Positions 1 to 64,000 of a stretch of DNA of 64,000 bases are shown here, piece after piece; the first letter of the stretch is position 1; the number at the start of each line of letters is the position of its first letter. A model generated the notes under the pieces. That model saw only the letters and a list, made by a program, of their open reading frames with translations, had not been told where the DNA came from and made no database searches. The position numbers and the translations under genes are program-made. Source of the stretch: Acidobacteriaceae bacterium (lineage in GTDB: Bacteria > Acidobacteriota > Terriglobia > Terriglobales > Acidobacteriaceae); the NCBI GenBank assembly GCA_025462735.1, contig JAOAPC010000020.1, positions 62,001-126,000 on the forward strand. The letters run 5' to 3'.

Positions 1-63
1 TGATCGCGCCTCAGGCGTTTTTCTCCCATACTTTCTCCATGAACCGGAACTCGGAGGGTTTTG

Positions 64-3000
64 ATGGTTAATCGCAATGGGGTTGGGCCAGCTTTTGCGC
101 GGGCACGCGGCCTGGTTTTGCTGGCTCTCTTGATCCTCGGTGCCGTTCTGCTGTTCAAGTACGACGTCTCAGCGCCACATTCCTCGCTTTTGCGGCCTTC
201 GTCTTCCGCCCGGCTTCAGGCTTCGCTTGCTCGGCTTCCTATGAGTTTTGAGCCCAACCAGGGCCAGACCGATACCCGAGTGAAGTTCATGGCCCGCGGA
301 AACGGATATGGCCTGTATCTAATGTCGTCGGAGGCGGTGCTAACTCTTCCGCAACGTTCGCCAACTGGTTTGCAACAAGCCGCGGTGGAAATGCAGCTTG
401 CCGGTGCGAACCAGCAGTCGGAGATGGTTGGTACCGAACAGCTCGCCGGGCATAGCAACTATTTCATCGGGAATGATTCTTCGCGCTGGCTTCGGAATAT
501 CCCTCAATTCGGACGCGTTCAGTACCGCGGGGTTTATCCCGGCATCAATCTTTCTTTTTACGGAAACCAAAACCGGCTGGAGTATGACTTCGAAGTTTCT
601 CCGGGCAGCGACGCACAACAGATCGAGCTGAATTTCAAAGGCGCTACGAATGTTTCCGTCGTCGGTAATGGGGATCTCGTGCTTGGGCTAGAAGGCCGTG
701 AACTACGCTTTCAATCTCCGCATATTTATCAGAAGTCGTCCGCTGGAGTGCAGACCGTAGCGGGTTCGTTCGTGCTGCGCGGCAAGAACAGCGCCGGCTT
801 CGAAGTCGGTCCTTATGACCGCAGCCGGACGCTTGTGATCGATCCAGTGCTCGCGTTTTCCAGTTATCTGGGCGGGACGGGCAACGAGAGCTGCACAGCG
901 ATCACTGGCGCAACCGCCGGATTTGTTCCGCATTGCCCGGCAATTACCGTTGACTCCGGCGGCAGAATTTATGTGGCTGGAGCAACCACGTCGACCGGGA
1001 CCTTCAGCGGAGTTACCCCAAACATAACTAACACCACGGGGGGAACTCAAAACGTTTTCATTTCGCGCATCAGCCTAAGTAGCTCAGCAGGCGTCACGAC
1101 TTCGAGCCTGGATTACGTGACCTACCTCGGTGGCTCAACTGGGGCGACTCCGGTAGTCCAGTATCCCACCGGCATTGGGGTGGACAGTGGATTCAATGTG
1201 TACGTTGCCGGAACCACGAATGCGTCCAATTACCCGACGACCCCATCGGCTTACCAAACCGTGACGGCTTCACTCGGGAATAATCATGCTTTCGTTTCTA
1301 AAATTGACCCGACGGGATCGTTCAACCTCTATTCAACCTATCTTTCGGGTGGCGGAGTGGATACGGCTTCTAACATGGCGCTCGACAGTCAGGGCCGCGT
1401 GTACGTCATTGGAACCACGACATCCTCCAATTTACAAACGACGATAGGTGCCCTCCAGTCGGCTCCCAATGCGACCAACCAATTTTTCTTCGGCAAGATC
1501 AATCCCGCGCTGAATACGGTAAACAGCCTGCAGTACTTGACCTATATCGGAGGCGGCACTCCCGCGAACGGCGTTGTGGTCGGCGGCGCGGTGGCTGTGG
1601 ACGCTAGCTTTAATGTTTATTTGGCCGGTGGAACAAACTTTACCGACATGGGAACTCCCCCCAATCCGTGGATTGTGAACCCGTACCAAGCCGGAGCCCA
1701 GGGTAATCTCGACGTCTGGGCTGCCAAGCTAAACGCGCCTTCCGCGAATATCCAGCAATACACGCTGGCATACGGAACGTACTTCGGAGGAAGCGGCAAT
1801 GATGTTGCCTATGGCGTAGCCAGTGACGGCACCGATACTTACATCACCGGCTCGACCACTTCGACTAACATCACGGTGCCAACCACAACATTGCCTTTCC
1901 AGACGGCGAATGGTCTTGGTGCAAGCGACGCCTTCGTCGCGAAATTCGGAGTTCCCGCCGTTTCTGGCACTACGCAAGGAACGGTGCCGCTCGACTATTT
2001 CAGTTATCTCGGCGGAACAGCGCAAGATGTCGGTCTGGGAATTGCCGCCGATACACTAGGGAATGCCTACGTCACCGGGCTCACGGCTGGCAGCTTTCAC
2101 ATAACGCCGGATGCGTTTCAGGGCAACTATGGCGGAGGAGCTTTCGATGCTTTTGTTGCACGTCTGAATACTACTGGCACAACGACGACGACGAACACTA
2201 GCACATCGAGTTATCTGGGCGGATCAGGGACAGATATCGGCACCAGCATAGCCCTGGACTCGTCGCTTAACACATATATCGCTGGCGAAACTTCGGGAAC
2301 CTTCCCGACAAAGTTTCCTCTATCGGGTGGAGGGGCCCTTCTCGGTGCGACGGATGCCTTCGTTGCTCAACTTGGGCCGAACACTTCGCAACTCACCATG
2401 CCAAAGCCAACCTCGGTGGATGCGCTTCCGGCTTGTAATGCGGCCAATCCAACCGTAAGCCCGTCGCCGGTAGGAGTCGGGAGCCCGGTCACGTTTACCT
2501 ATTACATCTACAACCAGGGAGATCCTGTTTCGAACGTCGTATTTATTGATTCGCTCGGCCTTAATTCTGGATCTACTTCTGCCAGCAGCAGCCAAGGGAC
2601 CTGCGGCAGCGCAGTCACGACTGGAACGCTGACTTGCATTCTGGGCACGGTGAATAGCTCGACTACTACCACGACGCCAACCACTTGTGCCACCAGTACC
2701 AAGAGCGTGAACTTTGCCGCCAAGGTGACGGTCACGGTTAATGCGCCCACTACGGTTCTGCAGGGGCAGGGTTCGGTCGGCAACACGGCCGTGCTCAGCT
2801 TTCCTGGAGGCATTACGCCGTCCGTGGGTGGCACGGCCACGGTGAACGATTACTCCGTGACAGCAAGCCTTGCAAGCTCGAGCAACTCCATTCCTTCCGG
2901 AGGTCAGGTCAATTACTCGGTTACTGTGACTCCAACTGGATCTGGATCTGTGATTGGCTTCCCAGAGTCGGTGTCGCTCTCCTGCGGGGTAGGGTTGCCG

Positions 3001-3387
3001 GCGGGGTCACAATGTCTGTTCGCTCCGCCTCTGGGTGCAAGTATTCCGACAATGAGCAATGGCCCTCAAAGCCGGACACTGGCCGTCACGACAACTGCAA
3101 GGGTCACAACTACCGCCAACTTGTTTCGGCGTGGAGCTGCGTATGCCATCTGGCTACCCATTCTGGGCGTGGGCTTGATGGGCGCGGGCGTTTCGCGCAA
3201 GCGGCGAATGCTGTTGGGAACTTTCTTTGCCCTAGTGCTGGGGATGGCCTTGTTGCAGGCTGGGTGCAGCTCAAAGTCGACCACAACCACAACCACCGGC
3301 ACACCGGCAGGAACTTATACGGTGACGGTGAATGCCACATCCGGCTCGGCGACCAGAACCACGACAGTCCAGTTCACAGTGCAATAG
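64..3387 (+). CDS. SBBP-repeat (beta-propeller) surface protein
   Basis: Large exported protein of unknown function. A short N-terminal hydrophobic segment is followed by a conserved region starting near 'SFEPNQGQTD', as in acidobacterial SBBP proteins. From about residue 260 to 770 there are many repeats of the type YLGG(S/T)..D..G, the SBBP beta-propeller signature, each with a 'VYV.G.T' strand. A domain resembling DUF11/Ig-like folds follows at about 800-1000. The C-terminus is odd: a hydrophobic helix, an RKRR cluster, a second hydrophobic helix ending in a lipobox-like LLQAGC, then a Thr-rich tail. ATG 64 is preferred over TTG 61 because GGAGGG at 53-58 lies 5 nt upstream. Surface adhesion or matrix role is only inferred. 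Confidence 0.85.
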   Translation: MVNRNGVGPAFARARGLVLLALLILGAVLLFKYDVSAPHSSLLRPSSSARLQASLARLPMSFEPNQGQTDTRVKFMARGNGYGLYLMSSEAVLTLPQRSPTGLQQAAVEMQLAGANQQSEMVGTEQLAGHSNYFIGNDSSRWLRNIPQFGRVQYRGVYPGINLSFYGNQNRLEYDFEVSPGSDAQQIELNFKGATNVSVVGNGDLVLGLEGRELRFQSPHIYQKSSAGVQTVAGSFVLRGKNSAGFEVGPYDRSRTLVIDPVLAFSSYLGGTGNESCTAITGATAGFVPHCPAITVDSGGRIYVAGATTSTGTFSGVTPNITNTTGGTQNVFISRISLSSSAGVTTSSLDYVTYLGGSTGATPVVQYPTGIGVDSGFNVYVAGTTNASNYPTTPSAYQTVTASLGNNHAFVSKIDPTGSFNLYSTYLSGGGVDTASNMALDSQGRVYVIGTTTSSNLQTTIGALQSAPNATNQFFFGKINPALNTVNSLQYLTYIGGGTPANGVVVGGAVAVDASFNVYLAGGTNFTDMGTPPNPWIVNPYQAGAQGNLDVWAAKLNAPSANIQQYTLAYGTYFGGSGNDVAYGVASDGTDTYITGSTTSTNITVPTTTLPFQTANGLGASDAFVAKFGVPAVSGTTQGTVPLDYFSYLGGTAQDVGLGIAADTLGNAYVTGLTAGSFHITPDAFQGNYGGGAFDAFVARLNTTGTTTTTNTSTSSYLGGSGTDIGTSIALDSSLNTYIAGETSGTFPTKFPLSGGGALLGATDAFVAQLGPNTSQLTMPKPTSVDALPACNAANPTVSPSPVGVGSPVTFTYYIYNQGDPVSNVVFIDSLGLNSGSTSASSSQGTCGSAVTTGTLTCILGTVNSSTTTTTPTTCATSTKSVNFAAKVTVTVNAPTTVLQGQGSVGNTAVLSFPGGITPSVGGTATVNDYSVTASLASSSNSIPSGGQVNYSVTVTPTGSGSVIGFPESVSLSCGVGLPAGSQCLFAPPLGASIPTMSNGPQSRTLAVTTTARVTTTANLFRRGAAYAIWLPILGVGLMGAGVSRKRRMLLGTFFALVLGMALLQAGCSSKSTTTTTTGTPAGTYTVTVNATSGSATRTTTVQFTVQ

Positions 3388-3478
3388 GGAAAAATTTTCG
3401 AAGCTCAGGCACGGGATAAGTTGAGAATTCATCCAATCATATTTGCTTGTCCCATTTTTGACCGGCTGTAACCCGCGA

Positions 3479-5506
3479 TTATTTAGACGTCTTCAAAACC
3501 GCTGTGCTGCGCTCGTCGCTGGCGATGATCCTGTAAAACTTCTTCAGCTCATCGGCTTTACTAACCGGGACGCTCAAGTCTTTCACCTCGAAGGTACGCG
3601 TATATCCGATAACGTTGCCCTTAACCTCTGTTTTTGAGTGGTAGCTGGCGAATCCGAAATCAGCATCCACGGGCGGAGGCAAATCATCTACTTCGTAACC
3701 GGGGGGCAACGTAATCTGAAACGTGTCCGTGTCCTGTACTGGTCCCTCAAACTCAATTGGGAACTGCCGCGGCTCGGTGGTTTCCATGATGCCTTCGGAC
3801 TTTACCCCGATCACTCGTGGGCGTACCAGGAGCAAGTCACCGGCGTTCTTCGCATAATTAAGGGCTTCAAACGAATAATTGAATCCGAAAGGCTGATCGG
3901 TATGCTGCAGGTTGACAATGGAGGCTTTTGTAATCCGAAAACTCGAAAGCGAACCCGCCAGAAGAGTCTCGATCGGTTTTATTCTGTCGGCACTGTTAGT
4001 GGTATGTAGCAGTCGCGAACGTTCGGACCAGGCCCTATCGCCCATGCGCATCTCGCTGATGTTACCCGTCAATTTTCCAGTCGCGTCCAGAGTCAGATTC
4101 CCGGTACGGCGGATTGTATTCATTGCCACAGGTAACCTGGGCAATTCCACCAGCTCGCCACCATTCGGGGTGACCAGCAGCCCGTAATTTTCTTGTAAAT
4201 ACCCCCCAATTTGACCGAACGGGGTTAGTTCGTTGGTTGGATCGAAAAACAGCAGTTTGCCCAGTTTCGTGTGGTCTACCGTTGCTACCAGCGAGGAATC
4301 CGATAATCCAGCCGGTAGTTTGATCGCAGTAATCTCATGGTCAAAGCCTCTATAAGCGGGCGTCTCTGATGTAATCGCGCCCCTCTGCGTGTAGATCGCT
4401 ACTCGAAAGGACTCAATCCCGATCTCATGCAACATTGAGCGGAACAGGTTCGTCTTATCCTTGCAGTCGCCATAACGGTGGTCGAAAATGTCGGACGCCG
4501 TATGAGGTTGCCATCCCCCGATGCCTAGCTGAATCGATACATAGCGGATATTGTGTTGCACGAAGTCGGCCAGCGCTTTCATCTTCTCCACAGAGGTAGA
4601 AGCCGAAGCTGTCAATTCGGCAACCTTCTGCTTGATTCCTTCCGATGCGTTCAGGCGACCCGCCTCTAGATTCCAATACCAGGTCCCCCTCTGCTGCCAA
4701 TTGCTGAACACCCTATCTCGCATGCCATCAGCCGGGAAGAATGAAATAATCATCTGTCCGCAAATTCCTCGTACAGGCGGCATGCCCTGTTCCTCGCGGA
4801 TTCCTTTTACATCGGTAACCGTCCATGCCCATCCGTTTCCGGACTTAAGAGGCTGAATCTCCGTATGGTTCAACCAATATGCTTTATATTCCCAACCAGG
4901 AGGAAGCTGAAGGGAGTAATGGCTCTCCCGAGTCGGGCTTTGCTCTTGGAATAGCCACTCGTCTTCAAGAACCAAAGGCTGCTCTTCGACTTCATATTCG
5001 TAACCGACGATATTGCCAACTTCAGCAGCGGGGATCTGAATAACCTTAACTCTCAGGTCTGAGATCAATTCGCTGCCATCAACCATGGGAAGAGAGATCT
5101 CCAATGCTTCCTTGTCTTTCACTTCATAATCCTTGCCTAGCACCGGAATGGACCAGCCATGCAAGCCATTGATCTTCTGGCCCGGAGATCTAAAGGGGAT
5201 CCTAACAATCCCGTACTCGCGCCCGTCCGGCCGGAGAATCTTGTAGGCACGCCGCTCCACAGTCTTGATCTTGTCTGCCGATTGGACAACTACATTTGTC
5301 TCCGAGAACAGGAGCACAGCGTCGGTCTTCTCATCATGGGCTGGTAGCGGCGCGTTTACGACAGCATGCATCCACTGCGGCGCGTCACCCGCGGTTGCGA
5401 AGGGCGAGAGTCCCAATATTATTGAGCATCCGAGCAAAGTTCCCGCTACGATTCTGCTAATTGCTCGCTCTTGCCCCAATTGGTTGCAATACAACTTGTT
5501 CTTCAT
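3479..5506 (-). CDS. DUF3857 / transglutaminase-like periplasmic protein
   Basis: Exported protein of 675 aa with an N-terminal signal segment ending near 'PFATAG'. An N-terminal DUF3857 domain covers about residues 60-230, a transglutaminase-like core follows at about 290-430, and a DUF3858-like beta domain is at the C-terminus. The papain-like triad is visible as Cys348 (motif RYGDCKDKTNL), His390 (FDHEI) and Asp422 (FFDPTNE), so it may be catalytically competent. The substrate is unknown; in other phyla such genes are often linked to surface polysaccharide or peptide handling. It begins 9 bp after the end of a second, paralogous DUF3857 gene, so the two probably form one transcript. Confidence 0.85.
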   Translation of the reverse strand: MKNKLYCNQLGQERAISRIVAGTLLGCSIILGLSPFATAGDAPQWMHAVVNAPLPAHDEKTDAVLLFSETNVVVQSADKIKTVERRAYKILRPDGREYGIVRIPFRSPGQKINGLHGWSIPVLGKDYEVKDKEALEISLPMVDGSELISDLRVKVIQIPAAEVGNIVGYEYEVEEQPLVLEDEWLFQEQSPTRESHYSLQLPPGWEYKAYWLNHTEIQPLKSGNGWAWTVTDVKGIREEQGMPPVRGICGQMIISFFPADGMRDRVFSNWQQRGTWYWNLEAGRLNASEGIKQKVAELTASASTSVEKMKALADFVQHNIRYVSIQLGIGGWQPHTASDIFDHRYGDCKDKTNLFRSMLHEIGIESFRVAIYTQRGAITSETPAYRGFDHEITAIKLPAGLSDSSLVATVDHTKLGKLLFFDPTNELTPFGQIGGYLQENYGLLVTPNGGELVELPRLPVAMNTIRRTGNLTLDATGKLTGNISEMRMGDRAWSERSRLLHTTNSADRIKPIETLLAGSLSSFRITKASIVNLQHTDQPFGFNYSFEALNYAKNAGDLLLVRPRVIGVKSEGIMETTEPRQFPIEFEGPVQDTDTFQITLPPGYEVDDLPPPVDADFGFASYHSKTEVKGNVIGYTRTFEVKDLSVPVSKADELKKFYRIIASDERSTAVLKTSK

Positions 5507-5515
5507 CGCCGGTCC

Positions 5516-7445
5516 TCACCAACTGAAAGAAGTTCCGTAGTGCGGGATATATTTGGAATCGAGCAACGTAAGATCAACGCTCAATTGCCGGTTCAAATGC
5601 ACCGTACTCTTGTCGCTCTCTGCCTTTAGTACATACCGGACAACTTTCGAGTCTTTGTCTAGTGCGGCAGGAAGGCTGCTCACTTGCCATCCGAGAGGTA
5701 AGCTGATGCTTACATCGTCTACTTTTTCGGATGGAAACTGAAAATAAATCGGGTGGACTCGCTGCTCATGTTCGAAGACATTCTTTTCGGTTGCGCTGAA
5801 GATTCCTACCGGTAGTAGAGCCCTCCGTCCTGCACCCGACACCCAGCCGGGAATTTTCAGCTTATATTCGGCAGTCAAGGACGGCGCAGAGCTGCTCCAC
5901 TCTGGTTTGTTCGTCAGCCCCACTTCGATCGCCGCCGGTACGTACTCCTTGGCCTCATCTTCAAGAAACTTCTTGCGATCGGCTTCATCTTCGTTGCGCT
6001 CTTGCAGTCTTCGTTGCATGGCTTCGAGGCCGGTAAATGTGACGGCGAGCGTGCCCTCAAGATCGCCGGTCTCAGAGAGTGTTAATTTTGCGGTGCGGGC
6101 AATTTGTGAGGCGGAGCTTTCAGGCACTGGAGTGCGAATCCAAGTGCCGCCATCCTTGTCCAGACGCAGCCCCTGGACCCCTGTCTCTGACCACATCAAC
6201 ATTCCGAAGGGAGTGAAGGGCGCGCCCGGATCGCAAAAGATATCCTTGCCGTTCAATTTGATGAGGGCGACATTTTGAATTAAGCTTGTGCGGATCCATC
6301 AGATTTGGGTTGAAGAAATATTTGCTGCGTTCCGACACTCTCACCTCGGACGCGTCAAATCCCGCAGCCCGAGCCAGGCCCAAAAACAGCCGCGTGATGT
6401 CGACGCCGTCCCCATACCCTCTTTTCCAGAGATCCTCGACATTCTCCGGTTCCTTCTCCTTCTCGCGCTTTTGTTCCTGTTCGGTCTTTCGTACTTCGAA
6501 TGAGGTATTACGAAGTTGCTGCACCCGTGCATAGATTTTTTGCAGTTTCAATTCAGGCGCATCGCCAGGTGAGACAATCTGCGCAACCGCTGCCTCCATT
6601 GCCTTTCGTTTGCCTACAAAACCTTCCACCGCACCGTTGAATTTCTTGCCGCGGTTCTTCCAGAATTGGGCTGCATCTTTTTCCGCTAAGTCTTCGGAAT
6701 AAGTGAAATCTACTCGCGACTTCAGCTCGTCCTCAGGAGGCATATAGTCTTCCGTCTGGAAAGCAGGGATGTTGTTCGCTTCCAGCCGGATTATGTGATC
6801 GGGACCTTCTTTGGGAGGTTCTGTCCCGACCGGCAATCGCTCCCAGCTCCAGCGAACGTGGATCGGGCTGTAATCACTGGTATATGGTTTTAGAGAGAAC
6901 TTTGCGTGTTTTGTGAACATCTCGTCGCTGAGGATCCAGTGCGAGTCGTAAACAAAATTTTCACTTAAATCGAGCGTGTAGTAATACTCGATGACGCAGC
7001 CCACTTCAACATTTGGGAGAGTAAATGTCTTGGCCATATATTTCAGGCCCTTGGCTTTGGCGATCGACTTATTAAAAGCCTTTCCTTCGAAATTTATGAT
7101 CGATCCATCGGGGCGCACCGTCCGGGCGTGGACGTTGACAATGTTGTTCCCATTCTCTTTGAAGAACGGAATTTCTATATCCGCGTACTTGCGGCCTTCT
7201 TCTTTCAGTATCTTGATGCGGTAATAGTCGTTCTCATGCCCAGTGTAGCCGCGATCATCACGCTCCACCTCGCGGTGCAAAATAATGGCGGGAGCTCCGG
7301 GAGCGAGCGTCTCCGCCGACATTTTGAGCTCGTCGGGGGAAACCGGCTGAAATCCTACAGCTCTCACCGGGGCCGGGTGCAAAACGATAAGCACGGTGAG
7401 TAGGGCGAAACAAGGAAGCGGAGTGCGCAATCGGCGAAAAACCAC
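5516..7445 (-). pseudogene. DUF3857 protein, frameshifted, degenerate transglutaminase domain
   Basis: Paralogue of the downstream DUF3857 gene, split in two frames. The first part reads from a signal peptide through the DUF3857 domain to 'NPNLMDPHKLNS', then leaves frame. The second part resumes with 'NVALIKLNGKDIFCDPG' in another frame. Dropping one A from an AAAA run (TTTT at 6273-6276 on the plus strand) gives a continuous protein of about 640 aa. The active-site position reads RGYGDGVDI, where the paralogue has RYGDCKDK, so the catalytic Cys is absent. GTG 7445 is the best start: GGAGG at 7452-7456 lies 6 nt upstream and gives a clean signal peptide; ATG 7481 has no such site. A sequencing error is a real alternative to a broken gene. 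Confidence 0.75.
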
Positions 7446-7624
7446 GGCAAACCTCCGAGGAATCCGTTGCTGGCCACACATCCAGCTACTTACGCGGGGA
7501 AGGAGACGAAGATAGTACGGAGTTGGCTGCTCGTCAATAGGTGGGACGCATTATAAGGTGTCGAAGTCGATATACCGGTTTTGATAAATGCCTTCGGGCG
7601 GACGTTAAGTTCGCTACACCAGTC

Positions 7625-8689
7625 TTAGTCAGCAGCCACCTGGCTCTTGGCCGGCTCAGGTGGGCGGCGAGCGCGATTGGGGGGCAGGCCGGCGTCGCGG
7701 ATTTTGTACAGCAGTGCCCGGTAGCTAATATTCAGCGTCTTGGCCGCTTGCTTGCGGTTCCAATGGTGATTGTGCAGCACCTTGAGGATGATCTTGCGCT
7801 CCAGCGCTCGCGTGGCCTGGCGGGTGAGCTTTTTCAGCGAAATGGGGCCGTCGAAATTAATGTCCGAGGCGATCAAATCGTTCTCGCGTGGCTGCAAGTC
7901 GTTGCTGATGACATCTTCGCTGCCCAGAATTACATACCGCTTCACTAGGTTTTCGAGCTCACGGATGTTTCCTGGCCAGTGGTACCTCTGCAATATCTCC
8001 TTCAATTCCGGAGAAAGCGGCCGTGCCTTGCAGTTGTACTTGCGGTTGTAATACTCGAGGAAGTAGCTCACCAGGCCCTCTATATCGCCCCGGCGCTCGC
8101 GAAGAGGAGGCATAAACAGATTTACGACGTTAATTCGATAATAGAGATCCTGGCGGAAGTTGCCGTTCTCAATTTCATCTTCGAGCTTGCGGTTGGTGGC
8201 GCAAACGACTCTTACTTCCACTTTCTTGTCTGCTTGGGCGCCGATTCGGCAGAACTGACCATCCTGCAAAAGTTGCAAGAGCTTCGATTGCAGAGACATG
8301 TCTAGCTCAGAGATTTCATCAAGAAAAAGTGTGCCGCGGTGGGCCATCTCCACACGGCCGGGCTTGGAGCCGTACGCCCCGGTGAAGGCGCCGCGCTCAT
8401 ACCCGAAGAGTTCGCTTTCCAGCAAGGTGCCGGGAATCGCGGGACAGTTCACTTTTACAAATGGTCCAGACCGCCACGGGGAACGGGAATGCACCAAGCG
8501 GGCAATGATGTCCTTGCCAGTGCCGCTTTCACCATGAATCAGAACCGGAACATTGGCCGAGGCCACTTTGTCGAGACGGGAGCGGAGGGCTTGCATGACC
8601 TCAGATTGGCCAAACACTACGGCCTCGGGAGGAATTTCGCCCAAAGCTTGCGCTAGTGAACTGACAGAATTTGTCATTGTGCTCGACAT
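7625..8689 (-). CDS. Sigma-54 activator without receiver domain (AAA+ and Fis-type HTH)
   Basis: Bacterial enhancer-binding protein that would remodel sigma-54 RNA polymerase. The AAA+ domain shows Walker A GESGTGKD, the sigma-54 contact loop GAFTGA, and Walker B LFLDEI. The C-terminus is a Fis-type HTH (WNRKQAAKTLNISYRALLYK). Only about 25 residues precede the AAA+ domain, so there is no receiver or sensory domain and it may be constitutively active or regulated by a partner. ATG 8689 is chosen because AGAGGTGG lies 8 nt upstream; an ATG 51 bases further out lacks this. Its HTH closely resembles that of the NtrC-type regulator at 10499, suggesting paralogues with overlapping targets. Confidence 0.88.
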   Translation of the reverse strand: MSSTMTNSVSSLAQALGEIPPEAVVFGQSEVMQALRSRLDKVASANVPVLIHGESGTGKDIIARLVHSRSPWRSGPFVKVNCPAIPGTLLESELFGYERGAFTGAYGSKPGRVEMAHRGTLFLDEISELDMSLQSKLLQLLQDGQFCRIGAQADKKVEVRVVCATNRKLEDEIENGNFRQDLYYRINVVNLFMPPLRERRGDIEGLVSYFLEYYNRKYNCKARPLSPELKEILQRYHWPGNIRELENLVKRYVILGSEDVISNDLQPRENDLIASDINFDGPISLKKLTRQATRALERKIILKVLHNHHWNRKQAAKTLNISYRALLYKIRDAGLPPNRARRPPEPAKSQVAAD

Positions 8690-8886
8690 ATACGTTGCCA
8701 CCTCTATTACCCACAATGAAGTGTGCACCCCATCCACCAAACCTTGAAGTAATTTGATCGAAGTTGGTAACTAAGGCGTAACTGGCTTAAATTTATGAGC
8801 TTACCTGAGAGGACCGCATAGGCGTTGCAGCGACAAGCCCAGAGCAAAAGCGGTCAGAACTACCCGTGGACGGTAGGAAAAACTTT
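8690..8886. other. Intergenic region upstream of the sigma-54 activator
   Basis: About 200 bases lie between the activator start and the end of the PilZ gene, both on the minus strand. I looked for a GG-N10-GC sigma-54 promoter and found none convincing. No hairpin terminator followed by a T run is visible either. Confidence 0.3.
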
Positions 8887-9348
8887 TCACACGGAAGAAG
8901 CAACTTTCCGTCTAGGTGAAGTTCTCAGGATTTCGGAAGGTAGAAGAGGTTGGACGAACTTGAGGCCGACGAGGTTGTAGCCATCGGCATGAGTTACACG
9001 AACGATTTTCGCGCGTAAATTGCGTGAATTCTTGCGGACCGGGGCTGAGGACGGTAAAGGAGCGCTAGGGATTTCCAACGAAACCTGCGCTACTGGCCGC
9101 AAAGCACCATGCATCGCTACCAATGCTCCACCGGCGGAAATATTCAGCGCGGTGGCAAACTCCAGGACGTCCTTGCCCTTGGGATCTCGGCTTCGGACAA
9201 ATAGGGGTATAGGCAGCGGCAGTCGCGTCCAGGCGCGGCGCTCAGTTTCCACTTTAGAACGATCCAAAAAGTGTACCCCTTTCGACCGGAATTGCCTGTC
9301 CTGTCGCACCTTGCGTGCCAAACAAACAGGAGTTGAGCCAATGGTCAC
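8887..9348 (-). CDS. PilZ domain protein
   Basis: Predicted cytoplasmic c-di-GMP effector of 153 aa. The PilZ signature is visible as 'ERRAWTRL' (the RxxxR arginine region) followed about 30 residues later by LNISAGGALVAM, matching the (D/N)xSxxG motif. The remaining residues form the expected beta barrel strands, including 'LVGLKFVQP'. There is no membrane segment or output domain. The start is GTG 9348 with a weak upstream GAGG; internal GTG codons nearer the domain are possible. Being divergent from the histidine kinase/NtrC pair suggests a shared regulatory context, but the target is not deducible. Confidence 0.8.
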   Translation of the reverse strand: MTIGSTPVCLARKVRQDRQFRSKGVHFLDRSKVETERRAWTRLPLPIPLFVRSRDPKGKDVLEFATALNISAGGALVAMHGALRPVAQVSLEIPSAPLPSSAPVRKNSRNLRAKIVRVTHADGYNLVGLKFVQPLLPSEILRTSPRRKVASSV

Positions 9349-9599
9349 GGTTGCGCGGCCTCGTATTTCCGCGATTTCCCTGTAGAACAGGCTCTTTTGC
9401 CGTGCGTTGCAGGCTCGTTACCCATTTTGAATGGGCATGCCCCGCTTTTTTTCGAGGTAGATTTTGGAAAGACTTTACCGAAACTGGCTAATCTTTTGCA
9501 TTTTTCGTTGACACTCAGCCGCTTTGTACCCTAGCATTCTTAATACGGCGATCAGTCTCCGCCAGCTTGGTTGCCTGCCCTCCCTCACGTGATTACTCC
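9349..9599. promoter_or_regulatory. Divergent intergenic region between PilZ gene and histidine kinase
   Basis: This 250-base region must hold the promoters of the two divergent units. A small GC-rich palindrome, GGGCATGCCC near 9431, is followed by a T run, but its loop is too short for a confident terminator. No clear sigma-54 or sigma-70 hexamer pair could be assigned. Confidence 0.3.
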
Positions 9600-10499
9600 A
9601 TGCCCCAATTGTCTTCAATGCCTCAGGAAGTATCCGCCCCGGCAAAAGAAAGCCCTTCTCGTTCTGGTGATGTTCCAATTCCCGCTGCTGAGCCATCGCG
9701 CGAATTCTCACAACTACAAGAGCGGTATCTCCGGACCACCAACGCGCTAGCCTCAGCCGCGCACGACCTGAAGACCCCCCTGTCGATTCTGAACGGGTAT
9801 GTCGAATTGTTGCAAAGCGAGAAGCTAGGGAGCTTGAACGAGCGCCAACGCGAAGTGCTTCGTGACATGCAATCCAACGGACAACGCTTACAGCGATATA
9901 TACAGGATTTTCTGAGTTTCAGCGTGCTTGAAACCGGCGAGCTCAAAATGAAGTTTGAGCCGGGAAACATTAATGCCTGCCTTTCCGAAGTTTGCCGTCT
10001 TTGGTCTCCGAGATTTCAGGAGAAGGGCTTGGCAATGTATTTTCTGGCCAACGAGAAAGTGCAGGAGTTTCCCTTCGACGCGCCGAAAGTCGAAAGAGTT
10101 ATATCGAATCTCTTGGAGAACGCATCCAAGTTCACGCCGTCAGGAGGCACGGTTTGGCTTCATGCCGAACCTTATATGTGGGAACGGCGCTCAATTGCAA
10201 AGCCCGCCAATCAGGAGCGCCGTCGCCGTCCATTGACGGCGCCGAACTCGGTCAAGATCAGTGTTTCGGACACCGGTCCCGGAATTCCTCCGGAATATCA
10301 TTTGGAAATTTTTGACGACTTCTTCCGTTTGCCAACCAACGAGAAAACGGCGGGCATGGGTTTGGGCCTGGCCATAGCGCGACGTTTGGTGTTAGGCATG
10401 GCCGGCAAAATCTGGGTGGAAAGCGAGTCTGGGGCTGGATGTAAGTTTTCTTTCATTGTTCCAATGAACCCGGCGTCAGAGCTCGAAGGAAAAAGATAA
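9600..10499 (+). CDS. Cytoplasmic sensor histidine kinase
   Basis: Two-component kinase without membrane helices. A HisKA dimerisation domain carries the phospho-acceptor His in SAAHDLKTPLSILNG. The HATPase_c domain follows, with N box NLLENASKFT, G1 box DTGPGIPP and G2 motif GMGLGLAIARRL. The roughly 40-residue N-terminus has no recognisable PAS or GAF domain, so the input probably comes through a protein partner. The gene ends TAATG, overlapping the next regulator by one base, which implies translational coupling and a cognate pair. ATG 9600 is used; a TTG at 9567 is an alternative and neither has a strong ribosome-binding site. Confidence 0.88.
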   Translation: MPQLSSMPQEVSAPAKESPSRSGDVPIPAAEPSREFSQLQERYLRTTNALASAAHDLKTPLSILNGYVELLQSEKLGSLNERQREVLRDMQSNGQRLQRYIQDFLSFSVLETGELKMKFEPGNINACLSEVCRLWSPRFQEKGLAMYFLANEKVQEFPFDAPKVERVISNLLENASKFTPSGGTVWLHAEPYMWERRSIAKPANQERRRRPLTAPNSVKISVSDTGPGIPPEYHLEIFDDFFRLPTNEKTAGMGLGLAIARRLVLGMAGKIWVESESGAGCKFSFIVPMNPASELEGKR

Positions 10500-11911
10500 T
10501 GAGTGACAAGTCTAAAATCTTGTTAGTGGATGACGAACCCGGAATGCAGCGCTACATCAAGACGCTGCTGGAGATTGACGACCACCACGTGGAAACCGCT
10601 TCGACCGGCGAGCAAGCGCTTGATCTTCTGCGGAAGGGCATGGAACCGAACCTGGTGTTGCTCGATCTGCTTATGCCGGGCATCGATGGTCTGGAGACCC
10701 TGGAAGGTCTTCGCAAGCTTCAACCCAATATCAAAGTCGTCATGCTCTCGTGCGTGAACGACACCAAGAAAGTCGTTCAGGCAATTCGACTCGGCGCAGT
10801 TGACTACATTACTAAGCCCTTCCAGAAAGCGGAGCTAGACGCAGTTATTGACCAGTGTCTGGGTACAAATCAGCAAAATTATACCGGTGAGGTTGAAGAC
10901 TTAGGCGACGAGACCTTCTTCGTTGCCGCTTGTGCCAATATGCGCAAGTTGCGGTCGCAGGCTGCGCTGGTGGCGAACGTCGACATCCCGGTGTTGATGC
11001 TAGGTGAAAGCGGTACAGGCAAGGAAGTCATGGCACGGCTGATCCATAAGCTTTCCCCGCGGGCGCACCGCGTGTTCTTGAAGGTCAATTGCGCCGCAGT
11101 TCCGGCGGACCTGCTTGAAAGTGAGTTGTTCGGATATGAGCAGGGTGCTTTCACCGGCGCAACTCACGCAAAACCTGGGAAATTCGAGTTGAGCAATAAG
11201 GGGACGATTCTGCTTGATGAAATCGGGGAGATGCCTCCGTCCCTTCAGGCCAAACTGCTTCACGTTCTACAAGATCAGCAATTCTCCCGCTTAGGCAGCC
11301 GATCGGTAATTAAGGTGGACGTGCGGATACTGGCTGCGACGAACATTAACATCCCGGAAGCGCTCGCCTCGAAGCGTTTGCGTGAAGACTTGTATTACCG
11401 GCTGAACGCCTTCACCCTACAAATTCCGCCCCTGCGGGAGCGCAAAGAAGAAATTCCGATCCTGCTGAAGCACTTCATGACCCAGTTGTCAGAGCAGTAC
11501 GCCCGAGCGCCGCTGCCCTACTCCGCTGAGATGTTGGCGGCTTGCGCCAATTACTCATGGCCGGGAAACTTGCGTGAGCTGGGTAATTTCGTCAAGCGGT
11601 ATTTGGTGCTCGGCGACGAAAAGCTTGCCATCAATGAGTTGAAGCCACGGACCGACGGCACTGGGGCAGAGTTCGAACCCGGCGCTGCGCGCAACGGAGC
11701 TGAACCTGTGGGCGGACTGAAGTCGCTGGCCCGTAGCGCCAAAGACGGCGCCGAAGCCGAAGCCATCTCCAAAGCCTTAGACGAGACCAATTGGAACCGC
11801 AAACAGGCAGCGGTATTGTTGCAGATCAGCTACAAAGCTCTTCTGTATAAAATTCGTCAATACGGCATCGCCCGCAACAAAAACACTCACAAACTCTCCG
11901 CTGGCGCCTAA
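10499..11911 (+). CDS. NtrC-family sigma-54 response regulator
   Basis: Response regulator of 470 aa. The receiver domain (about 1-120) has the acidic pocket LLVDDE, the phospho-acceptor Asp in VLLDLLMPG and the conserved Lys in KPFQ. The AAA+ domain (about 140-380) has GESGTGKE, GAFTGA and Walker B ILLDEIGEM. The C-terminal Fis-type HTH is WNRKQAAVLLQISYKALLYK. Phosphorylation by the coupled kinase just upstream should license sigma-54-dependent transcription. Targets are unknown; the neighbouring c-di-GMP and glycosyltransferase genes make envelope or polysaccharide control plausible. Confidence 0.92.
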   Translation: MSDKSKILLVDDEPGMQRYIKTLLEIDDHHVETASTGEQALDLLRKGMEPNLVLLDLLMPGIDGLETLEGLRKLQPNIKVVMLSCVNDTKKVVQAIRLGAVDYITKPFQKAELDAVIDQCLGTNQQNYTGEVEDLGDETFFVAACANMRKLRSQAALVANVDIPVLMLGESGTGKEVMARLIHKLSPRAHRVFLKVNCAAVPADLLESELFGYEQGAFTGATHAKPGKFELSNKGTILLDEIGEMPPSLQAKLLHVLQDQQFSRLGSRSVIKVDVRILAATNINIPEALASKRLREDLYYRLNAFTLQIPPLRERKEEIPILLKHFMTQLSEQYARAPLPYSAEMLAACANYSWPGNLRELGNFVKRYLVLGDEKLAINELKPRTDGTGAEFEPGAARNGAEPVGGLKSLARSAKDGAEAEAISKALDETNWNRKQAAVLLQISYKALLYKIRQYGIARNKNTHKLSAGA

Positions 11912-12057
11912 GTATCCCTGGAATTGCAGGCGCGCATCTCATTCAGTGGTGGTCCTAAAGACTGAAGACAGGGTTCTTACAATCCCGCACATTAGGGAAA
12001 AATTTATCGCGGCGAAGGTTTCTTTCCGATTAAAATGCAGTTTGCGGTCGTCCGCCT

Positions 12058-13098
12058 ATGGAGTCGTCCAGAAAGGTCTCCACTTTGTACCCGCTTAGCC
12101 CGGAAACCCGGGGTGTAAGCGATCTCTCTTTGCGTCGCCGGCTGCCACGGGTCCTGGTCGTAGACGATAACCCCAATACAATGAACCTGATGCGAGACCT
12201 CTTGGGGGCTCGCGGATACGATGTTGTTGCGGTTCCTGATGCGGCCCAAGCCGAAGCGGAGATCTTTCAACACCCTCCCGATCTGGTTCTGTCGGACGTG
12301 ATTATGCCCGGGAAGTCAGGTTACGAGCTTTGTCACGAGCTGAAGGAGAACCCTGCGACCCGCCTGATCCCGTTTGTGCTCATTACGGGACTCGCGGAGC
12401 GGGAAGACCGGGTTCGGGGAATCGAAGCGGGGGCGGACGATTTCCTCAGTAAGCCGATCTTTCCCGAGGAGCTTTTCGCCCGCGTGAAGTCACTCCTAAA
12501 GTTGAAGGAATTTACCGACGAATTAGAGACCGCCGAAAGCGTTCTCTGCACGTTGGGCCTAAGCGTCGAGAGCCGCGATCCTTACACCGAGGGTCATTGC
12601 GAGCGCCTGGCAGAAAACGCCAGCAACCTGGGACGGCACCTGCATCTGGACGACGAAGCAGTGACGGCCTTACGTCGTGGGGGGTACCTACACGATCTGG
12701 GCAAAATTGCTGTACCTGATGAGATTCTGAAGAAGGGTGCGAATTTGAATTCGGAAGAGTGGGCGATCATGCGCCGGCACCCCGTAACTGGAGAGAACAT
12801 CTGTCGCCCGCTGAAATCGCTACGACTGGTGCTGCCGATTATCCGCAGCCACCACGAGCACTTTAATGGAACCGGATATCCGGACGGGCTCGAAGGCCAA
12901 GATATTCCGCAACTCGCGCGTATTCTTCAGGTGGTTGACGTTTACGACGCCCTGACCACCGCGCGCCCCTACAAGCCCGCGTTGTCGCACGACCACGCTG
13001 CTCTTACTATGCATGACGAGGCCCGAGCCGGTTTTTGGGACCCAGACTTGGTGGATGAATTCTTTTCGATGTTGGCTCAACAAAAGCGAGTGGCGTAG
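12058..13098 (+). CDS. Response regulator with HD-GYP domain (c-di-GMP phosphodiesterase, RpfG type)
   Basis: Receiver domain at about residues 29-150 (VLVVDDN, Asp in LVLSDVIMPG, Lys in SKPIF) joined to an HD-GYP domain at about 165-340. The metal-binding HD is in YLHDLGKIAVPDEIL, and the GYP signature is in HHEHFNGTGYPDGL. The family hydrolyses c-di-GMP to pGpG or GMP in the cytoplasm, here probably controlled by phosphorylation. It follows the NtrC-type regulator by 146 bp and precedes a glycosyltransferase by 79 bp on the same strand. All expected catalytic residues appear intact. Confidence 0.92.
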   Translation: MESSRKVSTLYPLSPETRGVSDLSLRRRLPRVLVVDDNPNTMNLMRDLLGARGYDVVAVPDAAQAEAEIFQHPPDLVLSDVIMPGKSGYELCHELKENPATRLIPFVLITGLAEREDRVRGIEAGADDFLSKPIFPEELFARVKSLLKLKEFTDELETAESVLCTLGLSVESRDPYTEGHCERLAENASNLGRHLHLDDEAVTALRRGGYLHDLGKIAVPDEILKKGANLNSEEWAIMRRHPVTGENICRPLKSLRLVLPIIRSHHEHFNGTGYPDGLEGQDIPQLARILQVVDVYDALTTARPYKPALSHDHAALTMHDEARAGFWDPDLVDEFFSMLAQQKRVA

Positions 13099-13177
13099 CC
13101 TGACGTGTTGGAGTGACTTTTCCCGCCCATGATAACTTCTATAGTCGCCTCAGTTTTCCTGGCTGAGCTGACGGCTG

Positions 13178-13912
13178 ATGGCTAAGTACAGCATCATCAT
13201 TCCCGCATACAACGAAGGCGCACGCTTGGGCGCCACGCTCGACCGCGTCCTGAATCACATCGCCGACCGTCGCTGGGACGCCGAAGTAATCGTCGTCAAC
13301 GACGGCTCAAGGGACAATACGGCGGAGCTGGCTCGGGCGCATGCGAAAGTTAATCCGATAGTGCGCCTTATTGAAAACCCCGGCAATCGCGGCAAGGGTT
13401 ACAGCGTCCGAAATGGAATGTTGAACGCAAACGGCGAGATCCTTCTCTTCACGGATGCCGATTTGTCGTCACCCATCGAAGAAGCCGGCAAATTGTTTAC
13501 CGCGATTGACGGCGGTGCGGATGTAGCTATCGGCTCGCGGTGGGTACAGCCGAACCTGCAGGCGCAAAGGCAATCCCTGCTGCGGCAATTCTATGGGCGA
13601 ATTTTCAACCTGGCGCTTCGAATCCTCTTGGGACTCAAGTTTAAGGACACGCAATGCGGCTTTAAGGCCTTCACTCGCAGCTCAGCTCGCATGCTTTTTC
13701 CCCAGCAGACGATCGAACGCTGGGGTTTCGACGCAGAGTTACTTTACATCGCGCGCCGACGTGGACTGAACGTAAAAGAGGTGGCCGTGGTTTGGTCCCA
13801 CTCGGAGGGAACGCGGATAAGTCCGCTTCGCGACGGGCTTCGCATGTTCACAGAGGTGCTGGCGATTCGATGGAACGCTCTCACCGGGAAGTATCCGCGA
13901 GCCGAAGCCTAG
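13178..13912 (+). CDS. GT2 glycosyltransferase, dolichyl-phosphate glucosyltransferase-like
   Basis: Family 2 glycosyltransferase of 244 aa. The nucleotide-sugar fold is seen in SIIIPAYNEGARLG and VIVVNDGSRDNT. The metal-binding DxD-type motif is FTDADLSSP, and RWGFDAELLYIARRRG follows. Such enzymes transfer glucose or mannose from a nucleotide sugar to a polyprenyl phosphate at the membrane. There are no C-terminal transmembrane helices, so it resembles the Alg5-like subgroup rather than ArnC-like proteins. Its stop shares a CTAG tetramer with the stop of the convergent small gene. Confidence 0.88.
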   Translation: MAKYSIIIPAYNEGARLGATLDRVLNHIADRRWDAEVIVVNDGSRDNTAELARAHAKVNPIVRLIENPGNRGKGYSVRNGMLNANGEILLFTDADLSSPIEEAGKLFTAIDGGADVAIGSRWVQPNLQAQRQSLLRQFYGRIFNLALRILLGLKFKDTQCGFKAFTRSSARMLFPQQTIERWGFDAELLYIARRRGLNVKEVAVVWSHSEGTRISPLRDGLRMFTEVLAIRWNALTGKYPRAEA

Positions 13913-14172
13913 GCGGCTGCTGCCGAGCGCGCGCCTTCGTTCGGGCGTACTGTGACACCCGAGTCCCTGTCGAACGAGAGCGTCATTTTTCCACAGCAGT
14001 CTTCGCACAGCCAGAAAAACTCCAGGCGTCGCGGAAGCTTATTCTGCTGGGCATCTCGGCCCATAGCGCGACGGCGGTCGAATCCAAAAGCGGTGTCAGC
14101 TCGGAAAAGCTTTCCCGTGTGGAAATAGCGGAAGGGAGCAGAGCAATCGGGGTTGGCGCATTTCGAAACCAT
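13909..14172 (-). CDS. Small Cys-rich conserved protein (zinc-ribbon-like)
   Basis: Short protein of 87 aa starting MVSKCANPDCSAPFRY. Two CxxxxC/CxxC-type cysteine pairs (CANPDC near the N-terminus, CEDCC after 'FFWL') suggest a zinc-binding fold. I recall similar short proteins in Acidobacteria, but no function is known. The start at 14172 is well supported: GGAGG lies 6 nt upstream (14179-14183), whereas the longer frame to 14259 has no ribosome-binding site. It converges on and overlaps the glycosyltransferase by four bases. Confidence 0.75.
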   Translation of the reverse strand: MVSKCANPDCSAPFRYFHTGKLFRADTAFGFDRRRAMGRDAQQNKLPRRLEFFWLCEDCCGKMTLSFDRDSGVTVRPNEGARSAAAA

Positions 14173-14268
14173 ATCGCGCCTCCATCTAGACCTATTAAAT
14201 CCGCACCCACTGTTAAAAATCAAGAACCAAAATGGGTCTCCTGTGGATATTCGCAGCATGTTAACCGA

Positions 14269-15063
14269 CTACAGTCGATTTATTAACGAAGCAACATAGC
14301 CCGCGCCAAATCCATTATCAATGTTGACCACGGACACATTGGAGGCGCAGGAATTCATCATGCCAAGCAGGGCTGCCATTCCTTGGAAGGCTGCGCCATA
14401 ACCCACGCTGGTGGGGACGGCGATCACCGGCACACCGACGAGGCCTCCGACGACGCTGGGGAGGGCACCCTCCATTCCAGCACAGACGATAATCACCCGC
14501 GATCGGCTGATGGCCTCACGATGTGCCAGCAAACGGTGGATACCCGCGACGCCGACGTCATACAGCCGATCGACCTCGTTGCCCATGATTGAAGCAGTGA
14601 CCACCGCTTCCTCCGCGACTGGGATGTCGCTGGTCCCGGCGGAGATGACGGTGATTAACCCTTTGCCGTAAATCTTGTTGTCCCGGCGCAGGGTAATAGC
14701 GCGGGCACTTTCCTCAAATTTCGCGCCGCGAACAGCTTTCTTCGCAGCGGAAAATTGTTCTTTACTGGCGCGAGTCGCCAATACATTTTTGCCATGTCGG
14801 GCAAGTTGCTTGAAAATCCCTGCAACTTGGGCTGGTGTTTTGCCTTGCGCCAGAATTACTTCGGGAACGCCTACCCGCAAGGCGCGGTGATGATCTACTT
14901 TGGCGAATCCCAAATCTTCGAAAGGAAGATGCCGCAGGTGGTCGACGGCGTCGTCCGGCGAAAGTTTACCCGCGCGCACCTGTTCGAAAAGTTTGCGAAT
15001 GGACTCAGAGTTCAAGCGATCACCCGACGCACGTTGGTCGACACTCAGATTAGCATCGCACAA
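14269..15063 (-). CDS. larB: LarB-like nickel-pincer cofactor carboxylase/hydrolase
   Basis: LarB carboxylates nicotinic acid adenine dinucleotide and releases AMP, the first step of nickel-pincer nucleotide synthesis. The family signature [21 protein letters not shown] is visible in two adjoining parts, followed by a PurE-like Rossmann domain with [21 protein letters not shown] and [10 protein letters not shown]. LarC and LarE are not in this window, so the pathway is not demonstrated here. The start is uncertain: TTG 15063 is the outer limit, and TTG 15015 with GGGTGA just upstream would give the usual family N-terminus and about 248 aa. Confidence 0.87.
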
Positions 15064-15117
15064 GGCGTGGGGTGGACTATCGGGAAGGTGGAGGCGAAAT
15101 TAGCGTGAACGCCGGGG

Positions 15118-16467
15118 CTAAGCTCTTGCCATATCTTCGAGTGCCGCTGATGTTCGTCGCACGAGCTCGGGGGTTTCTAACTTCGCCAGAAAAAGCCGCC
15201 GCAACGCCAACGCCGAGATCTTTCCGACAACGTATGCCTGGTACAAGGAGTCCCCCGCCGTAGCACTTTGACCTTGTAGGTCAAATTCCGGACATAAAAG
15301 ACGTGAACTAAAACGCGCTAGCGCGTCTTCAACCGGTTGTGCCTGCTCAGAAAGTCTGGTCATTCCCCGGCAGACCGAATGAAGAAAGCGAGCGCATTCT
15401 TCGGCCGCATCGGCCATTTGGAATTCCCGAATCACGAATAGATTCGCGTCCGGCAGGTAGACGCAAGACTTCTCTTCAAATCTAGCGGCCTCGCTCGCCG
15501 GATATTGATCAAACGTTACAACTTCGGGCAGCGAATCGGTCAGATATTTCGGCTGGGTTCCGTTACGCGGTGAATCAAGGCGGAAGCCTAAGCACCTCGC
15601 CAGCGAAAAAATCAAGTTGTAAATCGCCGGGGCGAAGTCCGGAAGATCATCCAGGGCGGCGTTCCACCGAGCTAGGCATAAGCGATAGCTTTCGTATTTC
15701 TCCAATGGGCTGGAGTTGAAAACGCAAACCGCATCTTCTCCAATGCTCACCGCGGGAGCTTGCTGGGCCACTGCTTTCCAATAGAGCGCATCCACATTTT
15801 GCAGCACCGTCAAGAGCTTTTGCTTCGGCATCAATTCTCGCAATGCGAGCGGGAGATGCAGGGGCGCCATATGCGATTCGCCGAACAGGACGAAAATTCC
15901 CGCGTCGGGATGGCGATCGCGTATCTCAACGATTTTTGCTGCCGCGTGCCTATCGCGTGACCGGATCCGGCGCAAGTCTTCCCTGGGCATGCAATCCAGG
16001 GCATAAACACCGTCCGTGTGGTCACGCGCACTGCATAGAAGCTCATAGAACGGCTCCCATTGATAACCCCACTCCCGATCAAACCGAAGCCTGCGCCTGA
16101 GTTCGTCTTCCGTAATTTCTCGGCGCCACCAGCAATCCAGAATCCGCTGATCGCGGGCCAGTACCGCTTCTACACCCAGCACGACTCGCCGTTCTCGCGC
16201 AGATGCTTCGACCAAGTCTGCTGCGAAACGCTGGCATGAGGGCAGCGCATGGTAATCACCGATAAGAACGATGTCCGCTGCTGTGATCTTTTCCTGGAGC
16301 TGCTTCTGAGAAAGTACAGAATCGTATTCCCGGAACTCTTGGTTGAATTCGCGAAGGTAGCTGCGGCCGCCTCCCGCGTCCTGCGAACCGATATCGTGCC
16401 GAACAGCCGCCAGGGCGTGCATCTGGGCCGCCGTTCTTCGCGACTGCTTACCTGATCGCTTTGCCAT
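15118..16467 (-). CDS. ChaN-like (heme-binding/TIKI superfamily) protein
   Basis: Protein of about 450 aa whose first half matches the ChaN-like domain: VLIGDYHALPS, 'LGVEAVLARDQRILD', 'YALDCMPRED' and 'FVLFGESHMAPLHLP'. The ChaN family is reported to bind heme or act in iron uptake, while related TIKI proteins are metalloproteases. The first motif has Asp where Glu is usual (GDYH for GExH). No signal peptide or lipobox is seen, unlike classical ChaN lipoproteins, so a cytoplasmic location is inferred. The C-terminal 180 residues are unassigned. ATG 16467 is chosen over an upstream frame that runs into the divergent ubiX. Confidence 0.7.
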   Translation of the reverse strand: MAKRSGKQSRRTAAQMHALAAVRHDIGSQDAGGGRSYLREFNQEFREYDSVLSQKQLQEKITAADIVLIGDYHALPSCQRFAADLVEASARERRVVLGVEAVLARDQRILDCWWRREITEDELRRRLRFDREWGYQWEPFYELLCSARDHTDGVYALDCMPREDLRRIRSRDRHAAAKIVEIRDRHPDAGIFVLFGESHMAPLHLPLALRELMPKQKLLTVLQNVDALYWKAVAQQAPAVSIGEDAVCVFNSSPLEKYESYRLCLARWNAALDDLPDFAPAIYNLIFSLARCLGFRLDSPRNGTQPKYLTDSLPEVVTFDQYPASEAARFEEKSCVYLPDANLFVIREFQMADAAEECARFLHSVCRGMTRLSEQAQPVEDALARFSSRLLCPEFDLQGQSATAGDSLYQAYVVGKISALALRRLFLAKLETPELVRRTSAALEDMARA

Positions 16468-16474
16468 ACCCGTC

Positions 16475-17113
16475 TTGACTGTCTGCCTGCGGGTGCCTAT
16501 TCTCAGAACTCGATTGCCGAACTCACCCCAAAATCTGACCATTGCCACAACCGGAGCCAGCGGATCGCTGTTTCTGCGCCATCTACTGCTGGCCGTCGAT
16601 CGCGATACTCGTGTTCAGGGCGTGAACTTCATTGCTTCAGACAGCGCGCTCCGCGTCATGGCTGAAGAGCTCGGACTGCGCGGCCGTAACAATCTCATCA
16701 GCCAATTACTTGGTCACGCATCCCGCAAAATCCATCAGCAATCGAATGCCGATATCGGCGCCAACGTCGCCAGTGGCTCTTATCCGGCCGATGCCATGGT
16801 CGTGCTGCCATGCAGCGTCGGGACCCTGGCCCGCATTGCCAACGGCATTGCTTCGCACCTCATCGAGCGTGCTGCCGATGTCAGCCTGAAAGAGAAACGC
16901 CCGCTTGTGTTATGCGTCCGCGAGACGCCGCTCAACAAAATTCACATCCGAAACATGTACCGCGCGGCCGATGCCGGCGCGACCATCTTTCCGCTAATTC
17001 CGGCCTACTATTTCCGGCCTGCAACCCTCGAGCAGATGGCACACGAATTCGCATGCCGCGTCCTCGCCCACATCGGACTGCCGCAAAAAGACGCCTACCG
17101 CTGGAAGGGATAA
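16475..17113 (+). CDS. ubiX: UbiX-family flavin prenyltransferase
   Basis: UbiX attaches a dimethylallyl group to FMN to make the prenylated flavin cofactor of UbiD decarboxylases. The FMN-binding motif TIATTGASGS is near the N-terminus. The family motifs SNADIGANVASGSY, VVLPCSVGTLARIANG and LCVRETPLNKIHI are all visible. UbiD is not in the window. The start is uncertain: TTG 16475 is the outer limit, while TTG 16514 would give the usual short N-terminus before the FMN motif. It is head to head with the ChaN-like gene, so the promoters overlap. Confidence 0.9.
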   Translation: MTVCLRVPILRTRLPNSPQNLTIATTGASGSLFLRHLLLAVDRDTRVQGVNFIASDSALRVMAEELGLRGRNNLISQLLGHASRKIHQQSNADIGANVASGSYPADAMVVLPCSVGTLARIANGIASHLIERAADVSLKEKRPLVLCVRETPLNKIHIRNMYRAADAGATIFPLIPAYYFRPATLEQMAHEFACRVLAHIGLPQKDAYRWKG

Positions 17114-17222
17114 TTTCTGCTTCTGAGGTAAGTTCAGTGTAGAAGTGCGGAGATGCCTGCCATAGATGGCAATCGGACATGTACGACGGGTGTGAACGTG
17201 GGAGGCGCACTCTGTCGGCGGC

Positions 17223-18653
17223 GTGCCTCTGTATCATGAGGACGTGCGTGAGTTTGCCAATTCGATCGTCGCCGATCTGCGGCAGCGCGGTCACCAAGCC
17301 TATCTAGTTGGAGGTTGCGTTCGCGACCTGCTGCTCGGGCGAGAGCCCGCCGATTATGACGTCGCCACGGATGCCACGCCGGACGAAGTCATGCGCATCT
17401 TCCCTGAAACCTATGCTGTGGGCGCGCAGTTTGGGGTTGTGCTGGTGCCCATTCGAGAAGGCGACCCCCAGCGCAAGCAAGACGAGGAGCCGGAACCGAG
17501 TGTTGTTGTAGACGAGGCATTCGCCCTAGGACACCACCACAAGTCCTGCGTTGAAGTTGCAACTTTCCGGTGCGATATCGGTTATTCCGACGGCCGTCAT
17601 CCCGATCAGGTCCGCTTCAGCCGTGATCCTCGCGAGGATGTGCAGCGTCGCGATTTCACCATCAATGGGCTGCTGCTCGATCCGGTCGAAAATAAAGTTC
17701 TCGACTATGTGGGCGGGCAAGACGATCTGAAATCGAAGGTCATTCGCGCTATTGGGAATTCGGCAGTTCGTTTCGGCGAAGACAAGCTGCGAATGTTGCG
17801 GGCGGTGCGTTTCGCGGCGCGGTTCGATTACACAATTGAGGCAGTGACCTTCGCAGCCATCCAGCAACTCGCCCCGCAAATTCACCAGGTCTCCCGCGAA
17901 CGTGTGCGTGACGAACTCACCCGCATGTTGACCGAAGGCCACGGGCGCCGAGCGTTTGAATTGCTCGATGAAACCGGTCTTCTGCGCGAAGTACTTCCGG
18001 AGATCGACGCGATGAGGGGGGTCGAGCAGCCGCCCGAGTTCCATCCTGAAGGCGATGTGTTCGTGCACACACTGCTGATGCTGGAGAAATTACCGCAGCC
18101 GTGTCCTGCGGCTTTGGCATGGGGAGTGCTCTTGCATGATGTGGGTAAGCCGCCGACCTTTCGCCGCGCCTCCGACCGCATCCGGTTTGACGAGCACGCG
18201 CGGGTGGGCACAAGAATGGCGGAGGCGATCTGCCGGCGACTGCGCTTTTCTAACACGGAGACCCAACAGATTTCAGCTTTGGTAGAAAATCACATGCGCT
18301 TCGGCGACGTAGAGCGCATGAATCCATCGACGTTCAAGAGATTCATCCGTCTGCCGCGTTTCGAACAGCACTTGGAACTTCATCGCCTGGATTGCGAATC
18401 CAGTCACCGCAATCTGCGCCTTTATAACTTCACGCGAGAAAAAATGAATGAGCTGCCGCCTGAAGCTGTGCGCCCCACACCCCTGGTCACAGGAGACGAT
18501 CTCATCGGGGCCGGATATTCGCCCGGCCCGCAATTCAAAGAAATTCTTGCTGCCATCGAAGACGCTCAGCTCGACGGACGGTTGCCGTCAAAGCACGAGG
18601 CGATGCAATTTCTCCGTCGTGAATTCCCTCTGGAAGCAAAAATCTCGTCCTGA
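17223..18653 (+). CDS. CCA tRNA nucleotidyltransferase / poly(A) polymerase family, with HD domain
   Basis: Class II nucleotidyltransferase of about 470 aa. The head domain shows LVGGCVRDLLLGREPADYDV with the GG and DxD-type catalytic residues, then DPREDVQRRDFTINGL and the RNA-binding motif 'DKLRMLRAVRFAARF'. A C-terminal HD domain (LLHDVGKPPTF, 'FDEHARVG') is as in bacterial CCA-adding or A-adding enzymes. Whether it adds CCA, only A, or poly(A) cannot be read from the sequence. GTG 17223 is used; GTG 17244 is possible. It lies 109 bp after ubiX on the same strand. Confidence 0.87.
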   Translation: MPLYHEDVREFANSIVADLRQRGHQAYLVGGCVRDLLLGREPADYDVATDATPDEVMRIFPETYAVGAQFGVVLVPIREGDPQRKQDEEPEPSVVVDEAFALGHHHKSCVEVATFRCDIGYSDGRHPDQVRFSRDPREDVQRRDFTINGLLLDPVENKVLDYVGGQDDLKSKVIRAIGNSAVRFGEDKLRMLRAVRFAARFDYTIEAVTFAAIQQLAPQIHQVSRERVRDELTRMLTEGHGRRAFELLDETGLLREVLPEIDAMRGVEQPPEFHPEGDVFVHTLLMLEKLPQPCPAALAWGVLLHDVGKPPTFRRASDRIRFDEHARVGTRMAEAICRRLRFSNTETQQISALVENHMRFGDVERMNPSTFKRFIRLPRFEQHLELHRLDCESSHRNLRLYNFTREKMNELPPEAVRPTPLVTGDDLIGAGYSPGPQFKEILAAIEDAQLDGRLPSKHEAMQFLRREFPLEAKISS

Positions 18654-18676
18654 ACGGAAAGTCGGCTCTGAGTCGG

Positions 18677-19366
18677 CTAACGCAAGCTATTTCTCCACGA
18701 TGGGCGGATCAGTTTTCTTCTCTGGCGGCGGCTGCCGGGCAGAATGCGCGGACCGCCTTTGCCCTTGGCCGTCACTTGCGTCCACCCACTGGGCGGGTCG
18801 AAGATCGAAATGTAGCCTCCGCGCGCGAGCTCCAACTCTTTTGCGAGGTGCTGTTTGAAATCCATGCGGTCGGCGCATGTAGGCTCGAACCAGGCAGGTG
18901 TCACAAAATCTGAAACCAGCACGCCGTCGATGAAATATCCGAGATTGTCGGCTTCAACCGCGTCGCACACTTCGAGGGCGTAAATCTTGCTGTCGGTGCC
19001 GACGGCGCACCAGTTAATCCAAGGATCGGCCAGCATCTCAAGCAGTTCGTGGCTCAGGGTCGCGGTCCAGGACGACCCGGTGTCTAGATCAAGCTGGGCA
19101 AAGATCTTCCCTAGCGGCGCGCCCTGGCTGGTTAGCTCGTGATACCCGAGAGCGCCCGCCTGATCGGGATTGTCCATTACCACGATCTGCCACCAACCCT
19201 GAGTGAGGGGTTGGTCTTTCGATAGAAATGAAAGGGTGCAATCCATATCCCAGTAGGCTTGGAACTCGTCAGTCACCTGTTTTTGCAGCGCGGGAAGCAC
19301 GGCCTCCACCTGCGCATCTGACAGGCAAGTGGAGGCATTGGTAATAGCAATAACGGGCAGAGACAT
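18677..19366 (-). CDS. Conserved protein with HExxE (SHELLEMLADP) motif
   Basis: Protein of 229 aa without signal peptide. The central motif ATLSHELLEMLADPWIN resembles a metal-binding HExxE-type zincin helix, followed by 'EVCDAVEADN' and 'SDFVTPAWFEP'. I recognise this arrangement as a recurring uncharacterised family; a metallopeptidase role is suggested by the motif only. The C-terminal 25 residues are basic. ATG 19366 has GGAG 6 nt upstream. The next gene upstream on this strand is the frameshifted lipoprotein at 19409-20001. Confidence 0.65.
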   Translation of the reverse strand: MSLPVIAITNASTCLSDAQVEAVLPALQKQVTDEFQAYWDMDCTLSFLSKDQPLTQGWWQIVVMDNPDQAGALGYHELTSQGAPLGKIFAQLDLDTGSSWTATLSHELLEMLADPWINWCAVGTDSKIYALEVCDAVEADNLGYFIDGVLVSDFVTPAWFEPTCADRMDFKQHLAKELELARGGYISIFDPPSGWTQVTAKGKGGPRILPGSRRQRRKLIRPSWRNSLR

Positions 19367-19408
19367 GAGAGCTCCGAGATTAGAGTTAGTGGTTGGTTGG
19401 CAGTGGGA

Positions 19409-20001
19409 CTAACGCAATATGCCTGCTGCGAAAGCCGCGTCCAATGCTGGACTTCCTGTCGGCGCGCAGACCTGCTGGTTCCATTGTTTCTTCAGGTCAT
19501 TGGCGTGAAGGAGAGAGTGCGTGGGAGCTTTGCGCGAGGTCGCAGCGGAACTTTGCGGCATCAAAGCAGCGAAGCTATTCACGGTTGTGAGAATCAGGTT
19601 CACCGCTGCAGTGATTCGCGCCGATAGCGTGGGATTCGAAACGTGGGCGGACTGAAGCAGGGTCGGCAAGTTCTGATTGAGATCCGCAATCGCATTCTGG
19701 ATCTTTTGAAGCGTGCTGGCGCTTGGATTGGCTTTGTATTCGCCGTAAAGAGTTTGCAATAGGTTCAGGTCCCGGCTGGCTTGCGCCGAGATGTTTTGAA
19801 TGACCGCGATATCTGCAGTGCTGGCCTGCTGGCCTGCTGGCCTGAAGCAACAGCGCTCACCAGCGTGGCGATGTTTAAGGCCATCTGTGTAAGCACGGGC
19901 AGGTCTTGCAAAGCAATGTTGATCCATTGCGCGCTGCATCCGGTGGCGGCGACCGCAATCGCCAGCACCAGAGCAAGGAAGGTTTTGGATTTAGAATTCA
20001 T
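19409..20001 (-). pseudogene. Small lipoprotein gene, frame broken by an 8-bp tandem repeat
   Basis: The N-terminal part from ATG 20001 (GGAG just upstream) encodes a lipoprotein signal with lipobox AVAATGCSA and then 'ATLVSAVASGQQAS'. The frame is then lost. The continuing sequence 'STADIAVIQNISAQ' through 'NLLQTLYGEYKANPS' to the C-terminus lies in another frame of the same strand. The break is at three perfect copies of CTGGCCTG (19821-19844). Removing one 8-bp unit fuses the frames into a continuous protein of about 195 aa. Function unknown; the predicted mature part is helical. It could be inactive, phase-variable or an assembly artefact. Confidence 0.7.
19821..19844. repeat. Tandem 8-bp repeat, three perfect copies
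   Basis: CTGGCCTG occurs three times without interruption inside the lipoprotein gene. The unit length is not a multiple of three, so copy-number change by slippage shifts the frame. Two copies restore the reading frame; three break it. Confidence 0.95.
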
Positions 20002-20017
20002 ATTGCTCCTTTTTGAA

Positions 20018-20110
20018 GGTTTCGATGTTTCAAGGTTTCAAAGTCCCAACGTCACGATGGTTGTGAGACGTTTACACCCGCGAAACTCTGAAACTTCGAA
20101 ACCTTGAAAC
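20018..20110. repeat. Inverted repeat between divergent lipoprotein and FmdE-like genes
   Basis: GTTTCAAGGTTTC at 20027-20039 is matched by its exact reverse complement GAAACCTTGAAAC at 20098-20110. Similar sequence extends each arm imperfectly, so the 90-bp spacer between the two divergent genes can fold into a long hairpin. It is not followed by a T run, so it is more like an intergenic palindromic element than a terminator. Confidence 0.8.
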
Positions 20111-20119
20111 ATGCTTTGA

Positions 20120-20701
20120 ATGAAGTCCCTTGACGACTATCTCCGCGACGCCGAACAAGCACACGGGCATCTGTGCGCCGGGCAGGTGCTGGGCGTACGC
20201 ATGGCAATGCTCGGTCTTCAGGCGCTAGGGATAGACGATCCTCACGGGAAGGACCGCAAGCGCCTGGTTACATTTGTTGAGATTGACCGTTGCGCCACCG
20301 ATGCCGTCGCGGTTGTAACCGGCTGCCGTCTGGGAAAGCGCGCGCTGAAATTCCGCGACTGGGGCAAAGTCGCAGCAACGTTTGTTGACGTGAGCACCGG
20401 CCGCGCAGTTCGTGTAGCCGCCAAGGAATCGTCAAAGTCCCTCGCGCGTCAGATGCATCCTGAGCTCAGTGACAAGAACAAACAGCAGATGCTGGCGTAT
20501 CGAGAAATTGCGGACGACGACTTGTTCACCACGCAATGGGTGAAGGTTGAACTGCCTCCGGAAGAATTCCCCGGATACAAAGGCGAACGTATTGTCTGCG
20601 ACGTGTGCGGCGAAGGGATCAACTTCCGCCGTGAAATCCGCCGCGACGGCAAAGTGCTATGCCGAAGCTGCGCGGGAGAAAGCTACTACGAGCCGATCTA
20701 A
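20120..20701 (+). CDS. FmdE-family protein
   Basis: Protein of 193 aa resembling the FmdE (formylmethanofuran dehydrogenase subunit E) family. The N-terminal motif AHGHLCAGQVLGVRMA supplies the conserved His and Cys of the FmdE domain, followed by 'TFVEIDRCATDAVAVVTGC'. The C-terminus has a zinc-ribbon-like pair CDVCGEGINF and CRSCAGE. Such proteins are widespread outside methanogens and their substrate is unknown, although redox or molybdenum/tungsten enzyme links are suggested for the family. No other fmd genes are nearby. Confidence 0.85.
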   Translation: MKSLDDYLRDAEQAHGHLCAGQVLGVRMAMLGLQALGIDDPHGKDRKRLVTFVEIDRCATDAVAVVTGCRLGKRALKFRDWGKVAATFVDVSTGRAVRVAAKESSKSLARQMHPELSDKNKQQMLAYREIADDDLFTTQWVKVELPPEEFPGYKGERIVCDVCGEGINFRREIRRDGKVLCRSCAGESYYEPI

Positions 20702-20706
20702 TGTTG

Positions 20707-20773
20707 TACGGGCGTCCTAGCTCTACAAGTGGCAAGAATTGGATTTTGGAGGTACGGGCGTCCTCGCCCGTCC
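20707..20773. repeat. Dispersed palindromic element with half-site match to the thrC insertion
   Basis: TACGGGCGTCCT occurs at 20707 and again at 20753, the second as part of TACGGGCGTCCTCGCCCGTC. The stretch 20744-20773 matches the right arm of the element in threonine synthase (40421-40449) at nearly every position. It fills the gap between the convergent FmdE-like and gatA genes. Confidence 0.75.
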
Positions 20774-20782
20774 ACATTGGGA

Positions 20783-22216
20783 CTACGCAGCTTTGTCGTA
20801 CGCATTCGCCACGCGAAGAATCGTGCTCTCAGCGAAGTGCTTGCCAAAAATCTGCATGCCGATTGGCAGCTTTGCTTTCGTCACGCCGACGGGAATTGAA
20901 ATCCCTGGAATGCCGGCCAGATTTGCTGTCACGGTATAAATGTCCGCCAGATACATCGCCAGCGGGTCATCTACTTTTTCGCCCAGCTTGAATGCTGCCG
21001 TAGGAGTCGTAGGCGCAACGATTGCGTCCACTTTCTTGAACGCCTCTTCGAAATCACGAGTCAGCAGCGTGCGCACGCGCTGGGCTTTTAAATAGTATGC
21101 GTCGTAGTATCCCGCGCTTAGTGCATATGTTCCAAGCATAATGCGGCGCTTTACTTCTGCTCCGAAGCCCTGATCGCGAGTGCGGCGATACATGTTCGAA
21201 AGCGACCGAACATCCTTCGCGCGAAATCCGTAACGTACGCCGTCAAAACGGGCCAGGTTCGATGAAGCCTCGGCGGTTGCAACCAGGTAGTAAGCCGGAA
21301 TCGCATACTTCGTATGCGGAAGCGACACTTCGACGATCTCGCATCCAAGCTTCGCCAGCTTCTGAATCGCGGCCTCTATCGAGCTTCGAAGCTCGGCATC
21401 CAGGCCTTCGCCGAAATATTCTTTGGCAACCCCGACCTTCATTCCCTTGACGGGTTTGTCTAGCTCCGCAACGTAGTCTGGAACTGGAAGCTCGGCGGAA
21501 GTTGAATCCATGGGGTCGCGTCCCGCAATGGTGCGCAACATGATCGCGGCGTCCTTCACGGTCTTCGTCAGTGGCCCAATGTGGTCGAGCGATGATGCGA
21601 ACGCGATCAAGCCGTAACGCGATACCCGCCCGTAAGTTGGCTTTAGGCCAACCACACCGCAAAACGATGCCGGTTGCCGGATCGAACCGCCTGTGTCAGA
21701 CCCTAGCGTCGCAACCGCCATGTCCGCCGCGACTGCTGCCGCCGACCCTCCCGAGGATCCGCCGGGAACCCGGCTCAAATCGCGTGGGTTGTGTACCGGC
21801 TTAAACGCGGAGTTCTCATTCGACGACCCCATTGCAAACTCGTCGCAATTGAGTTTTCCAAGAACCACTGCGCCTGCAGCTTCGAGGCGGGCGACTGCGG
21901 TGCAGTCGTAGGGCGGAACAAAGTTGCCGAGTATTTTCGAGCCGGCGGTGGTGCGGACGCCTTTGGTGATCAGAACGTCTTTGATTCCCACTGGCACGCC
22001 AGCAAGCGGCGGCAAGTTGTCGCCTTTGTTTGCCAGCCGGTCAATTTCTGACGCTTTCTCCAGCCCACGCTCTTTCGAAAGAATCAAGTAAGCGCCGATC
22101 TTCGGATCGTCAGATCCGATTTTCGCGTAGAAAGCCTCAGCTAGCGCGAGGGCGCTAGTTCGGCGCTCGGCGACAGCGGCGCGGGCGGAGTCGATGGTGA
22201 GGCCGGTCAGATCCAT
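20783..22216 (-). CDS. gatA: Glutamyl-tRNA(Gln)/aspartyl-tRNA(Asn) amidotransferase subunit A
   Basis: GatA hydrolyses glutamine to supply ammonia for transamidation of misacylated Glu-tRNA(Gln) or Asp-tRNA(Asn). The amidase-signature triad is intact: Lys79 (GIKDVL), cis-Ser154 ([14 protein letters not shown]) and Ser178 ([11 protein letters not shown]). The length of 477 aa is typical. gatC lies 90 bp upstream on the same strand, but gatB is not in the window. The 90-bp gap carries an inverted repeat, which might separate the two genes' expression. Confidence 0.96.
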
Positions 22217-22220
22217 GTAG

Positions 22221-22309
22221 TTCGTAGTGATTACTTGTCAGTGGTTAGTGCCGAGATGCTAGCGCAGGGTACAAGTCACCAACCACTGGTCACTATTCAC
22301 TGACCACTA
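22221..22309. repeat. Inverted-repeat spacer between gatC and gatA
   Basis: CAGTGGTTAGTG near 22240 is the near-complement of CACCAACCACTG near 22277, followed by further short TCACT/GACCACT repeats. The same kind of low-complexity repeat is common in intergenic DNA of this group, by recollection. It would form a hairpin in the gatCA transcript. Confidence 0.55.
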
Positions 22310-22663
22310 TCTTTCAATAACTTTTGGCACTTTAAAAAAGGCACCGTCCGCCTCGGGAGCATTCGCCAGCGCCACTTCAGTTGGAAACGATTTGCGTAAG
22401 CCTTCCTTCACGTCGTCGCGGCTGGCGTAGGCAAAACGTTCGCTGCCCTTTTTCGATTCGTCCATGCCATACCGGTCCGACACCTGAGCCATTGGCGGAA
22501 CGTCTTTGGTGTCGAGTGCATTCAGCGAATCCACATGTCCGAGAATCGAGTTCAGGTCGCGGACCATGCGGCTGCGCTCGTCCTCACTCAGTTCCAGGTT
22601 CGCAAGGTCGGCAACATAGGCCACGTCTTTTTCGGTGACTTTCATGAAAGTGTCTAGAGGCAC
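22307..22663 (-). CDS. gatC: Glutamyl-tRNA(Gln)/aspartyl-tRNA(Asn) amidotransferase subunit C
   Basis: Small subunit that stabilises the GatCAB complex. The typical opening MKVTEKDVAYVADLANLEL is present, then 'LNSILGHVDSLNALDT' and the C-terminal 'DGAFFKVPKVIE' belt. ATG 22645 gives the standard N-terminus; GTG 22663 would add six residues, and neither has a strong ribosome-binding site. The DUF721 gene ends 15 bp upstream, so co-transcription is likely. Confidence 0.93.
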   Translation of the reverse strand: MPLDTFMKVTEKDVAYVADLANLELSEDERSRMVRDLNSILGHVDSLNALDTKDVPPMAQVSDRYGMDESKKGSERFAYASRDDVKEGLRKSFPTEVALANAPEADGAFFKVPKVIER

Positions 22664-22678
22664 ACCCGCAGAGTAGAA

Positions 22679-22957
22679 CTACTTCCCCGGAGCGAGTACA
22701 AATTCAATTCTGTCAACAGAACTGGCGGAATAGCGATTGATCGCAACCAGGTATCGCGGGGCTAAGTGCTTCAGCTCCGCCCGCCATCCCGCATCGGGCA
22801 CTTCTATCCACAACACACCATTGCGGAAGGTCAGTGCTCGAGTGCGCTCTGCCACCGCCGACCCGCAGGCCAGAGGCCAAGCGAGCAGCGGGCCATCAGC
22901 AGCGCCTCGCAAACTTTTTGCGACGACCTTCTCAAGAGTCGGAGCAATCGGTTCCAC
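22679..22957 (-). CDS. DUF721 (DciA-like) protein
   Basis: Protein of 92 aa matching DUF721. The family region is seen in LLAWPLACGSAVAERTRALTF with 'LWIEVPDAGWRAELKHL' and 'NRYSASSVDRIEFVL'. DciA members act as loaders of the replicative helicase DnaB in bacteria without DnaC. This copy is short and lacks an extended tail, so assignment as the true DciA is tentative. GTG 22957 has GAGG a few bases upstream. It leads into gatC on the same strand. Confidence 0.75.
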   Translation of the reverse strand: MEPIAPTLEKVVAKSLRGAADGPLLAWPLACGSAVAERTRALTFRNGVLWIEVPDAGWRAELKHLAPRYLVAINRYSASSVDRIEFVLAPGK

Positions 22958-23251
22958 GGAACCTCGATTTTAACATTTCAGAATGGGGTGCCAGACGACG
23001 GAAGTGGAGAAGCTGACCCGAATGCGCCGGCTCAGAAATCCTTCTACTTTCAGAATAGCAATTCTGATGGGGTGATTGTGCCACGTTTACGAACTTTATT
23101 TTTGCCGCATTTTGTTTGGCTTATGGCGAATCGGGCCTTCTGGGGGGCTTGACAAAAGTTTTCCACAGATCGCCTCTGGAAGGTTTCAGTCCTGAGGAAT
23201 TACGGTCGGCCGAGATCATCTGCCACTTTTGAAAAAGCGCACGAGAGTGAA
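22958..23251. other. Intergenic region upstream of the DUF721-gatC-gatA unit
   Basis: About 290 bases between two minus-strand genes. It contains an AT-richer stretch near 23040-23110 that could carry a promoter, but no defined hexamer pair, hairpin terminator or RNA gene could be supported. Confidence 0.3.
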
Positions 23252-23689
23252 TTACAAGCGAGCGAACTGCACGACGTCAAAATGGCGCACGAGCAATATC
23301 CATTCAAGGCTCTGATCGAACAACTCGATATCGTCGGAGGCGGGATACCAGAGATCGTGGAAGGAGATACTGAACTCCCCTAGCGCCATCTCGTCTATGT
23401 CGTCGAATTGGTACCAATTGATGTAAATTTGTTCGGCTTCGATTTTCTTTTCATGCAACAATCTCGCCGGGCGAAATGATTCATCACTTGGAATGACGTT
23501 TGGAATAGGGGGCGCACGTTTTTCGATTGAGTTCAGCAACTCTAGGCCGGTAGCGGTAGCAGCGAGCCCCATTTTTTTCGACATCGCAACTCGCAGTGAC
23601 TCACACTCATCCGGTTGCACGTGATGAAACTTCGGTAGGCTGACACCCGGATGTGCAACAATGAAGTTCTTAATTTTGATTTCGTCCAT
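23252..23689 (-). CDS. Hypothetical protein, 145 aa
   Basis: I do not recognise this protein. It is soluble and acidic in its second half, with aromatic-rich segments 'INWYQFDDIDEMALGEFS' and 'FHDLWYPASDDIE'. There is no signal peptide or transmembrane helix. The start is supported by GAGG about 6 nt upstream of ATG 23689. The two downstream-strand neighbours are a tiny basic reading frame and cysS. A role as an immunity-like or regulatory protein cannot be argued from sequence. Confidence 0.6.
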   Translation of the reverse strand: MDEIKIKNFIVAHPGVSLPKFHHVQPDECESLRVAMSKKMGLAATATGLELLNSIEKRAPPIPNVIPSDESFRPARLLHEKKIEAEQIYINWYQFDDIDEMALGEFSISFHDLWYPASDDIELFDQSLEWILLVRHFDVVQFARL

Positions 23690-23715
23690 TCCGTCCTCAA
23701 GCCTCTGGGGGACAG

Positions 23716-23937
23716 CTAGGCCACCGCTGATTCCGCCTGCGCCGCGCTTACCTTGCGTGTAGCCAATAATTGAGATTTGGACCGTGCTCCGTCGGCTTGG
23801 GAGAGTTTAGGATGCCTAGGATCCAACGATATCCCTTCTTCGGCGAACCTCTTTGAGAATTTCCGAATTTTCCGGGTCTCCCTTTGGCTGCGTCTCAACC
23901 TTGTCATGGATCTGCTTAAGTGTCTCTTTGTGCTCAC
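23716..23937 (-). CDS. Possible small basic protein, 73 aa
   Basis: A short open frame between cysS and the 145-aa gene, beginning at GTG 23937. The product is very rich in Arg, Lys and Ser at the N-terminus (RSMTRLRRSQRETRKIRKF). No ribosome-binding site is visible and I know of no family. It may be real and nucleic-acid binding, or a chance frame. Confidence 0.25.
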   Translation of the reverse strand: MSTKRHLSRSMTRLRRSQRETRKIRKFSKRFAEEGISLDPRHPKLSQADGARSKSQLLATRKVSAAQAESAVA

Positions 23938-23946
23938 GTCGACAAA

Positions 23947-25431
23947 TCACTTCCGCCGCCACCGTACCCCTTCTTTGGTCTGCTCGATAAGTATTCCATT
24001 GGCGGTAAGCTCCGCCCGGATTGCATCCGAAGTGGAGAAGTTCTTGGCGGTTCGCGCCGCATTCATCTGCTCGACTTTCTCATTCACCTGGTCATCCGAC
24101 AACGCGTTGGAGCGTAGAGCCTCGTGTAACTCCGGGCTGATGTCTTTCTCCCGGCCCTCAGACTTGGCCCAGTCCGCGATACGCTGCATTTTCGCGATGT
24201 CATCATCGTTAAGCACCGCGAAGATCTCATCAAACTGATCGAGAGTCGAAAGCAGAGGCGACGTATCCGCCTGCTTCATCTCTCCGGCATCGATGGCGGC
24301 ATTGGCGACACGGACCATATCGAAAAGTGCCGCCTGAGCTTGGGCTGTGTTCAGGTCTTCGCTGAGGGCTTCACGCACGCGCGCGGAAGTTTCGTTCGCC
24401 AACGTCATCAGGCTCAGGTTCGATCCGGCGGGGAAATTTGTCGTCTGCAATCGCAAACGGAAATTGCGCAACCGTTCGACGGACGCCGCCGCTTGCTGCA
24501 GCCCGCCGAAAGTGAAATTGAGCTGGTGGCGATACGGGACCGAACTGAGCAGATATCGAATTGAGGAAGGCTTATGGCCTTTTAGCACCAGGTCGCGCAG
24601 GGTATAAAAATTCCCCAAGCTCTTGGACATCTTTTCGCCTTCGACGAGCAGAAAGCGCGCGTGGAACCAGAACCGCACAAAAGGCTTGCCAGTAGCCGAT
24701 TCCGACTGCGCGATCTCATTTTCATGGTGAGGAAAAATCAGGTCCTCGCCTCCGGCGTGAAGATCGAAACTCTCGCCTAACTCCTCCATCGACATCACCG
24801 AACACTCGATGTGCCAGCCCGGGCGTCCACGCCCGATCCTGCTGTCCCACGAAGTCTCGCCTGGTTTGGGGGCCTTCCAAAGCGCGAAATCGCGGGCACT
24901 GTCTTTCTCGTATTCGTCAACATCGACGCGCGCACCGTCTTCCATCCCGGCGAAGTCTTTCTTCGAGAGCTTGCCGTACTCGGGAAATTTTGCGATGCGG
25001 AAATAGTAAGAACCATCATCCGTGCGATAGGCAAATCCCTTTTCCGCGAGGTTCGCGATGAATTCCGCCATCTCAGGAATGTGGTCGGTCGCGTGGACTA
25101 ATTTAGCCTGCTCAATGTTCAGAGCTCCCGCGTCTTCAAGAAAAGCGTCCTCATACTTCGCGGTGAATTGCTTCAGCGGGACGCCTGCTTGCGCCGCGTT
25201 GCGAATGATCTTGTCGTCCACGTCGGTAATATTCATCACGTGGCGCAAGTTATATCCGCTTTGGCGCAGGAAGCGGTGCAGGATGTCGACCGCAATGAAA
25301 GTCCGGAAATTCCCGATGTGCCCGTAGTCATACACTGTCGGTCCGCAGGCATACATGCGGACTTGGTTGTCCACAAGCGGCCGGAACTCCTCAATCTTGC
25401 CAGAAAGAGTATTGAACAGGCGAAAGGCCAT
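23947..25431 (-). CDS. cysS: Cysteinyl-tRNA synthetase
   Basis: Class I aminoacyl-tRNA synthetase of 494 aa that charges tRNA-Cys. The zinc ligand Cys29 is in MYACGPTVYDYGHIGN, which also holds the HIGH-type signature (HIGN, 38-41). GRPGWHIECS and 'LDLHAGGEDLIFPHHENE'-type zinc and Cys-binding segments follow, with FDLHAGGEDL visible. The KMSKS motif is EKMSKSLGNF. The C-terminal anticodon-binding domain is complete. A 29-bp perfect palindrome lies upstream. Confidence 0.97.
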   Translation of the reverse strand: MAFRLFNTLSGKIEEFRPLVDNQVRMYACGPTVYDYGHIGNFRTFIAVDILHRFLRQSGYNLRHVMNITDVDDKIIRNAAQAGVPLKQFTAKYEDAFLEDAGALNIEQAKLVHATDHIPEMAEFIANLAEKGFAYRTDDGSYYFRIAKFPEYGKLSKKDFAGMEDGARVDVDEYEKDSARDFALWKAPKPGETSWDSRIGRGRPGWHIECSVMSMEELGESFDLHAGGEDLIFPHHENEIAQSESATGKPFVRFWFHARFLLVEGEKMSKSLGNFYTLRDLVLKGHKPSSIRYLLSSVPYRHQLNFTFGGLQQAAASVERLRNFRLRLQTTNFPAGSNLSLMTLANETSARVREALSEDLNTAQAQAALFDMVRVANAAIDAGEMKQADTSPLLSTLDQFDEIFAVLNDDDIAKMQRIADWAKSEGREKDISPELHEALRSNALSDDQVNEKVEQMNAARTAKNFSTSDAIRAELTANGILIEQTKEGVRWRRK

Positions 25432-25494
25432 GGTGTGAAAAGAACTTCAATTCTAGGGGCGCGGCGGAAAAAGGGTCAACAGAGGTGAGATTCG

Positions 25495-25523
25495 GAGCAG
25501 TGGGTCAAGTTGACCCACTGCTC
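25495..25523. repeat. Perfect 29-bp palindrome upstream of cysS
   Basis: GAGCAGTGGGTCAA is followed by one G and then by its exact reverse complement, giving two 14-base arms. It sits 64-92 bp upstream of the cysS start and 37 bp past the end of the 94-aa gene. No T run follows on either strand, so a dyad operator or palindromic repeat is as likely as a terminator. Confidence 0.85.
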
Positions 25524-25560
25524 GGGTTTCGTCCGCAGAAAAGCGAGAACTCAACTCAAG

Positions 25561-25845
25561 TTACGCTTCTCGCGCTTCATTCCAGATATATAAGAATTTG
25601 GCGTCGGTCGCAGTCGCAATCGGGCGTCCCGCTTTTCGGGTTGCGCGGTTCAAGGCTGAGCGAACGTTTTCCTTGCCGTCCTCCAGATCCGCCAACGGAA
25701 TTTTCAGTGCAATGCCTGCCTGCACTTGATCGAGGTCGGAGAGAATCTTAGTGACCAATCCCTTGTGCTTTCCATTTCGCCCCTGCGGAACATCAGTTTG
25801 CAACGTGGTCTTGAAGTTCATCGAGGTCTTCTTTTGCGAACCCAT
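25561..25845 (-). CDS. Conserved hypothetical protein, 94 aa
   Basis: Small soluble protein with the recognisable stretches TDVPQGRNGKHKGLVTKIL, 'GIALKIPLADLEDGKENVR' and 'ALNRATRKAGRPIATATD'. I recall near-identical small proteins in other Acidobacteria, but no function is known. The lysine- and arginine-rich segments are compatible with nucleic-acid binding. ATG 25845 has a strong GGGAGGG upstream; the internal ATG at codon 9 is an alternative. It is divergent from two other small conserved genes. Confidence 0.75.
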   Translation of the reverse strand: MGSQKKTSMNFKTTLQTDVPQGRNGKHKGLVTKILSDLDQVQAGIALKIPLADLEDGKENVRSALNRATRKAGRPIATATDAKFLYIWNEAREA

Positions 25846-26095
25846 GTACCCTCCCTCAGTGAGTATCGATGCGTTAAGCTAACGTTACACTAATTACATT
25901 TAACTCTCAAGTAAAAAATAACTGACCTTATACCGCGAGCGGTTAAGCGGAGGATGTTCTCTGCAACGCGGCAACAAATCTCTTAAATTGAGCCACTTGC
26001 GCGGGACTAAAGAAATGGTCGATTTATAAAAGATTCCACCCGTATCAATTGCGCCCTGCTAGTGTTTAGAAGGATGAAGGGAGCAGGTTGCAATC
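25846..26095. promoter_or_regulatory. AT-rich divergent promoter region
   Basis: A 250-base spacer separates the 94-aa gene (minus) from two tiny plus-strand genes. The segment 25870-25940 is markedly AT-rich compared with the rest of the window and includes TATA-type stretches, so promoters for both directions are likely here. Exact hexamers were not assigned. Confidence 0.35.
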
Positions 26096-26275
26096 ATGCG
26101 CAAAGTAAAAACCCATTTCGAGCAGATCCCGATTGAAATAGTGAAGAAGATCGCTGAAGAAGAAGAGTCGGACGAGCGGGAAATTAAAAGTCCGAACGTG
26201 GTTGTTGAAACGCCGGCGACCAAGACCGAGCCCTACAGCGTAAGCAGTGTCATGTATTGCAGGAATCGAGCCTGA
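26096..26275 (+). CDS. Small conserved protein, 59 aa
   Basis: Encodes MRKVKTHFEQIPIEIVKKIA followed by an acidic run EEEESDEREIK and ends RNRA before TGA. The opening resembles short acidobacterial proteins that I recall as MRKVKTHFEQ(V/I)P types; no function is assigned. The length and charge pattern (basic start, acidic middle) could suit a protein-binding or small regulatory role. A GGAG lies upstream at slightly long spacing. It is 44 bp before the next tiny gene, so the two may be co-transcribed. Confidence 0.6.
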   Translation: MRKVKTHFEQIPIEIVKKIAEEEESDEREIKSPNVVVETPATKTEPYSVSSVMYCRNRA

Positions 26276-26319
26276 ATCCGGAAAACGTAAGTGCGAAGTG
26301 AACTCCGGAGTAGCCACAA

Positions 26320-26466
26320 ATGAATGACAGACCGCAAGATCAGGATTGGCGCATCCTAGCCGAACAAGCCGCCGAAGAGAAAGATCCCACGAAACTGATG
26401 GAGATCATCAGGGCTTTGACCCAGGCTCTCGACGAACAGGAAGAGCGGAAGCGGCAAACGGCGTAA
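26320..26466 (+). CDS. Small conserved protein, 48 aa
   Basis: Encodes MNDRPQDQDWRILAEQAAEE followed by KDPTKLMEIIRALTQALDEQ and a basic tail. It is entirely helical by composition. Similar peptides with the pattern DWR.L.EQA..E.D..KL are familiar from Acidobacteria, often unannotated. CCGGAG precedes the ATG by about 10 nt. It ends 16 bp before the convergent PgsA-like gene. Function unknown. Confidence 0.6.
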   Translation: MNDRPQDQDWRILAEQAAEEKDPTKLMEIIRALTQALDEQEERKRQTA

Positions 26467-26482
26467 AGCAGAGGTATTCTCC

Positions 26483-27145
26483 TCAGTCAACCTTCGACCC
26501 CCGGTGATCAAGCGCATGTAGACGCCGGCCCACCAGATACACGTAGTGCAATGCCGAAATAATGGTAAGAAAAAACGTGGCCCGCAGGAAGCCGATTCGG
26601 GCTGCCGCGACCCACTTGGCGTGATCGACTTGCAAAAGCATCACGAACACCACGGCTGCGACCTGCGCAAAGGTATTGGCCTTGCCAAAGATGCTGGGCC
26701 GGAAATCGCGCAAACCGGCAATCGTGTAGAGCACGGCGCTGACCACGAGAATACAAATATCGCGGCTAAAGACCACAACGGTGAACTTCCAGGGAATCTG
26801 GTGGACGATGGAGAGAACCAGAAACACGGTGCTAAGCAGCATTTTGTCGGCAATGGGATCGAGGTACTGCCCGAGCAAGGTCTGCTGATGAAGGCGTCGC
26901 GCCAGCACACCATCCAGTCCGTCGCTTAAGCCGGCAAACAGAAATAAGATCAGCGCTCCACCGTAATGACCCTCCACTAGCTTTATCACTACGAACGGCA
27001 GAAACGCCATGCGCACCAGCGTCAGCTGGTTCGGAGCAGTGAGGATCTGCGATAGTCTTACTCGCGTTTGTCTGGCCTGAGATTCTGGCGACTGCGCCGT
27101 GGAGTACACGAGGAAATTGTCGCTGGGATGGGCTGAGCTTGGCAA
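26483..27145 (-). CDS. CDP-alcohol phosphatidyltransferase (PgsA-like)
   Basis: Membrane enzyme that would condense CDP-diacylglycerol with an alcohol such as glycerol-3-phosphate. The family signature DG(x)2AR(x)8G(x)3D(x)3D is intact as DGLDGVLARRLHQQTLLGQ followed by YLDPIADK. About five hydrophobic helices are seen. The N-terminus is uncertain: TTG 27145 gives a 40-residue hydrophilic extension, and GTG 27109 is an alternative. The specific head-group acceptor cannot be read, though the pattern is most like phosphatidylglycerophosphate synthase. Confidence 0.85.
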   Translation of the reverse strand: MPSSAHPSDNFLVYSTAQSPESQARQTRVRLSQILTAPNQLTLVRMAFLPFVVIKLVEGHYGGALILFLFAGLSDGLDGVLARRLHQQTLLGQYLDPIADKMLLSTVFLVLSIVHQIPWKFTVVVFSRDICILVVSAVLYTIAGLRDFRPSIFGKANTFAQVAAVVFVMLLQVDHAKWVAAARIGFLRATFFLTIISALHYVYLVGRRLHALDHRGSKVD

Positions 27146-27200
27146 CCCGATACTTGTGCAGTGGTGGCTCGGGAGAGCATCCCTTCGCGAGCGACCCGCC

Positions 27201-28481
27201 CTAGGTCAGATACAGCCGTCCACTCGAAGTCTTGTGCTGAAGATTGGCGGCAAGGTGGTCAATGTCGCTAGGAGCAAGCTGTCCAGCGGAATTCTCCAGG
27301 AATGGAGTGCGATTGCTGCCTACGGCATCGCGGCGCAGTTGCACGAGCAAGGCCTGCACGGCGGCGGGATCGAATCTTTGTGGAGTATTCCTTACGATCT
27401 CGCTGAGAGTTCCACCCAAAGAAATGCGCTCGCGATAGGGACGCGGGCTGGTCATGGCATCAAACGTATCCGCCAGGCCGACAATTCTTGCCTGCATGGG
27501 AATTTCTTCGTTTAGAAGCCCATCGGGATAACCTGAACCATCAGCGCGTTCGTGATGCCAACGCACCACCTCGGGAACGAAAGGCCAGGGAAATTGGACT
27601 CCCGTCACAATCTGGTGCCCCACGGTTGTGTGGTCTGCCATTTCCCGAAATTCTTCGGCGTCAAGAGTCGTCGGTTTGCCGAACAAGCGCTTGTCGACAG
27701 CAACCTTGCCGATATCGTGCAGGTACCCGGCCGAGCGGACGGCCGCGACATCGTTAGAGTCCAGCCCGAGCGCGTCGCCAATTGCGGCAGCGTATCGCCC
27801 CACACGCAGAGAATGTCCGTGAATATTTATGTGCTTAACGTCGATGGCGTTGGCAAAGGCTTCCAGGGTATTGTCATAGAACCCGTGCAGGGAAGCCATG
27901 AGCCGCAGATTGTCCCCAACGCGCTGCGCGAGAGTCTGGGTGAGCGCATGGTTCTGGACCGCCAAGGCTACGTAATGGCCGAGCAGGTCCAGATATTGCA
28001 GACCTTCTTCGTCGTATAGCGCGTCGCCCTCGCGTCGTCCCAGCGCCACGACGCCCACTAATCTTCCTGCGACTTTCAACGGAGCCACGCAGCGGAAAAG
28101 TTCCGGCGCAACATTGCCGTTCGCGCTGAGAAAGGTGTCATACGAAGATTGCGCCAGCAGCACTGCCCCCTGCAGTGAGGTTAAGGCGTGAACGTGTCGC
28201 GGCAGAAGAGGAATGATCGAGGGCTCCGGGATTAGCGTGAATCCCTGCGCGGTGATCGAGTTCAGCATTGCGGGCTTCTCGATGAAGACAAAGAGCACGC
28301 CTTCACGCGCTCCCGTTGAGTGCATCAGTGCGGACAGCATGACGTCCGCGGTCTGAGCAAAGTCCCGCTCGGCCGTCATCTCGGGACCGAGATCGGAGAG
28401 CATTGCAACCGTGCGCAACAAGCGCCGGAAATTTTCGTTGGGCGCTGCCACTCTTTCGAGAGAGCCATCGGCCCAGAGCAA
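27201..28481 (-). CDS. GAF-HD-GYP domain protein (c-di-GMP phosphodiesterase)
   Basis: Two-domain signalling protein of 426 aa. A GAF-like sensor occupies about residues 35-185, and an HD-GYP domain about 205-385. The metal site is seen in YLHDIGKVAVDKRLFGK and the GYP motif in HHERADGSGYPDGL. The enzyme should hydrolyse c-di-GMP, with activity tuned by whatever the GAF domain binds. No membrane segment is present. The start is uncertain: TTG 28481 is used, but the open frame continues a few codons upstream without a good ATG or GTG. It is divergent from the nuclease gene. Confidence 0.88.
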   Translation of the reverse strand: MLWADGSLERVAAPNENFRRLLRTVAMLSDLGPEMTAERDFAQTADVMLSALMHSTGAREGVLFVFIEKPAMLNSITAQGFTLIPEPSIIPLLPRHVHALTSLQGAVLLAQSSYDTFLSANGNVAPELFRCVAPLKVAGRLVGVVALGRREGDALYDEEGLQYLDLLGHYVALAVQNHALTQTLAQRVGDNLRLMASLHGFYDNTLEAFANAIDVKHINIHGHSLRVGRYAAAIGDALGLDSNDVAAVRSAGYLHDIGKVAVDKRLFGKPTTLDAEEFREMADHTTVGHQIVTGVQFPWPFVPEVVRWHHERADGSGYPDGLLNEEIPMQARIVGLADTFDAMTSPRPYRERISLGGTLSEIVRNTPQRFDPAAVQALLVQLRRDAVGSNRTPFLENSAGQLAPSDIDHLAANLQHKTSSGRLYLT

Positions 28482-28570
28482 CTTGAGAGTACCATGCAGC
28501 GAAGTTATTGCTACAGCGGGAGTTGTTAGTTAGTTTGGTGCGGCAAAGAGGGCTTGCTAAGATCAATTCC

Positions 28571-29392
28571 ATGAAGAGCTCTGCCGCATTTTTTCTTTTC
28601 TTTTTATTGCTTCCCGCCTCTTCCCTTGCTTGGGGACCGGAGGGTCATCGTCTTGTCGGCGACATTGCCCGAGCGCGACTGACCTCGATCGCACGGCTTC
28701 ATGTGAAGGAATTGTTAGGGAGCGATGATCTCGCCGCAGTCTCGGTATGGGCGGATGACATCAAGGGCGAGCGTCCGGAAACCTATGGTTGGCACTTTGT
28801 GGATATCCCGATGAACGCAAGCGGTTTCTCCGAACCACGGGATTGTTATCGTCGGGATGAGAAGCACGCGTACACGCTACAAGGCCACCACAACTGCGTG
28901 GTCGACCGGATCACAATGCTTAAGCAGGTGCTGGCGGACCGAAATGCGCCCAAGCAGGACCGAATCGAAGCCCTGAAGTTTCTAGTGCATTTGGTCGGCG
29001 ATGTGCACCAGCCAATGCACGCGATGGGCGAAGCGCGGGGAGGAAACGATATTCACGTGGTCGAGTTCGGATCATCTGAATGCGGAAAGTACGCCTGCAA
29101 TCTTCATTTCGCGTGGGACATCGGCCTCATCGAGCACACGGGCCTTTCTGAAAGGCAATATGTATCCAGGCTTGACAAATTAATCGCCCAACGCGCACTG
29201 GCGCGCCAGGCGGACGGAACTCCAGAGCAGTGGGCCGACGAATCGTTTCAGTTGGCGAAAAAGGTTTGGTTGAATAATGGCGGCGCTGTCGATGAAGCCT
29301 ATTACAAAAATGACAGTGGCATTGTCGACCAACGCCTGGCGTTGGCCGGAATCAGGCTGGCTTCGTTAATCAATCAGGCTCTGGGGAAATGA
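28571..29392 (+). CDS. S1/P1-type nuclease, secreted
   Basis: Zinc-dependent single-strand nuclease/nucleotidase of the S1/P1 family. A signal peptide ending SSLA leaves a mature N-terminus WGPEGHRLVGDIAR, where Trp1 and the first His coordinate zinc in this family. Further ligands are visible in 'HFVDIP', 'HNCVVDRI' and 'FLVHLVGDVHQPMHAM'. The start at 28571 is chosen because it places the signal peptide at the N-terminus. It probably acts in the periplasm or outside the cell to recover phosphate or nucleosides. No related genes are adjacent. Confidence 0.92.
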   Translation: MKSSAAFFLFFLLLPASSLAWGPEGHRLVGDIARARLTSIARLHVKELLGSDDLAAVSVWADDIKGERPETYGWHFVDIPMNASGFSEPRDCYRRDEKHAYTLQGHHNCVVDRITMLKQVLADRNAPKQDRIEALKFLVHLVGDVHQPMHAMGEARGGNDIHVVEFGSSECGKYACNLHFAWDIGLIEHTGLSERQYVSRLDKLIAQRALARQADGTPEQWADESFQLAKKVWLNNGGAVDEAYYKNDSGIVDQRLALAGIRLASLINQALGK

Positions 29393-29402
29393 CGGATCTA
29401 CA

Positions 29403-30221
29403 CTACGCTGCAGGCTTTGTCGTTCGACGGTTTACCATCACGAAGCCTAAGCCGAACATGAACAACGAAAACAGGACCAAAGTCGCGAGTGAGGACGCCA
29501 AAGATCCCCCGCTTGCTGGATAAAGAAGCTGCCGCAATGCTTCGACCCCGTACGTAAGCGGGTTAATTCGCATCAGCACGCGGAGCCATACCGAGGCGCC
29601 AGAGATAGGGAACAATGCACCTGATAGTAGCCAAAGCGGAATGAGAAATAGATTGATAATTGCGTGAAAGGCTTGGGTCGAATCCATGGGCCAGGCAATA
29701 GCAAAGCCCAGCGCAGTGAGCGCGAAAGAAACCAAGAAAACTGTAACTACGATTAGCGCAAAGCTACCGAGTCCAATGTGCACGCCAACTAGCGGCGCGA
29801 ATACCAGAAAAATCAATCCTTGAATTGTGGCAAGCGTAGTTCCGCCCAGAACTTTCCCCAGCACGATTGCTGATCGTGAAACCGGCGCTACCAGAACCGA
29901 CAATAAAAATCCTTCCTTCCGGTCTTCGATCACCGACATCATGGTGAAGATCGAAGTGAACAGCACGATCATGATCAGCGCGCCAGGGTAGAAATACTCG
30001 AGATAGTTCTGGTTGCCATTCGCTCCCGAGCGAAACGAAGTGCCAAACCCGGAGCCAATCGCCACCCAGAACAGGATTGGCGAGGCGATGACGCCTACAA
30101 CCCGTGCCCGCTGGCGGTAGAATCGGACCACCTCCCGCAACCACAGAGTGAAAGCAGGAAGCAGTAATTCGTCTTTAGTCCGCGGGATTGGGATTGGTAA
30201 AGTTGTGCTGCGTGTCGCCAT
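29403..30221 (-). CDS. ABC-2 type transporter permease
   Basis: Integral membrane protein of 272 aa with about six hydrophobic helices, typical of ABC-2 exporter permeases. A signature-like segment 'RKEGFLLSVLVAPVSRSAIVLGK' is visible in part as LLSVLVAPVSRSAI. It starts 26 bp after the ATPase gene on the same strand, so the two form one exporter. The substrate is unknown; drug, lipid or polysaccharide export are all possible. Confidence 0.9.
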   Translation of the reverse strand: MATRSTTLPIPIPRTKDELLLPAFTLWLREVVRFYRQRARVVGVIASPILFWVAIGSGFGTSFRSGANGNQNYLEYFYPGALIMIVLFTSIFTMMSVIEDRKEGFLLSVLVAPVSRSAIVLGKVLGGTTLATIQGLIFLVFAPLVGVHIGLGSFALIVVTVFLVSFALTALGFAIAWPMDSTQAFHAIINLFLIPLWLLSGALFPISGASVWLRVLMRINPLTYGVEALRQLLYPASGGSLASSLATLVLFSLFMFGLGFVMVNRRTTKPAA

Positions 30222-30247
30222 TCGAAACTCTTTCTGCCGTTCTTCTT

Positions 30248-31267
30248 TTAATGCTTGCGTGCTTTGGATTTCGTTGCGTCTTGGGTGGTCTCTGCGCCTT
30301 CGGTCCAGAAGCGGTGCCCGGTGCGCCTTATGAAGACATCTTCCAGGCTGGGCTTCGCAATAGATACCGCGTCGATCTCCCCGGGAAACGCTTCGACTAC
30401 ATCGGTCACGAAGCGATGAGCCTGGTCCTTTTCGATTCTGACCTGACCACCAATCACGCGTACATCAACGTTAAATCGGGCGCGAATTCGCATCGCTAGC
30501 GCATCCGGCTCTTTTGCCTCGAGCACGATCACGTCGCCGCCGATTTCGCGTTTCAGTTCAGTAGGTGTTCCCAGAGCGACCAGCTTGCCTTCGTTGAGGA
30601 TCGCCAATCGATCACAGCGTTCAGCCTCTTCCATCAGGTGCGTGGTCACCAGCACGGTCACTTGCTCCTCATCGCGCAGAATACTCAAGTATTGCCACAG
30701 GTCACGACGCGCTCCGGGATCCAATCCCGTCGTCGGCTCATCGAGTAGCAGAACCCGTGGGCCATGAAGAAGACCTTTGGCGAGTTCCAGACGGCGCTGC
30801 ATCCCTCCCGAAAATGTCTCGGCTTTATCCCGGGCGCGATCTGCCAAACCCACACGCTGCAAAATTTCTCTGATCCTCGATCGAAGCGGCGACCCGTGCA
30901 GTCCATAAAGGTGGCCCTGGTGCTGCAGGTTCTCTGTGGCAGTTAGCTTCAGGTCAATGCTCTGTGCCTGGAACACGACGCCGATTTCGCGCCGCAATTG
31001 ACTTGGATCTTTGGCTGCATCGTAACCCAGAATGATTGCTTGTCCTGCCACTGGAACCATCAGCGTAGAAAGAATCCGGAACATTGTGGTCTTGCCGCTG
31101 CCGTTCGGGCCAAGCAGGCCAAACAACTCCGCCGGCCGAACGTCGAACGAGACCCCATTCAGCGCCGGCCGGTTATCGTAACGGTGCACAAGTTCGCGCA
31201 CGGAGATCACTGGAGAGGCGAGAGTGTCTTCTCGGGGAATAGAACCGACTAACTCGGAAACAGACAT
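30248..31267 (-). CDS. ABC transporter ATP-binding protein (DrrA/CcmA type)
   Basis: ATPase subunit of the ABC-2 exporter. Walker A is GPNGSGKTTM, the signature motif is TFSGGMQRRLELAKG, Walker B is VLLLDEPTTGLDPG, and the switch His is in 'VTTHLMEEAERC'. A C-terminal extension of about 100 residues is typical of DrrA-like proteins. ATG 31267 is preferred to TTG 31279. heme A synthase ends 48 bp upstream on the same strand; in this phylum ABC exporters often sit beside heme A and cytochrome oxidase genes, by recollection. Confidence 0.92.
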   Translation of the reverse strand: MSVSELVGSIPREDTLASPVISVRELVHRYDNRPALNGVSFDVRPAELFGLLGPNGSGKTTMFRILSTLMVPVAGQAIILGYDAAKDPSQLRREIGVVFQAQSIDLKLTATENLQHQGHLYGLHGSPLRSRIREILQRVGLADRARDKAETFSGGMQRRLELAKGLLHGPRVLLLDEPTTGLDPGARRDLWQYLSILRDEEQVTVLVTTHLMEEAERCDRLAILNEGKLVALGTPTELKREIGGDVIVLEAKEPDALAMRIRARFNVDVRVIGGQVRIEKDQAHRFVTDVVEAFPGEIDAVSIAKPSLEDVFIRRTGHRFWTEGAETTQDATKSKARKH

Positions 31268-31315
31268 GTTGGAGGTCAAAGGCTATTTTACGATGAGCAG
31301 CGCGATTGCTGCCCC

Positions 31316-32248
31316 CTAAGCGGTGATTGCTCTTCCTTCCGGTACTTGGTCTTTCTGCGCGGCCGGCGCATGTCGCCAAACCTGCAATGTTAGGACAGCG
31401 GTCGTGGCCAGCAGCAGCGCCCCGACTGCGACGTGAGATACCGTCGCAATCACCATTGAGAACTCGGGTTGAGGCGCTCCTTCGCTCCACACCACGCGAG
31501 TCAGAAATGCTGCGAACCCGAGACAGAGTTGCAGCACCAGAATAAACAGCAGCATCACCGCCGGACGCCGGATCGCCTCAACTCTGGGGAATTGCAAAAG
31601 CGCGCGAACTCCTGTCCAGGTAAGGATCAGGGCCACCGTCACTGCATTCAACACGTGCGGCCACCACGGAAGTCCATGATGGCGGAACAACGCTCCGAAA
31701 ACGAGTTGCACATAAAGAATGAAAATCGAAAGAAGAGCAAGCGACAGCAGAGTGGGTCGATCGCTATCAGTCACGACCGAAGTGGCTTCTTCGACCCATT
31801 TCCGGCCGGAGAAGACCGCGATCGAAACTGCGATACAGAAAAAAGTCTGTGCTATGGCGGCGTGAGCGGTCGAAATTGCAGGAGGCAGGAAATGAAGCAC
31901 AGTCATGCCGCCCAAAATCGCCTGCACGATGATCGTGCCCAGAGCGCCAATCGCGAGCGCCTTCATCCAGCGCCGCCGGTCGGCGAGCCATGTCCACAAA
32001 GCAATCGCAGCGGTAAGAAAAATCGTAAATCCCGCGATCACGCGGTGACTATGTTCATAGCGGATTCCGCCGATCCATGGTGGTAGGCGGAACACGTGTC
32101 CGTACGAGGTCGGCCAGTCGGGAACTGACAATCCCGCATCGTTACTGGTAACCAGTGCACCCGCGATGATCAGAACAAAAGTGGCGCAGGCAGTGAATAC
32201 CGCGAAGCGGTGAAACCCAGGATTGAAAGGGGTTGGGGCGGACTTCAA
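31316..32248 (-). CDS. ctaA: Heme A synthase (COX15/CtaA family)
   Basis: Membrane enzyme of 310 aa that oxidises the C8 methyl of heme O to give heme A for aa3-type oxidases. About eight helices are seen. Conserved heme-ligand regions are visible in SVPDWPTSYG, YEHSHRVIAGF, 'STAHAAIAQTFF' and 'LFRHHGLPWWPHVLNA'. The start is TTG 32248, supported by GGAGGAG about 5 nt upstream. No cytochrome oxidase genes are in the window, so the heme A user lies elsewhere. Confidence 0.92.
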   Translation of the reverse strand: MKSAPTPFNPGFHRFAVFTACATFVLIIAGALVTSNDAGLSVPDWPTSYGHVFRLPPWIGGIRYEHSHRVIAGFTIFLTAAIALWTWLADRRRWMKALAIGALGTIIVQAILGGMTVLHFLPPAISTAHAAIAQTFFCIAVSIAVFSGRKWVEEATSVVTDSDRPTLLSLALLSIFILYVQLVFGALFRHHGLPWWPHVLNAVTVALILTWTGVRALLQFPRVEAIRRPAVMLLFILVLQLCLGFAAFLTRVVWSEGAPQPEFSMVIATVSHVAVGALLLATTAVLTLQVWRHAPAAQKDQVPEGRAITA

Positions 32249-32510
32249 GCACTCCTCCGAACGTCGTCATTCTAGCAGAGTGATGAGATTAGATTTAGTT
32301 TCGTCGCCACTTAGAAATGACATGCCGAGCGGTCCAGCACATTTCTGAAAAGTGCCATTTTGGGCAAATTCCCAAAGTAATGTCGAAGCACCACATCAAT
32401 TCACTTCTTGATTGACCGCCGTTCGTGAGCTACCCCATGCTTTGTTCAGCACCTAAATCTGGTCGAACGGACTTCCCGATCGCGTCGGGGTATCCGATTA
32501 CAGGAGAAAA
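32249..32510. promoter_or_regulatory. Divergent spacer between heme A synthase and beta-barrel protein
   Basis: The 262-base spacer must hold promoters for both genes. AT-rich segments occur near 32280-32310 and 32390-32415. A small dyad AAATTCCCAAAG near 32370 is not convincing as an operator. No RNA gene was recognised. Confidence 0.3.
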
Positions 32511-33308
32511 ATGAAGGGAATAGTGCGCCATTTTGTGATTGTCATGGGTTGTGTCGGGATGATGTTGAGCAGTGCTTACGCCGATTCCGCCGCGTCGAAT
32601 AGTCAATCGGCGTTTGGCTCCAGCTCAGGGAAAACAGAGTCGGGCGGCGATTCAGGACGGTTCGGGGTGGGCGTGAAAACGTCTTTCCTCGGCGTCGGCG
32701 CCGAAGTTGGAGCGCGAGTGACTCACCGCAGCAATGCTCGCGTCGGATTTAACATTCTTGGCTATAGCCGAAATTTCAGTAAAGATGGTATCAACTACGG
32801 CGGCCACTTGAGCTTCCGTACTTTCGAAGCTCACTATGATTTTTTTCCACGCGCAGGGAATTTCCACGTCAGCCCGGGCGTGCTCGCATACATGGGGAAT
32901 CCGGTCACTGCGAACGCCGTTGTTCCGGGCGACCAAAGCTTCAGTCTCGGCGGTCAGACTTATTACAGCGACCCTTCAGCCCCAGCAACCGCAAACGGAA
33001 GAGTGAACTTCAATCAGGTTTCGCCGACTGCGACCATCGGTTGGGGCAACCTCGTTGGTCGCAGCAGCAAACACATCAGTATTCCTGTGGAGCTTGGGGT
33101 GGCATTTCAGGGATCTCCCAAATCAACACTGAACCTGACGGGGAATGTTTGCAATGCCCCGAGCGGCTCGGTTCTCCGCAGCTGCATGAGTACTTCGAAC
33201 TCCACAGTGCAGAGTAACGTGGTGGCGGAGCAGGGCAAGATCAACAAGAGCATGTCGCCGTTCAAGGTGTATCCGATCATTTCAGTTGGATTCGGATACA
33301 AGTTCTAG
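32511..33308 (+). CDS. Predicted outer-membrane beta-barrel protein
   Basis: Exported protein of 265 aa. The signal peptide ends near SSAYA, followed by a Ser/Gly-rich linker and alternating hydrophobic/polar beta strands such as 'RVGFNILGYSRNF' and 'GHLSFRTFEAHYDFF'. It ends with an aromatic residue in 'SVGFGYKF', as required for BAM-dependent barrel insertion. GGAG lies just before the ATG. Function is unknown; small porin-like or OmpW-like roles are possible. A strong hairpin terminator follows. Confidence 0.75.
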   Translation: MKGIVRHFVIVMGCVGMMLSSAYADSAASNSQSAFGSSSGKTESGGDSGRFGVGVKTSFLGVGAEVGARVTHRSNARVGFNILGYSRNFSKDGINYGGHLSFRTFEAHYDFFPRAGNFHVSPGVLAYMGNPVTANAVVPGDQSFSLGGQTYYSDPSAPATANGRVNFNQVSPTATIGWGNLVGRSSKHISIPVELGVAFQGSPKSTLNLTGNVCNAPSGSVLRSCMSTSNSTVQSNVVAEQGKINKSMSPFKVYPIISVGFGYKF

Positions 33309-33323
33309 GAAGGCGCAGTTTAG

Positions 33324-33361
33324 GAAAGCCCCACTTTGCACAATGCTGGTGGGGCTTTTTT
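33324..33361 (+). terminator. Rho-independent terminator
   Basis: AAGCCCCAC pairs with GTGGGGCTT across a 13-base loop and is followed by six T residues. It ends the beta-barrel gene. The opposite strand has the same stem with a short T run, so it may also stop the convergent isocitrate dehydrogenase gene. Confidence 0.9.
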
Positions 33362-33375
33362 CTTTGCTCAAAATT

Positions 33376-34380
33376 TCAAGACTGCATCGCCGCAATCACC
33401 GAATCTGCGAACTCCGATGTTCCCGCTTTGCCGCCCACATCTTTGGTCAGCTTGTCGCGGTCGCGATAGACGTTTTCTAACGCATTGCGGACCTTCAACG
33501 CCGCGTCTGGCTCGCCGATGTGGCGCAGCATCAGCAGAGCGGATCGAAGGAGGGCAGTGGGGTTCGCGAGATTTTTGCCGGCTATGTCCGGGGCGGAGCC
33601 GTGGACGGCTTCGAAGATCGCGCAGTGCTCGCCGAGGTTAGCGCTGGGGACAAGTCCGAGTCCGCCGACCAGTCCCGCGCAGAGGTCGGAGATGATGTCG
33701 CCGTAAAGGTTCTCCATCACCATGACGTCATACTGGTAAGGATTCATCACCAGCTGCATGCAAGTGTTGTCGACGATGTGTTCGCCGTAAGTGATCTCGG
33801 GATATTCTTTCGCCACATTGCGCGAGCAGCGCAGAAACAGTCCGTCGGAGAGCTTCATGATATTGGCTTTGTGAATGGAATGGACCTTCTTGCGCTTGTT
33901 CTTGCGAGAATATTCAAAAGCAAATCTGGCGATACGTGTCGAAGCTTTTTCCGTAATAATTTTCAGGCTTTCAACCACGCCGGGCACAACCTCGTGCTCC
34001 AACCCGGAGTAAAGGCTTTCGGTATTCTCGCGCACGACGACCAGATCGATGTCGGGATAACGAGTCGGTATATGGGGCAGGTTGCTCACCGGGCGAAAGT
34101 TGGCATAGAGCTCGAATTGCTTCCGCAGTTGCACGTTGATGCTGGCAAAGCCTCCGCCTATGGGCGTAGTAATCGGGCCCTTCAACGCAACGTGTGTGCG
34201 TTCAATGGATTCGGTCAGCGCCTTGGGAATGTATTCTTTGTATTTTTCGTAAGCTTCGGCGCCAGCTTGGATGGTTTCCCATTCAAACTTCACGCCGGTC
34301 GCGTCAAGGATACGCACCACCGCCTGGGTTACTTCGCCTCCAATTCCGTCGCCAGGGATAAGGGTGATTTTGTGGGGCAT
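33376..34380 (-). CDS. Isocitrate dehydrogenase, NAD-type (isocitrate/isopropylmalate dehydrogenase family)
   Basis: Protein of 334 aa of the beta-decarboxylating dehydrogenase family. The N-terminal ITLIPGDGIGGEV, substrate-site GGGFASINVQLRKQFELYAN, 'DLVVVRENTESLYSG' and metal-binding 'NLYGDIISDLCAGLVGG' are all present. The Ser in the FASIN loop and length fit NAD-dependent isocitrate dehydrogenase (IDH3-like) better than LeuB, which has a different loop. It would run the TCA cycle step from isocitrate to 2-oxoglutarate. Homoisocitrate or tartrate-type substrates cannot be excluded. Confidence 0.88.
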   Translation of the reverse strand: MPHKITLIPGDGIGGEVTQAVVRILDATGVKFEWETIQAGAEAYEKYKEYIPKALTESIERTHVALKGPITTPIGGGFASINVQLRKQFELYANFRPVSNLPHIPTRYPDIDLVVVRENTESLYSGLEHEVVPGVVESLKIITEKASTRIARFAFEYSRKNKRKKVHSIHKANIMKLSDGLFLRCSRNVAKEYPEITYGEHIVDNTCMQLVMNPYQYDVMVMENLYGDIISDLCAGLVGGLGLVPSANLGEHCAIFEAVHGSAPDIAGKNLANPTALLRSALLMLRHIGEPDAALKVRNALENVYRDRDKLTKDVGGKAGTSEFADSVIAAMQS

Positions 34381-34424
34381 TGGGTTTCGACGAGCGCGGT
34401 TCAGCAGGATGGTGAGACCTGCCG

Positions 34425-34922
34425 CTACATGGGCTTCGCAGTACTCTTGACTTGCGGCTCTAACGATTCTTTTGTCTTTAGCAAATCTTTGAGCTCGGCC
34501 ATGAACTCCTGGACATCTTTGAAATCCAAGTACACCGATGCAAAACGAACATACGCAACTTTGTCGTATCGCCGCAGTCGGCTCATGATCAATTCGCCGA
34601 CTTCGCTGGTCTTGCGTTCGCGCTCGGCTGACTCGATGACGAATGCCTCAGCCTCATTCACGATTTGCTCCAGCTTGCTGATCGGAACCGGACGCTTCTC
34701 GCATGCCCGCAGCAATCCGTTTAGAACTTTTTGCCTGTCAAATTTTTCTCGTCGCCCGTCTTTCTTCACCACCATGTAGGGAATTTCGTCGATTCGCTCG
34801 TAGGTGGTGAAGCGCTTTTGGCATTTCAGACACTCGCGGCGGCGGCGGATGGAATCGGCTTCCTTGCTCTCGCGCGAATCCACGACCTTGTCATTGGCAA
34901 AGCCGCAAAAAGGGCACTTCAT
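34425..34922 (-). CDS. nrdR: Transcriptional repressor NrdR
   Basis: NrdR represses ribonucleotide reductase genes at NrdR boxes in response to ATP/dATP. The zinc ribbon has Cys3, Cys6, Cys31 and Cys34 (MKCPFCGFAN and ECLKCQKRFTTYERI). The ATP-cone follows with 'MVVKKDGRREKFDRQK' and 'ACEKRPVP'. The length of 165 aa is standard with a slightly long C-terminus. No NrdR box or nrd gene was found in the window. Confidence 0.95.
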   Translation of the reverse strand: MKCPFCGFANDKVVDSRESKEADSIRRRRECLKCQKRFTTYERIDEIPYMVVKKDGRREKFDRQKVLNGLLRACEKRPVPISKLEQIVNEAEAFVIESAERERKTSEVGELIMSRLRRYDKVAYVRFASVYLDFKDVQEFMAELKDLLKTKESLEPQVKSTAKPM

Positions 34923-34991
34923 AGGTTAAAGGTGAAGTCTAATTGTAACAGCGGCGCGCAGCTGTCATTCGAAGCCGAAAAAAACGCTATT

Positions 34992-35081
34992 TGTCATTCC
35001 GAACCGCTTGAGCGGTGAGGAATCTGCTTTTTCGCCGGCAGACAAGCAGATTCCTTTGACCTGAAGGTCCTCGGAATGACA
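34992..35081. repeat. 90-bp imperfect palindromic element
   Basis: The outer arms TGTCATTCCGA and TCGGAATGACA are exact complements, and inner arms AGGAATCTGCTT and AAGCAGATTCCT pair as well. The whole forms one long hairpin between nrdR and the YbhN-like gene. The layout matches intergenic palindromic repeats that I recall as abundant in acidobacterial genomes, possibly miniature mobile elements. No open frame is present. Confidence 0.85.
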
Positions 35082-35129
35082 ACTTGTTGGAGTAATTTAT
35101 AAGAACGAGGGCCGATCGATCGCAGTCTG

Positions 35130-36377
35130 CTATTTCTCCGCCAAGTCCTGCTGCTCATGGCTCGCTTTCGATAGCTTGAGCAGAGACAAATGCTCGCGGT
35201 GGGCAAACACCAGTCCCACAGGAATGCAAGACATAAATGTCACAAGCCATACCAAAATGCCACAACTCAGAGCAGCTTCCGGCGGAATTCCGTATACGAC
35301 TTGCAACGCACCGATGACAGCGAACTGGCTTCCACCTCCGACTGCTGGCAATTGTATGATCGAACCCATCATGCTGAAGCCCATGAGGAGCAACACGTGT
35401 GATACATCCATGTTCGCGAGATGAGGCCGATCTCCAACCTTTTTGACTTTACGATTTCCTTTAAAAAGCCAAACATCTCCCTTGAAAGGTCTCAGGCTGA
35501 AACCTTTGCTGCGGAGTGCTGCATTGAGGGTCTGGATGTTCTCAGGTGTGAGTGGTTCCCCGGCGATTGTGGGCATTGCCGCGTCCTTTGCGGTTTCCAC
35601 ATCGATGGACGGAGGTCCCTCCTGGGCGGCCTCTGGAGGATACGAATGCGCTACTTCGCGGTAGGCCAATGCAATCATGAACCACATGAGAAGTGAAATC
35701 GCGATCAGTTTCACTAACGACTTTCCACCGGAAATCGTGTTCAGCCCTTCGCCAAAGGCGCGGATCTTCTGGTCAGCAATGCGTGCCACGCGGGGGGATA
35801 TCTTGGCAGTCAGATTGTGCAGAACTGCTCCTGCCTCTGATCCGCGTCTACGAATAATGAAGGCCAGTGCGCTTGCTAGGGTTACCGCGGCACAGAGGCC
35901 CACCGCCACGATTCGGAACTGATGTAGGTACGGGTTTGCGCGAATTGCTGAGGGCGCAAAAACATCAATCGTCATTGACACCGTGAACGCGCCGATGTCG
36001 AAGATGCGCTCAACCGCCCATACCCCGATCTGTGATGCGAAGGGCAGGTTTTCTTTGCGCGAGATCAAATAAGGGCGAATAAATTCGCCGGGCCGTCCTA
36101 AGAGCGCAAGCCCGGTGAAACCGATGAACGTAGGTGGAACCAGCTTCCATGTGGAAGTTTTGCAGACTGGTTCCAGAAAAACTTTCCAACGAAGCGCCCG
36201 CAACACATATGTGAGGTAAATGAGACCTATAGCTGCGGCGATATGAAGCGGGTTAACATGGCTTGCACTGCGGAAGCGCGCCCAATCAAACTTGCGCCAG
36301 TGCTGCACCTGAAAATAAATCAGCAGGCCCAGGATGGCCAGCACTACTCCGGTGGTCAAAAGCTGTTTCTTGCTCAT
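35130..36377 (-). CDS. YbhN/UPF0104-type flippase-like membrane protein
   Basis: Membrane protein of about 415 aa of the lysylphosphatidylglycerol synthase transmembrane (UPF0104) family. Conserved segments are 'PLHIAAAIGLIYLTYVLRALRWK', visible in part as LRALRWKVFL, plus GLALLGRPGEFIRPYLI and 'QLPAVGGGSQFAVIGAL'. About eight helices are seen. An unusual soluble stretch of about 80 residues interrupts the helices after 'MIALAYREVAHSYPP'. Family members are thought to move or modify lipids. ATG 36377 is used; GTG 36383 is possible. It follows the lytic transglycosylase by 82 bp. Confidence 0.85.
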   Translation of the reverse strand: MSKKQLLTTGVVLAILGLLIYFQVQHWRKFDWARFRSASHVNPLHIAAAIGLIYLTYVLRALRWKVFLEPVCKTSTWKLVPPTFIGFTGLALLGRPGEFIRPYLISRKENLPFASQIGVWAVERIFDIGAFTVSMTIDVFAPSAIRANPYLHQFRIVAVGLCAAVTLASALAFIIRRRGSEAGAVLHNLTAKISPRVARIADQKIRAFGEGLNTISGGKSLVKLIAISLLMWFMIALAYREVAHSYPPEAAQEGPPSIDVETAKDAAMPTIAGEPLTPENIQTLNAALRSKGFSLRPFKGDVWLFKGNRKVKKVGDRPHLANMDVSHVLLLMGFSMMGSIIQLPAVGGGSQFAVIGALQVVYGIPPEAALSCGILVWLVTFMSCIPVGLVFAHREHLSLLKLSKASHEQQDLAEK

Positions 36378-36459
36378 CGGCACATGGGACTGCTCACTGA
36401 TAACTCCTGTGACACGTTATACGGGACTGTTCACTGGGTCAATTGAGAGATGGGTTCTC

Positions 36460-37311
36460 TCAGCGGGACGCAGACTCCGTCGGCTTCGGAAAGGAATTCG
36501 CCGTTGCTGTTTTGACGGTGTGCTTTTTCGGTGCCGGTACTTTTGCTGTTTGAGTGTGAGGCTTCGTGGTCTTGCTCCTGTGGGCTAGCGAAGGATTTTC
36601 TGCGAGTTTTTTCCTGTTGAAGTCACGAATGATCTTTGCGACGTATGTCTGGGTCTCGAAATACGGTGGAACGCCACGATACCGATCCACGCGCCCCGGG
36701 CCCGCATTGTAGGCCGCCAGCGCCTTCGGCACGTCGTAGTTGTATTTCTCCAGAAGCTCGCGCAAATACTTTGTGCCGCCTTCCACGTTCGAATTCGGAT
36801 CGAACGAGTTCGCGACTCCGAGATGAGACGCTGTCTGCGGCATGAGCTGCATCAGCCCTTGCGCGCCCTTCTTTGAAACTGCTCGGTTGTTGAATCCGCT
36901 CTCAGCACGAATGACGCTATTAATAAAGTCCGGATCAATCTGATGCCGTTGGCCTGCGCCGCTGACCATTTCGTCCAAACTCCGCCGGTCAACCAGAGCC
37001 TGCTGCTGGTTTACAGTTTGTGCAATGCTGGATGGGAACGACAATTTCGGAGCCGGATTCGGGCGCTCAGGAGCGGCGGCTTGCGAAATAGCCGGCGTCG
37101 TGTCGGTTTCGAAGCGCTCAATTTGATCGGTGGGAATCTCAATATACCCGCTTGCGGAGTCGCTGAGGTACAACCTGGTTACCGGGCCAACAACTTGACG
37201 TCGCTCGTGTCGGATTGAATTTCCGTTACGCAGGATGGCGAGATCAGTCGCATTTGCCAGTGGGGCCTCGACCAATATCAAACCCAAAGCGAGTTGGAAC
37301 AGGAATTTCAT
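36460..37311 (-). CDS. Lytic transglycosylase with SLT domain
   Basis: Exported murein hydrolase of 283 aa. A signal peptide ends near ANA, followed by a region resembling a DUF4124-like N-domain and a Pro/Ala linker. The SLT domain at about 120-235 has the catalytic Glu in VIRAESGFNNRAVS, then 'GLMQLMPQTASHLGV' and 'ALAAYNAGPGRVDRY'. The C-terminal tail is rich in Lys, Thr and Pro. It would cleave peptidoglycan glycan strands in the periplasm. Its ATG overlaps the stop of the upstream Cof phosphatase as ATGA, so the two are translationally coupled. Confidence 0.92.
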   Translation of the reverse strand: MKFLFQLALGLILVEAPLANATDLAILRNGNSIRHERRQVVGPVTRLYLSDSASGYIEIPTDQIERFETDTTPAISQAAAPERPNPAPKLSFPSSIAQTVNQQQALVDRRSLDEMVSGAGQRHQIDPDFINSVIRAESGFNNRAVSKKGAQGLMQLMPQTASHLGVANSFDPNSNVEGGTKYLRELLEKYNYDVPKALAAYNAGPGRVDRYRGVPPYFETQTYVAKIIRDFNRKKLAENPSLAHRSKTTKPHTQTAKVPAPKKHTVKTATANSFPKPTESASR

Positions 37312-38183
37312 GAATGCAACACACTTGGTTTTTGCGCTCGGGGCGCAGAACTCAGCACTTGCTCAATTGCTGCCGCGACGCCATTTTCATCATTGGAAAG
37401 TGTCACTGCCCATCCCTGAGCTTTCAGCTCATCACAAGCATTCCCCATGATAAACGGCACCCCGGCAAAGGCAAGCATCTCCAGGTCATTAAAATTGTCG
37501 CCGATGGCCATGACCTGCTCGCGGGGAATACCACGATAATTGGCCCACCTTTCGAGCGCATGGCCTTTGGAACAATCGCGGTTCAAAACATCCACAATAC
37601 ATAAATCGCGGGCAGGATACTCTGTCCGCACTACCGTAATTTTATCCTTCACGGGGCTGGACTGCACGGTCCGCGTAGCCGCCTTCATCCTAGCGAGAGT
37701 GCCGCAGAACATAGCCTGCACGGGATCGGCAATCAGCGCCTTTTCTATGGGAACGACGAATTCGATGAACTGTATGTTGCTCTCCAGCCAGCGCTGAATG
37801 CTGCTGGTCAATTCATCCATACGTTCCAAGACAAGTGCACCCTTAGATTCCTTGTCGAACGTCACGACGGTGTTACCGCGGAACTCCTGCATAACGCTGC
37901 ACAGTTCGCGGCAGGTTTCGACTGACAGCAGATCGCGATGGAAAGTTTCACTTGCCAATGATCGAGTGATTGCGCCATTAGAGCTGATCAGCCACAAGTC
38001 AAACCCAAGTTGTTCTGCGATCGGCAAAGCAAACGTGTGGCGTCGGCCCGTGACTAAAATGACTTCGATTCCGTCCTGATTGGCTTGTCGCAAAGCCTGC
38101 AGGTCTTTCTCGGAGATGCGGAATTTGGAGTTCAGCAGGGTTCCGTCAATATCGACGGCGATCAAACGAATGGGAGGGGTCAC
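37308..38183 (-). CDS. Cof-type HAD-IIB phosphatase
   Basis: Haloacid-dehalogenase hydrolase of 291 aa. Motif I is AVDIDGTLLNS, motif II 'LVTGRRH', motif III Lys in 'SKGHAL' and motif IV MAIGDNFNDLEML. The IIB cap is typical of the Cof family, which dephosphorylates sugar phosphates, cofactors or pyridoxal phosphate. The precise substrate is not deducible. GTG 38183 is the start. It is followed by the lytic transglycosylase with a four-base overlap. Confidence 0.92.
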   Translation of the reverse strand: MTPPIRLIAVDIDGTLLNSKFRISEKDLQALRQANQDGIEVILVTGRRHTFALPIAEQLGFDLWLISSNGAITRSLASETFHRDLLSVETCRELCSVMQEFRGNTVVTFDKESKGALVLERMDELTSSIQRWLESNIQFIEFVVPIEKALIADPVQAMFCGTLARMKAATRTVQSSPVKDKITVVRTEYPARDLCIVDVLNRDCSKGHALERWANYRGIPREQVMAIGDNFNDLEMLAFAGVPFIMGNACDELKAQGWAVTLSNDENGVAAAIEQVLSSAPRAQKPSVLHS

Positions 38184-38220
38184 TAGGGAAATTTTAGCAG
38201 CTGAGAGGAGCAGTGTGGCG

Positions 38221-38238
38221 CCGGACGCCCTCGTCCGG
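38221..38238. repeat. Short palindrome CCGGACG-CGTCCGG
   Basis: Two 7-base complementary arms flank CCCT. It resembles the shorter palindromes at 20707 and 40388 and lies in the spacer between the Cof gene and the TPR gene. It would be translated only if the TPR gene started at the upstream GTG 38213. Confidence 0.6.
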
Positions 38239-38251
38239 AATTGACTACACC

Positions 38252-39040
38252 ATGGTCACTGCCCCCCAACCCACGCTTCTGCTATATTTCGCAAAACCCA
38301 TGGGATTTCTGTACTCATTACTGTTTCCGTGGAATTTGGTCCTGCAGGCGATTGCGATTGTCCACTTCATTCGTCGCCGTCCGGACAATTATTGGCTTTG
38401 GATCATTCTCATCGGCGGTTGGATTGGAGCATTGGTTTACATTTTTGCCGAAGTTCTGCCCGATGCCGGGCTGCTGCGCCAGTCTTTCAGGACATTTTCT
38501 CGGCGGCGCAGAATCGGCGAGCTCCAGGCGATTGTGCTCGACAATCCTTCGGCCGGAAATTATGAAGAGCTGGCTGACCTTTATTTGGACGACCGGAAGT
38601 TTGCCCTTGCGCGTGAGTGCTATGACAAAGCCATCTCGTCTCGCACCGATTCGCCCGATCCCTTCTACCGCCGCGGTATCGCCGAAATTGAGCTTGGCGA
38701 TTTCACTGCTGCAGTAACCGATTTGGAGCGGGTTGTCGCCAAGGATGCTCAGTACGATTTTCACCGCGCGTCCGGACTATTGGCCCACTCATATGCTCAG
38801 ACCGGGCAGCCGGAGAAGGCTAACGCGCTCTTTCGTCAGACAACGCAGATCTCGACCTTATCCGAGACCTATTTGAATTATGCGAGCTTCCTTGCTGCTC
38901 AGGGAAGGAATGCCGAAGCACGCGAATGGACGCAACGCATCCTTGCTAAAAAGCCGACACTGCCCGGATATTTACGACGTCGCGAACGTCCGTGGTTTCG
39001 GAAGGCGAAGGGTTTGCTGAAGCAGTTGCCGGCATCATGA
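38252..39040 (+). CDS. Membrane-anchored tetratricopeptide-repeat protein
   Basis: Protein of about 262 aa. Two N-terminal helices ('FLYSLLFPWNLVLQAIAIVHF' in part, and WLWIILIGGWIGALVYIF) resemble the PLDc_N membrane anchor. At least three TPR units follow, with the pattern 'YEELADLYLDDRKFALAREC' and 'FHRASGLLAHSYAQTGQPEK'. TPRs mediate protein contacts, so a scaffold role at the inner membrane is inferred. ATG 38252 is preferred; ATG 38300 is also possible, while GTG 38213 lies inside a palindrome. It converges on the DNA ligase gene, ending 4 bp away. Confidence 0.8.
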   Translation: MVTAPQPTLLLYFAKPMGFLYSLLFPWNLVLQAIAIVHFIRRRPDNYWLWIILIGGWIGALVYIFAEVLPDAGLLRQSFRTFSRRRRIGELQAIVLDNPSAGNYEELADLYLDDRKFALARECYDKAISSRTDSPDPFYRRGIAEIELGDFTAAVTDLERVVAKDAQYDFHRASGLLAHSYAQTGQPEKANALFRQTTQISTLSETYLNYASFLAAQGRNAEAREWTQRILAKKPTLPGYLRRRERPWFRKAKGLLKQLPAS

Positions 39041-39044
39041 ACGG

Positions 39045-40070
39045 TTAGAGCAAGTCCAGCGCAGAACGATTCTCGCGCTCAACCTGCTTGAGCGTGCAAT
39101 CTTTAGGGTCCTTCTCTGGCCGCCATCTCAAGAATTTCGTTCCATGCCGGAAGCGCCCGCCGGTGAAGTGATCGAATTGCACCTCCACAACAAGCTTAGG
39201 CGCTAGTGGTTGCCATTCTGCGGAGCGCTTGGTGCTCCATCGGCTTAGGCCTCCGGGCGCCTTTCCGGTAAAACCAGGAGGTTTGATCATGCCTTCGAGT
39301 TTTTTTGTTAACGCAGGACGATCTGCATCTTTGATCGAAGATGTAAATCCCACGTGGTCGAGATTGCCCTCGTCGTTATAAAGACCCAGCAACAGTGAGC
39401 CGACCAGCGGCTCTTTCTCGAGATAGCGAAAGCCTCCGACGACGCAGTCGGCGGTGCGCTGCCGTTTGATTTTCTGCATGCCCGCGCGTTCGCCGGTTTG
39501 ATAAGGCAGATCGCGGCGTTTCGCGATGACTCCGTCCAGTGCCACACCCATTCGGAACCATTTACGCGCCACCGACAAATCTTCGGTAACGGGCGAGAGG
39601 CGGACCGATTGATTCTTCTTTAAGTATCGTTTCGCAAACAGCTCAAGTGTTGACCGACGTTCTTCAAGAGGCATTTTTACAAGCGGTCGACCGTCCTCGT
39701 CGACCAGAAGGTCGAAGACTAAGAAAGTCGAAGGTGTCTCCTGGCTCAACTTCTGCACGCGGCTTGCAGCCGGGTGGATTCGCATCAACAAATGGTCGAA
39801 TGACAGTGTGCCGTCAACCGGTATAACGATCTCACCGTCCAGCACGAACTGTTCAGCGGGAAGTGCTGACAGCGTCCGCACGAGTTCAGGAAAATATCGG
39901 GTCAAAGGCTTCCCCGATTTTGACATCAGTTCAACTCGCTTCCCATCGCGAAAAGCGAGGCAGCGGAAGCCGTCCCATTTGGGCTCATACTGCCACTCAG
40001 TGCCGGTCGGCAATTCGCTGGCCGGCAGTGCTTCCATCGGTTTGTATTTTTTGCTTAACGGCAATGACAT
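39045..40070 (-). CDS. ATP-dependent DNA ligase (LigC/LigD ligase-domain type)
   Basis: Ligase of 341 aa. The nucleotidyl-accepting Lys31 is in YEPKWDGFRCL, with downstream motifs 'VLDGEIV', 'FLVFDLLV', 'DGVIAKR' and 'QKIKRQRTADCVVGGF'. The OB-fold C-terminal domain is present. It seals nicks and could act in repair of double-strand breaks. No Ku or LigD polymerase/nuclease genes are adjacent, so non-homologous end joining is not shown here. It resembles a stand-alone LigC-type enzyme. It is divergent from threonine synthase. Confidence 0.92.
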   Translation of the reverse strand: MSLPLSKKYKPMEALPASELPTGTEWQYEPKWDGFRCLAFRDGKRVELMSKSGKPLTRYFPELVRTLSALPAEQFVLDGEIVIPVDGTLSFDHLLMRIHPAASRVQKLSQETPSTFLVFDLLVDEDGRPLVKMPLEERRSTLELFAKRYLKKNQSVRLSPVTEDLSVARKWFRMGVALDGVIAKRRDLPYQTGERAGMQKIKRQRTADCVVGGFRYLEKEPLVGSLLLGLYNDEGNLDHVGFTSSIKDADRPALTKKLEGMIKPPGFTGKAPGGLSRWSTKRSAEWQPLAPKLVVEVQFDHFTGGRFRHGTKFLRWRPEKDPKDCTLKQVERENRSALDLL

Positions 40071-40173
40071 TACGAGGTCCCGCGATGTCCGAGGCCTAGG
40101 ATGCCGCCAGTCTGTATACCGTTAGCATTTCGCTCTGTCACGAGCAACGCTGAGTCCCTGATACACTCTCCGC

Positions 40174-41451
40174 GTGTCTAGAGTTACTTATCTTGAATGC
40201 ACCAAATGCGGTGCGCATCTCGCTGCCGATATACCACAGAATGTTTGCACGAAAGATGGCGGCATTCTTTTTGCGCGCTATGACCTGAATTCAATTAAGA
40301 CAACATTTACTCCCGACGCTCTCGCAGGCAGGGAAGCCAACCTCTGGCGTTACCGCGAAGTTCTGCCTGAGCTTGAGCCGATTACGCACGGGCGAGGACG
40401 CCCGCCCCTCCAAACAGAGACTTTGGAGAGACGGGCGTCCTCACCCGTCACCTTAGGCGAGGGGTTCACACCGCTGATTCCCAGCCGCGAGTTTCCCCAT
40501 GTCTGGATCAAAGATGAAGGACTGAATCCGACCGGATCATTCAAAGCACGCGGAATTTCTGTTGCCGTCAGTGTCGCGGAAGCCTTAGGCATAAAGAAGG
40601 TTGCCATGCCTTCCGCCGGGAACGCAGGCAGCGCTCTTGCGGCGTACGCAGCCGCTGCAAAGATTGAAGCGCACATCTTTATGCCGCGCGACGTCCCCCT
40701 GGCAAACCGTATCGAGTGCGAAATGTATGGTGCGCACGTGACCCTGGTGAACGGTTTAATCAGCGACTGCGCCCGCATGGTGAGCGATCGCAAGGACAAA
40801 GAAGGATGGTTCGATCTTTCCACGCTCAAAGAGCCGTACCGGGTCGAGGGAAAAAAAACCATGGCGTACGAGTTATTCGAGCAACTTGGCGGCAATCTGC
40901 CCGATGCCGTGATCTTCCCCAGCGGCGGCGGAGTCGGCGTGATCGCGATGTGGAAAGCCTTTGACGAAATGGAAGAACTCGGATGGCTGGGAAAAAAGAG
41001 GAAGCGGCCGCGCATGATCGTAGTTCAGGCCGCGGGATGCGCGCCAATCGTGAAAGCCTGGAATGAAGGCAAAACCACTGTCGAAATGTGGAATCAGAGT
41101 TCCACCATCGCCGCCGGACTCCGCGTCCCTAAACCTTATGGAGATTATCTGGTGCTCGACATTCTCAAGCGCAGCGGAGGCACGGCGATCGCGGTCAGTG
41201 ATGATGAAATCCGAGATTCAGTTCGGCACTGGGCGAGGCACGAAGGCGTTTTTGCTGCGCCCGAAGGAGCGGCCAGTCTCGCGGCCTTTAGAAAATTACG
41301 GTCGGAGTCAGCAGGAAACCCGCCGTTTCTGTCTGAGAAAGATCGAGTCGTGCTATTCAATACCGGAACCGGATTGAAATATCTCGACGTACTTCAAGAG
41401 CGCAAATTGCCCCCTTCGTGGCAGATCGGCGGAATCATAGGGCCGTACTGA
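40174..41451 (+). CDS. thrC: Threonine synthase
   Basis: PLP enzyme of 425 aa that converts O-phosphohomoserine to threonine. An N-terminal zinc-ribbon-like region has CTKCG, the PLP Lys124 is in NPTGSFKARGISV, and the cofactor-binding loop is PSAGNAGSALAAY. The C-terminus has 'VLFNTGTGLKYLD'. An in-frame insertion of about 20 residues (THGRGRPP to RRASSPV, 71-92) is encoded by a palindromic element at 40388-40449 and lies just before the conserved VTLGEGFTPL. The start is GTG 40174 without a strong ribosome-binding site. Confidence 0.92.
   Translation: MSRVTYLECTKCGAHLAADIPQNVCTKDGGILFARYDLNSIKTTFTPDALAGREANLWRYREVLPELEPITHGRGRPPLQTETLERRASSPVTLGEGFTPLIPSREFPHVWIKDEGLNPTGSFKARGISVAVSVAEALGIKKVAMPSAGNAGSALAAYAAAAKIEAHIFMPRDVPLANRIECEMYGAHVTLVNGLISDCARMVSDRKDKEGWFDLSTLKEPYRVEGKKTMAYELFEQLGGNLPDAVIFPSGGGVGVIAMWKAFDEMEELGWLGKKRKRPRMIVVQAAGCAPIVKAWNEGKTTVEMWNQSSTIAAGLRVPKPYGDYLVLDILKRSGGTAIAVSDDEIRDSVRHWARHEGVFAAPEGAASLAAFRKLRSESAGNPPFLSEKDRVVLFNTGTGLKYLDVLQERKLPPSWQIGGIIGPY
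40388..40449. repeat. 62-bp palindromic element inserted in frame in thrC
   Basis: ACGGGCGAGGACGCCCG with adjoining CTCCAAA is mirrored, across a 7-base centre, by TTTGGAG and CGGGCGTCCTCACCCGT. The result is a long hairpin of about 24 paired bases. Insert length keeps the reading frame. Its right half is nearly identical to sequence at 20744-20773. Confidence 0.85.
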
Positions 41452-41499
41452 TTTTCGCAACAAAAAACGGTGCTACATTCTCCATAGGCTTTCGAATCC

Positions 41500-42855
41500 A
41501 TGGAACATCGGCTGATCCTGATTAATCTGCTGGTAAAGCTGGGCGTGGCTGCAGCCATTGCTGCCGGGTTGGTGCGATCGGTGGAGTTCAAGTCGCTACT
41601 GTTTCGCGAACAACGCTCACTAAAAGACAAGACTTACCTCGCCTTGTGGCTGGCGGTTTCCGCATGGATCGGATTCCATCTTGCGTTGGGTATCTGGATC
41701 AAGTTCGGCGCAGAGAGCACCTTTGCCGGTGATCTCTCATTCGAAGCCACAGTTCTTCTGGGAGTAATTGCGGGGCGTTTCGCGGGGGTTACTGGCGGTC
41801 TGCTGCTGGCCGTATTCAGCGGTGCGTGGCTAATGTTGCCGGTGAACGCGGTTGTAGGACTGGTCTCAGGTCAGCTTAGAATGTTCGCTCCCAACCGCGA
41901 AGAAGTCTGGCGTTTCTCTCCTTTTAATTATCTGAGCCTTGTGCGTTGGATGCGGCGCGGCGAGGCCCGGCCCAGCTTTTCCGATTGGCAGATACTCTTT
42001 CTGTTCACGATTGTCGCTTTGCGTTTCCTGGAAACCGAGGTGTTGCGCTGGCTTCCAGGCTATACCTATGCTGCCCACCCTCTGTGGGTAGATGTGTTGA
42101 TTTACGCCACCTCGGTGACGGTGATCGTGATCGAGCTAAAAATCTGGAACGGCGTCCGCTTACAGATCAAGTTGGAAGAGCAGGCGCAGTTGCTGCTTAG
42201 CGCGCGCATGGCAGCGTTGCAGAACCAGATCAATCCTCATTTTCTTTTTAATACGTTGAATTCAGTGTCCTCGCTGGTACGCGTGAACCCCGACACGGCA
42301 CGCGAGCTGATCATCAAGCTGGCAACGATTTTGCGCCGGCTGCTTCACAGCAGTGATGCGTTCGTAGCCCTGCAAGAGGAAATCGATTTCATCGACAACT
42401 ACCTCGACATAGAGGTGGTCCGCTTCGGCGCAGACAAGCTCCGAGTGGTCAAAGAATTGGATCCCGAGTCGCTCGACGTAATGGTTCCCAGCATGTTGCT
42501 GCAGCCACTGGTTGAAAATTCAATTAAGCATGGGCTGTCGTCGAAAATTGACGGGGGTAGTATTTATTTGCGCAGCAAACTTTTCGAGTCGCATGTGACC
42601 ATTGAAGTCGAGGATGACGGGGTAGGGATGGGATCAGTCCAATTGCTGGAACCGCCTACTGGTTTCGGCGAAGGCGGAATTGGAATGGCCAATGTCGCTG
42701 AGAGGCTTAAGGTGCTGTACGGCGATACCGCCCGAATGACCATCGACAGCCGCAATGGAACCGGGACCCTGGTACGGCTACGGCTGCCTATCCTGCCTGG
42801 GGATTCAAAGTTACCCGCAGCGCTTTACGAAGAGCGCTCCATCACTCGCCGGTAA
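41500..42855 (+). CDS. LytS/YehU-type membrane sensor histidine kinase
   Basis: Sensor kinase of 451 aa. The N-terminal half has about six hydrophobic helices resembling the 5TM-5TMR-LYT sensor. The His kinase domain has the phospho-acceptor His in QINPHFLFNTLNS, followed by the HATPase with QPLVENSIKHGL and 'VEDDGVGMG'. LytS-type kinases pair with LytTR regulators, but none is in the window. The last 31 bp overlap the convergent bshA gene. ATG 41500 is the start. Confidence 0.9.
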   Translation: MEHRLILINLLVKLGVAAAIAAGLVRSVEFKSLLFREQRSLKDKTYLALWLAVSAWIGFHLALGIWIKFGAESTFAGDLSFEATVLLGVIAGRFAGVTGGLLLAVFSGAWLMLPVNAVVGLVSGQLRMFAPNREEVWRFSPFNYLSLVRWMRRGEARPSFSDWQILFLFTIVALRFLETEVLRWLPGYTYAAHPLWVDVLIYATSVTVIVIELKIWNGVRLQIKLEEQAQLLLSARMAALQNQINPHFLFNTLNSVSSLVRVNPDTARELIIKLATILRRLLHSSDAFVALQEEIDFIDNYLDIEVVRFGADKLRVVKELDPESLDVMVPSMLLQPLVENSIKHGLSSKIDGGSIYLRSKLFESHVTIEVEDDGVGMGSVQLLEPPTGFGEGGIGMANVAERLKVLYGDTARMTIDSRNGTGTLVRLRLPILPGDSKLPAALYEERSITRR

Positions 42856-43988
42856 AACTGCTCATAATGCGGAATGATTTTCGTAGTGCAGAAACGTGCC
42901 TTGGCGGCAGCTCTGCATTGTTTGCCCATGGCGCGCAAGCGAGTTTCATCCTTGAGAATGTCAATGGCGTAGCGTGCCATGGTCTCGATGTCGCCAACAT
43001 CAGCCAGGAATCCGCTCTTTTCATGCTCGATCACCTCAGGCACACCCCCGACCCTGGTTGCGACTGGAACGACTTCGCAAGCCATCGCCTCGAGTGCGGC
43101 CAGGCCAAATGATTCGAGCTCACTCGGCATCAGCAGGACATCAGAAATCCCGAGGGTTTCAAAGACCTGTTCGCGCTTGCCAAGAAAGATCACGTCGTTA
43201 TGTATGCCCTTTTGCACCGCGAGCCATTCTGCCGGAGAGCGGTCCGGGCCATCGCCCAAAAGCAGTAGCTTCGAAGGGATCTTTTTTCGGACGCGATCAA
43301 AAATCTCGATTACATCCGTGATCCGTTTCACTGGGCGAAAGTTCGACACATGGATCAGAATGCGTTCTCCATTCGGAGCAAATTCCGCACGCCGTTCGGC
43401 AAAGGTCTTCTCGTCGCGACAATACACATCGCAGTTGACAAAGTTGTAGATAACTTCGATGTGGTTCTTTACTTCGAATTCGCGCACCGTCCGCTCGCGC
43501 AGGTACTGCGAAATCGCAGTGACCCCATCGCTTTGTTCGATCGAGTAACGCGTGATCGGCAAGTAAGAGCGGTCCTGGCCCACCAGCGTGATATCGGTAC
43601 CGTGCAGGGTGGTGACAAACGGCAGTTTGCGGGGTTTCGGTCCCGCGGCGAGCATTTGCCGGGCCAGCATGGCGCTCACCGAATGCGGAATTGCATAGTG
43701 CACATGCAGCAGATCAAGGTCGTAAAGTTCGGAAACTTCAGCCATACGCGTGGCCAACGCTAAATCGTACGGAGGATAGTCGAACAGAGGATAGCGGGAG
43801 ACTTCGACTTCGTGATAATGAATGTTCGCTGCCGGCCGGTTCAGGCGAATCGGCTGCGCGTAGGAAATAAAGTGGACGTCGTGCCCGCGCTGGGCCAGCT
43901 CCAGGCCTAATTCAGTAGCAACTACCCCACTGCCGCCGTAGGTTGGATAGCAAGTAATGCCGATTTTCAGGCTCTCCCGCATGTTCAT
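42825..43988 (-). CDS. bshA: N-acetyl-alpha-D-glucosaminyl L-malate synthase
   Basis: GT4 glycosyltransferase of 387 aa that starts bacillithiol synthesis by joining GlcNAc to L-malate. The opening KIGITCYPTYGGSGVVATEL is a BshA hallmark, with 'LLHVHYAIPHSVSA', 'THLHGTDITLVGQD'-type sequence seen as TLHGTDITLVGQDRSY, and the nucleotide-sugar motif 'SELESFGLAALEAMAC'. bshB and bshC are not in the window, so bacillithiol is inferred. The start may be ATG 43988 or 43982. It overlaps the kinase gene tail to tail by 31 bp. Confidence 0.94.
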   Translation of the reverse strand: MNMRESLKIGITCYPTYGGSGVVATELGLELAQRGHDVHFISYAQPIRLNRPAANIHYHEVEVSRYPLFDYPPYDLALATRMAEVSELYDLDLLHVHYAIPHSVSAMLARQMLAAGPKPRKLPFVTTLHGTDITLVGQDRSYLPITRYSIEQSDGVTAISQYLRERTVREFEVKNHIEVIYNFVNCDVYCRDEKTFAERRAEFAPNGERILIHVSNFRPVKRITDVIEIFDRVRKKIPSKLLLLGDGPDRSPAEWLAVQKGIHNDVIFLGKREQVFETLGISDVLLMPSELESFGLAALEAMACEVVPVATRVGGVPEVIEHEKSGFLADVGDIETMARYAIDILKDETRLRAMGKQCRAAAKARFCTTKIIPHYEQFYRRVMERSS

Positions 43989-44056
43989 TCGATGGGGAAA
44001 GTGTAGCGCAGATTCGGATTTTCAAAGGTATTCGAGGACGCGAAGAAGAGAAGAGA

Positions 44057-44728
44057 TCAGGCGCCTTCGGTTGCGGCCCGCGAGAAGCCCTTATCCATTT
44101 TTTCCAGATATTCCTGGAGCCGCTGCTGGATGTGTGCTTCGAGCTCGGTGAACTCAATCCCCATGCCCACTCCGGGGTCACTGGTGCGCACCAGCGCCGT
44201 GACGCGGATTTTTTCCGAATCAAGCCAGAAGGTGATGATCACCTCGGAATCAATCGCTAATGGTTGGAACGTTTCCACGTAGCAGCCGCGCCCACCTATG
44301 TCGGTTGCGCTGCATTGCATGTGCGCGCGCCGCGTGTCCTCGAAACTGATTTCCATCGGAAACTGCACTTTGTGCCGATTGAAGCGGCGTTTGTCCGATC
44401 CGGGTTCCTGAGCCTTGCTCCGAGTTTCGGCGGCAATATCTGCCCACGGCGACGATTGCTCAGGCAGGATCACTACTCCAGCCTTGTTTTTCCTTGGCGC
44501 GACCGAAGGTGTTGACCAAATTACCTTGAAGCGGGCCTTTTTGTCGCCGTATTGAATTCCGATCATGTCCCCGACCTTCAGGCAATGATGCAGGTGTGTA
44601 AGTTGCGCGCCTTCGCTGCTGAGGCTGTTGGCAAGGCCGCTTTGAAAAAACGGTTTGCCCTCTGCATCCATGCCCCAAACGCGCACCGGGATGTCGGCTG
44701 AAACTCTGGATTCTGGCCGTTTTTCCAT
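44057..44728 (-). CDS. Tandem PilZ domain protein
   Basis: Soluble protein of 223 aa with two PilZ-like modules. The first (about 1-90) has 'RPESRVSADIPVRV' and NSLSSEGAQLTH. The second (about 110-205) is canonical, with 'KRRFNRHKVQFPMEI' and TDIGGRGCYVETF. The first lacks the full arginine pair and may be a degenerate YcgR-like partner domain. It is a likely c-di-GMP effector; no flagellar or pilus genes are adjacent to suggest its target. It lies between the YdjC-family gene and bshA on the same strand. Confidence 0.82.
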   Translation of the reverse strand: MEKRPESRVSADIPVRVWGMDAEGKPFFQSGLANSLSSEGAQLTHLHHCLKVGDMIGIQYGDKKARFKVIWSTPSVAPRKNKAGVVILPEQSSPWADIAAETRSKAQEPGSDKRRFNRHKVQFPMEISFEDTRRAHMQCSATDIGGRGCYVETFQPLAIDSEVIITFWLDSEKIRVTALVRTSDPGVGMGIEFTELEAHIQQRLQEYLEKMDKGFSRAATEGA

Positions 44729-44783
44729 AGGCTTGCACCAATCATACCTGCCCTGAAATCGACTCGGAAGTAACCGTCAGTCA

Positions 44784-45773
44784 CTAGTCGCGACCCGAAG
44801 GTGATGGTACTTCCGGCGAGGCTTGGACGGACAGACCAAATTCGGAGTAGGAGATCAACTCAATCTGCTCACGGTTTAGCAGTTCTTTTACTTCCACTGA
44901 AGTCAGTATGGCCAGCTCGGTTTCGCGTGAGTGCCGCAAACGTGTCTTAACGTTATTCAGTTCTGCATCGTTGTATCCGGGATGAGTAACAAACTCCCAC
45001 GTGCCCTCCGGCAAATTCTCAATCAGCTGGCGAAATGTCTGCAGAGTCAGACCTCCGGTTGCGAGGATTCCAACGCAGCCGTTCGGGGTCATCAGGCCGG
45101 CCCCGCCTAATGCCTCGCGGAAACTTTCTTGAAAAGACCGCAAAATCCCCAGCTGAATCCGCCGTTTCCAATTTCGAGTTCCCGCCAAGAACAGCGGCTC
45201 GAAGGGATTGCGGACTGCCCGAACACCGCATTTTTTCGCCGCACGGAGCATTGGCCTGAAAACTACCGGAAACATGTGCGTGTGTTTGTGAGAGTCGAGA
45301 TGGGAAACCTGGATTCCTGTCGCCTGCAGCTTGCGAATTTGTGCTGTGATCTCGGCTTCGATCTCATCTTCATCAAGCCGTCGCGCCACCGCGAGGCACG
45401 CGAAAGACACCAGGCTGTCGCGGAATTTTGGAGTGCCAGAGTTACTGTCAAAGCCATGGCCAAAGCCAGTGTCAGAGTTATGGCCGAAGCCAAGGCCAGA
45501 GTTTCGGCCAGAGTTAGGGCTAGAGTTAGAAACGAAAGCCAAACTCGAGACTTGCTGCACGTCGAGCACTGGCGACGCATCGACTAGAAGCACATGGCAG
45601 CCAATGCTGAGCTGAGGGACCCTTGAAGCCATGTCCACGGCCTCCTGAAATTTGGCGCCGCACGCCATTAGCGTGGAGGAGGTCACAATGCCATGCGTAT
45701 GCGCTTCGATAATGCCGCGGTTCACGCCCGAAGTCAGGCCGAAGTCGTCCGCGTTGACAATCAGCCGCCGCAC
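44784..45773 (-). CDS. YdjC/ChbG/HpnK-family carbohydrate deacetylase
   Basis: Predicted zinc-dependent deacetylase of 329 aa. The family opening RRLIVNADDFGLTSGVNRGI carries the metal Asp pair, with 'CHVLLVDASPV' and 'HLDSHKHTHMFPVV' supplying His ligands, and 'EFVTHPGY' near the C-terminus. HpnK acts on hopanoids and ChbG on chitobiose; the substrate here is unknown. A loop of about 32 residues is made of four-residue units (NSGR, GFGH and similar) encoded by a 12-bp minisatellite. The start is GTG 45773. BshB belongs to a different family, so this is not the bacillithiol deacetylase. Confidence 0.85.
   Translation of the reverse strand: MRRLIVNADDFGLTSGVNRGIIEAHTHGIVTSSTLMACGAKFQEAVDMASRVPQLSIGCHVLLVDASPVLDVQQVSSLAFVSNSSPNSGRNSGLGFGHNSDTGFGHGFDSNSGTPKFRDSLVSFACLAVARRLDEDEIEAEITAQIRKLQATGIQVSHLDSHKHTHMFPVVFRPMLRAAKKCGVRAVRNPFEPLFLAGTRNWKRRIQLGILRSFQESFREALGGAGLMTPNGCVGILATGGLTLQTFRQLIENLPEGTWEFVTHPGYNDAELNNVKTRLRHSRETELAILTSVEVKELLNREQIELISYSEFGLSVQASPEVPSPSGRD
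45438..45533. repeat. 12-bp minisatellite, eight degenerate units
   Basis: Eight consecutive 12-base units, most starting AGAGTT or AAAGCC/GAAGCC and ending GCC or GTC, lie inside the YdjC-family gene. On the coding strand they give four-residue blocks of NSxx or GFxx type. Because 12 is a multiple of three, copy-number change alters loop length without breaking the frame. Confidence 0.9.
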
Positions 45774-45848
45774 GATGCGAGTTTAGCAGGGAAGCGCGGT
45801 TTGACCCGCGTTTCCAGCCAACCCTATACTGCAAGCAGCCCGCAGCCG

Positions 45849-45925
45849 GGGCGGTTAGCTCAGTTGGTTAGAGCGCCTGCCTTACAAGCAGGAGGTCGCA
45901 GGTTCGAGTCCTGCACTGCCCACCA
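45849..45925 (+). tRNA. tRNA-Val (anticodon UAC)
   Basis: A full cloverleaf of 77 nt with encoded CCA. The acceptor arm GGGCGGT pairs with ACTGCCC, the anticodon loop is CTTACAA with TAC at its centre, and the T arm contains GGTTCGAGTCC. It differs from the copy at 49210 by one base in the D stem. Confidence 0.97.
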
Positions 45926-46023
45926 GTTCCCTCAACGTTTATGCATGTTTGGCGCATATGGGCTAAGTCAGATGGCATATCGGTCTTACGATTACCTTAC
46001 GTTTCAGAAGGAGAGAGAAGAAC

Positions 46024-46656
46024 TCAGGCTCCGGAATCGCCTTCTAGCTTTGCGCCGCGCGCGGGAACATTCGTCTCTCGCCCTGGTACTCTTTTCTTGC
46101 GAACTACGATCTGTTCGGTCGGTTTGAATTCAGGGTGGTAGGGCGCATCGACTTTTACGTGTGCTTCGTGGAGCACTCGTTTTTTTCGGGAGTGATCTTT
46201 ATCAAAAGGATCATCATTCCAGAACTCATTGTCGTGCGTATAAATCTGGGTTATGCCAGCTTGAATTATGGAATTGCAGCACGCTAGGCAGGGAAACTTT
46301 GTCACAAAAATAGCCGCCCCTTGCAGAGCGATGCCAATACGGGATGCGTTCATAATCGCGTTGTGCTCAGCATGGCAGATCACTTTCAACTTTTCGTCTG
46401 CATTGAGAAGAATCTCTTCGTCATCATGCACTCCGCGCGCTAGCCCATTAAAACCAGTGGACAAGACAATGTTGTCGTCGGAGACGATCACTGCGCCCAC
46501 TGGACACTTCGGGTCTTTCGACTTGATCGAAACGACCTTAGCCATGTTCAAAAAATACTCATCCCAACGATCTACGTGGTCTGGAATGGTGATTCGACCT
46601 TGGGTTTCCGGTGTGGACGCTTCTGACACAGGGGGCACGGACTTCGCGATGGACAC
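46024..46656 (-). CDS. dCMP deaminase family protein
   Basis: Zinc-dependent cytidine/deoxycytidylate deaminase of about 210 aa. The active site has the HAE motif in ICHAEHNAIMNA and the PCxxC motif in KFPCLACCNSI, and 'VGAVIVSDDN' and 'GFNGLARGVHDDEE' fit the dCMP deaminase type. It would make dUMP for thymidylate synthesis. GTG 46656 is chosen because AGAGG lies about 7 nt upstream; the longer frame to TTG 46704 lacks this. It lies between the two tRNA-Val genes. The C-terminal 50 residues are basic and unassigned. Confidence 0.88.
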   Translation of the reverse strand: MSIAKSVPPVSEASTPETQGRITIPDHVDRWDEYFLNMAKVVSIKSKDPKCPVGAVIVSDDNIVLSTGFNGLARGVHDDEEILLNADEKLKVICHAEHNAIMNASRIGIALQGAAIFVTKFPCLACCNSIIQAGITQIYTHDNEFWNDDPFDKDHSRKKRVLHEAHVKVDAPYHPEFKPTEQIVVRKKRVPGRETNVPARGAKLEGDSGA

Positions 46657-46741
46657 AGGTATACCTCTGCCACGAAGGATGGCATCGCGATATCCATTCC
46701 ACAAGTTACTTTAGATGTCGGGGTGCTACACTGGCCTCCAA

Positions 46742-47425
46742 ATGGACGGTGAGAAGAAGGCTACTCCAGAGACAGATGCCGTCTCTGCGGGTAGGATCAG
46801 GTGGACAGATTTTTGGCGAGAGTTCCGGGAGGCTCGTTTCTCCTATGCAGCCAGTACATCCAACATTCTTGACAACATGATGAGGGCGAACGAGAACGCA
46901 GCAGCGTTCTACGAAAAGGTTATTCTTTTCAATGGCGCAACAATTGTACTGTCGCTTACGTTACTCGGTTCTCTCTCCACGCACGTGCCGAATGGGCATT
47001 TACCGCGATCTGCTCTTGTGCATTTCCTCTTCCCCGCGTGGGTATTCTTCCTTCTATCAATCTACTGCTTTGCCAGGCGTCTTGCGACGCACCACAACCT
47101 GAATATGTCGTTGGTACAACAGGCTGCTGCTCTTACGTCCAGCCCTCATTATGAAATTCTCGCCGATGTATTAAAAAAGGCGTCGCTCATATCAAGTGAG
47201 TTACGTTCTCTGAGTGGCCAGCCTATTGGGGAGCTGTTTTCTGAAACAGCGAGGGCTTTGCAACAACTATCTGCTGACGAATATCTTTCGATACCTAAAT
47301 TAGTCAAGAAAGGCACAGAAGAAAGCAAACTAACGGGCTACTTGGTCATGGTTGGCTGGCTTGCAACAATCTTAGGTCTGTTGTTGCTGTGCATTTTTGC
47401 GATTAAGACGATCCTTACGGTTTAG
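46742..47425 (+). CDS. Hypothetical membrane protein, 227 aa
   Basis: I do not recognise this protein. Two helices sit in the middle ('VILFNGATIVLSLTLLGSL' and LVHFLFPAWVFFLLSIYCF), and one at the C-terminus (LVMVGWLATILGLLLLCIF), so it is a membrane protein with a soluble helical region between about residues 130 and 200. The N-terminal part 'WTDFWREFREARFSYAAS' is soluble. ATG 46742 is preferred; ATG 46715 would add nine residues. It is divergent from the dCMP deaminase with only about 86 bp between them, and both lie between the tRNA-Val copies. Confidence 0.7.
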   Translation: MDGEKKATPETDAVSAGRIRWTDFWREFREARFSYAASTSNILDNMMRANENAAAFYEKVILFNGATIVLSLTLLGSLSTHVPNGHLPRSALVHFLFPAWVFFLLSIYCFARRLATHHNLNMSLVQQAAALTSSPHYEILADVLKKASLISSELRSLSGQPIGELFSETARALQQLSADEYLSIPKLVKKGTEESKLTGYLVMVGWLATILGLLLLCIFAIKTILTV

Positions 47426-47573
47426 CTCACAACAAAGGGAGCTGGGAAAACCAAGAGAAAGACGAGTAACTCCGGGGGAGAAAAATCCCCATCATGAGCG
47501 ACGGCTAACCGATGAAGACTTAGTTGGCTAGCTAATGTGAATCCCTGAATCTGATTCCTCTGATGAGCCGTAT

Positions 47574-47975
47574 TTATGACTGAATATCCTTGAGCCGTTC
47601 CCGTTCAGCTAACTTTTCTGCCAGCAGTGCGACGAGCGTATCAGCGTTCGTGGGTTTAGCAATGTAGTCATCTATTCCTAAACGAACGGCTTCCTCTGCA
47701 CTTTCCTCGTTGGGATATCCGGTAAGAACAATCGTCACGCAACGGGGATGGGCCTCTCGCATGGCACGAATGACTTCCAATCCGTCATCTTCCCGATCAA
47801 TATTCAAATCGCAGAGCAGTAGATCAAATTCCTGCGCTTTTATTTGGTCGATGGCTTCCGCTACTGTAGCCGCAACCGTGACTGTAAACCCGTAACGCCG
47901 CAAAATTGCGGATAGAGTTGCACGGATAGCGGGTTCGTCGTCTACAAATAGAAGGCGCTTTAGAGTGGGCTTCAC
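47574..47975 (-). CDS. Single-domain response regulator
   Basis: Receiver-only protein of 133 aa. The acidic pocket is LLFVDDEPAI, the phospho-acceptor Asp is in LLLCDLNIDRED, the conserved Thr is in VLTGYPN and the Lys is in AKPTN. There is no output domain, so it would act through protein partners or in a phosphorelay. GTG 47975 is the start. The upstream regulator ends 20 bp away, suggesting a two-gene unit. No kinase is adjacent. Confidence 0.9.
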   Translation of the reverse strand: MKPTLKRLLFVDDEPAIRATLSAILRRYGFTVTVAATVAEAIDQIKAQEFDLLLCDLNIDREDDGLEVIRAMREAHPRCVTIVLTGYPNEESAEEAVRLGIDDYIAKPTNADTLVALLAEKLAERERLKDIQS

Positions 47976-47995
47976 TTGTGGGGTGTACGCAGTGT

Positions 47996-48388
47996 TTAAG
48001 AACAGGACCGCTGAACGACTTCTCGCACGATGCCGAGAAACGTTGCCGTAGGTTCGCCCTTATTAACGTAAACGTCCACACAAAAGAGGCGTTCCGGGAT
48101 GGTGCCCGAAAACAAAATGATGGGAACATCGGGCTTGATCTTCTTCAGTTCTTTTGCAAGCTCCGTACCTGTCGTTCCATGGAGCATGTGGTCTGCGATT
48201 ATGGCGGAAACAGGAGATTCCCGAAGAGCTGTCAGAGCGTCAGCAGCCGTGGTCACGCCAATCACGATGTAGCCATCCCGCTCAAGAACCTTTTTTCGCA
48301 GGATCAAATGAATGGGTTCGTCTTCAATGCAAAGAATCAATGGCTTCGCAACGATTCCTCGCAATGCGTCGGCTGAAAACTTCGACAA
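47996..48388 (-). CDS. Single-domain response regulator, atypical
   Basis: Receiver-like protein of 130 aa. The acidic pair is in ILCIEDEPIHL and the phospho-acceptor Asp in AIIADHMLHG. The conserved Lys falls in 'VYVNKGEP', where KP would be usual, so the active site is slightly atypical. TTG 48388 is the start with GAGGAG about 9 nt upstream. It is followed by a second single-domain regulator, so the pair may share a kinase. A DNA-binding output is absent. Confidence 0.82.
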   Translation of the reverse strand: MSKFSADALRGIVAKPLILCIEDEPIHLILRKKVLERDGYIVIGVTTAADALTALRESPVSAIIADHMLHGTTGTELAKELKKIKPDVPIILFSGTIPERLFCVDVYVNKGEPTATFLGIVREVVQRSCS

Positions 48389-48631
48389 AGTGACGAACTC
48401 CTCGGCCAGAGGAGTAAAGCAGACGAATGGGCGGTTCCGCTCCCAGTGATATTGATCTTCTTATTTCGTAGCTGCTCATGTAAATACAGGGAAAACTGTA
48501 CGACACCGAACAAAGGCTAATGGCCTTGTGGACAATGGCGCAACAGCCTTCCGTGTTTCAGGAGTCACCTTGAATCGGTGACTTCGGCCAATTGCGACAA
48601 TCATCTGTGCAGCCTAGTTTTTTATGAACGT
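48389..48631. promoter_or_regulatory. Divergent spacer with small inverted repeat
   Basis: About 240 bases separate the response regulator pair from the PilZ gene. AGTCACC and GGTGACT, 7 bases apart near 48564-48585, form a short dyad that could be an operator. No clear promoter hexamers were assigned. Confidence 0.35.
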
Positions 48632-48973
48632 ATGAGCACAGCCCCAATCGTTAATAGGAAGTGTCGGACTAGGCGCATTCCGCTGACGGTTTCTCTGGAG
48701 GTGTCGGGGCACGATGTGGAGAGGTCTTCTTTCACGCTGACCACTACGGCCACGGGCCTGAATCGTAACGGAGCCGCCCTTCATTTGAATCGTGACCTGT
48801 CGCTCGGTTCCGTAGTGACCGTACGAAACAGTGGGGGCACTGGAACTTCGGCCCGTGTTGTCGCACAGGTGGTCACGGGAGACGGGGTCTACATGTATGG
48901 CGTGGAATTTCTCGACGAGGCTGAGAGTGTGAAAGATTTCTGGGGCATCGCCTTTCCCTTATCCAGGAAATAG
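48632..48973 (+). CDS. PilZ-like domain protein
   Basis: Small soluble protein of about 113 aa. The region 'KCRTRRIPLTVSLEVSGHD' followed by TGLNRNGAALHL resembles the PilZ RxxxR and (D/N)xSxxG motifs, with Asn-Arg-Asn in place of the canonical Ser, so c-di-GMP binding may be weakened. 'YMYGVEFLDE' is the usual late strand. ATG 48632 is preferred to the ATG at 48578 because it leaves only the domain. It is followed by a strong terminator. It lies between the tRNA-Val copies. Confidence 0.72.
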   Translation: MSTAPIVNRKCRTRRIPLTVSLEVSGHDVERSSFTLTTTATGLNRNGAALHLNRDLSLGSVVTVRNSGGTGTSARVVAQVVTGDGVYMYGVEFLDEAESVKDFWGIAFPLSRK

Positions 48974-49095
48974 AGCAGGCGCTTCGACTGCTGAAACCTT
49001 ATTACGTCAGTTATCTTCCTGATGTAACCGATTCCTGCGAAGATCATTTCAGACACAAGAAGGCCGCCCTCTTCGGATCAACCAGTCCGATGAAC

Positions 49096-49136
49096 GAAAA
49101 AAGCCCATCAGAGATTGATCTCTAATGGGCTTTTTG
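49096..49136. terminator. Bidirectional Rho-independent terminator
   Basis: AAAAAGCCCAT pairs with ATGGGCTTTTT around an inner AGA/TCT pair, giving a stem with A run on one side and T run on the other. It closes the PilZ gene on the plus strand and could stop minus-strand transcription too. Confidence 0.92.
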
Positions 49137-49209
49137 TTGTCCGTTGGGACAGGCTGCTCGTGAATCAGTGCAGAGTGTTCGTAAATCGCTTGCAATTAGT
49201 CTTGATATT

Positions 49210-49286
49210 GGGCGGTTAGTTCAGTTGGTTAGAGCGCCTGCCTTACAAGCAGGAGGTCGCAGGTTCGAGTCCTGCACTGCCCACCA
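49210..49286 (+). tRNA. tRNA-Val (anticodon UAC), second copy
   Basis: Same 77-nt cloverleaf as at 45849, including CCA, except T at 49220 where the first copy has C. In the D stem this turns a C-G pair into a U-G wobble and still folds. The 3' flank of about 35 bases also resembles that of the first copy. Confidence 0.97.
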
Positions 49287-49292
49287 ATCCAC

Positions 49293-50558
49293 TCAATGTT
49301 TATGCGTGTCTGGCGATACGGGTGGCGCCGTGCTCTCACGATTCTGTGTTGGTTTTACGTTTGTTTTACTTTGCAATCGTGACGTTTCAAGTGGCCCGCT
49401 AAGAATCCAGGTCAGTAAGGCCCCAATTACAGCTCCCACGAGTGCGCCGACAATAGTTGCGACAAATAGGGTTCTGATGTTGAGCGCCAGTGCAAGCTCG
49501 TTTTCGAAGTGGTTTAATGCCGGTATTAACGATTGCGGAACTGCAGTAGCCGAATCGTAGGTTCTCTTAAAATAGTCCTGAAGTTTGGAAAGGAGCGGTT
49601 CCTCGGCAATCGCCTGTAGGAAGCGTTCTCGGTCCTGACTGAAACCCAAGGTCAAGGACTCACGTTCGACGAGCAACTCGTGAATGGAAGACAGCTCACG
49701 TCTGGCCTCCTGAGTTAACCTTCGAGTTCGCAAGAATCTCCATTTTTGAGCATTAGATAAACTTCGAGCAGTTCCGGCGAGTTTCGAAAAATGTTCCGCT
49801 ACTTCATGAGCTAACAGATCAACCATGTCCTGCGCAACGAGGTGGCTGTAAAGCCGCAGCATCCTACTTTGGACCGAAGAGAGAAAGGCGTCGACGATTT
49901 CTTGATCCGTTGCCTTCGTGTTGTGGAGAACAATGAATAAATCCTCACGCTCACAAAAAATTGTTGGGCGAGTGTCTGCGGTGTCGGTATCAGACTTGCC
50001 AGTTATGATGTAAAACTCGGGATGAAGCGGAGTTGGCCCGAGAGAGGGAACTTTAATCGATGTTTCCTTCGGTATCTGCTTGAACAGTATCTCTCTGAAT
50101 TCCTGCCCGATGCCACTCTGTTCGAGGAATTCTATTTCTCGAAACGCCGCGAAGAGACTTCCTGTGTAAATCGCATAAAAATCTTCCATGTCCCTTTTCG
50201 ACGAAAACCAATCAGAATATTTCAGCTGAGACTTTGGCAACGTGATATGGAAAAGGAAGTGTTCACCAGTAATCAGAAAATTCGGTGTTGTAAGCGTCAT
50301 TGTGCTGTCTGGATTATTAAGCGGGATCGGCTCCGAGACGTTGGGATGCAGAGAGACGGCCTTTACCAGCTTCTTTACCAATGCCTTGCAGTATTCAGAC
50401 CCAATTGCCACCCCGCTTGGTGCCGCGATCTGCTCGGCGTTTCGTGACCCGTCTTCGAGCTGTATGGCTCCAATCTTTACGAGAATGCATCGCTCCAACT
50501 CAAAATCTTTTTCGCCGTTTTTTTCTAATATGGCACGAAGGGCTTTATTAGGCATCAT
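49293..50558 (-). CDS. Hypothetical protein with C-terminal membrane anchor, 421 aa
   Basis: I do not recognise this protein. It is soluble for about 360 residues, with helical segments such as 'DMVDLLAHEVAEHFSKLAG' and 'LTQEARRELSSIHELLVER', then one strong hydrophobic helix with small-residue motifs (TLFVATIVGALVGAVIGALL). The charged tail ends DTHKH. The domain 'TPNFLITGEHFLFHITLP' could be a ligand-binding beta domain. The gene ends 7 bp from the second tRNA-Val and reads toward it. The start is ATG 50558 or 50555. Its neighbours suggest an acquired segment. Confidence 0.65.
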   Translation of the reverse strand: MMPNKALRAILEKNGEKDFELERCILVKIGAIQLEDGSRNAEQIAAPSGVAIGSEYCKALVKKLVKAVSLHPNVSEPIPLNNPDSTMTLTTPNFLITGEHFLFHITLPKSQLKYSDWFSSKRDMEDFYAIYTGSLFAAFREIEFLEQSGIGQEFREILFKQIPKETSIKVPSLGPTPLHPEFYIITGKSDTDTADTRPTIFCEREDLFIVLHNTKATDQEIVDAFLSSVQSRMLRLYSHLVAQDMVDLLAHEVAEHFSKLAGTARSLSNAQKWRFLRTRRLTQEARRELSSIHELLVERESLTLGFSQDRERFLQAIAEEPLLSKLQDYFKRTYDSATAVPQSLIPALNHFENELALALNIRTLFVATIVGALVGAVIGALLTWILSGPLETSRLQSKTNVKPTQNRESTAPPVSPDTHKH

Positions 50559-50704
50559 CTCTCACACCCCCACATTGATCTCCGAATTCCAGAGATACTG
50601 AAAGTGAGGGTACACCTTAGATTGTGGTTTTATGGAATGAAAAAGGCCGGTCGGGAAGACCCTTGATTGGACGAGACTCCAAATCACTTCTACGTCAAAC
50701 AAGA

Positions 50705-51196
50705 TTAGAGGTTGTTTTCGTCATCCTTAGGGGTGTGGCGACGCAACAGCGTGATGCAAAATACCAGAATCAAAATCAACAAGCCCAGCAAGCCAAGTTC
50801 GACCATCGAAGCTCGAAAAATGCTGGCACCCTGAGTCGTCCAAGCGCCTGGCTTGGTAAGAGTGGCGGCTTCGAGCGTTATCACCAGTACTCGCCGGATC
50901 GAAGCAATCAGGCCAACAACCAGGAATGGCTCGGTGACCAGAATATGTGAGCGTATGGATACGCGCACTGTGTGCAGAATCTCGACCAGCATCAGCACTA
51001 CCAGGAGCTGATCCAAAACTCGCAGGGTTTCGACGCCCATTGTTCTGTGGACCAGGGCATCCCAGAGAAGCCGGACAGCGCCCGCTATCGGCACCAATGC
51101 GGTTATAGAAAGCAGAATCGCAAGGACCGAGTAGATGACCACCTCACCTTTGCTTAAATAATCCCCAAAGCGATGTCGCACCGCGCCTTCAATCAT
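50705..51196 (-). CDS. PsiE-like phosphate-starvation-inducible family membrane protein
   Basis: Membrane protein of 163 aa with four hydrophobic helices. Family-like features are 'LLVVLMLVEILHTVRVSIRSH' in part (LVEILHTVRVSIRSHIL) and 'LVVGLIASIRRVLVITLE'. PsiE is induced by phosphate starvation in Escherichia coli, but its function is unknown. ATG 51196 is the start. Upstream is the RND efflux operon, divergent. Confidence 0.8.
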   Translation of the reverse strand: MIEGAVRHRFGDYLSKGEVVIYSVLAILLSITALVPIAGAVRLLWDALVHRTMGVETLRVLDQLLVVLMLVEILHTVRVSIRSHILVTEPFLVVGLIASIRRVLVITLEAATLTKPGAWTTQGASIFRASMVELGLLGLLILILVFCITLLRRHTPKDDENNL

Positions 51197-51476
51197 TTGC
51201 GTGGAATAGTAGCACCATACGGAAAATATTCCAGCCCCGTTTTACCCACGTGTTCGGTTCAGCGCCGATCAGCTTTCCGCAAAACTTGTTGCCTTAGAAC
51301 CCGGCCAAAACGTTTTCGCGTGACGACTACCTTGGAACGATTCGAAAGATGACAGCGCTGAGAACGCCGGGGATTACGCCCAACCAGCGGTAGCCCTTGC
51401 GAGTCGTCCTTCGCCATTCTGAATCCCGCCGCGTTTTGCGAGCATCTTTAGTGTGGTAGCAACCTGAGGTACCAAG
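51197..51476. promoter_or_regulatory. Divergent spacer between PsiE-like gene and RND adaptor
   Basis: The 280-base region should hold both promoters. No TetR-like operator dyad was obvious, and there is no regulator gene beside the pump. A minus-strand frame (51327 onward) ends in a short hydrophobic stretch but mostly overlaps the adaptor gene antisense, so no gene is claimed. Confidence 0.3.
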
Positions 51477-52562
51477 ATGAAAAAGTTTGCACTTGTTCCT
51501 TTGGCTTTGCCGATCCTGTTTATTTCCCTCCTTCAGACGGGATGCAGTAACACCGAGGCGAAGCAGCCGGCTCCGCAAGCGATGCCGGTCAAGACGCAGG
51601 TCATCGATCTGGCAGCTGTGCCGCGAGCTGACGAATATGTCGCCACCATCAAATCGCGGCGTTCGGCCAGTATTCAGCCGCAAGTGGATGGGACGTTGAC
51701 AAAAATCCTCGTGACATCTGGCGATCACGTGCGTGCGGGCCAAGTGTTGATGACCATCGATCCGCTGAAGCAGCAAGCCACCGTCGACCAGCAACGCAGC
51801 ACCGAAGCACAAAAGAAAGCAATTCTGGAATACAACAAAACGGAAGTGGAGCGCCAAAAAGGTTTGTTTGAAGGCGGAGTAACCAGCAAGCAGAATTATG
51901 ACTACGCGGTGCAGGCCTACGAGAACTCCAAGGCGGATTGGGAATCGTCTCAGGCTGCGCGTGCCACTCAGGAACACCAGCTCGCGTACTACCACCTGAC
52001 CGCGCCGTTTGCAGGTATCGTGGGAGACATTCCGGTTCACATCGGCGACTACGTTTCTCCGCAGACATTACTCACCACGGTGGACGAAAATGCCGAACTG
52101 GAAGCCTACATTTATATTCCGACCGAGCGGGCGGGTGAAATTCGCGCAGGTCTTCCGGTGCAAATTGTCACCAGCCGTGGGGAAATCATAGAAAAGACGA
52201 AGATCAACTTTATTTCACAGCAGGTGGACAACGGGCTGCAGGGCGTCCTGGTGAAAGCCCCGATCCACAAGTCGCTAGACACATTCCGTAACGCGCAATT
52301 GGTGAAAGCGCGGGTAGTGTGGAGCACTAATCCTACGCCGACGGTCCCGGTGCTTGCAGTTACTCGCATCGGAGGACAGTCCTTTGTTTACGTAGCAGCT
52401 CAGTCGGACAAGGGTACGGTGGCCCGGCAACGCGCGGTCATTCTCGGCGACACCATCGGCAACGATTATGCCGTGATGGACGGATTGAAGGCGGGGGACA
52501 AAGTCATCATCTCGGGTATTCAGTTCTTGATTGATGGCGCGCCCGTAAAGCCAATCAGCTAA
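51477..52562 (+). CDS. RND efflux periplasmic adaptor (membrane fusion protein)
   Basis: Lipoprotein adaptor of 361 aa linking an inner-membrane RND pump to an outer-membrane channel. The lipobox is SLLQTGCSN. The barrel-sandwich region shows 'IQPQVDGTLTKILVTSGDHV' and 'YHLTAPFAGIVGDIPVHIGDY', with a helical hairpin between (EVERQKGLFEGGVTS). The C-terminal membrane-proximal domain is complete. It is AcrA/MexA type. GAGG precedes the ATG. The pump gene follows by about 60 bp. No outer-membrane factor gene is present here. Confidence 0.92.
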   Translation: MKKFALVPLALPILFISLLQTGCSNTEAKQPAPQAMPVKTQVIDLAAVPRADEYVATIKSRRSASIQPQVDGTLTKILVTSGDHVRAGQVLMTIDPLKQQATVDQQRSTEAQKKAILEYNKTEVERQKGLFEGGVTSKQNYDYAVQAYENSKADWESSQAARATQEHQLAYYHLTAPFAGIVGDIPVHIGDYVSPQTLLTTVDENAELEAYIYIPTERAGEIRAGLPVQIVTSRGEIIEKTKINFISQQVDNGLQGVLVKAPIHKSLDTFRNAQLVKARVVWSTNPTPTVPVLAVTRIGGQSFVYVAAQSDKGTVARQRAVILGDTIGNDYAVMDGLKAGDKVIISGIQFLIDGAPVKPIS

Positions 52563-52619
52563 CCAGCAGGTTTCCGGTTGCTACGCGGTGAAGTCGCCGC
52601 AAGCAGAGGGAGTACTTCT

Positions 52620-55600
52620 TTGGTAGATTTCTTCATTCGACGACCGATTTTCGCGACGGTTTGTGCGTTGCTGATCATCCTGGCAGGCGCGGTTTCTATC
52701 CCAACTCTGCCGATCTCTCTGTATCCAACACTGGCGCCGCCCCAGGTCACGGTCACCAGCAACTACGTAGGCGCAAACGCCGCCGTGGTTGAGTCGGCAG
52801 TTACAACGCCGCTCGAGCAACAGATCAATGGCGTCGAGGGCATGCACTACATCACCTCGACGAGCTCGAACGACGGCACCAGCAACATCAATGTAACCTT
52901 TCGCACCGGATACGACTTGAACATCGCCGCGGTCGACGTGCAGAACCGCGTTGCTACTGCGCAAGGCCGTCTGCCACAGGAAATCAAGAACACCGGTGTG
53001 ACTATTACCAAGGCGAATCCGAACTTTGTTTTCGCCGCCGGATTGTATTCTCCCGATAACAGTCTCTCGAACCAGTACATCTCCAACTATCTGGACGTTT
53101 ACGTAAAGGATGCTTTGAAGCGAATCCCCGGCGTAGGCGACGTGATCATTTTCGGCGAGCGCAAATATGCAATGCGCATCTGGCTCGACCCGACGAAATT
53201 GGCCGCCCGGCAACTAACGGCAGCCGACGTGGTCTCAGCGCTGCAGGAACAAAACGTCGAAATTCCGGCTGGCCAATTGGGACGCCCTCCAGCGGACCCG
53301 AAACAGAGCTTCCAGGTAACTCTTCGCGTGGTTGGACGGCTTTCGGATCCGAAAGAGTTTGAGAACATCATTATTAAGAACACGCACAATGGCATCGTGC
53401 AATTGAAGGATGTTGGTCGGGCTGAGATCGGCGCGGAAAGCTACGACACCAATCTTCTATATAGCGGGCACGAAGCCATCGGTATGGGCGTTCAGCAGCT
53501 TTCAAATGCCAACGCGCTCGATGTCGACAAAAAGGCCAAGGCTGCGCTCGATGAGCTCTCTAAATCATTCCCGCCGGGTATTAAGTACGTAATTGCCTTT
53601 GATACGACAACCGTTGTCGGCGACTCGGTGAAGGAAGTTGTCGCCACGCTGGAAGAGGCAGTCCTCATCGTCATCGTTGTGATCTTCCTCTTCCTGCTCG
53701 ACTGGAGGGCCACGGTCATTCCAGCGGTCACCATACCGGTGTCACTGATCGGAACTTTCGCATTCATCAAGATGTTTGGCTTCTCGGTCAATTCACTGAC
53801 GCTCTTCGGAATAACTCTGGCGACCGGGCTAGTCGTGGATGACGCGATTGTAGTCATTGAAAATGCCCAGCGGCATATCGATGCAGACCACACCGATCCG
53901 CATGCCGCAACCTCCGCCGCCATGGCAGAAGTAGCGAGCGCTGTGGTGGCCACATCGCTCGTGCTGATTTCCGTGTTCGTGCCAGTATCATTCTTCCCGG
54001 GAACCACGGGAATTCTCTACAAGCAATTCTCTCTGACTATTGCCTTTTCCATCGCCATCTCGTTGTTTAACGCACTGACTCTATCGCCGGCACTGGCAGC
54101 TATTCTGTTGCGCAGCGAAGAAAAGAAATATTCAATCTTCGATTGGACACATATTGGCTGGATTTCGACCGGATACAGGAAGTTCGCTCATGGCGTCAGT
54201 GGGGCGATTCAGGCCCTCGCGAATGCCTATGGAAAAGCCATTTGCAGGGTTTTGAACTATCGCTATGCGATGATCGCCCTGTTCTTCATTGGCCTGGCCG
54301 CGACTGGCTACATGTATGTTCATGTGCCGACCGGATTCGTGCCCCAGGAAGACCAGAATTACTTCATCGTCGTGGTACAAGCCCCGCCCGGAGCTTCGCT
54401 CAGCTACACCACCAATATCGCGCGGCAAGCCGAGCAGATTCTGCGCGCCGATCCTGACGTCTTCGGCACCTTCGCCGTCCCCGGTTTTTCGCTTTCCGGA
54501 GGCAGTTCATCTAATTACGGCTTGGTGTTTGCTCCGCTTAAGCCGATCGACGACCGCAAAGGCAAGGGTCACGGTGCAAGTGATATTGTGGCGCGCGTTT
54601 CGCCGAAACTGTTTGGCATCCCGGGAGCAGTCGTGGTCGCGTTCGAACCGCCCGCGGTCAACGGCATCGGGAGCTTTGGCGGATTCCAATTCGAACTGCA
54701 AGACCTGGGTCGCAACACCTTGCAGGACATCGACACCGTCGCGCACAAGATCGTAGCCGGGAGCCGTCAGCGTCAGGATATACGCGGCCTGTTCACCAGC
54801 TTCACTGCTAACGATCCGCAGCAGTTGGTGCAGATCGATCGCGAGAAGGCGAAAGCCATCGGAGTGCCCATCAGCCAAATTACCCAGGCGCTGGGCGTCT
54901 ATATGGGTTCCGAGTATGTAAATGATTTTGATTTCAACAACCGCTCGTATCGCGTTTACGTGCAGGCCGACCAGCCCTTCCGCATGAGCGCGCGTGACTT
55001 GCGGCAATACTACGTGCGCTCCGATACCAATGGATTAGTGCCGCTGGCGAATATTGTTGCGCTTAAAGAGACTTCGGGCCCGCAGGTGATCAATCACTAC
55101 AATCTCTTCCGCTCGGCTGAGATCGATGGCGCTGCCGCGCCGGGATTCAGTTCCGGTCAAGGGTTGCAAGCCATGGAAGACTTGTCGAAGCAGAACATGC
55201 TGCAAGGTATGACTTTCAGCTGGACAGGTCTGGCGCTGGAAGAAGTGGAAGCCAGCGGCAAAGCCATAATCATCTTTGGCCTCGGTATCCTGGTTGTCTA
55301 TCTCACGTTGTCCGCGCAGTACGAGAGCTTTGCTTTGCCGTTTATCATCCTGCTCGCAGTTCCAATGGCAGTGCTGGGCGCCCTCCTCCTTGTCTCTGCG
55401 CGTGGTCTGGTGGATGACGTCTATGTGCAAATCGGCTTGGTCATGTTGATCGGCCTTTCGGCAAAGAACTCGATTTTGATTGTCGAGTTCGCTGAACAAC
55501 TAATCGCCCAGGGCCGTAGCATTACTAACGCCGCCATAGAGGCCGCTGAGTTGCGTCTTCGTCCCATCTTGATGACCTCGTTCGCATTCCTGTTCGGGGT

Positions 55601-55802
55601 CCTGCCGCTTTATTTCGCGTCCGGCGCTGGGAAGCTTGGCCGGCACTCGGTAGGGACAGCAATTGTGGGCGGCATGTTATTCTCCACAGTTCTGAACCTG
55701 TTTTTTATTCCGGTGCTGTACGTGATCTTGAAGACATTGCTGGTTTCACTCTCAAAGAAGAAGCCGAAGCTAGAAGTAAGAGACCAGGAGTTAGTCGCAT
55801 AA
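52620..55802 (+). CDS. RND multidrug efflux transporter (AcrB/HAE1 family)
   Basis: Proton-driven efflux pump of about 1060 aa with twelve transmembrane helices and two large periplasmic loops. Typical motifs are FFIRRPIFATV at the start, 'ITKANPNFVFAAGLYSPD', the TM4 proton-relay pair in 'GLVVDDAIVVIENAQR', and 'GKLGRHSVGTAIVGGM' near the end. TTG 52620 is chosen as start: GAGGGAG lies 7 nt upstream and it gives the family-typical N-terminus. It partners with the adaptor just upstream. Substrates are unknown; drugs, detergents or lipids are likely. Confidence 0.94.
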   Translation: MVDFFIRRPIFATVCALLIILAGAVSIPTLPISLYPTLAPPQVTVTSNYVGANAAVVESAVTTPLEQQINGVEGMHYITSTSSNDGTSNINVTFRTGYDLNIAAVDVQNRVATAQGRLPQEIKNTGVTITKANPNFVFAAGLYSPDNSLSNQYISNYLDVYVKDALKRIPGVGDVIIFGERKYAMRIWLDPTKLAARQLTAADVVSALQEQNVEIPAGQLGRPPADPKQSFQVTLRVVGRLSDPKEFENIIIKNTHNGIVQLKDVGRAEIGAESYDTNLLYSGHEAIGMGVQQLSNANALDVDKKAKAALDELSKSFPPGIKYVIAFDTTTVVGDSVKEVVATLEEAVLIVIVVIFLFLLDWRATVIPAVTIPVSLIGTFAFIKMFGFSVNSLTLFGITLATGLVVDDAIVVIENAQRHIDADHTDPHAATSAAMAEVASAVVATSLVLISVFVPVSFFPGTTGILYKQFSLTIAFSIAISLFNALTLSPALAAILLRSEEKKYSIFDWTHIGWISTGYRKFAHGVSGAIQALANAYGKAICRVLNYRYAMIALFFIGLAATGYMYVHVPTGFVPQEDQNYFIVVVQAPPGASLSYTTNIARQAEQILRADPDVFGTFAVPGFSLSGGSSSNYGLVFAPLKPIDDRKGKGHGASDIVARVSPKLFGIPGAVVVAFEPPAVNGIGSFGGFQFELQDLGRNTLQDIDTVAHKIVAGSRQRQDIRGLFTSFTANDPQQLVQIDREKAKAIGVPISQITQALGVYMGSEYVNDFDFNNRSYRVYVQADQPFRMSARDLRQYYVRSDTNGLVPLANIVALKETSGPQVINHYNLFRSAEIDGAAAPGFSSGQGLQAMEDLSKQNMLQGMTFSWTGLALEEVEASGKAIIIFGLGILVVYLTLSAQYESFALPFIILLAVPMAVLGALLLVSARGLVDDVYVQIGLVMLIGLSAKNSILIVEFAEQLIAQGRSITNAAIEAAELRLRPILMTSFAFLFGVLPLYFASGAGKLGRHSVGTAIVGGMLFSTVLNLFFIPVLYVILKTLLVSLSKKKPKLEVRDQELVA

Positions 55803-55847
55803 CCACTGTTGTCGATTAGTGCTAGTCGAATCCAAAGGAGTGAAGCA

Positions 55848-56111
55848 TTGGCTGAGTGCACACATCTCGATCAGATTCACGATGTGAAACCGCACACTCA
55901 AGGCTGTGAAGAATGCCTTAAAATGGGCGACCGCTGGGTGCACCTTCGTCTCTGTCTGAGTTGCGGCCATGTTGGTTGTTGCGACTCATCGAAGAACAAG
56001 CATGCGACCAAGCATTTCCATGCCACCAAGCATCCCATCATGCGATCCATCGAGCGCGGTGAGGATTGGGGCTGGTGTTACATCGATGAACTCGAATTGG
56101 ACTTTGCCTGA
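55848..56111 (+). CDS. UBP-type zinc finger protein
   Basis: Small protein of 87 aa with a UBP (ZnF-UBP) domain. Zinc ligands are visible in CTHLDQIHDV, GCEECLKMG, RLCLSCGHVGCCDSS and 'HATKHFHATKHPIM'. In eukaryotes this fold binds the ubiquitin C-terminus; in bacteria the role is unknown. TTG 55848 is preferred because AAAGGAG lies 7 nt upstream. It sits between the RND pump and the diadenylate cyclase gene with short gaps, so all may share one transcript. Confidence 0.85.
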   Translation: MAECTHLDQIHDVKPHTQGCEECLKMGDRWVHLRLCLSCGHVGCCDSSKNKHATKHFHATKHPIMRSIERGEDWGWCYIDELELDFA

Positions 56112-56126
56112 TCCGAGAGCTGATCA

Positions 56127-56717
56127 ATGTTTGAAAGCATCCTCTGCCAAGTAACCGAGTACGATCCCGACATTCTCGATCCACTTATTGAGTTGGCGGT
56201 CGAGATCGCGCGTGAAGGTCGCGAGGGGAGACGTGTCGGTACGGTGTTTATCTTTGGAGACGAACGCGCGGTTCTTGCGAAATCCAGATCGTTGATTTTG
56301 GATCCTTTGTTCGGGCATCCGGAATCCTCGCGTCACCTCTCTGATCCCAGCCTTCGTGGAACCATTAAGGAATTAGCGCAGTTGGATGGCGCATTCGTCA
56401 TCAGCGGCAACGGAATCGTGCTTGCGGCGTGCCGTTATCTCGACGCAATCGGTGCCGAAGTAGATGTTCCGCTGGGACTCGGCAGCCGTCACATTGCCGC
56501 AGCCAACATGAGCGCCGCGACCAATGCCGTAGGGATTGTTGTCTCCGAAAGCTCGGTGGTCCGAGTTTTCTGTCACGGCAAACTGGTCGCGGAAATCATC
56601 CCTGAGCTCTGGATGATCGACCACGCTGCGCAACTTCGCGGGCCGGTGAAGCGCGATCAGGTGGGCGAACTCACAGTGCTGACGCCGAGTCAACGTCGGG
56701 CTTCCGCCGTCAAATAA
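56127..56717 (+). CDS. Diadenylate cyclase domain protein (DAC, DisA_N-like)
   Basis: Single-domain protein of 196 aa resembling the DAC domain that makes c-di-AMP from two ATP. The DGA motif is at 87-89 (QLDGAFVISGNG) and the RH-type motif at 121-122 in LGLGSRHIAAANMSAATNA. The canonical RHR reads RHI, a change at the third position. There are no transmembrane helices or DNA-binding domains, unlike CdaA or DisA, so it resembles stand-alone cyclases of the CdaZ/DacZ type. It starts 15 bp after the UBP zinc finger gene. Activity is not certain because of the motif change. Confidence 0.8.
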   Translation: MFESILCQVTEYDPDILDPLIELAVEIAREGREGRRVGTVFIFGDERAVLAKSRSLILDPLFGHPESSRHLSDPSLRGTIKELAQLDGAFVISGNGIVLAACRYLDAIGAEVDVPLGLGSRHIAAANMSAATNAVGIVVSESSVVRVFCHGKLVAEIIPELWMIDHAAQLRGPVKRDQVGELTVLTPSQRRASAVK

Positions 56718-56875
56718 CCATCACACTCGAAGTTTCGCGGCATGACAGCCAACGTACGGGCTTAACCGTATGAATCGGGTCCGGAGCGGGCCTCCTCAAC
56801 CTGCTCTAACCTTCACGGTACAACCTCTTTGTCGTAAGTAGCTACTAATTGCGCACATCCTCTGAGGAGGGATAT

Positions 56876-57913
56876 GTGCGCCAACTAAACTTCTTAACGT
56901 TGATCGTTCTGTTTAGCACGGTTCCCGCTCTGGCCGACCGGGTTTCTCTCAAGAATGGAGACCGGCTCAGCGGAACCATTGTCCAATCCGATGGCAAGAC
57001 CCTGGTCCTGCATACGGAGTACGCCGGAGACCTGACCCTGAAATGGGACGCGGTCAACGGTATCGAAAGCGGGGGAGCGCTACACGTCGAGCTGCAAAAC
57101 GGGAAAACCGCCATCGGGCCGGTGACCACGTCAGGTGACACGCTGAAGGTTGCGACCTCGTCCGGCGAAGTGGTGGCGCCATTGTCGAATGTGAAGACTC
57201 TTTCCCAGCAGGCCGCTTACCAAAAGTTAGAGCACCCGAGTCTCTTGGAGGGCTGGAAAGGCGGGATCAACGCCGGGTTTTCACTCACGGGCGGCAACAG
57301 CCAGACCACCAACCTTGCCATTGGCTTCCTTGCCGATCGGCAAAGTTTGAAGTCCAAGCTGGCCGCCTATGCCAATACGATATATGCCACTAATAATGGC
57401 CCCGGCGCGTTTCCGACTACCACGGCCAACACGGAATCCGGCGGCATCCGCTACGACCGCGATTTTGCCCCAAGGCTATTTGGTTTTGGGGGCGCTGACT
57501 TTTTCGCAGATGCTCTACAGGGCCTGAACTTGCGCTCGGTGTTCGGAGGCGGCATCGGTTTTCATGCCATCAAGAACGACAACACCACCCTCGACTTTCT
57601 GGGCGGTGTGAACTACACGCGCGAGTCTTATACCACGCTGCACCGGAATCTGGTGGCGCTCACTCTGGGCGAAGAGCTGATGCACAAGTTCCGCAAGAAC
57701 ACAGTTCTGAACGAGCGGCTCTATTTTTTCCCCGACCTCAATAGCGCTGGCAACTACCGCGGGACGTTTGATTTTGCGTCGGTCACAAAAATCAACAAGT
57801 GGTTCGGCTGGCAAAATTCGTTCGAGGACGTATACGTGAGCAATTCGCCAGCGGGAAAGAAAAAGAACGACATAATCCTGACCACTGGGTTGAACGTATC
57901 GTTTGGACACTAA
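56876..57913 (+). CDS. DUF481 outer-membrane protein
   Basis: Exported protein of about 345 aa. A signal peptide ends near PALA, followed by an N-terminal domain (DRVSLKNGDRLSGTIVQSDG) and, from about residue 130, a DUF481 beta-barrel-like region ('GINAGFSLTGGNSQTTNL', YDRDFAPRLFGFGGADFF, 'NFVALTLGEEL'-type strands). The C-terminus 'LTTGLNVSFGH' is barrel-like. GTG 56876 is preferred: GAGGAGG lies about 5 nt upstream. DUF481 proteins are outer-membrane proteins of unknown role. Confidence 0.86.
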   Translation: MRQLNFLTLIVLFSTVPALADRVSLKNGDRLSGTIVQSDGKTLVLHTEYAGDLTLKWDAVNGIESGGALHVELQNGKTAIGPVTTSGDTLKVATSSGEVVAPLSNVKTLSQQAAYQKLEHPSLLEGWKGGINAGFSLTGGNSQTTNLAIGFLADRQSLKSKLAAYANTIYATNNGPGAFPTTTANTESGGIRYDRDFAPRLFGFGGADFFADALQGLNLRSVFGGGIGFHAIKNDNTTLDFLGGVNYTRESYTTLHRNLVALTLGEELMHKFRKNTVLNERLYFFPDLNSAGNYRGTFDFASVTKINKWFGWQNSFEDVYVSNSPAGKKKNDIILTTGLNVSFGH

Positions 57914-57975
57914 GATTGGCGGCGAAGGATCGGCGGGCCGGAGGTCAACTCATGTGATCTTGATATTCTGGACAC

Positions 57976-60171
57976 ATGAGACTTGACTTATCCAAGTGTT
58001 CGCCGTTTTCGCGCGTCGCTTGCCATCTATTTTGCTTCGCTCTACTTTGCTCGTTTTCTAAAGCCGACACCGAGTATTACCGTCATATAATTTTCGACAA
58101 TAGCCTCGAATCCGACGCGTACTATTACAGCGACGGCCGGGCGTCGTCACCCTCCACCTTGGAACTCCTCCATGGAAAGCTTCCCGTCAGCCGCGATGTC
58201 TTTTTTACTCCTGCGAATGCTCTTCGTCTGAACTGGCGGTCCGCTCCGGACGGCGGATGGGAGGCCGGCATCCGGGCCATGAATTTCAGGAATCGTGAGA
58301 TGAAGTTTGACGGCGACACCCTGTACTTCTGGTGTTTTTCGGAAGAGGAGATCGCCGGTGACAAGCTACCGCTCATCCGTTTGTCAGACGCGAATCAGAA
58401 TTTTTCTCAGGCGGTGGAAATCGGGAAATTTCAGTCGAGTATCCCTGCTCGGAAATGGGTCCAGGTAGGGATTCCGCTCTCCGAGTTCCGGACCGGATCC
58501 ATTCATCCTTTCGAGCCAAGCAGGGCTGAGAGGGTCGTCTTTAGTCAGAATCGCGCCGACGGTGCGGAACACACCCTGATTGTCGACGATTTCAAAATCG
58601 ATGCCGCCCGAGCCGCCGATAGCTCCGCGGTAAATGGAAGCTTGCCTGTTCCGCAAAACGTGTCGGCTCGGGGCTATGAACGTCACGTGGACATCTCGTG
58701 GGAACCGATCACCCCGGCTGATCTTCAGCATTACCTTGTTTATCGCTCTACAGACGGGAAAGATTTCCAGCCGATCGGAATTCAAGTGCCCGGGATCAAT
58801 CGTTTCAACGACTACATTGGCAAGCCGGGAATGACCGCTTACTACAAGGTTGCAGCCTCAGACCGTCAGTACCGGCTTTCGGACCTCTCGTCGCCAGCGC
58901 ACGCTACTACAAAAATGATGAGCGACGACGAACTCCTCACCATGCTTCAGGAAGAGTGCTTTCGCTATTACTGGGAGGGCGCGCATCCCACTGCAGGTAC
59001 GACCCTCGAAAATATTCCCGGCGACGACCGCATTCTGGCCACCGGCGCGAGCGGTTTCGGCATTATGGCTCTGATCGTCGGCGTCAATCGCGGCTTCATT
59101 ACCCGCGAACAGGGTTTGGATCGGCTCATCAAAATCGTAAGTTTCCTCGAAAAGGCCCCTCGCTATCACGGAGTTTGGTCGCATTTTATGGATGGCGCTA
59201 CCGGGCAGACACTGCCCGTCTTCGATATGTTCGACGACGGTGGTGATCTGGTTGAGACCGCCTTCTTGATGGAAGGTTTGCTTGCCGCTCGTCAGTATTT
59301 CAATGGATCGGGCGAACCTGAGCGTGGTCTTTTCGCTCGCATTTCGCACCTCTGGGAAACGGTTGAGTGGGACTGGTATCGCCGCTCGATGGACAGCCGC
59401 GCTCTTTACTGGCATTGGTCATCCGACTGGTCCTGGCACATCAATCACCAGATCACCGGATTCAACGAATGCATGATGGTCTATCTTTTAGCCATCGCGT
59501 CGCCCACGCATCCGGTGCCAGCAAAGCTTTACGACTCGGGTTGGGCGGGGGACCACTACACCAACGGTCACTCTTACTATGGGATCAAGTTGGACGTGGG
59601 CGTTGGCTCTGGCGGTCCGCTGTTCTTCACTCATTATTCGTATATGGGTTTTGATCCGCGGGGTATTCACGACCGTTTTACGGATTATTTTGAGAACAAT
59701 CAGAAGATGGCGCGGATCAACCTCACTTACAGTCTGCAGAATCCCGGCCACTATAAAGGATACGGCGCGGATTTTTGGGGCCTGACCGCAAGCGACGGGC
59801 CAGACGGCTACATGCCTCACGAGCCGACTCGCCGCATGGATGATGGCACGATGACCTTCACCGGGGCGCTGTCGTCGTTTCCGTACACCCCGGAAGCTTC
59901 CATGCGCATGTTCAAACACATCTACCGTGATCTCGGAGACCGGGTCTGGGGAGTTTACGGCCCGCGGGATGCGATCAATCTAAGTCAGGACTGGGTCTCC
60001 CCGATCTACATGGGGCTGAACCAGGCGCCGATCACAGTGATGATCGAAAACTACCGCACCGGGCTAATTTGGAAATTATTTATGTCCAATCCTGAGATTC
60101 AACCGATGCTCGGAAAGATTGGGTTCACGCGAGATGTCGCGCCGCAAAAGTCGGGTGATGGGAAGAAGTGA
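57976..60171 (+). CDS. Glucoamylase-family glycoside hydrolase (GH144-like)
   Basis: Exported enzyme of 731 aa. After a signal peptide comes an N-terminal carbohydrate-binding-like region (about 30-215), an FN3-type module (about 220-310) and a C-terminal glucoamylase/GH144-type alpha/alpha barrel (about 320-715). Visible motifs are '[16 protein letters not shown]', [17 protein letters not shown], '[16 protein letters not shown]' and '[20 protein letters not shown]'. The GH144 family cleaves beta-1,2-glucans; the exact substrate is inferred. It converges on the Oar-like receptor gene, with a terminator between. Confidence 0.85.
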
Positions 60172-60190
60172 TAACGCCAGTGTTGCTTGC

Positions 60191-60222
60191 AAAAAAATGG
60201 CGTGCTCGGTTACGAGCACGCC
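60191..60222 (-). terminator. Rho-independent terminator of the Oar-like gene
   Basis: GGCGTGCTCG and CGAGCACGCC form a perfect 10-bp stem with a 4-base loop. On the minus strand it is followed after one base by seven T residues. It terminates the receptor gene that reads leftward from 63665. Confidence 0.92.
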
Positions 60223-60236
60223 GCGAGAGCTAAGAA

Positions 60237-63200
60237 TTAGAAGCTGAAGCGTCCCCCGAGCACCACGACGCGGCCAGAAAGAGCGCCTGTAATCGTGCCG
60301 AAGTTCGAGTTGCCAATGATGTTCGAAATATCATTCGGGTTGAAATTCAAATTGTTGAACACGTTATAGACATCCATTCGAAGCTCAATCTTACTGCTTT
60401 CACCGAGTACCGGCATGGTCGGCAAACCAAAGGCCTTGGCAATCGTGATATCCAGGTCCTTGTATCCCGGCATGCTGAGCGAGTTCCGCTTCACTCCTGG
60501 GGGCTGAGGAAGCGCGCTTCCGTAATTGCTGCCGCTGTAGGCTGTGAAACTGGGCGTCGAAAAATACGCTCCGCCACCTTTGGGGTAGTTCGAAGCCGCC
60601 GCCGTTTTAAACGCGTCGTTGCTCGTGCTGCTACCCGCTCCGCCCAGGTACGCACCAGGGAGAAGTCGCGAATAGCCACACGTTCCGCAATAGAGGCTTC
60701 CGCTTCCGCCAAAGTCCACAACGGGGTTCCACGGGAATCCAGAGTGAATATTGAAGATGGGGCTGACCGACCACCCACCAACGATCTTGTCCATCCAACT
60801 CTTGCTACCGTGGAAGAATACCGGCTGCCACACACCGTACAACTTGAATGCCTTGCCGATATTGTAGTCAGAGCGTCCGTAACTCAAGTGCGGGTTATAA
60901 GGGTAGTCCTGTTCAAAGTACGGCCCCGAACTTGTGTCCATGCTCTTAGCCCAAGTGAATTGAGCGTCCGCCATAAACTGGCTTGCAAATTGATGCTTCA
61001 ATTCAGCCAGCATCGAATTGTAATTGGCGTGCCCGTTGACGTTCCAAAAGTCCCCGCCACCAATCTGCGGATTCAGCGTAAGGCCGAGTGCCGCAGGGAC
61101 AGCGTTCGGGCTCTCGTGGAAGAAGAGGTCACGCGAACGGCTTCCCATATATCCCAACGTCGCAATCAAATGGTGACCTAGGTCGTACTCGGTATCGAGC
61201 GAGTAATGATGGACACGCATGGTGGGAAGATTGCGAGGAAAGATGTTGACACCGACTTGGCCACTTGTGGGTAGTCCATTAGGGCCAAAACTCGATATCG
61301 CATTCTGATTCCTGGGATAGGTGGTAAGAGAATTTGGAGAACCGGCAGTCGCATAGATAATGCCGGGATTCGGTGATGTAGGCGTGGACATGCTGAAAGT
61401 CGGGAATACAACCAAGCCCGGGTTATTGACGATATTGGCCGAAATCGCTAGCTCTTCTTCGTTGTAATTCAAACCGTAACCGCCGCGAACCACAAGCTTG
61501 TCGTTGAACATACTGGGGCTCCAGGCGAAACCAATCTGCGGCCCGAAGTTATCCTTCTGCGCGTTCCAGGAATTCCCCTTCCGAATCGTCAGACCCGTCA
61601 GGAAATTCGTCCCCTGCCCAGGGATGGCTACGAGCATGTTGCCCTCTTTAGAAGAGAGTGGGCCAAAATACGACCAGCGCAGTCCCACGTTGATTGTCAG
61701 ATTCCTGCGTAACTTGAAGTTATCCTGGGCGAAGAAGCCCCATATATTTTCGCGATCGTCCTGGCGAATGGTGGTTGGAAACCCAGTTCTGGGATTAAAG
61801 CCCCCGCTTTCCTGTTGCGGCGCATCATTGAGGAAGTCCCAGATGTTAAAGAACTGGTAGCTGGGGACGCCGCAACCGGCACACTCTTGCAGGTAAGAGA
61901 GACGCGTGAGGTCCCCGCCAAACTTGACCGTGTGCCTCCCGATAATCTTTGTGGCCACATCCTTGAAGCCATAAGTCCACTGGTTCAAGATGCTCCCGAC
62001 ACTGGGGCCAAAGTCATTGACCGTGATGCTGCCCGTCTGTTGGAACCTGTCAGTGGGAAAACCGACTGGCGACTGCGGGTTGGACGTGATCTCATTCCAG
62101 CGCCATCCGGCAGCATTCACACGGAATTCGTTAAGAAAGGTTGACGACACGGTCCGGTTCCAAATTGCGGAGAATGCGTTATTGATTTGCGAGTGATGGA
62201 AAAGATCATAGGTACGGTTGCCGTTATAGTTAGTCCTGGAGAGGGGAACCCAGTAAATCGCGAAGGCGATGCGATCTTTGTCGGTCACGTTTGCGTCGAG
62301 GCGGCCATTGTATTGGGCCGCATTAAAGGTAGTCGGGTTAACGGTATTGTAGTTCGCTAAGTCGGCTACGGTGCCCAAGCCGCTACCAACACCGGGGTTA
62401 GAGTTACCATTCCACGTCGTATCTTGCGTACCCAAAGGCGTTGTCAAAGGCGTGCCTACATTAATTCCCTGGCCCGGAATGGTTCGGCAGTTGACATTTT
62501 CTATCAGGCCGGCAGTTTGGCACGTCGAATTAGGATTGAGGGTTCCGATGACGCGATTACCGGCGAAGGAAAGATACTTGGCTGCGATGCTTCCGGTCGG
62601 TGCTAAGGCGTCGAACGCCGGTGTGTCGTACCATCCGGTGCCTGGAATGTTGGAGTTGGGCTGACGCACAGTCTCATAGTTGAAGAACGCGAAGATCTTA
62701 TTCTTCCAGATCGGGCCGCCAACGCTCCCACCGAATTGTTCAAAGTGGTTCTCGTCTCTCAACACCGGATTGCCTTGCCCGTTGTAGCGTTGAAAGGCGT
62801 TTAGGTTCGGTTGGTGGGTTGTAAAGAACAGACTGCCGTGGATATCATTGGTGCCGCTTTTGGACGTGATCTCAATCTGAGCGCCGCTAAAGCGTCCATT
62901 CTCCGCGTCATAGCTGTTTGAGACGACTTTTACGTTGTCAACAGAGTCTTCCGAGGGCGTAATGACTGTGGAACCGCCCCAGACGGAGCTCGTTGTGCTG
63001 ATTCCATCGATTGAAATGCCGTTGTTCTCGGTCTGGTTACCATTGGCGATAATCTGAACGCCGTTTTCGGTTTTAAAGATGCCATCCGCGCCACCCGATT
63101 GCCCTCCGCCGGTTTGAGTGCCGGGAAGGTTGTAGTTATCGTTGCCACTCGCCTGCGAGTTATCACCAATAGCCCCGGGAGCCAGTGCCGCAACTCTGAG

Positions 63201-63665
63201 CACGTCCCGCCCAAACGAGGGCAGATGCTGGATTTGGTTACTGTTAATAGTGCCGGCGATAGTGGCCGTCTCCGTGTCTAGCGCCTCGGTTGTGCCCGAC
63301 ACCGTGATGGTATCTGTCGTTGCGCCTACATCAAGTTGCACGTCCAGGGCATTTGGCTGCTCGGGGATGATCTGCACGTATTCAAGCACCTTTTGCTTGA
63401 ACCCCTTCGCCTCCGCGGTGAGACGATAGGGCGCCACCGGCAGAGCGTTGAATTGGTAAATGCCGTTGGCATCGGATGTCGACACCACGGTCCGGCTGGT
63501 GTTCGTATCGACCAGAGTTACCTTCGCGCCCGAAACCGCTGCGCCTTGAGGGTCAGTGACGGTCCCGCGCAGGGAGGCGCGATACTGAGCCGAGGCTGAC
63601 GAGGCAAAGAGCAATAAACCGAAAAATAAGCTGGTTAGGAATAAACGAGAATTGGCGTACGACAT
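60237..63665 (-). CDS. Oar-like TonB-dependent receptor with carboxypeptidase-regulatory domain
   Basis: Outer-membrane receptor of 1142 aa. A signal peptide ends SSASA, followed by a CarboxypepD_reg domain (about 27-110; GTVTDPQGAAVSGAKVTLVD). A plug domain and a large beta barrel follow, ending in 'GRVVVLGGRFSF' with the C-terminal Phe. Acidobacteria carry many of these; they probably import oligosaccharides or other polymers with TonB energy. ATG 63665 has a strong GGAGGTG 6 nt upstream. The neighbouring GH144-like enzyme hints at glucan use. No SusD or TonB genes are nearby. Confidence 0.9.
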   Translation of the reverse strand: MSYANSRLFLTSLFFGLLLFASSASAQYRASLRGTVTDPQGAAVSGAKVTLVDTNTSRTVVSTSDANGIYQFNALPVAPYRLTAEAKGFKQKVLEYVQIIPEQPNALDVQLDVGATTDTITVSGTTEALDTETATIAGTINSNQIQHLPSFGRDVLRVAALAPGAIGDNSQASGNDNYNLPGTQTGGGQSGGADGIFKTENGVQIIANGNQTENNGISIDGISTTSSVWGGSTVITPSEDSVDNVKVVSNSYDAENGRFSGAQIEITSKSGTNDIHGSLFFTTHQPNLNAFQRYNGQGNPVLRDENHFEQFGGSVGGPIWKNKIFAFFNYETVRQPNSNIPGTGWYDTPAFDALAPTGSIAAKYLSFAGNRVIGTLNPNSTCQTAGLIENVNCRTIPGQGINVGTPLTTPLGTQDTTWNGNSNPGVGSGLGTVADLANYNTVNPTTFNAAQYNGRLDANVTDKDRIAFAIYWVPLSRTNYNGNRTYDLFHHSQINNAFSAIWNRTVSSTFLNEFRVNAAGWRWNEITSNPQSPVGFPTDRFQQTGSITVNDFGPSVGSILNQWTYGFKDVATKIIGRHTVKFGGDLTRLSYLQECAGCGVPSYQFFNIWDFLNDAPQQESGGFNPRTGFPTTIRQDDRENIWGFFAQDNFKLRRNLTINVGLRWSYFGPLSSKEGNMLVAIPGQGTNFLTGLTIRKGNSWNAQKDNFGPQIGFAWSPSMFNDKLVVRGGYGLNYNEEELAISANIVNNPGLVVFPTFSMSTPTSPNPGIIYATAGSPNSLTTYPRNQNAISSFGPNGLPTSGQVGVNIFPRNLPTMRVHHYSLDTEYDLGHHLIATLGYMGSRSRDLFFHESPNAVPAALGLTLNPQIGGGDFWNVNGHANYNSMLAELKHQFASQFMADAQFTWAKSMDTSSGPYFEQDYPYNPHLSYGRSDYNIGKAFKLYGVWQPVFFHGSKSWMDKIVGGWSVSPIFNIHSGFPWNPVVDFGGSGSLYCGTCGYSRLLPGAYLGGAGSSTSNDAFKTAAASNYPKGGGAYFSTPSFTAYSGSNYGSALPQPPGVKRNSLSMPGYKDLDITIAKAFGLPTMPVLGESSKIELRMDVYNVFNNLNFNPNDISNIIGNSNFGTITGALSGRVVVLGGRFSF

Positions 63666-63757
63666 AGGACACCTCCGAGCGGAACCCTTGAAGTTTCTGC
63701 AACTAGGACCAACGATCTTCTTCTACGCTGGCGAGATGTACGTAGTCAACCCCCGAC

Positions 63758-64000
63758 CTAAGTTGTAGAGTGGGTCCAGCGATACTCGGGCTTGAGGGTG
63801 CAACGGTAAACCCGTGTCTGATCGGGGTTTGCGCGGACATTGCAATCCGCCCAGCTTAGTATGAGCGCTGGTCCCAGCGGGAAGACGATTGTCTCCCCAT
63901 TGAGATCGGCCTGGAGACTTACGCCTTCGGCTGCTGGAGGCAACGTGAAATTCAAAGAGTCGCCAAAAATCACCGGATAAGAATTTCGCACCAGGTCGCT
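63758..64000 (-). CDS. Truncated gene at window edge (C-terminal part)
   Basis: The frame runs off the window end, so only the last 80 residues are seen ('NSYPVIFGDSLNFTLPPAA' through 'LKPEYRW'). It is rich in beta strands (AEGVSLQADLNGETIVF and 'LGPALILSWADCNV'). The product may be an exported or beta-sandwich protein; no family was recognised. A GTG near 63991 could be a start, but the open frame continues to the edge. Confidence 0.5.
   Translation of the reverse strand, partial: SDLVRNSYPVIFGDSLNFTLPPAAEGVSLQADLNGETIVFPLGPALILSWADCNVRANPDQTRVYRCTLKPEYRWTHSTT

Follow-up and report, generated by a model that had tools for sequence, protein, structure and literature searches.

Most repetitive extragenic palindromes (REPs), not all of them, fall into the GTAG and CGTC superfamilies described by Di Nocera and colleagues, and members of both have also been found within open reading frames (ORFs) (PMC3733652). 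According to the passages of that survey drawn on here, there are earlier reports of intragenic REPs that keep the frame, from Opitutus terrae, Rickettsia and further bacteria, the GTAG type mostly in O. terrae, including its DNA ligase, and the CGTC type mostly in R. conorii; dimers and groups account for over half of the intragenic inserts and encode 20-30 residues, two inverted units with inward tags being termed a tail-to-tail dimer; the genes hit are often DNA repair genes; and REPs are linked to RAYT/Y1-type transposases (PMC3733652). For Acidobacteriota, REPs have been tabulated in three genomes, and the words 'intragenic' and 'in-frame' have no occurrence in the parts of that source drawn on here (PMC12306157). 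Our search of the literature found no report of intragenic REPs in Acidobacteriota, which is a weak negative, subscription papers being poorly covered. Here we present a REP dimer within the threonine synthase gene thrC, located in a window of 64 kb (the whole stretch of DNA analysed) of a 4.36-Mb draft genome with 24 contigs and 97% completeness.

The protein encoded by thrC matches PF00291 in Pfam with 6.5e-72, and its score of 542.5 bits against the NCBIfam threonine synthase equivalog PRK08197 is well above the cut-off of 303. The insert lies directly upstream of the conserved VTLGEGFTP segment, and the reading frame runs unbroken through it over all 425 codons. It is a REP dimer, that is, a repetitive extragenic palindrome in two inverted copies (Table 1), and is free of stops in all three forward frames and in one of the three reverse frames. 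The borders of the insert are ambiguous by about 9 nt because its left flank, CCGATTAC, resembles its right flank, CCCGTCAC, and either could be the native Pro-(Ile/Val)-Thr codons, and the placement given in Table 1 is one of several possible. As for a target-site duplication, which is a criterion for MITEs, the two flanks around the hairpin are identical at 5 of 8 positions, a likeness that may reflect a decayed duplication or chance. As single-stranded DNA, the stretch 40384-40454 folds with -25.2 kcal/mol against a mean of -10.0 for shuffled sequences (z -7.6), and none of 200 shuffles is as good. In an AlphaFold2 model of the protein, built with 28 sequences, the mean pLDDT is 88.8 and values below 50 occur in runs at residues 72-88 and in the final 15 residues, nowhere else; from this model, most of the 22-residue insert looks like a disordered, floppy loop on a confident enzyme core. 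The original prediction of a palindromic element lying in frame within threonine synthase is thus borne out by the two inverted cores, the fold, the open frame and the equivalog match, and the insert of '62 bp, about 20 residues' that it described is real, with a size that turns out slightly larger, at 66 nt and 22 residues; its identification as a REP dimer, and the published precedents, go beyond that prediction.

Table 1. Features of the thrC locus and related REP copies (single positions refer to the window; C11 and C12 positions refer to the genome)
Feature	Position	Strand	Description	Basis
thrC, threonine synthase	40174-41451	+	425 aa, PALP family	open frame, PF00291, PRK08197
Insert in thrC	40386-40451	+	66 nt = 22 codons	protein alignment, DNA alignment with six relatives
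REP unit a	40386-40412	+	about 27 nt; exact core 40388-40404, then CTCCA tag 40408-40412	
REP unit b, inverted	40424-40450	-	about 27 nt; TGGAG tag 40424-40428; core 40432-40448 with one mismatch	
Inner hairpin CTCCAAA...TTTGGAG	40408-40428	+	formed by two inward-facing tags (tail-to-tail dimer)	DNA fold, dimer arrangement
Second REP copy in window	20744-20773	-	exact core 20755-20771; between two convergent ORFs	
Tag-inward pair, thrC copy			61 nt core to core	
Tag-inward pair	C11:26253		61 nt	
Tag-inward pair	C12:101867		62 nt	
Tag-inward pair	C11:435224		65 nt	
Tag-inward pair	C12:307291		84 nt	

Within the window, the 17-nt core pattern is found at 4 places when up to 3 mismatches are allowed, against 0.34 expected. 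The second copy lies between the ORFs 20120-20701 (+) and 20783-22216 (-), and it agrees with the right arm of the thrC insert at 25 of 30 positions without gaps, with the 17-nt core exact, so the likeness of the right arm to this non-coding sequence, as first proposed, holds. Beside it, at 20709-20730, stands what appears to be a decayed half-copy of the same REP. Another of the four matches, 24820-24836 with 2 mismatches, is within cysS, and is taken as a native look-alike and no REP because its residues fall in a motif conserved in cysteinyl-tRNA synthetases; GC-rich coding motifs are evidently able to mimic the REP core. Perfect hairpins also stand in the window at 25498-25520 and 60199-60222; both have stems of 9 bp or more, and neither is related to the thrC REP family.

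On the whole genome, the exact 17-nt core has 40 copies while the reversed control pattern has 0, and with up to 3 mismatches the numbers are 178 and 35. From these 178 near matches we examined a set of 102 cores in 81 clusters, which takes in every one of the 80 places with at most 1 mismatch and, from a list of 20 places with 2 mismatches, the 14 that were fetched, plus chance additions of 3 cores with 2 mismatches and 5 with 3. The logo of the main family, family A, reads N-ACGGGCG-AGGA-CGCCCGT-N'-n-CTCCA, or on the opposite strand a TGGAG tag followed by the hairpin. The unit of about 27 nt is a short palindrome within the 20-40 nt taken for REPs, with many dispersed copies, and its 27-nt consensus contains no stop in any of the six frames. 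A second group of 20 copies, family B, has GAGGGC in the core and often carries the tag CCACA instead, and 9 of the 102 cores belong to neither family. No published GTAG or CGTC tag is found beside the hairpin; the conserved tag here is TGGAG/CTCCA, standing in the place of a GTAG-1 tag with two spacer bases. At one pair of the stem, -1/18 (N-N' in the logo), 60 of 73 copies of family A show Watson-Crick pairing against 26.8 expected from the make-up of the columns, as do 19 of 20 copies of family B against 7.8 expected. Since in family A this pair varies through all four Watson-Crick types, it is the hairpin itself, beyond its letters, that is maintained by selection or by the copying process. 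Movement of the family as a dimer is not well supported, because 63 of the 81 clusters are single cores and tag-inward pairs of 61-84 nt number 5, the thrC copy included. As to its distribution, 11 of 61 genomes carry the exact core. Within the genus it is present in 6 of 8 genomes and in the rest of the taxonomic family in 5 of 29, and none of the 24 genomes outside that family has it.

The threonine synthases of relatives show the insert to be private to this species among those compared. A search for thrC over the 61 genomes returned the locus of the window and 29 more, 30 in all. Of the 29, five belong to the genus itself (G001, G002, G004, G005 and G006), whereas its members G003 and G007 have weak matches only and no close orthologue. 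The 22 extra residues are missing from all 29 aligned proteins, and the gap at DNA level against six relatives is 66 nt. In 80 further, more distant loci, 71 of which were parsed and 9 not, the stretch from WRY to LGEG has 14-17 residues in 71 of 71 parsed cases, against 36 here. The best-scoring named relatives of thrC in a public collection are Acidobacteriota, several of them labelled Terriglobia, which suggests that phylum and class for the present genome. We infer that the empty site seen in the relatives is the older state. Counted over 398 codons, amino-acid changes private to one species number 11 in the insert-bearing one, and 17, 21 and 21 in G001, G002 and G004; protein changes are not in excess in the insert-bearing lineage, for a count which includes the changes made before the insertion. 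Against the nearest relative, G001, dN is 0.085 and dS about 1.8, and because dS is saturated the age of the insertion is unbounded. The original prediction, which took the element for a dispersed one and not for an ancient loop, and which named a loop shared by all related threonine synthases as the outcome that would speak against it, is upheld by the 29 empty sites, five of them in the same genus, and by the 40 exact cores with none in the control.

We then consider the REP copies inside other genes of this genome. A cluster was counted as lying in an ORF if that ORF has 150 codons or more and reaches 30 nt or further beyond the cluster at both ends; 38 of the 81 clusters do so and 43 lie in no such ORF. 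For 30 of the 38 clusters, one ORF each was submitted to Pfam, with 8 clusters omitted, and 24 of the 30 ORFs have a Pfam family. Overall, 18 of 81 clusters are judged to lie inside real genes, the repeats thereby being mostly outside genes as is usual for REPs. The genes concerned are an ABC transporter, ligA, a fused E1/transketolase-type dehydrogenase, mtaB, selA and recG, then gatB, gyrB, dgt, mutS2, lipB and ispE, and finally an M56 peptidase, fabG, a ribonucleotide reductase, metG, metH and thrC itself, where the acceptance of gyrB rests on a weak core with 3 mismatches. Six of the 24 were dropped: cysS, a transglycosylase and a Crp-type regulator, whose cores with 2-3 mismatches we regard as look-alikes of native origin; a Cys/Met PLP enzyme, in which the REP copy precedes the domain; and SCO1 and a CoA-transferase, with REP copies at most 13 residues from the start. 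The copy count thus finds the family both in and out of genes, and the earlier proposal that it can enter coding DNA while keeping frame is supported by these 18 clusters.

For 15 of the 18 genes, from 19 stretches prepared, we aligned the proteins with those of G001-G004, with two to four species for each gene and some pieces partial, and by eye the length at the site of the REP peptide differs between species in all 15. In recG, selA, mutS2, the ABC transporter and ligA, the corresponding loop of relatives holds different peptides that also look REP-derived; therefore, as far as sequences can tell, the same loops seem to have been filled repeatedly. The gatB gene differs from those of G001 and G002 by 27 nt, the length of one unit, and because the loop is equally long with a similar peptide in G003 and G004, the insertion in gatB would be either older or repeated. 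In the ribonucleotide reductase (L098 1337-3100, -), the extra peptides VGAALQARP, GSGARATH and GRASSPG are seen, apparently derived from different repeat families. A preference of the REP for one reading frame was also considered: the frame giving peptides of the TGEDAR/TGVLAR type is used in 13 of the 18 genes (by eye, with one third expected; p 0.0009), in the genes of relatives in 6 of 15 copies (p 0.38), and when pooled in 19 of 33, where p is 0.0036 for cases that are not independent. The idea was dropped on account of the result in relatives and this lack of independence.

The same search was extended to relatives, where 61 of 79 exact core places were fetched and 30 of these 61 lie within ORFs of at least 150 codons. 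Among 20 REP-bearing ORFs submitted, 11 have a Pfam family, and alignments show length-variable loops at the REP in TsaD, a PmbA/TldD-type protein, a glycosyltransferase, a SIS-domain protein and an epimerase. In two species of the genus, REP-like peptides also occupy one loop of a protein (L359, L361) that matches no Pfam family at 1e-5 and has the look of an ImuB/Y-family polymerase. The suggestion that the repeat could create new protein loops accordingly gains support at the level of sequence, from length-variable REP-like peptides in the genus, and is consistent with the low confidence of the predicted structure over the thrC insert.

It is also of interest to find the transposase that moves these repeats. 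The genome has 12 matches to the Y1_Tnp profile, which is also positive in 5 of 14 control genomes. Together with one more Y1-like ORF, 13 loci were checked for nearby cores and hairpins, and among them none is a Y1 transposase tied to the thrC REP family. Similar hairpins stand on both sides at 8 of the 13 loci, as judged by eye in a hairpin scan without shuffle control. The flanking hairpins vary with the Y1 gene, for example GGCACGACT/AGTCGTGCC and GCCCGGCAT/ATGCCGGG (L031-L038, L160-L170), and because they differ from gene to gene, several families of REPs or TIRs apparently coexist in this genome. One candidate is the Y1 gene G000:C5:183348-183860, where a related hairpin with the CTCCA tag stands on one side, some 90 nt downstream of the gene. 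It failed as the transposase of the thrC family in a test of co-occurrence, with relatives (E <= 1e-20) in 5 of 11 core-bearing genomes against 19 of 50 core-free ones. A gene on C17 with an adjoining REP cluster was dropped as a REPtron, the flanks of the gene itself being a different hairpin, GGCACGACT...AGTCGTGCC. The sister family B, for its part, flanks the Y1-like ORF C3:42712-43290 (L164 2713-3291), which was recognised by eye from its HVHLLL segment and has no Pfam match at 1e-3. This ORF contains a family-B REP in frame within itself, so that family B appears to have inserted into the gene of its own transposase.

Taking these results together, we hold it very probable that the insert is a REP dimer from the dispersed family, that a copy entered thrC after the split from the nearest relatives compared, and that it persists there as a tolerated in-frame linker loop. 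Established in this are the dispersal of the family, the maintenance of the hairpin, the empty sites, the open frame, the lack of excess protein change in the lineage and the copies of the family in other core genes. A Y1 (RAYT-type) transposase acting in trans would most likely have moved the copy as a single-stranded hairpin, which is inferred because the genome has 12 Y1_Tnp matches, hairpins flank 8 of 13 Y1-type loci, and the REP literature links such elements to such enzymes. Landing after the lineage had parted from those relatives, the copy could survive with a length that is a multiple of three and a frame in use that is free of stops, at a site which is the linker just upstream of the PLP-binding domain, where a loop of 22 residues would be tolerated. 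More generally, copies landing in harmless loops of genes with a length divisible by three would be kept and others lost, and the loop in thrC would be functionally neutral.

The strong DNA fold, with its z of -7.6, could also suit another purpose, in which the hairpin is retained in thrC for regulation, the mRNA fold altering the speed of translation or the decay of the message and the peptide being a by-product; REPs have indeed been proposed as RNA elements in passages of the survey (PMC3733652). This we consider unlikely, as the thrC dimer already has one mismatch in a core, the insert is private to one species among the 30 compared, and the Rfam scan of the window, which gives two tRNAs, has no match at the thrC hairpin. 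It is very improbable that the hairpin stays untranslated, with ribosome hopping or RNA processing giving a normal protein: hairpins can in principle be bypassed, but bypass needs neither an open frame nor a length that is a multiple of three, and the insert has both, and other core genes are likewise open through their REP copies.

We give an equally small chance to an artefact of the draft assembly, for which the 24 contigs and 97% completeness might speak, repeats being a known trouble for assemblers. Against this, the copy is internal to a contig of 225 kb, lies in frame, has an inner spacer of its own, and other genomes of the genus carry in-frame copies too. Least tenable of all, to the point of being practically dismissed, is an old native loop with a chance likeness to the repeat. 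The similar flanks CCGATTAC/CCCGTCAC blur the borders in its favour, but the insert is missing in 29 of 29 relatives, empty sites that already contradict it, and two inverted units with the family tag meet at one site, whereas the reversed control has no exact match genome-wide.

Beyond this locus, REP families may, as a tentative and rather doubtful extension, be a continuing source of new protein loops in the genus, with a unit suited to gene entry, loops of core enzymes being refilled and some of the peptides perhaps kept for use. The TGGAG tag lacks the TAG stop that is present in the usual GTAG tag. The thrC insert gives a clean case of before and after, in which selfish-looking DNA adds residues to a core enzyme and close relatives have empty sites, and with REP hits in a number of core genes the genus makes the question of whether mobile palindromes create new loops a testable one. 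It is also a warning for annotators, since in these genomes a loop of variable length that contains a peptide such as TGEDAR, GRGRPS, RRASSPV or GTGVLAR probably derives from a REP.

Among the known systems, one is found in Koribacter versatilis, which belongs to the same phylum. Its TIRYT genes are likewise Y1 transposase genes flanked by inverted repeats, but they are three genes with one repeated TIR family, and intragenic copies go unmentioned in the passages concerned (PMC3733652). The Rickettsia palindromic elements (RPE) also place palindromic DNA in frame within unrelated protein genes, according to passages of two sources (PMC10969869, PMC3733652); compared by length only, they are about 150 bp (PMC10969869) against 66 nt for the thrC insert, in which two REPs of about 27 nt each are combined. 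The intragenic REPs of Opitutus terrae and other genomes are closer, with single and dimer REPs in the ORFs of core genes, DNA ligase included, as described in the same survey (PMC3733652); they differ in phylum and tag, while here there are empty sites within the same genus and differing REP-like peptides. The GTAG REP/REPIN-RAYT system shares with the present family a short, tagged, GC-rich hairpin, built as tag, two spacer bases, stem and 4-nt loop, which is dispersed both singly and as inverted dimers, and in both the genome is rich in Y1_Tnp genes. It differs in the tag, which here is TGGAG (CTCCA on the other strand) and not GTAG, in the sizeable share of copies that lie here in coding DNA, and in that none of the 13 Y1-type loci checked here could be assigned as the cognate transposase. 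The phenomenon itself is known already; what is new, so far as we have searched, is the lineage, the TGGAG tag, the empty sites within the same genus and the apparently repeated filling of the same loops.
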